Below, one piece after another: positions 1-32,220 of a stretch of DNA of 32,220 nucleotides. Numbering within the stretch: the stretch's first letter is position 1; each line of letters starts with the position of its first letter. The notes beneath the pieces are model-generated. The model made no database searches. It was given only the letters and a program-made list of their open reading frames with translations, and was not told the DNA's origin. The position numbers and the translations under genes are program-made. The stretch lies in contig NZ_WIXM01000036.1 in the NCBI RefSeq assembly GCF_010993965.1, forward strand, positions 1 through 32,220, written 5' to 3'. This stretch comes from Gracilibacillus sp. YIM 98692 (GTDB lineage Bacteria; Bacillota; Bacilli; Bacillales; Amphibacillaceae).

Positions 1-65
1 TACTAATCAATACCCGAATTAACCTACGATATTACGAATCAGGGGCTAGTTTCGTTCATTATAAC

Positions 66-168
66 TCTAGTGGAACCAGGACGCGTCTGAAGACCCCGCA
101 GGCAGCGAATTTTTGCCGAGGAGGCTGAAGCCGTCCCCACTAGACGCGGAGTGTTCTACCGGAGCGAT
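66..168 (+). repeat. Imperfect palindromic intergenic repeat, copy A
   Basis: GC-rich palindromic unit in AT-rich DNA. The outer arms CTAGTGG and CCACTAG flank a core reading GAAGACCCCGCAGG and GAGGAGGCTGAAGCC. The core is shared with copies at 238-345 and 515-637, and in inverted form at 8058-8180. Short reading frames across it are a by-product of the repeat. Ends are approximate. Confidence 0.6.
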
Positions 169-203
169 AGGGGCAGCTCATGTTTTAAGTAGAATGGAAC
201 ACA

Positions 204-235
204 AAAAAGTCCTCCTAAAAAATGGAGGACTTTTT
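204..235. terminator. Bidirectional rho-independent terminator
   Basis: A perfect 12-bp stem (AAAAAGTCCTCC / GGAGGACTTTTT) with an 8-base loop has an A-run on the left and a T-run on the right, so it can act on either strand. No gene next to it is recognisable inside the window. It most likely ends a rightward gene that lies before position 1. Confidence 0.75.
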
Positions 236-237
236 CA

Positions 238-345
238 GTGGCTTCGAAGAGCAGCTTCCGAAGACCCCACAGTGAACGGGTTTGGTGAACGAGGAGGCTG
301 AGGTGCTGCCCCCGGAAAGCGAGTGTTTTTCCGCAGCGACGATTA
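238..345 (+). repeat. Imperfect palindromic intergenic repeat, copy B
   Basis: Second copy in the same orientation as copy A. It carries GAAGACCCCACAG, then GAGGAGGCTGAGG, then CCCGGAAAGCGAGTG and ends in CGCAGCGACG. The two halves are only partly complementary, so this copy has decayed more than copies C and D. Ends are approximate. Confidence 0.55.
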
Positions 346-514
346 CGCACTCATCGAGACAAGTGGAGGGAAAATTCCCAATGTTACTGCGCAGTTTATG
401 GCTACTACGAATGAATTTTATACTTCCTATAGTGCTAAAAATAAACGAGGCTGGGTCAAAACATAGTATTAACTCAGAAGACGAACAATAAATCTTAAAC
501 GCAGATACTAAGCG

Positions 515-637
515 GAGTCAAAATACGGAGACTCCTGTGGGAACAGCACGGGCTGAAGATCCACTTGGTGAAGTGTTCTTCTTCACCAAGTTAGCTGAAG
601 CCGTGCCCACGGAAAGCGAAGTATTTTGACGAAGCGA
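515..637 (+). repeat. Imperfect palindromic intergenic repeat, copy C
   Basis: Third and best-folded copy. Outer arms GTCAAAATAC (517-526) and GTATTTTGAC (621-630) are perfectly complementary. An inner hairpin CTTGGTGAAG (564-573) / CTTCACCAAG (581-590) is also perfect. Between them lie GCTGAAGATCC and GCTGAAGCCGTGCCCACGG, the shared core of the family. The nested structure would fold as one long hairpin in single-stranded DNA or RNA. Confidence 0.7.
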
Positions 638-658
638 TGCAAAGAACTCTTCTAAAAT

Positions 659-703
659 ACGAAAATCCGAACAATGTGAAAATGAATGCGTCCGGATTAT
701 CGT
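659..703 (-). terminator. Weak hairpin downstream of the SGNH acyltransferase
   Basis: The arms ACGAAAATCCG and CGGATTATCGT pair with one mismatch around a loop of about 23 bases. On the minus strand the stem is followed by TATTTTAG, a poor U-run. It sits 27 bases beyond the stop of the leftward acyltransferase, so it could be its terminator, but the long loop makes this uncertain. Confidence 0.3.
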
Positions 704-729
704 ATTCTTTTGTCCCAACCTTGTTTCCC

Positions 730-2730
730 TTATTTCTGATCAATTTTTTCAAAGGCTTCTAAAAAGTATTCTCTTAATGGTTCTGCTAGTGTCCTGGCGT
801 ATGTGGCTGTGAGGTGATGTTGATCACGGTATACAATCACGTCGCCTATGACAGGGTAGCATGCTTCCTCGTCACAGAAGTAATCCGATAAGTCTGCGAA
901 AGTTACGTTGTCTGGGATGTTCTCGGTTTTTTCCCAAGGAATTTCTTCTGATAGGACATATTTCCGTTTTACAGTGCATTCCTCGAATCCTTTTTCCTCG
1001 ATACATTGCGGAACTTTTTCGGGCATTCTCGGATTATCTCTAACGGCTAGCACTTCAGTAATTCCTTCCAGTTTCTCCCACATACCGATATATCCACTAG
1101 GGACGGTACTGCCACCAGCAACGCTAGCGGTAGTGAAGATTAGGTCTGGAGGGTTTTCCAGCATTGGTTCTAAGATGTTGTCGTTCCATTCCATACAGGA
1201 TTCGGAGAGCTTTCCATCGAAATCATTGGTGGAAAAGCGACAAGCATCTTTATTATATAATTCAATTTCAAAGTTTAAGCTTTCCGATAACTCTTTTAAT
1301 GGCGGATACCAGTGACCAGAATGCGATCCGCCAACGAGCGCAACGGTATAATCAGGATTATCGGTGTTGCCTCTGTAACAAATCTTTGCTTCTGGGTCAG
1401 TTGTACTGGAGTAGCACTCTTTATCATCATAAAATTCAGCTAAATCTCCTGGCGCTTGTAAAAGCGGTGGGGTTAATTCCCCGCTAGGTGCCTCACCGAT
1501 ATGATCATGGATAGATGGTGCATCCAGTTCTTCTTCCGCATCGGTTTCCTCGTTAATCTCTGCTAATGTTTCCTTGACATGGATATTCCATGACGTACCA
1601 ACAGCTACAACTGGTAATAGGAAGCAAACGAGTACGGTTGCTAGGCGGACTTTTGACTGTTTTACACTAATTTTGCGTACAGGTGTTTCTAGCATTTTGG
1701 TAGAGGCAAAAGATAACACAAGTGCCGTGAGAATGATCGCCACCCCGCCTATAAACGAGGCCTGCTCTACGCCAAAGTAAGATAAATAGAAAATTAATAG
1801 CGGCCAGTGCCATAGATAAAAGGCATATGACATGCTGCCCAAGTATAGCAATGGCTTGGATCCTAAGAAGCGCTGCACGCCATATTTGCTGGCATTTTCC
1901 GCTGATACAATGACGAGAATAACACCAAATGTCGGCAATAAGGCAGCATACCCTGGAAACACATCTGTTACGGGCAAAATGATTCCTGTTAACGATATGA
2001 TAGCAAAACCGAGCCATCCAACAATAAGGTTCACTGATTTTTTCCATGATAAGTAAGGAATTAAAAGTGCCAATATCCCACCTAAACTAAATTCCCACAC
2101 ACGGGCAAAAGAATCAAAATAGGCCCACGGCTGATTGACGGTCGTGATATAAATCGAATAGCTTAAAGAAGCAATAAAAATGATTGATAATATCGCTAAT
2201 AGTGTTTTTCTGACAGGTGTTTTCAATATTTTTCTTGCGATCAAATAAGCGATAAAAATCACAATTGGCCAGGTCACATAAAACTGACCTTGAAGCGATA
2301 ACGCCCAAAAATGCTGGAATGGACTTGCTGCATTGTTTTGTGCTAAGTAATCGACCGCATTAAAGGCTAATTGCCAGTTTTGATAATAAAAAATAGAAGC
2401 GAAAATCTCTGGTATCGTGTCACTCCAACGGGATTGCGGCAAAATATAAATAGCGCCTATGGTAACAAAGAAGGAAACGGTTAGTGCTAAGGGCAACAAT
2501 CTTCTCATAAGGCCGAGTAAATATTCGAATATATTCACTTTTCCTTCTTTTATCATTTTCGATAATAAGGAGGTGGTAATTAAATAGCCAGATACGATAA
2601 AGAAAACATCTACACCCCCGGAAACAGAGCCTAACCAAATATGGTAGATTGCTACTAAAAAGGCAGCAAGCACTCTTACGCCTTCAATTTCCGGACGGAA
2701 TCTCTTTTCTGGTGCTTTTAAATCGGTCAT
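730..2730 (-). CDS. OatA/OafA-type membrane acyltransferase with C-terminal SGNH domain
   Basis: A 666-residue protein in two parts. Residues about 10-370 form an acyltransferase-3 domain with roughly ten membrane segments; the N-terminal FRPEIEGVRVLAA and the conserved His30 (AIYHIW) are typical. Residues about 440-660 form an SGNH hydrolase-like domain. It has GGSHSGHW with the likely nucleophile Ser469 and a C-terminal DQHH pair (Asp636, His639). In OatA-like proteins the membrane part passes acetyl groups outward and the SGNH part puts them on a wall sugar, so O-acetylation of peptidoglycan or another surface glycan is the likely role; the acceptor is not known. The usual GDSH motif reads GGSH here. 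The ATG at 2730 follows GGAGATGAAAGAAA. The gene stands alone. Confidence 0.88.
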   Translation of the reverse strand: MTDLKAPEKRFRPEIEGVRVLAAFLVAIYHIWLGSVSGGVDVFFIVSGYLITTSLLSKMIKEGKVNIFEYLLGLMRRLLPLALTVSFFVTIGAIYILPQSRWSDTIPEIFASIFYYQNWQLAFNAVDYLAQNNAASPFQHFWALSLQGQFYVTWPIVIFIAYLIARKILKTPVRKTLLAILSIIFIASLSYSIYITTVNQPWAYFDSFARVWEFSLGGILALLIPYLSWKKSVNLIVGWLGFAIISLTGIILPVTDVFPGYAALLPTFGVILVIVSAENASKYGVQRFLGSKPLLYLGSMSYAFYLWHWPLLIFYLSYFGVEQASFIGGVAIILTALVLSFASTKMLETPVRKISVKQSKVRLATVLVCFLLPVVAVGTSWNIHVKETLAEINEETDAEEELDAPSIHDHIGEAPSGELTPPLLQAPGDLAEFYDDKECYSSTTDPEAKICYRGNTDNPDYTVALVGGSHSGHWYPPLKELSESLNFEIELYNKDACRFSTNDFDGKLSESCMEWNDNILEPMLENPPDLIFTTASVAGGSTVPSGYIGMWEKLEGITEVLAVRDNPRMPEKVPQCIEEKGFEECTVKRKYVLSEEIPWEKTENIPDNVTFADLSDYFCDEEACYPVIGDVIVYRDQHHLTATYARTLAEPLREYFLEAFEKIDQK

Positions 2731-2946
2731 TTTCTTTCATCTCCAATATAAATGTTAAATAGCGTGTCACGGATGATCAAGCTAATAAGGATTATAATCA
2801 ATTGGTTAGATTTTGACAACTATGGATAGGATTTGATACGAGCTTTTTTCTATACCTGCTTTTCATTTCTTCTAGGTTAGAAAGTGCTAAGATACCGCTT
2901 CGGAAATTAACGCGGAACAAATATATGGAATATTCTTCTAATGTTA

Positions 2947-2985
2947 TCAAAAAAAGAAATAAGTGCCTCCTTAGAGACACTTATT
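2947..2985 (-). terminator. Rho-independent terminator of the secreted glucosaminidase
   Basis: The arms AATAAGTG (2958-2965) and CACTTATT (2978-2985) extend through CTC/GAG with one mismatch and a CTTA loop. On the minus strand a run of T follows (plus-strand A-run 2949-2955). The TAA stop at 2981-2983 lies inside the stem. Confidence 0.75.
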
Positions 2986-5900
2986 GTTCTTCGATAAAGT
3001 CACCGTGTACCCAACCGGTTTGGTTATCATAGATAATTTTGTACCAACCGTCTTCTTTAATAAAGTTATCATCTTCGTCCAGATCACCAGTAACATATTC
3101 GTTATTGTTCAATTCTCCGATGACATCTCCATCTGTTGAAGGTTCGTCACGTACACGTAATACACTATCACTGTGAATACCGACTACTTTTAACTGTTGG
3201 CTGAATTTAATATAATCACCATGTGCCCAGCCAGTGTCACTGCCTGCTTGCAGCTTATACCAATCGCCATTCTCACCAAGGATTTCTAGCTTTTCTCCTT
3301 TGTCCATCATTCGGACTTTGCTAAAGCTAGTGGATGGTCCTTCACGAAGGTTCAAATCGGTTGTCGTCTCAGCTTTCGTACCTGCTGAAGAGATATCTAC
3401 ATAATATCGGTCCCCAGCAGTTGGCATAGCGCTTGGACTCGGCTGATTTTTATATTCTGGTACATCGAATTTCAATGTGTAGCTGTCTAATGAATTATAG
3501 ATCTCAGCTATATTTTTCGTTTGAATAATCGCCCAACTTACATGTGTCGCGTATTGCGGATAGCCAGGGCTGCTTGGATTCCAGCGCATTTTATAAAGCG
3601 TATCTTGTCCTCTTTCAATCCAGCCTTCCGCTATAAATTTCGCTCCGCCAATCACAGCCGCTTCTGGTGTAAACCATTCTTCGTCATAGGCATGCTCAGA
3701 CCCGCATTTTGTTGGGCATGAGTCATACGCTTTAATCCCGTACATATTGTAAACGGTCTTGCCATTGACTTCTACTCCTTGTGCAAGGGTAGATTTCCCG
3801 TGAGCTGTCTCATGCAAGGCATGAGCAATCAGGTACGCTTCATTCACATTATATTTTTCACCTGCTTCAATAAATGCTTCTGCTGTACCTTCTAAAGTAC
3901 CTTTTCCTTTCAGCACTTTCTCATTGATCTCATCAGCGTTTAAATTGGCCGATTGAGACAAAATCAAGAACTGCAGATAGGCGCTAGAGTCTCTATCGAA
4001 AGATTCTGGGTGCGCATAATAGGATACTAGCTCTTTACTTGCTAAATATTTCCCAGCTCCATCTACTTTAGGCGTTCTCTTCATTTGCTCGTCTAGCATG
4101 CTTTCATAATCGTGCGAATAGCTACTATAGGTAAATTGACGCTTATCCTCTACAGCAGTGTGATAAATGTAGCCAATTCTGCCGCCAAGATCGATCTCAT
4201 ACCAATTGCCAACACGACGAATATAAGGATAAACTTGACCTTTATCCATTTTAGCAAATGCTTTTAAAGAGCCGGATGAATTGTCCTGTACGATAGCTGT
4301 TTGGGAAAATGTCAGCTTATCACGTTGATAGCTCGGATCATCGCTTCTATTTGGCGGTGCAGAGCTTGGTTTCGTATCTGCTTTCCAAACATAGGCATTT
4401 CTATCGCCAAATTCCAATTGATGCCAGTTCCCTAAATCTCGTGTACGTTCTAAGACAGCACCTTTTGGCAACGTACCTGCTCGTTTCAAGCTTCCTGAGC
4501 TCTTATCATAAATCGTCAGCCCATCTTTTAATACTTCAAAATATTGGTCCGAATCTTTAAATGTACGGCTTGTTGCTGGCTCATAAACATAACCTTTTCT
4601 TCCACCGTAGTCAATGATCGCCCAGTTTCCAACTGTTCTCACATAGTTAATCGATTCGCCCTCTTCGATATAACCAAAAGGAACAAGAGAACCAGATGAA
4701 TTATCATAGATGGTTAAGCGCTCAAGAGCAGTGAGCTCTCTGCTTTGGTAATCACTAGCTGAATACCAATTGGACTCTGCTGACTTGCTCGCAGGCTTTG
4801 TCGTCGACTTTAATACATACCTTGGTTCACCAGCCACCATGATTTTATGCCAATTGCCATAGTCCGCTACTCGCTCATACACTTCCCCTTCACGCAACAC
4901 ACCGGTTTTTTCTAAACTGCCAGAGCTATTATCATAGATAGATTGATAGTCTACTAGCACCTCGAAGTATTTGGTGTCATTGGTAAAAGGTTTGATTGCA
5001 GCAGGCTCGTAAACATAACCGGTTCTTCCGCCAATTTCTACGATAAGCCATGACCCAACTTGCTTTACATATTGGAATTCATTACCAGCATAAATTTGAG
5101 CAAACAGTTCTAGTGAATCGCCAGAGTTGTCATAGACGGTTAAGTTTTCCCATGCTCTCGCTTTATGACTGTGACTAGAAGGACTTGTCCAGTTCTGAAC
5201 AGATTCTTCCGATGCAGGTTTTGTCGCCTCTTTCCAGACATAGCCGGTTTTTTCAGCAAATTGGATCTTATGCCAATTTCCGACACTTTTGATACGTTTG
5301 AAGACTTGTCCTTTTTTCAGTTTCCCAACAGACTCTAAGCTTCCTGAGCTGTTATCGTAAACCGTCAAATTGGACACCGTGACTTCAAAATATTGATCCG
5401 AATCAGAAAATTGGGCGTCAGCTTCTGCTATTTCCATGGTTTCGTCTGTATCGTTCTCTTCCGTTGATGTTTCTTCCGTGTTTTCTTCAGTGGATGGCTC
5501 TTCCTCGGTGCTTTCTTCTTCAGAAGCCGTATCTTCTTCAGATGCTTGTTCCTCTTCTGTCGTTGCCTGCTCCGATTCTGCAGATTCTGATTCCTCAGAT
5601 GCGTCCGATTCCTCAGATTCTGTTGCCTGCTCTTCGCCTTGATCCGCTTCCTCTTCTTTTTGCTGCTCTGTATCGTTTTCTACAGGATTGGATTCCTGTT
5701 CGTTACTTTCCTCGGTTGTATCCTCTTCGACTGCTTCTTCCGTACTATCATCAGATGTTTGAACATAAAAAGATTGCTGAGCTAGCTCTATCTCTATGTA
5801 CTCATCTGTTTCCGAAATAACAGAAACCGTTACGTCTTCTAATACTTCTCCTGCTCGTCTCTCCCATTGGTTGTCTTGATATAACACCGTTTCAGCAGAT

Positions 5901-6250
5901 AATGTCGTTTTTTGTGTTGATTCTTGTTCTTCCTCTGCTTCTTCAGTCTCCAATGGTTCAAGGAGATGCTCATCTATAACGGCTGAATCTAGGATGATTT
6001 CTTCTTGTCCCCATTGCAGTAGATACTCTTCTTCCGCTAGTTCACTGACTACAATGGATGTATCTTCTTCCAAAGTACCGAACAACGTCTCCTCATGCTG
6101 TACTTCAAGTGAATCCTGTACAGTCAATAAGTGCAACGTTTCCTTGGAATCATCCTCTTCTGCTGCTTCGGCATAGGCGCTTGGCAGAACCAATGTAAAC
6201 AAGGTCAAGAGCGCTGCCATTTTACCGATAGAATATATGAAGTTTTTCAT
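2981..6250 (-). CDS. Secreted SH3-repeat endo-beta-N-acetylglucosaminidase (cell-wall hydrolase)
   Basis: About 1089 residues. The chosen ATG at 6250 opens a signal peptide (MKNFIYSIGK..., cleavage near AYAEA). A GGAGGAG lies about 14 bases upstream; a TTG at 6280 is the alternative but has no ribosome site. Residues about 100-280 are extremely rich in Glu, Ser and Thr. Residues about 282-703 hold six SH3-like repeats around YDNSSGSL and GNW. A glucosaminidase domain (GH73-like) spans about 763-892, with HALHETAHGKSTL and likely catalytic Glu814, followed by NMYGIKAYD. Two more SH3b domains (DLNLREGPS, VLRVRDEPS) lie near 960 and 1025. The enzyme should cut the glycan strands of peptidoglycan outside the cell, as LytD-type autolysins do; the SH3 units would bind the wall. 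It is longer than most relatives because of the repeats and acidic linker. Confidence 0.88.
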   Translation of the reverse strand: MKNFIYSIGKMAALLTLFTLVLPSAYAEAAEEDDSKETLHLLTVQDSLEVQHEETLFGTLEEDTSIVVSELAEEEYLLQWGQEEIILDSAVIDEHLLEPLETEEAEEEQESTQKTTLSAETVLYQDNQWERRAGEVLEDVTVSVISETDEYIEIELAQQSFYVQTSDDSTEEAVEEDTTEESNEQESNPVENDTEQQKEEEADQGEEQATESEESDASEESESAESEQATTEEEQASEEDTASEEESTEEEPSTEENTEETSTEENDTDETMEIAEADAQFSDSDQYFEVTVSNLTVYDNSSGSLESVGKLKKGQVFKRIKSVGNWHKIQFAEKTGYVWKEATKPASEESVQNWTSPSSHSHKARAWENLTVYDNSGDSLELFAQIYAGNEFQYVKQVGSWLIVEIGGRTGYVYEPAAIKPFTNDTKYFEVLVDYQSIYDNSSGSLEKTGVLREGEVYERVADYGNWHKIMVAGEPRYVLKSTTKPASKSAESNWYSASDYQSRELTALERLTIYDNSSGSLVPFGYIEEGESINYVRTVGNWAIIDYGGRKGYVYEPATSRTFKDSDQYFEVLKDGLTIYDKSSGSLKRAGTLPKGAVLERTRDLGNWHQLEFGDRNAYVWKADTKPSSAPPNRSDDPSYQRDKLTFSQTAIVQDNSSGSLKAFAKMDKGQVYPYIRRVGNWYEIDLGGRIGYIYHTAVEDKRQFTYSSYSHDYESMLDEQMKRTPKVDGAGKYLASKELVSYYAHPESFDRDSSAYLQFLILSQSANLNADEINEKVLKGKGTLEGTAEAFIEAGEKYNVNEAYLIAHALHETAHGKSTLAQGVEVNGKTVYNMYGIKAYDSCPTKCGSEHAYDEEWFTPEAAVIGGAKFIAEGWIERGQDTLYKMRWNPSSPGYPQYATHVSWAIIQTKNIAEIYNSLDSYTLKFDVPEYKNQPSPSAMPTAGDRYYVDISSAGTKAETTTDLNLREGPSTSFSKVRMMDKGEKLEILGENGDWYKLQAGSDTGWAHGDYIKFSQQLKVVGIHSDSVLRVRDEPSTDGDVIGELNNNEYVTGDLDEDDNFIKEDGWYKIIYDNQTGWVHGDFIEEQ
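4140..5406 (-). repeat. Three tandem two-module SH3-like repeats inside the glucosaminidase gene
   Basis: Six modules of about 65-75 residues alternate in two types. Type A (modules 1, 3, 5) has GNWHK or GNWHQ and ends in a TKP linker. Type B (modules 2, 4, 6) has GGRxGYxY; in modules 2 and 4 this runs on as GYVYEPA. Each starts with a version of YDNSSGSL. The pattern A-B-A-B-A-B shows that the amplified unit was a pair of domains, not a single domain. Confidence 0.8.
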
Positions 6251-6411
6251 AGATTTTGATTGTTCTCCTCCCCTCTTCAAAACTATCAGACTCTTCTATT
6301 TTATATGGTTCTACAAGATTTTTCGAGAGTTTTTTTTCCTAAAATATTCATTTCGATAAAAAAGGCTTCATTTACCATAAAAATTACACAAAATTTTTAC
6401 ATAACGTATGA

Positions 6412-6441
6412 TGGACAACATAATATAAATTACGATATACT
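6412..6441 (+). promoter_or_regulatory. Sigma-A-like promoter of the O-antigen-ligase-like gene
   Basis: TGGACA (6412-6417) and TATACT (6436-6441) each match five of six consensus bases and are 18 bp apart. They lie 45 bases before the start codon in the right orientation. There is no direct evidence of use. Confidence 0.5.
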
Positions 6442-6486
6442 TTGAATGATTGTCTTTAAATGATTGAAAAGGGGTTTATATGACCA

Positions 6487-7950
6487 ATGTCAAAGTTATT
6501 AAATAATGAAAGGTTTTTTTTCATACTCACATTATTTATTCTGTTTCAACCAATTCTAGATATATTAACGGCATTAACGATCCGTTATTTAGATATTAGC
6601 CTTACCGTAGGAATTGTCGTTCGTGTTTTATTTATGGGTGTTGCCCTTCTTTATATTTTCTTTGGCAGTGAACACCCCTATAAAAAATATATTGTCGGTT
6701 ATTTAGCGTTATTGATTGCCGTTCTCGGAATTGGCTTTATCAATAACTTCTTCCAAAAGCCTGTCTTCAATTTGTTTATCGAAGTGCAATGGCTGACGAA
6801 AACATTATATTTCTCCGTGATGCTTTGCTCCATGCTGTTGCTTTTCTCTAACCGGAAAATGTTGGAGCAGACAAAAGCAAGATTATTACATTATATTGTC
6901 TATGCATTGCTGATTGTCTCGGTCAGCATTTTTATTGCGATTCTTACTAACACTTCTGTTAATTCTTATGAATGGGTAAAAGGCGGATTTAAAGGTTGGT
7001 TTTATTCCGCTAATGAATTAAGCGCCTTGCTTGCTATCGGTTTTCCGCTAGCTTATGTGTATGGATTGAGGAAAACAGAACAATGGCGTGATTTCCGATA
7101 CTGGATACCCGCTGTGATTATCGGGATTACTGGCGGCATTGTAGGCACTAAAGTTGGTTTATTCGCTGTTATCATTACGAGTATATTACTCAGTCTTTTT
7201 ACGGTGATTCACTTTCTTATTTTGTTTTTCCAAAAGAAGACCGAGCATGGTTCATTCTTACAAAAGCTAGTGTTTAGTTTAGGTTTTCTTGCGATGCTTT
7301 TTATTTTCTCTCCTTTTACACCTGGTTATCAAAACTTGTCTGTAGATATGCCAGCCCCTGACCAAAATGATATAGATAAAGGGTTTGAAGACTTGCTCAC
7401 TGATGAAGATGAAGGGGAAGAAGAAAATGATGGGAATACGAACGATGGTGGTAATCAAGACGGAAAAGACGAAGAGGAAGAGATTGTGGAAGGTGAAGAT
7501 ACACGCATTACCTTTGAATTAGATGCACCGATTATTAACAAAATTTTAAGTTCTAGACAAATTTATTTTACATGGCAATTGAATCAAATGGTACGGGCAG
7601 ATGTATCCCAAAAAATTCTTGGGATGGGTTATGCGGGCAATTATATTAATAACCGTAAGACGATAGAGATGGATTTTTTTGATATCTTCTTCTCTTATGG
7701 TATCGTTGGTTTCCTTTTAGTGATGTTTCCATTGTTCCTATTAATTTGGACAGTTGTAAAAAATCTATTTACAAACTTTCAAGAAGTTGTTAAGATAGAA
7801 AATATAGGACTTATGGTCTCTATATTACTTGGATTAGGTATCGCATTAATAGCTGGGCACGTATGGGTGGCACCAGCAGTTAATATATACTTAGCGATGT
7901 CTATGGTTTTACTTTATATGAATTTAAAAGTGAAAACTAAAAACGACTGA
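6487..7950 (+). CDS. O-antigen ligase/polymerase-like integral membrane protein
   Basis: 487 residues with about ten to twelve hydrophobic segments. The N-terminal FxLFQPILDILTA signature is common in Bacillota O-antigen-ligase-family (Wzy/WaaL-like) proteins. A large loop with DINKIL-type residues and GMGYAGNY comes before the last three membrane segments, the usual place for the catalytic external loop. Members join glycan repeats or attach glycans to a carrier at the outer membrane face; here a secondary wall polymer or exopolysaccharide is plausible but unproven. Residues about 291-338 are an unusual Asp/Glu/Asn/Gly-rich insertion. The ATG at 6487 has AAGGGG 12 bases upstream, which is far. 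A better spaced ATG at 6480 opens an 8-codon frame that overlaps this start. Confidence 0.75.
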   Translation: MSKLLNNERFFFILTLFILFQPILDILTALTIRYLDISLTVGIVVRVLFMGVALLYIFFGSEHPYKKYIVGYLALLIAVLGIGFINNFFQKPVFNLFIEVQWLTKTLYFSVMLCSMLLLFSNRKMLEQTKARLLHYIVYALLIVSVSIFIAILTNTSVNSYEWVKGGFKGWFYSANELSALLAIGFPLAYVYGLRKTEQWRDFRYWIPAVIIGITGGIVGTKVGLFAVIITSILLSLFTVIHFLILFFQKKTEHGSFLQKLVFSLGFLAMLFIFSPFTPGYQNLSVDMPAPDQNDIDKGFEDLLTDEDEGEEENDGNTNDGGNQDGKDEEEEIVEGEDTRITFELDAPIINKILSSRQIYFTWQLNQMVRADVSQKILGMGYAGNYINNRKTIEMDFFDIFFSYGIVGFLLVMFPLFLLIWTVVKNLFTNFQEVVKIENIGLMVSILLGLGIALIAGHVWVAPAVNIYLAMSMVLLYMNLKVKTKND

Positions 7951-7968
7951 ATAATGCTCCCTTAGTAG

Positions 7969-8012
7969 CACCGATTAGGACAGAAACGCCGTCTGAGTCG
8001 GTGTTTTATTTT
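7969..8012 (+). terminator. Rho-independent terminator after the O-antigen-ligase-like gene
   Basis: The arms CACCGA (7969-7974) and TCGGTG (7998-8003) form the base of an imperfect stem, followed by TTTTATTTTTTT. It starts 18 bases after the stop codon. Confidence 0.6.
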
Positions 8013-8057
8013 TTTATCATACTTATATGTGTTCTTTTCAAAGATGAGTGCTTATTC

Positions 8058-8180
8058 GACGCTGCGTAAAGATACTCGCTTTCCGCGGGCAACGCTTCAG
8101 CTTCCTCGGAAGTAACAACCACTTCCTGCGGGATCTTCAGCTGTTGCTTTTCCCGCAGGAGTCTCGCATCTTTCGCAGCT
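8058..8180 (-). repeat. Imperfect palindromic intergenic repeat, copy D (inverted)
   Basis: Same family as the three copies in 66-637, in the opposite orientation. Read on the minus strand it starts CTGCGAAAGAT and ends ATCTTTACGCAG. Inner arms GCGGGAAAAGCAAC and GTTGCCCGCGG, and the shared core GCTGAAGATCCCGCAGG ... GAGGAAGCTGAAGC, lie between. A short open frame across it is judged non-coding because it follows the repeat. Confidence 0.7.
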
Positions 8181-8224
8181 TATTCTGCTTTCCATCATTT
8201 GACGTAGAGCCTTTTATTATACGC

Positions 8225-8259
8225 AAAAAGCCCTGTGAAGAATAATTTCACAGGGCTTT
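8225..8259 (-). terminator. Rho-independent terminator of the GNAT gene
   Basis: A perfect 13-bp stem AAAGCCCTGTGAA (8227-8239) / TTCACAGGGCTTT (8247-8259) with a 7-base loop. The minus strand continues into TTTTT. It lies 45 bases after the stop of the leftward GNAT gene. Confidence 0.8.
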
Positions 8260-8304
8260 CCTTTTGCATCGGTCATTTGGTTTAGGTCTATGGACTCTTT
8301 TGGT

Positions 8305-9339
8305 TTAGAATGAGTCAAGATCCCCATTCGTTATGTACCATTTTTCTATATCCTTTGTATAAATAGGATCTGCTGTGGTTTCTTTGGCTACCATTGGCAT
8401 TGGGGAGTCTTTATGTATGAAGCCGTATTTTTTTAACCTGTGATAAGTCGGCATATGGGATAATGCCCAGGCTTGTATCACTGTTGCCTTTTTCATTCGA
8501 GTGACTGCCGTTTCTATTAAGGCTTGGATCACCTTGTCATTATCCCAATCTGCAACATCCATATCGATCAACATTCCATTACAAAATCCATTCGCATCAG
8601 GCTCTGTTATGCGATACACCATATAGCCTTTCACTTCATCATTATCTATGTAAGCAAGCATTTGATAATTGCGCTCAGGATGATCAAAATAACGCCAATT
8701 CAAGTAATCCTTGTGACGATTGAGTTTCACTTCAAAATGAGCTTTTCCATTCTCCTGTAACGCATCAAATCTTTCGTCACATCTGGTGATTTCTTGAATC
8801 CCATCATGATGTTGTTTAAAAGGGCGTAACCGAAATGCTGCGATAGGTTGATCTAATAGTTTGAACCATTTTAAAAAAGAGAATTTTTTCGTCATGGCTT
8901 CCACTGGCCTCAATATGTACATAAGCCTAGGTACATCAACGATATGTTGTGCATTCGTATAACGAATAAAAAGCTTTTTCGCTGTCTCAGCTGGAAAACC
9001 ATATAATAGTTCTATCCCTTCTTCCTCCGCATAAGGAAGCAGTGCTTGATTTAATTGTTTATAGATCCCCTTCCCTCTCGCATCAGGATCTACCATCGTA
9101 TCTACTCTCGTTCCTATTTTCGTTTTTTTCTTATCAATAAAGGCATCTTGCACCCATAAGCTAATATGTCCTAGGATTTGATCATTTTCTTCATATAAAA
9201 GGATAAACGGATTAGAGTCATTTGGGGTCTGTAAAAATTTCCATTTCCATTCGTCTAAAGATATCTTATGGCCAAACACTTTTTCAAATAATGCGATAAT
9301 CTGGTGTTCGTCTCCTTGTATATACGGTCGAACTGGCAT
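8305..9339 (-). CDS. GNAT-family N-acetyltransferase, two-domain
   Basis: 344 residues. The N-terminal half is a GNAT domain: MPVRPYIQGDEHQIIALF at the start, then the acetyl-CoA loop region DPDARGKGIYKQLNQALL near residues 86-103. This is the Q/RxxGxG/A pattern, seen as ARGKGI. The C-terminal half (about 190-335) looks like a second, degenerate GNAT fold (LNWRYFDHPERNYQMLAYIDNDEVKGYMVYR). Such proteins transfer acetyl groups to an amine; the acceptor cannot be told. The ATG at 9339 has AAAGGAGTG 10 bases upstream, and the gene is monocistronic with its own terminator. Confidence 0.75.
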   Translation of the reverse strand: MPVRPYIQGDEHQIIALFEKVFGHKISLDEWKWKFLQTPNDSNPFILLYEENDQILGHISLWVQDAFIDKKKTKIGTRVDTMVDPDARGKGIYKQLNQALLPYAEEEGIELLYGFPAETAKKLFIRYTNAQHIVDVPRLMYILRPVEAMTKKFSFLKWFKLLDQPIAAFRLRPFKQHHDGIQEITRCDERFDALQENGKAHFEVKLNRHKDYLNWRYFDHPERNYQMLAYIDNDEVKGYMVYRITEPDANGFCNGMLIDMDVADWDNDKVIQALIETAVTRMKKATVIQAWALSHMPTYHRLKKYGFIHKDSPMPMVAKETTADPIYTKDIEKWYITNGDLDSF

Positions 9340-9504
9340 GGCGTGTTCACTCCTTTTTCCTTCCTTATTATATCAAGTCTTTCTCTTTTCTACCAAAATA
9401 AATTGCGCTTCTGCCATTTACTTAATAAGCAAAAGGCATTGCCAACTCTTGTTCCACTCTTGCCTCCGTTACTTAAACAAGGATTGATCCTTTAAAACGA
9501 AAAA

Positions 9505-9551
9505 GTGCCAGCACCGTTCACGGACAATTGTCCGAAACGAGTGCCTGACAC
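9505..9551. repeat. Short palindromic repeat with CGGACAATTGTCCG core
   Basis: A 47-base near-palindrome. The arms GTGCCAGCAC and GTGCCTGACAC surround the perfect 14-base palindrome CGGACAATTGTCCG (9521-9534). Near-identical elements are familiar to me from intergenic DNA of Bacillaceae genomes. It lies between two leftward genes and has no U-run to mark it as a terminator. Confidence 0.55.
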
Positions 9552-9576
9552 AGATTGTGGTTGGAACAACAGAAAT

Positions 9577-9810
9577 CTATCTACCCCGTTCTTCTCTTCG
9601 TTCTTCCGTTATTCTATTCCATGTTTTCCCATACACTTGATCTTGAAGAATCTCTTGAGAGGGAGTAAGTGGATCTTCTTCCATGATGCTTTCATTCTGT
9701 CCAGGATACTGTTCAAATTCCGTATCTACCACATCATTTAATACAGCTGAACTATTCGTCTCTTCTCGAACATTTTCTACCTGCTTTTCAAATCTTCTTT
9801 TTTCGTCCAT
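9577..9810 (-). CDS. Small hydrophilic protein of unknown function
   Basis: 77 residues from the ATG at 9810, which follows GGAGG with a 5-base gap. A TTG 15 bases further up would sit before that ribosome site, so it is rejected. The protein is strongly charged (MDEKRRFEKQVENVREETN at the start, ITEERREERGR at the end). It has no hydrophobic segment and no motif I recognise. Its composition and size resemble small spore or stress proteins of bacilli, but nothing in the sequence proves that. It stands alone, with the short palindrome just downstream. Confidence 0.5.
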   Translation of the reverse strand: MDEKRRFEKQVENVREETNSSAVLNDVVDTEFEQYPGQNESIMEEDPLTPSQEILQDQVYGKTWNRITEERREERGR

Positions 9811-9840
9811 ATTTACCTCCATCAAATACGATGATATATA

Positions 9841-10328
9841 GGTTTAAATATCTTACATTTTTATCATTTGCAACACGCTTTAAAACATACTTAAGCTTCT
9901 GAAGAGAATGCGTATTACTGGAGTTCAAGTTTAGACTCCGATTTGGTTAACTATTCCTTAAACTACTGATTCATATTTAGACTATTCATTAGGATTATCC
10001 GTTTCCCCTTAAAGAAAGGGACTTAAATGCCCTGTATTAATATGTTTTCAATTAACTGTCCAAGCAATTAATAATATCACAAGGTTAAGTACCAAAATGA
10101 ATCACCACACTACCAAAAATGACACTTATAACGGTGATAAGTGCCAAAATCAAGACTGCTCTAATAAACTTGGCACTTAACCGCTGAATAAATACCAAAT
10201 CAATAAGTAATACAATGAAAATGACACTTATCGTTTTATTTAGCATACAAAAAGCATACTAAATCCATATTTCGCTTATTTTTTAGTTTTTCTCGATAGA
10301 AAGTGAACTACTTACCCTAAGTCAATCA
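9841..10328. other. Gene-free stretch with scattered short motif repeats
   Basis: About 490 bases without a supported gene. Between 10087 and 10232 the motifs ACCAAAAT, AATGACACTTAT and its partner ATAAGTGCCAAAAT recur on both strands (near 10091, 10112, 10118, 10137, 10171 and 10221). TGACACTTAT (10120-10129) and ATAAGTGCCA (10137-10146) can form a small hairpin. I see no promoter or RNA gene. Confidence 0.45.
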
Positions 10329-11456
10329 TTATGAGGAGTTTCGCATGCTCCATTGATGGCTTTCGGAAACAATCTCTTTTTTACGCCGTGCTGGGAGTTT
10401 TCCGAAAAATAGTTGTGCGAATGGGACGAATCGATGTGTCAGCCAAATAATGACAAAACATAGCACGACCGTCAGCACATAGCGTACCGTAATATCAAAG
10501 TGGAACCAGTAATTCGTTCGGACGGTAGTAAATCCCGCTACCTCTTTGAGCACTAACGGATGGATTAAATAATAGCCAAATGAATATACCGCTACATGCT
10601 TTAACTTACCAAGGTGTTTGGTACTTAAACGACTGGTTATTTTTTCAGATAACTTAAAGAAAAAATAACTTCCTAAAACAAGGTAACCCAGTTCGGTTAA
10701 TTTATAAACAGGACTGTACACTTGGATTTGGTTCAGTGTATAGCCGGCATAATGTAAATAGAACAATACACTGCCTATGCCTAATGCGATGACTCCAATG
10801 ACTGCTGTTGGTATCCATTTGCTTGCTTTTTCCTTTTCTTTTAAGTAGTGCAATCCGATCCAGCCACCTAATAGGAATAACGAAATTTTGTTAAAAAATA
10901 GGTTGTGAGCGGATAAATCAAAGGTGTTTTGTATGAAAATATAGATCAGGTGTAAGACAATTCCGATGATCCATAAATATTTTCGTACAAAATCGCAATT
11001 TTGTGTTGCCCAGACAAATAGCGGAAGCACTAAATAAATTTGGACGATAATAAAGATAAAATAAAGCTGATAGTAAGATTCACCTTGTAAAATACGAGAG
11101 ACTACCTCTGAAAATATCAGCTCTCTATCAATTTTGACATGGGCATACCACTCATAAATCAAAGCCCATATAAGATATGGAACGACAATGAACATCGCTC
11201 TTTTTTTGTAATAATCAATCAGACTCGCCTTGTTCCATTCTTTTTGAGCATAATTAAAAAAGAACACAAGACCTGTTAACAAAATAAATATACCAGCTTC
11301 GACACGGATCATTCTGCTTAGAAAATGATACTTCTGAAAGGCGCCGCTTAACACATCGAAACTTTCATTATACACACCAACCGTATGCACCAACACCACC
11401 ATTAGCATTGCTGTCAAACGTAATATATAGATGGATTCTATTCTTGTTTTTTTCAT
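10329..11456 (-). CDS. Membrane acyltransferase, acyltransferase-3 family
   Basis: 375 residues with about ten membrane segments. The start RIESIYILRLTAMLMVVLVHTVG carries the conserved His24 of the acyltransferase-3 fold, and IFILLTGLVFFFNY follows near residue 56. There is no SGNH domain, so it is the short form seen in IcaC/OafA-like proteins that modify exported glycans. The substrate is unknown. ATG at 11456 lies behind AAGGAAAA. It is divergent from another acyltransferase-3 gene at 11623. Confidence 0.8.
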   Translation of the reverse strand: MKKTRIESIYILRLTAMLMVVLVHTVGVYNESFDVLSGAFQKYHFLSRMIRVEAGIFILLTGLVFFFNYAQKEWNKASLIDYYKKRAMFIVVPYLIWALIYEWYAHVKIDRELIFSEVVSRILQGESYYQLYFIFIIVQIYLVLPLFVWATQNCDFVRKYLWIIGIVLHLIYIFIQNTFDLSAHNLFFNKISLFLLGGWIGLHYLKEKEKASKWIPTAVIGVIALGIGSVLFYLHYAGYTLNQIQVYSPVYKLTELGYLVLGSYFFFKLSEKITSRLSTKHLGKLKHVAVYSFGYYLIHPLVLKEVAGFTTVRTNYWFHFDITVRYVLTVVLCFVIIWLTHRFVPFAQLFFGKLPARRKKEIVSESHQWSMRNSS

Positions 11457-11569
11457 TGTGTGATTTTCCTTTTCTATTAAACTTTTTATTACCTATACAT
11501 TCGAATCCACCTATCTATTTTTTGAGGGAGTCTTTCATTTCGGCATTCGGGAGTTAATTGAATCAGCAA

Positions 11570-11598
11570 TTGACATATGCATGGATACATAGTAATCT
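11570..11598 (+). promoter_or_regulatory. Possible promoter of the rightward acyltransferase
   Basis: A perfect -35 TTGACA (11570-11575) is followed at 17 bp by TAATCT. At 20 bp is the better -10 match TCTAAT. The -35 is convincing, the -10 is not. Confidence 0.35.
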
Positions 11599-11622
11599 AA
11601 TGAAGTATTTTTTTTAGATTGG

Positions 11623-12666
11623 ATGTTTCATATGATAAAAGAATGGAATTATATAAGAGTTTTAGCTTGCCTCAGTATCGTTTTTCTGCATAGTAATACG
11701 TATACTCGAATTGTAGTTGGAAGACCGGATATAGGGGATATATACGACATTATTCGAATTCTGTTCTGTTACGCTACGCCTACGTTTATTTTGTTATCTG
11801 AAATTATATTAGCAAATAAATATCATCAAAAAATACCGAAGGGCTTTTTTACAAAAAGACTGAAATTTATATTGATACCTTATATCATTTTTGGGCTGAT
11901 AGATGCCATATTGACCAAGCAACAATATCCGTATATAGATCTATTGCTAAGAATCAAAAACAACTTACTGTTTGGTACATTTGAAGGCTTTTTTGTATTA
12001 GTAATTATGCAATTTTATATATTACACTTTTTAATTACACGTTTTCGAATACCAGCAGCAGTTTTTGTGCCGTTCAGTTTCCTAATCATGATCATTCACC
12101 ATAGTATCGTAAAACTAGAACCGGCATTCCTTTCTGATGTTTTAGCAAGAGAAAGAATTTTATTTTCTGCTTGGATAGGGTATTTTGCAATAGCTTATTT
12201 GATCGGTCGTTATTACAACACGATCAAAGAACAATTAAGTAAATATAAAATCAGCCTTTTTATTGGGGTGTTATTGTCTATCGCAGTGGTTGTACTATCT
12301 TTTTATTTAGGAGAAAGGACTGTAAACTCCAGAAGATTGGATTTAATCTTCCTGACAACCTTTGTTTCTCTTTTTCTGATAAGTATTCATAAGTGGATGC
12401 CTAATCTAAGCATCATTAATACAATCAGCAATTATTCATTTGGTATTTATCTGATTCATTGGCAAGTACAGCGATTTATAGCACCTATCGTAGTTCCTTA
12501 TTTTGGTTCTACATCATTGCAAGTAGGCGTATTATTTATTGTTACTCTTTCATTAACCATGACTATTATGAAACTAATCTCCTTTATTCCTTACAGCCAA
12601 TTTATTATAGGTAATGTGCAGAAAAGGAAATATCAACAAGTTTCCAATGAGAAAAAGGCAGCTTAA
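11623..12666 (+). CDS. Membrane acyltransferase, acyltransferase-3 family
   Basis: 347 residues with about ten membrane segments. EWNYIRVLACLSIVFLHSNT near the N-terminus carries the conserved His of the family, and PTFILLSEIILANKY matches the second conserved segment. No SGNH domain. Probable role: O-acylation of a surface glycan; acceptor unknown. The start is uncertain: ATG 11623 and ATG 11632 are both in frame and neither has a strong ribosome site. Its stop touches the end of the pseudogene on the other strand; they share the terminator at 12671-12704. Divergently placed relative to the acyltransferase at 10329-11456. Confidence 0.78.
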   Translation: MFHMIKEWNYIRVLACLSIVFLHSNTYTRIVVGRPDIGDIYDIIRILFCYATPTFILLSEIILANKYHQKIPKGFFTKRLKFILIPYIIFGLIDAILTKQQYPYIDLLLRIKNNLLFGTFEGFFVLVIMQFYILHFLITRFRIPAAVFVPFSFLIMIIHHSIVKLEPAFLSDVLARERILFSAWIGYFAIAYLIGRYYNTIKEQLSKYKISLFIGVLLSIAVVVLSFYLGERTVNSRRLDLIFLTTFVSLFLISIHKWMPNLSIINTISNYSFGIYLIHWQVQRFIAPIVVPYFGSTSLQVGVLFIVTLSLTMTIMKLISFIPYSQFIIGNVQKRKYQQVSNEKKAA

Positions 12667-13065
12667 CTAAAAAGACACAAAGATGTTATCATCTTTGTGT
12701 CTTTTTCTTATGATTCTACTTCTGTTAAATATCGATAAAGAAATAAAGCAAAATGTTCCCGCTTGTATACTAATAGCTTCCAACCGATCTTCATCCACTT
12801 CCAAGTCAATATTATCAGGCGTCACCTGCATGACTCCAATAACGCCATCATCCGATATATTAGGCTCCCCGTCTTCATTAAAATGCTCATAATCGGTTTC
12901 GATAAACGCAATCGCTTTTAAAATTTCAGGAGGTACCTCTTCCTCTATTGCAACACTCGTAATCTTTTCTTTTATTTCAGCTACTGATAGATTACTTGCT
13001 TCTGCATATGTAACAGGTGATAGCAAGAAAAATATTAGTGCTGAAAATAATAATTGCCACTTCAT
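12667..13065 (-). pseudogene. Internally deleted copy of the SLH lytic transglycosylase gene
   Basis: The first 94 codons match the intact gene at 30173-31588 almost residue for residue (signal peptide, SNLSVAEIKEKITS, IETDYEHFNEDGEPN, IGVMQVTPDN). After EVDEDRLE the match stops. It resumes about 15 bases later with the last 50 or so bases of the intact gene, but in another frame, giving a nonsense tail AGTFCFISLSIF.... About 1.07 kb corresponding to 30231-31303 is missing, including part of the lysozyme-like domain, the SH3-like region and all SLH domains. The upstream DNA also matches to about 13130, but GAAAGGAG has become GAAAAGAG, weakening the ribosome site. A short secreted peptide could still be made, but no function is expected. 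Confidence 0.85.
12671..12704. terminator. Bidirectional terminator between acyltransferase and pseudogene
   Basis: A perfect 15-bp stem AAAGACACAAAGATG / CATCTTTGTGTCTTT with loop TTAT, with T-runs on both strands. It is a copy of the terminator at 30134-30168 and came with the duplicated gene. It now also serves the rightward acyltransferase. Confidence 0.85.
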
Positions 13066-13220
13066 CTATTAACCGCTCTTTTCTATGATTATAACTCTAT
13101 TATAGTATAGATTTTTGGAAATACTAACAGATAAAGAAAGCTTGACTATCCGCCTAAGCTATGGCGCAGTGCGGCAGCCTAGTTGCACGTAAAGGATCCA
13201 CTTTAATGAAAACATATACT

Positions 13221-13251
13221 TGTGTGTACTTGGATATCCCAAATACACACA
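13221..13251 (-). terminator. Strong hairpin just after the glucuronidase gene
   Basis: TGTGTGTA / TACACACA arms, a C-A mismatch, then TTGG / CCAA and a 5-base loop. It starts 8 bases after the stop of the leftward glucuronidase. There is no U-run on either side, so it may be an RNA 3' stabiliser and not a true terminator. Confidence 0.45.
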
Positions 13252-13258
13252 CATACCT

Positions 13259-15052
13259 TTAATTCTTGTAACCGAAGTCCGGAATATTTGTCCAACGTTT
13301 TTTCAAATCAAACGCTACCCCTTTTGGTTTGCGTTCGCGTGTAAAGATACCTTTTTTATTACCTTGTACACGAACGATACCTTGACTTGTTTCAAAATCT
13401 GCAAAATTCCATACCTGCTCACCAATAAAATTATCAAATTCATCAAATACTTCATGATTCGCACGATAATATTCCTTCTGATACTCCTCTGTAAACATCA
13501 CCGCATCTACGTCATGAAGTCCTGCTACAGTATCAGCCCCATATTCGGTAAACATGATTGGTTTATCTGGACAACGTTTATTCCAACCTTCTAATTCTTT
13601 GCGGAGGTAAATTTTAGCAACGTCTAAATCTCCTCCATTAAGATACCAACCATAATAACGGTTTAATGCTATTACGTCGATTAATTCTGCAACCTTGTCA
13701 TCCTCAGGTGTCGACTCGATTAATGTTACAATCGTTACAGGTCTAGTCTGGGGATCTAGTTCTTTTGTTAATTCAACTAGAGGCTTGAAATACTCATAAG
13801 CTCCATCTTCGTGAGCTGCAGGCTCATTTGCAACAGACCACATTACAACAGATGGGTGATTTTTATCCCTTGCAATTAATTCTCGGATCACATCTTGATG
13901 ATGTTCAAAAGTTTGAATCTCTTCAAAGGTTTTCCTGTTCTTACCGTCTGACATTAATGTTGCCATAAAATTCAAGTGAACACCTACTGCAGGTGTTTCA
14001 TCGATAACAACAATCCCTTCACGGTCAGCTAATCGCATAATTTCTTCCGAATATGGATAATGGGCTGTACGGAAGGAATTCGCTCCGATCCACTTAATCA
14101 AGTTAAAATCCATTACATGAGATGCTTCATTAAATCCACGTCCATGAATAGGTGTGTCTTCATGTTTACCAAAACCTTTGAAATAGAACGGCTTATTATT
14201 TATTAAGAATTTCCCGTCTTTCACCTCAACTGTGCGGACACCAAATGGTTGTTCATAAATATCTTCACCATTATTCAAATCAATGCGCAGTGTATATAAA
14301 TAAGCATTCAATGGTTCCCAAAGCTTCACATTTTCAATGGTCAGTCTACCGCTTTCACCTGATCCACTTGCAACTTCTTTCCCATCTTCATCGATAACCG
14401 TAACACTTACATTCTCAGAAGAACTTGACACATCAACCTGATAATCTATCAATCCTTGATTCCCTTCAAAATCAGTGGTGACGGTTACATCTTTTACAAA
14501 TGTTTTAGGTGTTGTATAAATTTTAACTGGGCGGTGAATACCTGTATAGTTAAAGAAATCAAAGTTAGGTGAGTTACGAACTACTTTCCCTAATCCGTCT
14601 ACTTCTTTTTCGTTATATAAACCTACCGGTAGTGTTGATTCATCTACTATATTATTTACTGCAACAGTTAAACGATTGGAACCCTTTTTAACAACGTCGT
14701 TAATCGCTATTTCAAACGGTGTAAAACCACCTTTATGTTCCGTTACTAACTGTCCATTAATAAATACCTTGGCAACATGTGTTGCAGATCCAAAACGTAA
14801 TACAACACGTTCGTCTAGCATATAATTTGGTACAGTGAAATCCCGTTCATACCATATCCATCCAACATGATTACGTAATTCTCTTGTAACAGCTAAATCA
14901 TTATAAGATGCTGGAACCGCCATTGGCATTGTATCTTCTAATGGTTTCTCATTCCATTTATCAGTTAAACCATTTCCCTGATCTATTTTGAAATTCCAAA
15001 CACCATTTAAGTCTATTAGTCCACGTGTTTCTGTAGTTATTGGGTATAACAT
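13259..15052 (-). CDS. uidA: Beta-glucuronidase, GH2
   Basis: 597 residues, the usual length, cytoplasmic (no signal peptide). The three GH2 parts are present: sugar-binding jelly roll (about 10-180), immunoglobulin-like domain (180-275) and TIM barrel (275-595). WSVANEP gives the acid/base Glu410 and FTEYGAD gives the nucleophile Glu503, close to E. coli Glu413 and Glu504. The N-x-K pair that grips the glucuronate carboxylate is present (Asn565, Lys567), which separates it from beta-galactosidases. It should hydrolyse beta-D-glucuronides to glucuronate and aglycone. The loop after PAVGVHLN is short to medium. AAGGAG lies 8 bases before ATG 15052; the in-frame GTG 9 bases upstream is rejected. 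Last gene of the permease/regulator cluster, 99 bases after the response regulator, possibly with its own operator. Confidence 0.92.
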
Positions 15053-15129
15053 GCCTATCACTCCTTAAATTATTTGTCGAATAAACTAAAAAAGCTAAAC
15101 ATAACTATATTCCATAGGTGACCATACCA

Positions 15130-15156
15130 ATTAATTTGTTTGGTGAACAAATTAAT
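15130..15156 (-). promoter_or_regulatory. Perfect inverted repeat before the glucuronidase gene, candidate operator
   Basis: ATTAATTTGTT, 5-base spacer, AACAAATTAAT: an 11-bp perfect inverted repeat. It overlaps the stop codon of the response-regulator gene and lies about 78 bases before the glucuronidase start. No U-run follows, so it does not look like a terminator. Just downstream on the minus strand are TTGGTA and, at 15 bp, TATAGT, a weak promoter. It may bind a dimeric repressor not encoded in this window. Confidence 0.45.
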
Positions 15157-16792
15157 CTAGTTCTATCTTATTTATAGGTTTATAGTCTTCCTTATATTTG
15201 TAACTTTTAGGTGAAATACCTGCGAATTTTTTAAATGTCTTTAAAAAATAGCTCTTGCTGTCAAAACCTAGCTCTAATGAAATTTGTTCGACTGATTTCG
15301 TACTATTATCTAACCACTCCATTGCTTTTTCCATTTTTATCCTTGTAACATATTCAATAAAAGTTTCCCCTGTTTCTTTTTTGAAGAGTCGACTAAAATA
15401 ACTCGGGTTCAAATGCAAGTGAGAAGATATATCTTTTAAAGTAATTTTTTGATCAAGGTGAGAATAAACATACTTTTTCGCTTTGACGATTTCTTCATTT
15501 TTGGAAATAGAATCTATTTTCTGAACTTGATCCATATATTGATGGAAAATATCCATTAGCAATGATTGTAACTCTTGATAATTTTCTGTCTCTTGCAACA
15601 GTCGGCTTGTCATCGAATTAAATGACTGATTTTCAAAATGCTGTAGTGCATTCAAACTAATTTTAATATCCAACGTTAACTTCATTGCCCAGTCTTTTAT
15701 CGCTTTCGGCGTATGTTGTTCCATTTTAATTTGTTGTAACTTGTCAGCCAGCCATTGGATCACTTTTTCGTTATCTCTATTCAAAATGGAAGTTTTTACC
15801 TGGTCCACTTCATCAGCGTAATGTTCAAAAATGGAGGCTTCTTGATAGTCCATCCATTCAAAATATTGAATCGTTCCGTGTAGATAATAGAAACGCTGTT
15901 CTTCATTCTTTATCAAATCTTGTATTGATGCTATAAGTCCGTCGCGTTGTTGACATCCGGGATGGATAACAGATGTCATGGATACCCCTAAATAACTTTT
16001 TAGTTTACCTTGGATTTCTTCCAACGCTGAATCGATGGTACGTTGAACGATTGATAATTTGTTTGAATTCGAAGGAAAGAGAATAAAGAATTTTTTGTGC
16101 AAATAAAATATTTGCACATCTCGTTGATACTTAGTAAGTACTTCTTCCATTACATTATTGATACTAAATTGAAGTAATGTTTCATTTTCATAATGAGTAA
16201 TCGCTTCATTAAACTGATCAATATAACAAAGAACGACGGAATAGCTTCCATGTGAAAAGTCCATATCTAATAGCTCTTCTTGCTCTTTCCACCATTCATC
16301 CTGTTTGACATAGGACTCATGGATGATCTTTTCAAGAAAGCTAGATTTTAAAGACATATTATTCGTTTTCATAAACTTCTTGATTTTGTCTTGGTAATCA
16401 ACTTCTTGTTTTGTTTGATCTAGCGTTTCCTTTAACCTACCCATCACCTGGATAATATCTTCTTCTTCCATCGATTCTTTCAATATATAATCAAACGTGT
16501 TTAATTTTAGCGCCTGCTGTGCAAAATGAAATTCATCATGGCAAGATAAAACGACATTATATGATGAGCTATTCTGCTCTTTTATTTTTGAAATTAATTC
16601 AATGCCATTCATATGTGGCATACCAATATCTGTAATCAATACATCATATGAATGCGAAATCAAAAATTCATAAGCATGTAAACTATCTTGAAAAGACGCA
16701 ATAACCTCGAACCCAGACTCCTCCCAAGGAATCATCTTTTCTAAAAATTTTGTAACAAGTTTATCATCATCTACTAATACTACTCGATACAT
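15152..16792 (-). CDS. YesN-like AraC-type response regulator
   Basis: 546 residues. The N-terminal receiver (about 1-120) has the acidic cluster VDDD at residues 8-10 and the phosphoacceptor Asp55 in VLITDIGMPHMNG. A long central linker (about 130-430) has no clear domain. The C-terminal AraC HTH pair (about 440-540) contains ITLKDISSHLHLNPSYFSRLFK and SLELGFDSKSYFLKTFKKFAGISPKSY. It should be phosphorylated by the YesM-like kinase just upstream and activate the sugar transporter promoter. The ATG at 16792 follows GGAGTGACTAGT; the kinase stop lies 5 bases before it, so the two are translationally coupled. The in-frame GTG at 16801 would overlap the kinase by 4 bases and has worse spacing. 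Confidence 0.9.
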   Translation of the reverse strand: MYRVVLVDDDKLVTKFLEKMIPWEESGFEVIASFQDSLHAYEFLISHSYDVLITDIGMPHMNGIELISKIKEQNSSSYNVVLSCHDEFHFAQQALKLNTFDYILKESMEEEDIIQVMGRLKETLDQTKQEVDYQDKIKKFMKTNNMSLKSSFLEKIIHESYVKQDEWWKEQEELLDMDFSHGSYSVVLCYIDQFNEAITHYENETLLQFSINNVMEEVLTKYQRDVQIFYLHKKFFILFPSNSNKLSIVQRTIDSALEEIQGKLKSYLGVSMTSVIHPGCQQRDGLIASIQDLIKNEEQRFYYLHGTIQYFEWMDYQEASIFEHYADEVDQVKTSILNRDNEKVIQWLADKLQQIKMEQHTPKAIKDWAMKLTLDIKISLNALQHFENQSFNSMTSRLLQETENYQELQSLLMDIFHQYMDQVQKIDSISKNEEIVKAKKYVYSHLDQKITLKDISSHLHLNPSYFSRLFKKETGETFIEYVTRIKMEKAMEWLDNSTKSVEQISLELGFDSKSYFLKTFKKFAGISPKSYKYKEDYKPINKIELD

Positions 16793-16797
16793 ACTAG

Positions 16798-18594
16798 TCA
16801 CTCCTTCTCAATAGGAAGATAAAAGGTATAAGTTGTTCCAATGTTTTCTTCACTATCAAGTTCCATTGAAAATTGATCACCATATATCATTTTCATTCTT
16901 TGGTAGACATTTTGTATACCAATCCCGGTGAATGATTGATGGTTTTTAGTCTGACTGCTCGACTCCGTTTGAAAGATCTTTTCTCTTATTTTCTCTAGCG
17001 TTTCTTCTGACATGCCAATTCCATCATCTGTAACTTGAAGTTTTAAAAGCTTCCTATCTAATATAGAACCATTTATGACGATTGATCCTTTTCCTTCATT
17101 ATATCCATGTATGACGGCGTTCTCAATGACCGGTTGTAAGAAAAATCGAGGAACTTCGACTTTTTTAGCATCTGATTCAATATTTATCATCAATTCTACC
17201 TCATGTTGATGACGAAAATTCATCAGTCTTGTATAATGTTCGATAATATCTAATTCTTCTTCTAAACTAATAAATGGATTATTACGATTGATCGTCATTC
17301 GCAACAAAGAAGACAATGCATGAATTAATTCAGCACTATTTTTGTCTCCTTGTAATTTGATCTGTAACCTAATAGCATTCAGAACATTAAATAAAAAATG
17401 CGGATTAATTTGAGCTTGTAACATTTCTAATTCAGCAGTCCGTTTTTCTTGTTCACGTAAACGAATCTGTTCAATCATTTCTTCCACCGTATCTAGCATG
17501 TCATTAAAAGAATAGCCCAGCTTTGCAATATCATGGTTACCAGATAATTTAGCTCTCCTAGTTAAATCACCTTGCTCTACTGATTTTGTGACAGTATTTA
17601 ATTCGGACAATGGTTTCGTTGCTTCGCGAACCAATACGATTAAACCAATTAAAAATAATAATAGTAGTGCCCCTTGAATAATAATCGTTGTTCTTGTCAT
17701 TGTATTAATATTTCCGATTGTATCTTGATAAGGCACAACACTTACTAGACGCCAATCAGAATATGAAACAGGATGACTGACTAAAAAATAGTCTTCATCA
17801 TTTCGTTTCACAATTTGATAATCATTTGTGTTGACATCATACGGTAATGTTTGGGTGATCATTGCTTCATCCACACTTGAGTAAACTTCTCCATCCTGAT
17901 CGGTTAAAAAATATTCAGAATTAGTATCTTGTTGGTAATTCTCTAAAAGGGATCTTATTAGTTTTTCACGAATACTTATAATTAAATACGCATCATATTT
18001 GGTTGTTTGTTTTAAATTATTACCGAAACTAATCAAATATGGATCCTTGTCTTGGTCTGATGGAATATAAGTAGGATGAGCTCCAATCCATAATGTCTGA
18101 TAAAAATCAGACACTTTTAACTCCTCAAACCAAGGCTCTTCATAGAATTTTAATGGATCAAATTCACTATAAGGATAGTTCATATAAAAAAGATCATTGC
18201 TAAATAAAATAGTAAAGTAAGTTGGTGGTAATAAATCAGTTATACTTGATAAATGATTAGACATTTCTATAAAGTTCAAAGCAATCTCTTGATTAGCTTG
18301 TGGTGATTCCGAATTAATCGCTTGATGTTGTTTCATGATTTGATTAAATCTTGTATCAAATTGGATATAATTGGACGCATACATTACGTCATCTAAAATA
18401 TTTTGTAGGTTTACTTCAATCAAACGTAGTGACTCATTTGCTTGCTTAACTGCACGTTCCTCCAACACATCTTTCGTTAAATAATTTGAGACAAAATAGG
18501 TAATAATCCAAGGCAATAAAATACAAAGGATGACCGCAATAATTAAACGACTGCGCAAAGATAATTGCTTTAACTTTTTGAATAATTTCTTCAT
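16798..18594 (-). CDS. YesM-like sensor histidine kinase
   Basis: 598 residues. One membrane segment near the N-terminus (LRSRLIIAVILCILLPWIIT) and one near residue 310 (IIIQGALLLLFLIGLIVLV) enclose an extracellular sensor domain of about 250 residues, probably dCache. HAMP follows (about 330-375). The kinase core is of the LytS/YesM type: AQINPHFLFNVLNAIR with phospho-acceptor His399, then ATP-binding DDGIGMS and GIGIQNVYQRM. The likely signal is an extracellular glucuronide or the loaded binding protein. ATG 18594 has GGTGG 9 bases upstream; an in-frame start 17 codons earlier is less likely. It follows the binding-protein gene after a strong hairpin. Confidence 0.9.
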   Translation of the reverse strand: MKKLFKKLKQLSLRSRLIIAVILCILLPWIITYFVSNYLTKDVLEERAVKQANESLRLIEVNLQNILDDVMYASNYIQFDTRFNQIMKQHQAINSESPQANQEIALNFIEMSNHLSSITDLLPPTYFTILFSNDLFYMNYPYSEFDPLKFYEEPWFEELKVSDFYQTLWIGAHPTYIPSDQDKDPYLISFGNNLKQTTKYDAYLIISIREKLIRSLLENYQQDTNSEYFLTDQDGEVYSSVDEAMITQTLPYDVNTNDYQIVKRNDEDYFLVSHPVSYSDWRLVSVVPYQDTIGNINTMTRTTIIIQGALLLLFLIGLIVLVREATKPLSELNTVTKSVEQGDLTRRAKLSGNHDIAKLGYSFNDMLDTVEEMIEQIRLREQEKRTAELEMLQAQINPHFLFNVLNAIRLQIKLQGDKNSAELIHALSSLLRMTINRNNPFISLEEELDIIEHYTRLMNFRHQHEVELMINIESDAKKVEVPRFFLQPVIENAVIHGYNEGKGSIVINGSILDRKLLKLQVTDDGIGMSEETLEKIREKIFQTESSSQTKNHQSFTGIGIQNVYQRMKMIYGDQFSMELDSEENIGTTYTFYLPIEKE

Positions 18595-18658
18595 TTTATG
18601 TTCACCACCGAATATAAGAAAAGCGCAAGAACGTTTCTTTATCACTTATATAACTAAC

Positions 18659-18688
18659 AATAAAGAGAGGGGTGTTCCCTCCCTTTAT
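18659..18688 (-). terminator. Intercistronic hairpin between binding protein and kinase genes
   Basis: AATAAAGAGAGGG / CCCTCCCTTTATT, one mismatch, 5-base loop, without a U-run on the minus strand. Placed after a binding-protein gene, such a hairpin commonly protects the upstream mRNA and lets only part of transcription continue. That would give more binding protein than kinase. Confidence 0.6.
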
Positions 18689-18700
18689 TTTAACATATAT

Positions 18701-20056
18701 TTATTGATTGGATTCTACTACATTCTGAATGCGTTCTTTCACATTTTGCATTGTAGTGTCTAAATCTTGATCACCAAGTAAATATTTCTCGACTTCTGTA
18801 CTATATTCAGTATGCGCTTCCGTTATATATGGAGCATCAGCATATACTTCTATCGGCTCAAATGAGCTGACAGAATGAATGAATGATTCAGTGTGTATTG
18901 CTTCAGGTTTAGGTGTATTGGACGCTACATTCTCAACTGCAGTATCTAATTCAGCACCTTTCCAAGACGGTACCCATACCTCTTGTTCCATAATACCTTC
19001 TGTCGACATCCAACGGATAAATTCATACGCTTCTTGTTTATGCTCGGAAGATTTAGCAATACTTAAAGCATCTCCACCAACAAAACCATGCATCGAGTCA
19101 GTTTCTTCATTTTGTGGCCAAGGTGCCCATGCAATTTCAAAATCAGGTGTGAATTGACCCCATTCCGAAAGCATGTAAGAACCAATTGGAACCATACTTG
19201 CAGCCTCTGTGAAGAACTGTTGACGATAATCCATTTGCTGAGAAAGTATATCCGAAAACGGTACGGAGCTTTGATCTTCATTTTCTAATGCATAACGCAG
19301 TTCCAATGATTCTCGCACTAATGGATCGTCGGCATTTGACGTTCCATCTTCTTTTATAATTCTGTTATCTCCTTCTGGTTTACCAAAAAATTTCACTAAA
19401 GAGTGCAAATCATGCCATACATGCAAATATGATCCATAATGATCATCTGTTGTTAATTGTTGTGCATATTCACGGTACTCTTCCCATGTCCATTCTGTTG
19501 GGATTTCCAACCCTGCTTCATCCAAATGATCTTTATTTAGCATAACTAACATTGCTACTTGCTTCATTGGAATACCAAAATATTCTTCATTAATAGCTGG
19601 ATAACCATTCAAATATTCTTCATTAATATCAATTCCTTCATCATCCAAGAATGGGTTAAGTGGTTCCAATAATCCTGCATTGACACGTTTTGCTAAGTCA
19701 CTTCCATTACTAAACATTACAATATCAAGATCTTCTCCTGCAGACGCCATTAAATCTAGCTGTTTATAATAATCAGCTGTATTCATATTTTCTACTAATG
19801 GCATTGATTCAATATTAATGCCCGGATTTTGTTCTTCATATTTTTCGATCACAGGCTCCCAGTTACCACTCTCTTCATTTACCCAGTGCACAAAACGTAG
19901 AGTGATTTCCTCTTCAGTACTTGAATCACCACCATTATCATCATTTCCTGTGTCTGTGCCGTCACTAGAACTATTGTTTTCTCCACCAGAGCACGCTGCT
20001 AGTAACAGAAAACCGACTAACATAACAACTGATAAAATACTCCAACGATTCCTCAT
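18701..20056 (-). CDS. Sugar ABC transporter substrate-binding lipoprotein
   Basis: 451 residues. Lipoprotein signal peptide with lipobox LLAAC (Cys22) and a Gly/Ser/Asp/Asn-rich tether to about residue 50. Then a family 1 extracellular solute-binding fold (ITLRFVHWVNEESGNWEPVIEKYEEQNPGI, later EAYEFIRWMSTEG). It should bind an oligosaccharide or glycoside outside the membrane and hand it to the two permeases encoded upstream. With a glucuronidase downstream a glucuronide is the likeliest ligand. ATG 20056 lies behind GGGGAG. Separated by 64 bases from the second permease, same strand. Confidence 0.9.
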   Translation of the reverse strand: MRNRWSILSVVMLVGFLLLAACSGGENNSSSDGTDTGNDDNGGDSSTEEEITLRFVHWVNEESGNWEPVIEKYEEQNPGINIESMPLVENMNTADYYKQLDLMASAGEDLDIVMFSNGSDLAKRVNAGLLEPLNPFLDDEGIDINEEYLNGYPAINEEYFGIPMKQVAMLVMLNKDHLDEAGLEIPTEWTWEEYREYAQQLTTDDHYGSYLHVWHDLHSLVKFFGKPEGDNRIIKEDGTSNADDPLVRESLELRYALENEDQSSVPFSDILSQQMDYRQQFFTEAASMVPIGSYMLSEWGQFTPDFEIAWAPWPQNEETDSMHGFVGGDALSIAKSSEHKQEAYEFIRWMSTEGIMEQEVWVPSWKGAELDTAVENVASNTPKPEAIHTESFIHSVSSFEPIEVYADAPYITEAHTEYSTEVEKYLLGDQDLDTTMQNVKERIQNVVESNQ

Positions 20057-20120
20057 TTTTCTTTCTCCCCTTCTTATTGAAATTTATTTATAGTAAACCA
20101 TACATATGGATACTAACTAC

Positions 20121-20954
20121 TTAACCTTTCACACCACCAAGTTGAATCCCTTCAATAACTTGCTTCTGACCTATTACGAAAATAATCAATAGTGGAATGA
20201 TTGCCGATACAGATGCAGCCATCATTAATGAATAAATACTGCCATGTTCATCAGCGAAGCTCGAGACCCCGAGTTGGATCGTATACAACGCCTCACTTCT
20301 TAAGAAAATTAAAGGGTATTGAAAGTCGTTCCAAGTCCAAATAAAGCGTAAGATCGCATATGTTGCAATCGCTGGTCTGACTAATGGCAATGCTATTGAT
20401 GCAAATATGCGGAAGTGACCAGCGCCATCCATTCTCGCAGATTCGATAATTTCATTACTAACACCTAGATAAAATTGTCGAAGCATAAAAGTTCCAAATA
20501 CACTAAAACTATTTAATAGAATTAATCCAGTATGTGTATCGTATAAGCCCAACCAACGATAAAGTAAGAACTGTGTTACTAATAATGTTTGTGGCGGTAT
20601 CATATATGTTGCCAATACGATTATAAATACTAAGTCTCTTCCTTTAAAGTTAATTTTGGCAAAACCATATGCTGCAAGACTTGAAACAAATACCGATGTC
20701 AATGTTGTTAATACCGTTACTTTAATCGAGTTCCAATATAACATTAAGAATGGCAATGATCCGGTCCATACTTCATGATAATTTTCGATAGCATTCCATG
20801 TATTTGGTATCCATTGAATCGGGAATGTCAGCACTTCTTCTTCTACTTTTAATGAAGCTGATACCATCCAAAAGAACGGCGCCATAAACAATATCCCAAT
20901 AAGGGCCATAATAATGGTCATTGTTAATCTTCTAAAATCAAAACTTTGTGTCAT
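20121..20954 (-). CDS. Sugar ABC transporter permease, MalG type
   Basis: 277 residues and six membrane segments. The EAA loop ESARMDGAGHFRIFASIALPLVRP (near residue 170) is the site that contacts the ATPase. The C-terminus IEGIQLGGVKG is the usual ending of MalG/YesQ-like permeases. It pairs with the permease encoded 19 bases upstream. GGAGGAG precedes ATG 20954. No ATPase gene is present, as in other B. subtilis-type sugar importers that share MsmX. Confidence 0.92.
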   Translation of the reverse strand: MTQSFDFRRLTMTIIMALIGILFMAPFFWMVSASLKVEEEVLTFPIQWIPNTWNAIENYHEVWTGSLPFLMLYWNSIKVTVLTTLTSVFVSSLAAYGFAKINFKGRDLVFIIVLATYMIPPQTLLVTQFLLYRWLGLYDTHTGLILLNSFSVFGTFMLRQFYLGVSNEIIESARMDGAGHFRIFASIALPLVRPAIATYAILRFIWTWNDFQYPLIFLRSEALYTIQLGVSSFADEHGSIYSLMMAASVSAIIPLLIIFVIGQKQVIEGIQLGGVKG

Positions 20955-20973
20955 TTTGTCTCCTCCTCCCTTA

Positions 20974-21942
20974 TCAATAGTTCACCCATTTTTTCTGTCC
21001 AATAAATTGAAGGTACGTAATCACTAAAATAATCACAAACATTACTAATGCTATCGCTGAAGAATAGCCTGTTTTTAATTCTATAAATGCTTGTTGGTAT
21101 AAATAAACCACTGGAATATTTGTCGAATTCGCTGGACCACCTTCTGTTAAGACGATAATCAAATCGAAAATTTTAAAACTAGCTATGAGTCCGGTTACAA
21201 ATAATAGGAAAGTTGTCGGTGAAACAAGTGGTATCGTTATTTTCGTAAATTGATACCAAGCAGAAGCACCATCAATTTGAGCTGCTTCATATAGTTCTTT
21301 TGGAATATTTTGCAAACCAGCTAAATAAATGATTAAGTTAAAACCGATACTTGTCCAGATCAGAATGATCATAACAGATGGTAATGCATACGTTGTATCT
21401 GCTATCCATCCTGGTGGATTATCAATTCCTATTGACATGAGGAATTGGTTAACCGGTCCTTCAGATGGGTGAAATAATACTCGGAACACAACAGCCACCG
21501 CAACCACACTAGAGATAAATGGCATGAAGAAAATTACTTTAAATAGATCTTTAAAAAATATATATTTGTTAATAATGACAGCAATTCCCAAAGAAAGGAT
21601 TAAGGTAATCGGGATTGCTATTAAAACGATAAAGTTGTTTCCTAAAGATTTTAAGAATACATCATCATTAAATAAGGCAATAAAATTATCAAACCCTATA
21701 AATGATGCATTCGCATAACCCGATACAAAGTTCCAATCGGTAAAACTTAGTGCTAACGATGCAACTATTGGAAAGATCACTAAAATAGATGTACCGATGA
21801 ACATTGGTGCAATAAAAAGCCATCCTGCTAAACTTTCTCGCCAACCACCAAAAGGATCACTGGTCTTTTTCTTTTTTTTCCTTTTCGATTTGGCGGAGCG
21901 TTCTTCTTTTATTTTTGTATCCGCTCTCACTTCACTACTCAT
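20974..21942 (-). CDS. Sugar ABC transporter permease, MalF type
   Basis: 322 residues. A very basic cytoplasmic start (SAKSKRKKKKKTSD) is followed by six membrane segments and the EAA loop EAAQIDGASAWYQFTKITIPLV near residue 220. The protein ends in GQKKWVNY. First gene of the leftward cluster, directly behind the promoter at 21976-22004. ATG 21942 is chosen because GAGAGG is 8 bases upstream; the in-frame GTG at 21951 is too close to that site. Confidence 0.92.
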   Translation of the reverse strand: MSSEVRADTKIKEERSAKSKRKKKKKTSDPFGGWRESLAGWLFIAPMFIGTSILVIFPIVASLALSFTDWNFVSGYANASFIGFDNFIALFNDDVFLKSLGNNFIVLIAIPITLILSLGIAVIINKYIFFKDLFKVIFFMPFISSVVAVAVVFRVLFHPSEGPVNQFLMSIGIDNPPGWIADTTYALPSVMIILIWTSIGFNLIIYLAGLQNIPKELYEAAQIDGASAWYQFTKITIPLVSPTTFLLFVTGLIASFKIFDLIIVLTEGGPANSTNIPVVYLYQQAFIELKTGYSSAIALVMFVIILVITYLQFIGQKKWVNY

Positions 21943-21975
21943 GTAATTCACCTCTCTGTACTAAATTGTAAATTC

Positions 21976-22004
21976 ATTATAAGTTAAGAAATCGTTTACA
22001 ACAA
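21976..22004 (-). promoter_or_regulatory. Sigma-A promoter of the transporter/regulator/glucuronidase cluster
   Basis: On the minus strand -35 TTGTTG (21999-22004), a 17-bp spacer and a perfect -10 TATAAT (21976-21981), about 34 bases before the permease start. The non-consensus -35 fits a promoter that needs an activator. The same -35 and spacing survive in the decayed copy at 27692-27720. Confidence 0.75.
21987..22000. promoter_or_regulatory. cre site (CcpA operator)
   Basis: AGAAATCGTTTACA matches the cre consensus TGWAANCGNTNWCA at all positions but the first. It lies between -35 and -10, where bound CcpA would block RNA polymerase. Glucose repression of the glucuronide locus is therefore likely. 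Confidence 0.7.
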
Positions 22005-22009
22005 TCGAC

Positions 22010-22038
22010 TATATTTACGCGAATGAAAAAATTTTTAC
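22010..22038 (-). promoter_or_regulatory. Direct repeats upstream of the -35: candidate YesN-type operator
   Basis: On the plus strand TATATTTAC (22010-22018) and AATTTTTAC (22030-22038) repeat with 20 bp between equivalent bases. The nearer one ends 5 bp from the -35 box, a class II activator position for an AraC-type protein. The same pair with the same 20-bp step occurs at the decayed promoter near 27726-27754. Assignment to the response regulator of this cluster is an inference. Confidence 0.55.
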
Positions 22039-22163
22039 TAATCCTGTTCGGTTGAATATATATGGCTCAAACCCTTTAGTAACAGTCCCTTTTCTAGCTT
22101 ATTCGCTTAAAATAGTGTTATATGGTTTTGTTTAATCGATCCGCATCTGCTTTTGAAAGGAAC

Positions 22164-22196
22164 AATTTTTACTTTTTTCGATAAAATTTTTACTTT
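22164..22196. promoter_or_regulatory. Distal direct repeats upstream of yesL
   Basis: AATTTTTACTTT at 22164 and AATTTTTACTTT again at 22185, a step of 21 bp (two helical turns). They match the promoter-proximal repeats and have the same orientation. They may be a second operator for the AraC-type regulator, acting on yesL or through looping with the proximal pair. Confidence 0.5.
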
Positions 22197-22259
22197 CTAC
22201 TTATTAACAGCGCACATCTTCTATAAACATGATATATTTTTAAAAAAGGAGGAATTTCT

Positions 22260-22889
22260 ATGCAACTAGGAGCTTTTTCCGGTGCCATCTACACGTTTTG
22301 TACATGGTTTTATCGATTAGCTTTTATCAATGTTCTGTGGATTTTATTCACGATTCTAGGACTTGGGATCTTCGGTTTTTTCCCGGCAACTATTGCGATG
22401 TTAGCTACATTGCGACAATATATCAATCAGCAAGAGGTAGCTGTATTCCCGACTTTTTGGCAGTATTATAAACGAGAATTTATCCAAAGTAATAAGCTTG
22501 GTGTGGTCATTATGGCGATTGGGTTGATTCTCTTTATCAATATACAATTTATCCGTACAACCGATATTGCTATTTCAGAATTTATCTACATCTCTGCGAT
22601 TATTATTAGTTGTTTTTACTTTTTAGTTATTTGTTATCTACTTGCCTCATATGTAGAATTTGATTTAAATGTAAGAACGCATATCAAAAATTCGATTTTA
22701 ATCGCCATGTATAATCCTTTAGCTAGTTTATTTATTATTTTCGGATTTGCCGCTGTCTATTATGCTGTTACTTTTATCTCTGGTCTCGGTATCTTTTTCA
22801 GTGTTAGTATTTTAGGAATGGTCATCTTATCCTCCGCTAAACTTGCCTATCGCAAAATAGAGAAAAAACAATCCGCCCTGCAAACCTGA
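22260..22889 (+). CDS. yesL: YesL-family (DUF624) membrane protein
   Basis: 209 residues with about five membrane segments. The start GAFSGAIYTFCTWFYRLAFINVLWILFTILGLGIFGFFPAT and the end TFISGLGIFFSVSILGMVILSS are the typical ends of YesL/DUF624 proteins. The biochemical role is unknown. The family is regularly coded beside YesM/YesN two-component systems and sugar ABC transporters, as in the B. subtilis yes cluster, so a role in sensing or transport is plausible. ATG 22260 follows AAAGGAGGAATTTCT. It is divergent from the transporter cluster, with 317 bases between them. A broken second copy of its 3' end is at 27784-27902. Confidence 0.88.
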   Translation: MQLGAFSGAIYTFCTWFYRLAFINVLWILFTILGLGIFGFFPATIAMLATLRQYINQQEVAVFPTFWQYYKREFIQSNKLGVVIMAIGLILFINIQFIRTTDIAISEFIYISAIIISCFYFLVICYLLASYVEFDLNVRTHIKNSILIAMYNPLASLFIIFGFAAVYYAVTFISGLGIFFSVSILGMVILSSAKLAYRKIEKKQSALQT

Positions 22890-22910
22890 AAATATCATTT
22901 TCACACAGTA

Positions 22911-22967
22911 AAGAACCCTATAAAGTAGACTTTTATGAAATCTCTACTCTATAGGGTTCTTTTTTTA
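22911..22967 (+). terminator. Rho-independent terminator of yesL
   Basis: AAGAACCCTATA (22911-22922) pairs with TATAGGGTTCTT (22950-22961), extended by AGTAGA/TCTACT, and is followed by seven T. It starts 21 bases after the stop codon. Confidence 0.85.
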
Positions 22968-23097
22968 CTTAGCAGGTTAGGTAAAATCCAAATCGGTAAG
23001 CATTCTGAAATTTGTCAGTATATACATAGTTCAACGATAAATACATTACTCTATTAATCGAAGGATTCTGCCAGAGCGGTAGACAAGCACTACCTAT

Positions 23098-23118
23098 AAA
23101 AAGAATAGAATGCTATTC
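23098..23118 (-). terminator. Terminator of the oxidoreductase operon
   Basis: Short stem GAATAG (23103-23108) / CTATTC (23113-23118) with an AATG loop, followed on the minus strand by TTTTT. It overlaps the stop codon of the last gene. Confidence 0.55.
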
Positions 23119-24189
23119 CGTTACTTTCATTGCTTTTTCTTGGGCAATTAAGCATAATTCCGCAGCTTTAAATGCATGTTCTTGTGTCATCGCGTTTTCT
23201 GTGCGATGAATGCAGTCTTTGATTAATTCACCAAAGAATGGGAAACCAACTTTTCCTTGTAAATCATAGTGTTTCTCTCCTTCTTTGTTGACAAGATACA
23301 GTTGATCGCTACCTTTGTCCGTTGCTATGTCTACGTATTTACGAATCTCAATTGTTCCTTCTGTACCTACAATAAACGTTCTTCCATCTCCCCAAGTACT
23401 TAAACCATCCGGTGTGAACCAATCAACACGGAAAAATTGCGTCGCACCATTATCTCCTTTTAATGTTGTATCCCCATAGTCTTCTAGTTCTGGATATTCT
23501 GGATTATCATAATTTCCTACTTTACTATGAAGGATCTCTGCATCATCACATCCAGCATAAAATAAAAATTGCTCAATTTGATGACTTCCAATATCACAAA
23601 GTATGCCACCATACTTTTCTTTTTCAAAAAACCACTCTGGACGAGCTGGTGCATTTAAGCGATGCGGTCCAAATCCAGTCACTTGTATGACTTTACCAAT
23701 TGCACCTTGTTCAATTAAATCCCCAGCAAACACTGCACTTTCTACATGAAGGCGTTCACTAAAGTACACCATATATTTTTGCCCTGTTTCTTGAATGACT
23801 TTTTTTGTTTCTTCCAGTTGTCCCTTTGTTGTAAAAGGTGTCTTATCCGTGAAATAGTCTTTGCCTGCACGCATAACACGATTACCTAAAGCACTGCGCT
23901 CAGATGGTACTGCCGCTGCTGCAACTAGTTTTACTTCCTCATCTTCTAACACTTGCTCTAATGACTCAGCTTGCTTTGCTTGCGGGAATTGTTCTAAAAA
24001 TTGATCCACTTTCTCTTGGTCAGGGTCATATACCCACTTTAATGTAGCACCAGCTTCTACAAGACCATTACATTGCCCATAAATATGACCATGATCAAGT
24101 GCTGCTGCAGCGATGACAAATTCACCTTCTTTTACAACCGGATTTGGCTTGCCTTTCGGTGCATAATTCATACCATCTGCTTTACCCAA
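23113..24189 (-). CDS. Gfo/Idh/MocA-family NAD(P)-dependent oxidoreductase (third of the operon)
   Basis: 358 residues. The Rossmann start is unusual: FVIAAAALDHGHIYGQC (about 24-40) replaces the standard GxGxxG loop by DHGHIYG, a variant I associate with a subset of this superfamily. The usual EKP motif is DKTPFTT (Asp115-Lys116). The catalytic segment is YGGILCDIGSHQIEQFLF with His203. It should oxidise or reduce a hydroxyl of a sugar, sugar acid or glycoside in the cytoplasm; the exact substrate is unknown. It starts at TTG 24189, 10 bases behind GGAG; the next in-frame ATG is 18 bases further down and has no ribosome site. Last gene of the operon, 51 bases after the isomerase. Confidence 0.85.
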   Translation of the reverse strand: MGKADGMNYAPKGKPNPVVKEGEFVIAAAALDHGHIYGQCNGLVEAGATLKWVYDPDQEKVDQFLEQFPQAKQAESLEQVLEDEEVKLVAAAAVPSERSALGNRVMRAGKDYFTDKTPFTTKGQLEETKKVIQETGQKYMVYFSERLHVESAVFAGDLIEQGAIGKVIQVTGFGPHRLNAPARPEWFFEKEKYGGILCDIGSHQIEQFLFYAGCDDAEILHSKVGNYDNPEYPELEDYGDTTLKGDNGATQFFRVDWFTPDGLSTWGDGRTFIVGTEGTIEIRKYVDIATDKGSDQLYLVNKEGEKHYDLQGKVGFPFFGELIKDCIHRTENAMTQEHAFKAAELCLIAQEKAMKVTE

Positions 24190-24240
24190 TTTCTTTACAC
24201 TCCTTTATTACTTTTATGCCTGTTTCCATACACTGTCTGA

Positions 24241-25101
24241 TTAAAACCAGTCCGCATAACCCATTTTTCTTAAATTTTCTGCAGAATCATGCAAGCAATC
24301 AAATGGATCACGGCCATATGTATCATCTTGTTCGATTAGAAAATACTTTGCTCCCGCTTCTAAACTAGCATCGATGATAGCAGGAATGTTGAGGTTTCCT
24401 TCGCCAACTTCAGCAAATTCAATCAAATTCACAAATTTATTAAAAAAAGCTGGCATGTCCTTTAAGTCATCATCTGTTACATTCAATTCGCCGATACGAT
24501 AATCTTTAAGATGAATCAAATCTACTCGATCTTTGTATTGCGTAATGAAATCTACTGGATTTACTCCTGCCCGCTGAATCCAGTGAACATCTAATTCAAA
24601 GCCTAGTTTACTCGTATTTTGTTTCATTAAATCTAGTAGGAAAGTGCCATCATAACGCTGAAACTCAATATGATGGGTATGATAGTACAGTTTTATTCCT
24701 TCTTCAGCAAGTTTAACTGCTGTTTCCTCGGCCCGATGAATGAAATCCATGATCTTATCTTTATCTCCCATGATTGAAAAGGGTAACATACCTATTCGAA
24801 TAAAGTCACAATCTAAAGCTTTACAATCAGCGACAATTTTGTCATAGTGATCCGTCAAGTTTTCTTGTTTAAGCCCTGGCATCCTAGGCTCAAGTGGTGC
24901 AGTTATAGCCGTAATATCTATACCAAAATCATCACTTGCACGTTTTAATTCACTCACATTTTCACTCGTCATTGGAATTTGTGATACTTCCACAGAGCTA
25001 AAACCTAAATCATGTAATTTTTTCATTGTTTCATAGGCACCTATTTCTTCCACTTTTCCTTTTAGCATCATCATTTGAACACCAATTTTACCTTGTGTCA
25101 T
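24241..25101 (-). CDS. Sugar phosphate isomerase/epimerase-like TIM-barrel protein
   Basis: 286 residues, AP-endonuclease-2/xylose-isomerase-like fold. Likely metal ligands follow the family pattern: Glu146 in YYHTHHIEF, Asp171 in FELDVHW, His197 in LIHLKDY and Glu231 in FAEVGEGN; another Glu is in YFLIEQD. Members isomerise or epimerise sugars, or dehydrate keto-inositols. In recently described systems relatives cleave 3-keto-glycosides made by Gfo/Idh/MocA enzymes. Lying between such oxidoreductase genes it probably acts on their keto products. Its ATG overlaps the stop of the preceding gene by 4 bases (ATGA), so the two are translationally coupled. Confidence 0.87.
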   Translation of the reverse strand: MTQGKIGVQMMMLKGKVEEIGAYETMKKLHDLGFSSVEVSQIPMTSENVSELKRASDDFGIDITAITAPLEPRMPGLKQENLTDHYDKIVADCKALDCDFIRIGMLPFSIMGDKDKIMDFIHRAEETAVKLAEEGIKLYYHTHHIEFQRYDGTFLLDLMKQNTSKLGFELDVHWIQRAGVNPVDFITQYKDRVDLIHLKDYRIGELNVTDDDLKDMPAFFNKFVNLIEFAEVGEGNLNIPAIIDASLEAGAKYFLIEQDDTYGRDPFDCLHDSAENLRKMGYADWF

Positions 25102-26111
25102 TGTAAAACCCCCATTTTCATTTTTTTCTTTACTTCTGATGACTTGTAAATCAAATCGATCATTTCCATTGATACATGCGCATCTTTCACACGAATATAA
25201 TTGGATCCATCTTGTTTTATCTGTTGATAAAATTGATCAATTAATTTAGCATGACTAGCACCGTAATAAAATTTAGAGCCAGGTAGCTTTTGATCTTCGA
25301 TGATAACTTGCTTTTTTCCATCTTGATCTGTAAGAGTTAAGATACTATCCTTCACGGTTAATCTTGCGTTTTCTAATAACACTTGAAATTCAACCGAATC
25401 ATTTTCAGCATTTGATAAGGTCGCAAAAAATAATCCTGTCGCACCACTTTGGAAGTGAATATGTGCAGTAGCAGTATCTTCTATATCTAACCCGTAATCT
25501 AATAAGCGATCTACCGACCCACGAATAGACTTGATTTCACCTCCGAACAGCTGTAACAAGTCCAATGTATGAATCGATTGGTTAATCATCACACCGCCAC
25601 CAGCTGTATTCATTGCACCACGCCATGGTTTGCTCTCATAGTAGGACTTAGGACGACGCCATGTCACAAGTCCTTTTAAACCAAGCACCTTTCCGTATGT
25701 TCCACTAGCAATAATGGATGCAATTTCTTCCATCGTCTCATTTAAACGATTTTGCAAACTTACGCCAATCTTCACATTTGGGTAGTCTTTTTCCAGTTTT
25801 ACTAGAGCACGGCTGTCGTCCATATTATGAGCAAGTGGTTTTTCCAAAATAACATGTATATCGTTTTCTGCCGCTGCTTTTGTTACCGGATAATGTAGGT
25901 GATGTGGCAAACAAATATGCACACAGTCTAAATCTGCTTCCGTCAACATTTCATGATAATTAGTGTAAAATGGTATGTCTTTTACCATGTTCTGTTTGGA
26001 TTCATCAATATCACACAATGCAACAAGCTGAGTATTTTCTTGTCGCTTAATAGTAGACAGGTGAATTGTTGAAATATCTCCAAGTCCGATAACTCCTATT
26101 CGCAACACCAT
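25098..26111 (-). CDS. Gfo/Idh/MocA-family oxidoreductase (second of the operon)
   Basis: 337 residues. N-terminal Rossmann motif GVIGLGDIS (6-14), ILEKPLAHN with the conserved Glu90-Lys91-Pro92, and the catalytic segment GGGVMINQSIHTLDLLQLFGG with His182 and Asp185. The standard pattern supports NAD(P)-dependent oxidation of a sugar-type hydroxyl; the substrate is not readable from sequence. ATG 26111 lies behind a strong AGGAGG, 16 bases after the preceding gene, and its end overlaps the isomerase start. Confidence 0.9.
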   Translation of the reverse strand: MVLRIGVIGLGDISTIHLSTIKRQENTQLVALCDIDESKQNMVKDIPFYTNYHEMLTEADLDCVHICLPHHLHYPVTKAAAENDIHVILEKPLAHNMDDSRALVKLEKDYPNVKIGVSLQNRLNETMEEIASIIASGTYGKVLGLKGLVTWRRPKSYYESKPWRGAMNTAGGGVMINQSIHTLDLLQLFGGEIKSIRGSVDRLLDYGLDIEDTATAHIHFQSGATGLFFATLSNAENDSVEFQVLLENARLTVKDSILTLTDQDGKKQVIIEDQKLPGSKFYYGASHAKLIDQFYQQIKQDGSNYIRVKDAHVSMEMIDLIYKSSEVKKKMKMGVLQ

Positions 26112-26127
26112 TTCACACCTCCTTTTT

Positions 26128-27285
26128 TTAAACCTTTAATCCTTGTCTCTCTTGCTCTCTTCTTTTATTTAATTCTTCTAAATATTTATCTTCGTCGATT
26201 GGCAATGCAACCTCTTCTTTTAACCAACTGGATAGGTGCATCGCATTTGCAAGCTCTACACCTTTAATCCCGTCACTACCAGGTGCAACTAGTGGAGTGC
26301 CATCTAGAATATTTGCTGCAAAATTCTCTAATACTGCTACGTGTTGACCTCCCCAAACACTTTCAAACTCTAACACTTCTTCTTCAAAGATAGAGCCAGG
26401 ACCCTCACCTTGGAACAATTTCATCACGTCTTGCATGTCCATGTTGTCGCTCATTTCTTTTTCAGGTGTGTTCAAGCGTTTGATTGATACTTTCTTGCTA
26501 TCATCGACAACGATTTTTCCTTTATCACCATGGATCTCTAAGCGGTCTGTACCCATGACATCGTGTGTACATGTGATGAACACACCTGTTGCACCATTAC
26601 CATAATCGAATACAGTTGTTACATCATCTTCTACTGGGATATTACGCTGATAACCATATTGTGCCTTTGTGTACACTTTTTCCGGCATTCCACACATCCA
26701 TTGTAATAGGTCGATTTGGTGTGGTGCTTGATTAACTAATACACCACCACCTTCACCATCCCATGTAGCTCGCCAAGATCCTGCATCATAATAACCTTGC
26801 GGGCGCCACCAAGTAGTAATGATCCAATTCGTTCTTCTAATTGCTCCAATCTCATCGTTGTCGATAATTTCCTTCACTTTTTGATATAGTTCATTTGTAC
26901 GTTGATTAAACATAATCGCATAAGTTAGTTCGGGTTTTGTTGCTGCAAATTCATTGATTTCTTTCACTTGTTTCGTATATACACCTGCAGGCTTTTCAAG
27001 TAATGCGTGCACATCACGTTTTAAAGATTCCATTCCCATTTCAGGGTGTAGATAGTGTGGGACACAAGTAACGATCGCATTAACATCTCCACTTTCCAAC
27101 ATGTCGATATAGTCATCATAAAAAGGCACACCTGGAAATTCTGTTTCGGCTCTTTCTTTCTTTTCTGGATCATTATCGCAAATTGCTCCAATTTCCATGT
27201 TCGATATACGACCTTCTTTAATAAAGTTCGCATACGCTCCACCTTGTTGACCTAGTCCAATGATACCTAATTTTACTTTTGTCAT
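26128..27285 (-). CDS. Gfo/Idh/MocA-family oxidoreductase (first of the operon)
   Basis: 385 residues, longer than the second gene because of a C-terminal extension (LPIDEDKYLEELNKRREQE). Motifs: GIIGLGQQG (7-15) for NAD(P), LLEKPAG (Glu97-Lys98-Pro99) and GGGVLVNQAPHQIDLLQW with His189 and Asp192. It resembles the second enzyme in the block WRPQGYYDAGSWRA / WRRPKSYYESKPWRG, which suggests related substrates. GGAG precedes the ATG. It is preceded by about 400 bases of decayed DNA that still holds a promoter-like sequence at 27692-27720. Confidence 0.9.
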   Translation of the reverse strand: MTKVKLGIIGLGQQGGAYANFIKEGRISNMEIGAICDNDPEKKERAETEFPGVPFYDDYIDMLESGDVNAIVTCVPHYLHPEMGMESLKRDVHALLEKPAGVYTKQVKEINEFAATKPELTYAIMFNQRTNELYQKVKEIIDNDEIGAIRRTNWIITTWWRPQGYYDAGSWRATWDGEGGGVLVNQAPHQIDLLQWMCGMPEKVYTKAQYGYQRNIPVEDDVTTVFDYGNGATGVFITCTHDVMGTDRLEIHGDKGKIVVDDSKKVSIKRLNTPEKEMSDNMDMQDVMKLFQGEGPGSIFEEEVLEFESVWGGQHVAVLENFAANILDGTPLVAPGSDGIKGVELANAMHLSSWLKEEVALPIDEDKYLEELNKRREQERQGLKV

Positions 27286-27322
27286 TACTCATCACTCCTT
27301 ATATATATATCAAGGCGTTTCT

Positions 27323-27373
27323 GTCGGTATTGTCTTCAGTTTGAAAAACCGACCAAATTATGAAACGTTTTCA
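27323..27373. promoter_or_regulatory. Inverted repeats upstream of the oxidoreductase operon
   Basis: GTCGGT (27323-27328) and ACCGAC (27348-27353) form an inverted repeat with a 19-base gap. Just beyond, TGAAACGTTTTCA (27361-27373) is a near-palindrome of the LacI/CcpA operator type, one base short of a regular cre. Either may be an operator for the operon. No repressor gene is nearby. Confidence 0.35.
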
Positions 27374-27439
27374 AAATCGCATTCATCTGCTATCTGATGA
27401 AGTTATAAAATACCTCAAGCCCCCAATACTTCTAGAGGA

Positions 27440-27504
27440 GTGGCCTTTTACTTTACCAACTTGTCCTTGCAATTGATAATTCACCATTAACTGTTCACCC
27501 ATTT
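27440..27504 (-). pseudogene. Relics of two ABC permease gene ends
   Basis: At 27487-27504 the minus strand reads KWVNS and stop. It shares 14 identical bases (plus strand GTTCACCCATTTTT) with the KKWVNY end of the MalF-type permease at 20974. Directly downstream on the minus strand, 27440-27475 reads QGQVGKVKG, like the IQLGGVKG end of the MalG-type permease at 20121, but its stop codon is lost. Order and strand match the intact pair. Each match is short; order, strand and the flanking promoter and yesL relics make the case. Confidence 0.55.
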
Positions 27505-27691
27505 TTATCACCTTTTTTGATTTACAGAGTAAATTTTATTGTATATGCTAAGATAATAAAATGCCTATCATTGTAAGATTTTCGTTATTTTTTGACTCAT
27601 AGTGCATTGGATTTGCTTTTCTAGTTATTGTGGTATCAAAAAGAACTAAATCAGGGTAATCACTTCACCTCTTTTTCTAAATTGTGATTTT

Positions 27692-27754
27692 ATTGTAGAA
27701 TTTGTATCCATTTACAACAATGAACTATCTTTACTTAAACCATAATATTTTTAC
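27692..27754 (-). promoter_or_regulatory. Surviving promoter region of the deleted transporter copy
   Basis: Minus strand: -35 TTGTTG (27715-27720), 17-bp spacer, -10 TACAAT (27692-27697), a cre-like TGTAAATGGATACA (27703-27716) between them, and direct repeats TATCTTTAC and ATATTTTTAC with a 20-bp step upstream of the -35. All parts align with 21976-22038; the block TTTACAACAAT..ACTAT.TTTAC is identical at 21 of 24 bases. It points at the oxidoreductase operon, about 400 bases away, with no clear terminator between. Confidence 0.6.
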
Positions 27755-27783
27755 CAAAATAATAAATAGATTTTTTTCTATTA

Positions 27784-27902
27784 ATGTTACCTTTATCTCA
27801 GGGCTTGGTATTTTCTTCAGCGTTAGCTTACTAGGTTTGGTGGTATTATCATCTGCTAATACATCTTATCGAAAGGTAAAACTTAAAAGGTGTATCGCTT
27901 GA
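27784..27902 (+). pseudogene. 3' fragment of a second yesL gene
   Basis: The frame reads VTFISGLGIFFSVSLLGL, then VVLSSANTSYRKVK. This matches residues about 169-199 of the intact YesL at 22260-22889 (VTFISGLGIFFSVSILGM, then VILSSAKLAYRKIE). All upstream membrane segments are missing and the preceding residues are unrelated. An ATG at 27702 opens the frame but has no ribosome site. Clearly a deletion remnant. Confidence 0.82.
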
Positions 27903-27920
27903 TTGGCGATACACTTTTTT
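27890..27920 (+). terminator. Terminator of the yesL fragment
   Basis: GTGTATCGC (27890-27898) / GCGATACAC (27906-27914), 7-base loop, then six T. It outlived the gene it served. Confidence 0.8.
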
Positions 27921-27989
27921 GCTTGTTAGAAAATTATATGATATGACATGCGATGAATTGGAAGAAGTAATTGATGAAGACGTCATACT

Positions 27990-28028
27990 AAAAGAAGGAG
28001 TAAGCTCAAATGGCTTACTCCTTCTTTT
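27990..28028. terminator. Long perfect hairpin, bidirectional terminator-like
   Basis: AAAAGAAGGAGTAAGC (27990-28005) / GCTTACTCCTTCTTTT (28013-28028), a perfect 16-bp stem with a 7-base loop and T-rich ends on both strands. No intact gene ends here. The preceding bases 27934-27990 read like a coding remnant (MTCDELEEVIDEDVILKEG). Confidence 0.65.
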
Positions 28029-28178
28029 ATAGTTTTTAGTTTTAAAAGCTACATATGAATAAAGAAAAAAATTTTGATTTGTCATCTATTCTTGTTACAA
28101 ATGAACTTTGAACACTGGCCTACTCAACACTTCTGTTTTATCATACACGTGATCAACAATTTTCTCTGTGATTCTTCC

Positions 28179-29816
28179 CTAATAATATCTTATTATCTTA
28201 TGATTATTAGAAAATACCTCTAAAGTAGGATCAAAATAACGATGTTTAATATTACCTTTTAAATATTCACCATTTTCATATTTATTACTAGAATCCCATG
28301 TTGTATCTAGAATGATCCACCTTCCATCAACAAACGCCTCATTCCAAGCATGATTGGAATCATTATGGTTTACTTCATCCCATCCTTTACCATCTGTACT
28401 AACGCCTAAAGCAAAACCGTTCACTAACTTAGCAGGAATGTCTAATGATTGTAATAGAGCTTCTGTCAATTCCGCATACCCTTGACATACGGCACGCTTT
28501 TTATCTAATGTTGCGATTGCATCCTGTTTTCCATAATCACCTGAATAAAAGGCATCATAATCATAATAAATATTATCAGACACCCAATCATGTATCGCTA
28601 GTACTTTTTCATAATCACTCGTAAGTCCTTCCGTAATTTCATTTGCTAAGTCAGAGATCCTCTCTTCCTCTTCTTCTGACCCTAAATTTAATTCTACATA
28701 ACTATTTTTTACCTCTTGTGATGAATCGAACATTGTGACATTGTTGTCGTAAACAGGAGATTGAGGAAAAAATAATTTATTTTCCTTTTGGTAAAGAGGA
28801 ATACCCCAATGAAAGCCGGGATAAGAACCATATCTTTCTGTACTTACATAAGTATCAATTTCGTATTCTCCTTCAGGCAAATCCATATGTATACTCCCAC
28901 TAAATTCACCACTACTTATTTGGACTAAACTACTTTCCATTGTTTTTCCGCTTTGATGATTCACCTGAAACCATAACCATTTATTATTGCTAATTGTTTC
29001 TCCATAAAATTTGATCGTATTAGAATCAATTAGTTCAATATTAAAATAATCATTTGAATAGTTTGAACTTTTGTAAGTATTAGAACCTTGATTGGTATCC
29101 GAAGTTCCTTTATATTTATCTACTACTTGATCGACATTTATGCTTTGTTCTTTGGCATCTAGGAAACGAGCCAGAATAGCTGCTGTGTGAGCTCTTGTAA
29201 CATCATCTTCTACCAAGTAATAGCCATTGTCACCATTAATGATTTCAGCACTTTTTACGAGTGCGATATAAGGTAAATCTTCTTTTTCCATTTTATCTTT
29301 ATCTTTAAATGGGACATCAATGGTGTCTAGTTGTTTCAAACCTTCGAGTGCATCATTCCAGCTAGAACTATCTTTCGCCAAGGCTTTCGCAATCATTTTC
29401 CCTACATCTAAACGACTCATTTTTTGTTTCGGATGAAATCCGTCTGGATACTCATTTAAATCAATGATACCTAAATCTACTAGTCTATTAATGTGAGGTT
29501 TTGACCAATGTCCATCTGCAATGTCAGAATGTTTAGTTTCTGCTTCAGCATCAATTAAACCAGACAACATTTTACTTACGTGTGCATTGGTCACCTTCCC
29601 ACCAGGCTTAAAGGTTCCGTCTTGATATCCACTGACTACCCCTTTATCTACCATTAAATCAATCACACTTTTCGCCCAGTGGTCTTTAATATCACTAAAC
29701 GAGCCATTCTCATTCACTTTTGCTTCTACAACGTTAGGTGAATGAAGCAAACCACCTAATGGCTGCGTTAAACTTACGGTTAATAATGTTGCTCCAATTA
29801 TTATTAGTTTTTTCAT
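28179..29816 (-). CDS. Secreted SLH-domain protein with transglutaminase-like domain
   Basis: 545 residues. Signal peptide (MKKLIIIGATLLTVSLTQPLGG), then three S-layer-homology domains (about 38-220; motifs FSDIKDHWAKSVIDLMVDKGVVSGYQDGTF and DVTRAHTAAILARFL) that anchor proteins to pyruvylated wall polymer. A beta-rich middle part (about 250-370) is unassigned. The C-terminal transglutaminase-like domain has the full triad: Cys444 (AVCQGYAEL), His489 (NHAWNE) and Asp504 (ILDTTWD). Such domains act as proteases, peptide cross-linkers or amidases; the exact reaction is unknown, but the site is the cell surface. ATG 29816 lies behind AAGGGGTG. Confidence 0.88.
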   Translation of the reverse strand: MKKLIIIGATLLTVSLTQPLGGLLHSPNVVEAKVNENGSFSDIKDHWAKSVIDLMVDKGVVSGYQDGTFKPGGKVTNAHVSKMLSGLIDAEAETKHSDIADGHWSKPHINRLVDLGIIDLNEYPDGFHPKQKMSRLDVGKMIAKALAKDSSSWNDALEGLKQLDTIDVPFKDKDKMEKEDLPYIALVKSAEIINGDNGYYLVEDDVTRAHTAAILARFLDAKEQSINVDQVVDKYKGTSDTNQGSNTYKSSNYSNDYFNIELIDSNTIKFYGETISNNKWLWFQVNHQSGKTMESSLVQISSGEFSGSIHMDLPEGEYEIDTYVSTERYGSYPGFHWGIPLYQKENKLFFPQSPVYDNNVTMFDSSQEVKNSYVELNLGSEEEEERISDLANEITEGLTSDYEKVLAIHDWVSDNIYYDYDAFYSGDYGKQDAIATLDKKRAVCQGYAELTEALLQSLDIPAKLVNGFALGVSTDGKGWDEVNHNDSNHAWNEAFVDGRWIILDTTWDSSNKYENGEYLKGNIKHRYFDPTLEVFSNNHKIIRYY

Positions 29817-30133
29817 AAAAACACCCCTTGGTACAAATACTTCTTATAAGCTGGAATTGGAATTTATTCACTTCCCAAGCACAAAAAACACAATACGAAT
29901 ATTATGTTTTTGATATAGATTATATTTTAGCAAGAACCAGCACACATGTCTATTGAACTATTTCTATTATAGTAAAATTGTATTATTTTATTTATTAACG
30001 CAATTCCACATAACCATTTGTCAATATATTGCCCTATTAATCTACACGATACAGTAAATACTTTGATAGTTTTTATTCATCTTTGGTAACATCCCTTCAC
30101 ACAATCCTATAGCCTGTACACATGTCAAGCATG
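29817..30133. other. Intergenic region between the two SLH genes
   Basis: About 320 bases, AT-rich, no reading frame of interest. On the minus strand TATAAT occurs in AAAATATAATCT (near 29919-29930) with no good -35 at 16-18 bp. It may be part of the promoter of the transglutaminase gene. Confidence 0.3.
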
Positions 30134-30168
30134 AAAAAGACACAAAGATACTATCATCTTTGTGTCTT
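30134..30168 (-). terminator. Terminator of the SLH lytic transglycosylase gene
   Basis: AAGACACAAAGAT (30137-30149) / ATCTTTGTGTCTT (30156-30168), perfect 13-bp stem, 6-base loop, minus-strand T-run. It is the source or sister of the terminator at 12671-12704. Confidence 0.82.
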
Positions 30169-30172
30169 ATTA

Positions 30173-31588
30173 TTATGATTCTACTTCTGTTAAATATCGA
30201 TAAAGGAATAAAGCAAAATGTTCCCGCTTGATCGGGTCATTCGGTTTAAAACTACCGTCCAGATAACCAGTTGTGATTTCGTTAGCTGCTAGTGTGTTAA
30301 TATAACCTTGAGTCTCTGGATGCATGATATCAATATCATTAAATTCCTTGTCTGTATCTCCTTCTAATTCGTATGCTTTGACCATAATTTTTGCCATTTG
30401 TGAACGAGTTAAATTCCCCGCTCTGTTAAAGACTCGGCCATCGTCTTGTCCATTAATAAATCCTAACCGCACTGCTTCAGCAATCGCATCATAGCCATAA
30501 GTTGTGGAGGTTATATCTTCAAAGCCAGGATCTGGAGCATCTGTGTTTTCATAATCTATACCTAATTCTCTCAGTACCATATGAACAGCTTGCAATCTCG
30601 TTACATAATCTTTAGGTTTAAAGGTGCCGTCTTCTTGATATCCATTAATAATATTAAACTTTGTTAAGTAGTAAATCTCATCCTCATAAATATGGATATC
30701 ACTAAACCGGGTATATTCAATAGGTTGATCTGATAAATATGCTGAGGTAATATATCCTTCTTGGGTGCCATTGGAAACCTTATAATAAACAAAGTCATTA
30801 TATAAGCTACTAGATTCAATAGGTTCACTGATAATTTCCCATGATGTATTTCCTTCTACTTTTATTGGATCAGAATCGGAAGGTGCATTTTTCCTAAAGT
30901 TGACATCTCCATCTCTTCCATCTACATAAACGGTGTCGCCTTGTTCATACATTTGTCTAGATGATGTTCTAACATTTGTTTCATAGTCACGTCCATCAGC
31001 AAAAACAATTAATTCACTATCCTCTTCATATTTCAATTCGAATTTTGGAAATAAAAAGTATGGATGTGAAAATTCTAGGAAGGAAGATGAGCCAATACGA
31101 TTAAACACCTTTTCTGCATATGCAGTTTTCGGATGGATATTAGGATCATTTCGCTCCGACAAACCGTTATACGCCATAACGGCAAAATACCAATTCTCTA
31201 GTGTATCACTCGAGTTATCATTGATAGATGGAATATAGCTTAAGTTTCGCTTATTTTTCAGCACTTTTGCCGCTATCTCAATATTATAATCGATATCCGT
31301 TTTTAACCGTTCCTCGTCTACTTCTAAGTCAATATTATCAGGCGTCACCTGCATGACTCCTATACCGCCATCATCCGATATATTAGGCTCCCCGTCTTCA
31401 TTAAAATGCTCATAATCGGTTTCGATAAACGAAATCGCTTTTAAAACTTCGGGCGGTACCTCCTCCTCTATTGCAACACTCGTAATCTTTTCTTTTATTT
31501 CAGCTACTGATAGATTACTTGCTTCTGCATATGTAACAGGTGATAGCAAGAAAAATATTAATGCTGACAATAATAATCGCCTCTTCAT
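30173..31588 (-). CDS. Secreted SLH-domain lytic transglycosylase-like protein
   Basis: 471 residues. Signal peptide (LLLSALIFFLLSPVTYAEA). Residues about 25-165 form a lysozyme-like SLT domain: EVLKAISFIETDYE with likely catalytic Glu55, then GGIGVMQVT (75-83) and FAVMAYNG, the usual three motifs. An SH3-like part (about 190-305, DVNFRKNAPS and YKVSNGTQEGYITSAYL) follows. Three SLH domains (about 315-470) contain GYQEDGTFKPKDYVTRLQAVHM and GYLDGSFKPNDPIKREHFALFLYRYL. It should cut peptidoglycan while held on the wall polymer. ATG 31588 is preceded by AAAGGAG. A shrunken copy lies at 12667-13065. Confidence 0.87.
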   Translation of the reverse strand: MKRRLLLSALIFFLLSPVTYAEASNLSVAEIKEKITSVAIEEEVPPEVLKAISFIETDYEHFNEDGEPNISDDGGIGVMQVTPDNIDLEVDEERLKTDIDYNIEIAAKVLKNKRNLSYIPSINDNSSDTLENWYFAVMAYNGLSERNDPNIHPKTAYAEKVFNRIGSSSFLEFSHPYFLFPKFELKYEEDSELIVFADGRDYETNVRTSSRQMYEQGDTVYVDGRDGDVNFRKNAPSDSDPIKVEGNTSWEIISEPIESSSLYNDFVYYKVSNGTQEGYITSAYLSDQPIEYTRFSDIHIYEDEIYYLTKFNIINGYQEDGTFKPKDYVTRLQAVHMVLRELGIDYENTDAPDPGFEDITSTTYGYDAIAEAVRLGFINGQDDGRVFNRAGNLTRSQMAKIMVKAYELEGDTDKEFNDIDIMHPETQGYINTLAANEITTGYLDGSFKPNDPIKREHFALFLYRYLTEVES

Positions 31589-32220
31589 CTATTAATCGCT
31601 CCTTTCTATGATCGTAACTCTATTGTAGTATAAGTTTTTGGCAAATACTAGTAGATTACAATAAAGGTTATTTACCCTTTGTGTAATTGAATATATTCTT
31701 CTTTGCTGTATGAAACATGCTTAACTAAAAGTAAATTGACAAGGCTTCTGCTATTCCAATAACATAGATTGAATATTTTAAACATTAATAGGTTTGTTTC
31801 AACTATTGCAATAGGGCCTGTCGATTCTTCGGTTAAAAGTGAATCCAACATTAAATATCGGAGATGGAATATATGCGCTTGCCGAAACCACATTATAAAA
31901 CCCTGTTAGGAAAATCCTAACAGGGTTTTAATCAGTCATTCGACATATTTCGGGAAGTGACAGGTACCTCACCTTTTTCTATTACCGGATTTTAGCAATA
32001 ATCTTTTACTAATTTTAGTAGATTACTAGCTGTTTTTAGTCTCGGATAGACTTTTTGAAGGCGACAATGATGCGAATTTATTCATTTTTAAAATGCGAAA
32101 ATACACTAATAAATTGGCTTTTTGATGGGTTAATATCAATAATAGAAGTTACCTGTAACTGCTAAACTAAAATAGTCAATTATTGCTCAATAAGATTGAA
32201 CACTTTTCGCCCAAAACATT
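31589..32220. other. Gene-free right end
   Basis: No frame here has family resemblance or a ribosome site. A 73-codon frame on the minus strand (31672-31893) lacks one and is low in credibility; it could be a decayed gene. From 31930 on I see only AT-rich DNA. 31589-31665 matches the upstream region of the pseudogene at 13066-13130. Confidence 0.4.
31897..31929. terminator. Bidirectional rho-independent terminator
   Basis: AAAACCCTGTTAGGA / TCCTAACAGGGTTTT, a perfect 15-bp stem with an AAA loop. The gene it ended is not evident; it may belong to a decayed gene to its left or right. Confidence 0.75.

Follow-up and report, generated by a model that had tools for sequence, protein, structure and literature searches.

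What is the stretch of DNA that lies upstream of an oxidoreductase operon in the genome of Gracilibacillus sp. YIM 98692, and which genes did it once hold? The window analysed here, 32,220 nucleotides in length, is the whole of one contig (C30) of a 4.37-Mb genome in 69 contigs. It encodes an intact transporter unit, here called unit A, the GfoA-GfoB-AP2-GfoC operon, and, to the right of the stretch in question, genes for SLH-domain proteins. A first-pass annotation had read positions 27440–27902 as four relics, in the order and orientation of the intact locus, of a transporter and YesL that once belonged to the operon and were lost by several internal deletions. The several deletions are borne out by our analysis. 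The start of the scar moves to about 27286, because the 3′ end of an AraC-family gene matches 27286–27420. We consider it highly probable that 27286–27902 is a composite deletion scar in this Gracilibacillus genome, formed by several deletions, and, as part of the same joint reading, that its components, from left to right, are a dead AraC-family regulator gene, the upstream region of the Gfo operon, and the remnants of a second A-type divergent unit (Table 1). The comparisons described below show directly what each piece is, how the pieces are ordered, and that AraC and a B-type transporter exist intact in relatives.

Table 1 Features of the scar and of the related units in the window
Feature	Position	Strand	Evidence
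Sensor histidine kinase and AraC-type response regulator of unit A	15152..18645	-	Pfam; homologues behind SBP in 8 further A units
Intact A unit: MalG and MalF (-) divergent from YesL (+), promoter 21947-22041	20121..22889	.	Pfam; same order in 8 further A units
GfoA-GfoB-AP2-GfoC operon: three Gfo/Idh/MocA oxidoreductases and a xylose-isomerase-like TIM barrel, downstream of the scar	23113..27285	-	Pfam; orthologues
AraC-family gene 3′ end (end of the C-terminal helix-turn-helix), with a small internal deletion and an in-frame stop	27286..27404	-	tblastn, DNA shuffles, alignment
Deletion junction inside the AraC gene (~33 bp); ~650 bp of relatives missing	27405..27437	-	Positions of the flanking pieces
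AraC-family gene 5′ coding end, start codon 27502; holds or overlaps both supposed permease ends	27438..27502	-	tblastn, DNA
Upstream (promoter) region of the AraC-GfoA-GfoB-AP2-GfoC operon, conserved with relatives	27503..27606	-	Local alignment
Relic promoter (possibly still active) of an A-type MalF-MalG-SBP operon: ribosome-binding site, -10, -35-like hexamer, three TTTAC boxes; MalF coding sequence gone	27665..27754	-	Identity, shuffles, box pattern
yesL (DUF624-family) 3′ end, A type, ~35 codons, own stop codon lost	27786..27890	+	68-71% to the window's YesL over 35-37 aa
Terminator-like hairpin after the yesL relic	27885..27919	+	Hairpin scan; not homologous to intact A-type tails

The left part of the scar is what remains of an AraC-family regulator gene. 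With the intact 286-aa AraC protein of a relative (G012) as the query, tblastn recovered residues 1–40 (48%), 243–263 (71%), and 262–286 (58%) in order. At the DNA level, 27430–27620 aligned to the AraC 5′ ends of relatives with z-scores of 26.8 (G012), 29.3 (G011), 28.4 (G001), and 15.0 (G003), and 27286–27420 aligned to the AraC 3′ ends with z-scores of 26.0, 26.8, 23.8, and 11.9 for the same four genomes; the scores were reached by 0 of 1000 shuffles in each case. Identities over the 5′ region, including the region upstream of the gene, amount to 122/171 nucleotides in G012, 131/182 in G011, and 119/170 in G001, and the local alignment of the upstream region to these three stops at 27606–27607. 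In reference stretches of ~1 kb from the same genomes, the pieces that flank the deletion junction map to approximately 144–150 and 798–809. The C-terminal helix-turn-helix end is present as two pieces (the intact reference protein has HTH_18 and HTH_AraC), while the N-terminal ligand-binding (cupin-like) domain, residues 19–121 of the reference, is mostly lost, with residues 1–40 of 286 left, as expected of a pseudogene.

Both short permease ends of the first-pass annotation fall within this gene or across its start. The peptide QGQVGKVKG (27443–27469), taken for the end of a MalG-type permease, has no stop codon after VKG and is the N-terminus of the AraC-family regulator, while KWVNS with its stop (27487–27504), taken for the end of a MalF-type permease, is a one-frame-off reading across the AraC start codon. 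A weak likeness of 27430–27520 to the permease ends of the window's own unit A exists (MalG-A, z 2.8, reached by 17/1000 shuffles; MalF-A, z 3.1, 14/1000) and is outdone by the AraC explanation; the corresponding values for the B-type permeases of G012 are z −0.2 (612/1000) for MalG and 1.5 (108/1000) for MalF. No MalF or MalG coding sequence of either the A or the B type was found at 27286–28178 (tblastn, E ≤ 1e-3). Short peptide matches can thus mislead, given that the two supposed permease ends turned out to be a regulator.

To place the pseudogene among its relatives, GfoA was searched in 61 genomes, this one included, of which 21 gave a match at E ≤ 1e-60. From these, 17 homologous loci were compared as 20-kb regions (two of them shorter), namely 16 places in other genomes at ≥60% identity and a second copy in the same genome, on contig C1. 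The pseudogene stands directly before GfoA, the site at which a near full-length AraC was found by tblastn in 12/17 loci, and the open frame was confirmed in L064, L065, L067, L070, and L072, which are all five of those 12 loci with listed frames. In the remaining five (L066, L068, L069, L071, and L080), tblastn found no AraC before GfoA. By eye, a short stretch like the last AraC codons persists before GfoA in L066 and L071, and because of these remnants loss of AraC seems to be recurrent in the genus.

The right part of the scar resembles unit A. In this unit, the SBP, MalG, and MalF genes are encoded on the minus strand and yesL on the plus strand, with the kinase and response regulator genes behind SBP; this pair is likely the regulator of the unit A promoter. 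The ATG at 21942 is the probable start of MalF, in place of the GTG of the listed reading frame (21951), because the ribosome-binding site stands between it and the promoter. YesL relatives (E ≤ 1e-40) occur in 12/159 genomes of the family, and yesL is divergent from MalF-MalG-SBP-kinase-regulator in 9/9 A units (those of this genome, G012, G011, G010, G015, G148, G070, G066, and G068), a reading that left out matches in G069, G175, and G176 and two further matches in G068. The relic has the same layout, with yesL divergent from the lost malF side and the conserved promoter between them. Of the four relics first proposed in intact-locus order, the promoter and the yesL end therefore stand, with the promoter directed toward the minus strand and yesL on the plus strand as in unit A, and the two permease ends do not.

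Comparison of 27690–27760 with 21970–22040, which the first-pass annotation had named as a test that could refute its reading of the scar, gave a score of 24, whereas dinucleotide shuffles averaged 9.6 (sd 1.79; z 8.0; 0/1000 reached the score), and the promoter copy is upheld. The wider stretch 27600–27790 aligned to the MalF–YesL intergenic regions of the window's own unit A, G012, G011, and G010 with z-scores of 12.1, 12.9, 13.5, and 13.0 (0/1000 shuffles each). The relic promoter shares 71–77% identity with five of eight A-unit promoters and 64–70% with the other three, and its best match is in another genus (G066, 77%); as a block it is 72–74% identical to the promoters of this genome, G012, and G011, which are 77–80% identical among themselves. 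A −10 hexamer (TACAAT, 27692–27697), a 17-bp spacer, and a −35-like hexamer (TTGTTG, 27715–27720) correspond to TATAAT, 17 bp, and TTGTTG in unit A, and TTTAC boxes at 27711, 27730, and 27750 keep a spacing identical to that of unit A. The exact box pattern occurs in this genome only here and at 21995 (reversed control, 0), a count that indicates retention and is no independent proof because these same two sites supplied the pattern; in some relatives, the first and second boxes differ. Beside the −35 region (window positions 27709–27710), a site that we take to be cre-like reads CG in 8/8 intact A promoters and CA in the relic. Relative to unit A, the relic has lost ~700 bp that separate the promoter from the yesL end, as well as the permease genes from the MalF start on. 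In seven comparisons of the promoter relic with B-side regions, the number of shuffles scoring as high was low in two (16 and 43 of 500) and not in the other five (94 to 496 of 500), and we take the promoter relic and the B-side regions not to be homologous.

The yesL 3′ end proposed earlier was recovered as a protein match at 27780–27890 (E 2.1e-8, 68% identity, own genome). It was among 25 matches in the protein search of this genome, in which the best other long match is 34% identical and a 68-residue piece on contig C1 is 54% identical. The DNA of the relic aligned to the yesL genes of unit A, G012, G011, and G010 with z-scores of 17.0, 18.5, 16.4, and 13.7 (0/1000 shuffles each), and its peptide matched six YesL-A proteins at E 1e-12 to 1e-16 (blastp, single-subject comparisons). 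An origin from a B-type yesL was rejected: six YesL-B proteins matched at E 0.002–0.3 at differing positions in the same kind of blastp comparison, and at the DNA level the scores of four yesL-B genes were reached by 44, 423, 390, and 210 of 500 shuffles. A terminator-like hairpin is present after the relic, but 27880–28040 shows no homology to the intact A-type yesL tails (against those of unit A, G011, and G012, its scores are equalled by 493, 495, and 295 of 500 single-base shuffles).

Over 96 nt, the yesL relic is 70, 72, and 72% identical to the yesL-A genes of this genome, G012, and G011, which are 70–76% identical among themselves. Of its 29 differences from the window's own yesL, 20 fall on third codon positions and one on a second position, and 8/23 changed codons alter the residue. 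Because of this third-position bias, together with a divergence equal to that among intact yesL-A genes, the relic was probably under selection as a gene until recently and would be no young copy of the window's own unit. Trees were built from nine A-type sequences, with 200 bootstraps, for the promoter block plus the 96 nt of yesL and for yesL alone; G068 was left out of the tree and identity comparisons of A-type sequences, as the segment rule found no match in it. Bootstrap values of 20–76 at the nodes above the relic in the two trees do not settle its placement, and because the trees lack support they do not tell apart a duplication in this lineage, an older duplication, and a transfer from another species.

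Whether the left-over promoter has taken over the operon is a further matter. In such a promoter capture, an A-type promoter without its MalF would read into the GfoA operon, and control of the operon would pass from the dead AraC to the YesM/YesN-type two-component system of unit A. We regard this as possible, though on the improbable side. The relic promoter is oriented toward GfoA and keeps its hexamers, spacer, and box spacing, no terminator-like site was found on the minus strand between 27690 and 27285, and the retained block stops close to the limit of the alignable regulatory region. Against capture, the rarity of the box pattern adds no independent weight, and a generic promoter scan of 27200–28200 returned 5 candidates versus 5.0 in shuffles and left the relic unflagged. 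The −35 hexamer fits the textbook sequence at 3/6 bases, although the same is true of the intact unit. Relative to functional copies, the promoter piece is no better kept than the yesL tail, as would be expected if the loss were merely recent; the operon's own upstream region has been kept as well, and the cre-like CG has changed. The fuller proposal, that the scar amounts to a regulatory rewiring in which a captured promoter, with three boxes that may bind a response regulator and with an altered cre-like site, drives an operon whose AraC is dead, is tentative and in our judgement unlikely. If it were true, a single two-component system would control the operon together with transporter A, and both would partly escape catabolite repression. 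PMC11034029 reports candidate binding motifs for response regulators of the pneumococcus, including YesN.

The idea that the relics are the operon's own ancestral transporter and yesL, decayed in place to leave MalG, MalF, promoter, and yesL ends, fares worse; we hold it to be very unlikely, and for the pieces that it names it is refuted. It had been expected that relatives would carry an intact transporter and yesL just upstream of the operon, and this is the case at 6/17 loci (L064, L065, L066, L067, L069, and L080; in L067 the SBP gene is split by a frame break). However, the transporter found there is of the B type, with YesL, SBP, MalF, and MalG all directed toward GfoA. Its YesL is 28–34% identical and co-directional, the relic yesL is of the A type and unlike YesL-B, and both permease ends are AraC pieces, so the relic does not derive from this transporter. 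In another species (G008, L068 11053–11487), only MalG-B and MalF-B fragments lie upstream of the Gfo operon, forming a separate scar of a lost transporter. The B-type transporter was not found by tblastn in the other nine of the 17 loci, and the sequence of L070 ends too near to the operon. At 27286–28178, searches with the B-type proteins found no traces (tblastn, E ≤ 1e-3). Because six of the 17 loci carry the B-type transporter and G008 carries fragments of it, the operon has very probably lost one here, as judged from these comparisons of sequence. Chance similarity of AT-rich DNA would suffice for the two permease ends as such, at the z-scores given above for the own and B-type permeases, but as an account of the scar it is negligible, with the promoter, yesL, and AraC pieces exceeding 1000/1000 shuffles in every comparison made.

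For the preferred reading, a scar that retains pieces of a second A-type unit, a history can be proposed. There would likely have been a pair of neighbouring A-type units, or a pair of A|Gfo|AraC modules arranged end to end; the second would then have been deleted except for the pieces seen here, and the B-type transporter that some relatives carry at this place would have been lost along with it. We infer both the end-to-end arrangement and the order of these losses. In support of this history, A|Gfo|AraC is also present in the window's order in another genus (G070, L129), where the A unit lies directly beside GfoC and is followed by the operon and AraC. In G011 and G012, the A unit is followed by a set of genes that, from the look of their proteins, we presume to be of the LarB/FGGY/LarE/SDR/LarA/AEC type, then by GfoC-AP2-GfoB-GfoA, AraC, and the B-type transporter. 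Against it, no intermediate was found: a DNA search with 27600–28178 in 17 genomes of the genus, this one included, detected A-type sequence only at the A units of this genome, G011, G012, and G010 and at the relic, with the other matches short and elsewhere.

The operon occurs at ≥80% GfoA identity in 13/17 genomes of the genus, this one included; the comparison of the site therefore rests on 12 other genomes, in one of which (G003) a contig end is close by. The SLH-transglutaminase gene on the right (28179–29816) was found in only 1/17 genus genomes, this one (E ≤ 1e-60), and for this reason the right flank is not comparable. Past the stop codon of this gene (window 28095–28178, minus strand), the same frame stays open for another 27 codons (GRITEKIVDHVYDKTEVLSRPVFKVHL) before it meets a stop, and this stretch resembles a truncated protein tail. 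For 27607–27662, which separates the AraC upstream region from the promoter relic, no source was found: the best score over all fetched loci and both strands was 19.5, and five shuffles over 20 loci gave 14.5–17.5, a control that is not like-for-like. Two short matches were taken as chance: 27684–27710 resembles a 27-bp site on contig C13 (93%, E 0.0016) inside a gene that looks to us like one for argininosuccinate lyase, and 27866–27893 resembles a 28-bp site in G006 (93%, E 3.4e-4). Within the window, no RNA family reached its gathering threshold and ARAGORN detected no tRNA or tmRNA genes, and no papers about the locus were among the literature matches listed.

The genome also encodes a second Gfo operon, on contig C1, together with Lar-type genes and a B-type transporter; AraC and AP2 were not found in the 20 kb covered. 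A further contig (C41; L138 336–2057) carries an intact AraC and, after it, a gene with an AP2-like beginning; these are the two genes not found in the C1 set. Because the genome keeps the Gfo, B-type, and Lar-type genes on C1 and an AraC on C41, this second gene set may let the window's set tolerate the loss of AraC, the B-type transporter, and the Lar-type genes.

Compared with known systems, the scar is ordinary in kind, adding one more set of pseudogene pieces to a carbohydrate gene cluster in which turnover is high; the mild interest lies in the left-over promoter, now aimed at the oxidoreductase operon. It offers a clean, testable case of a promoter from a deleted operon left pointing at genes whose neighbouring regulator is broken. 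Its left part belongs with the AraC-family regulators (Pfam AraC_binding, HTH_AraC/HTH_18), as both relic ends align to the intact 286-aa protein whose gene immediately precedes GfoA in G012 and other relatives. Unlike those regulators, the relic is without ~650 bp of its middle, is frame-broken in the rest, and cannot encode the protein. Its last part belongs with the YesL/DUF624 membrane proteins linked to carbohydrate ABC permeases, as seen in the match of the last ~35 codons to the window's own YesL. It lacks, however, the start and the DUF624 core of that family, covering YesL residues ~168–204, whereas the Pfam model matches residues 20–95. Scars left by deletions, and the remnants of pseudogenes, generally show the same collinear fragments, frame breaks, and intact copies elsewhere when they occur in bacterial gene clusters, and the B-type transporter scar at the same operon in G008 is of this kind. 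In contrast to such scars in general, what is left here includes a complete-looking promoter of another operon, aimed at the downstream genes.
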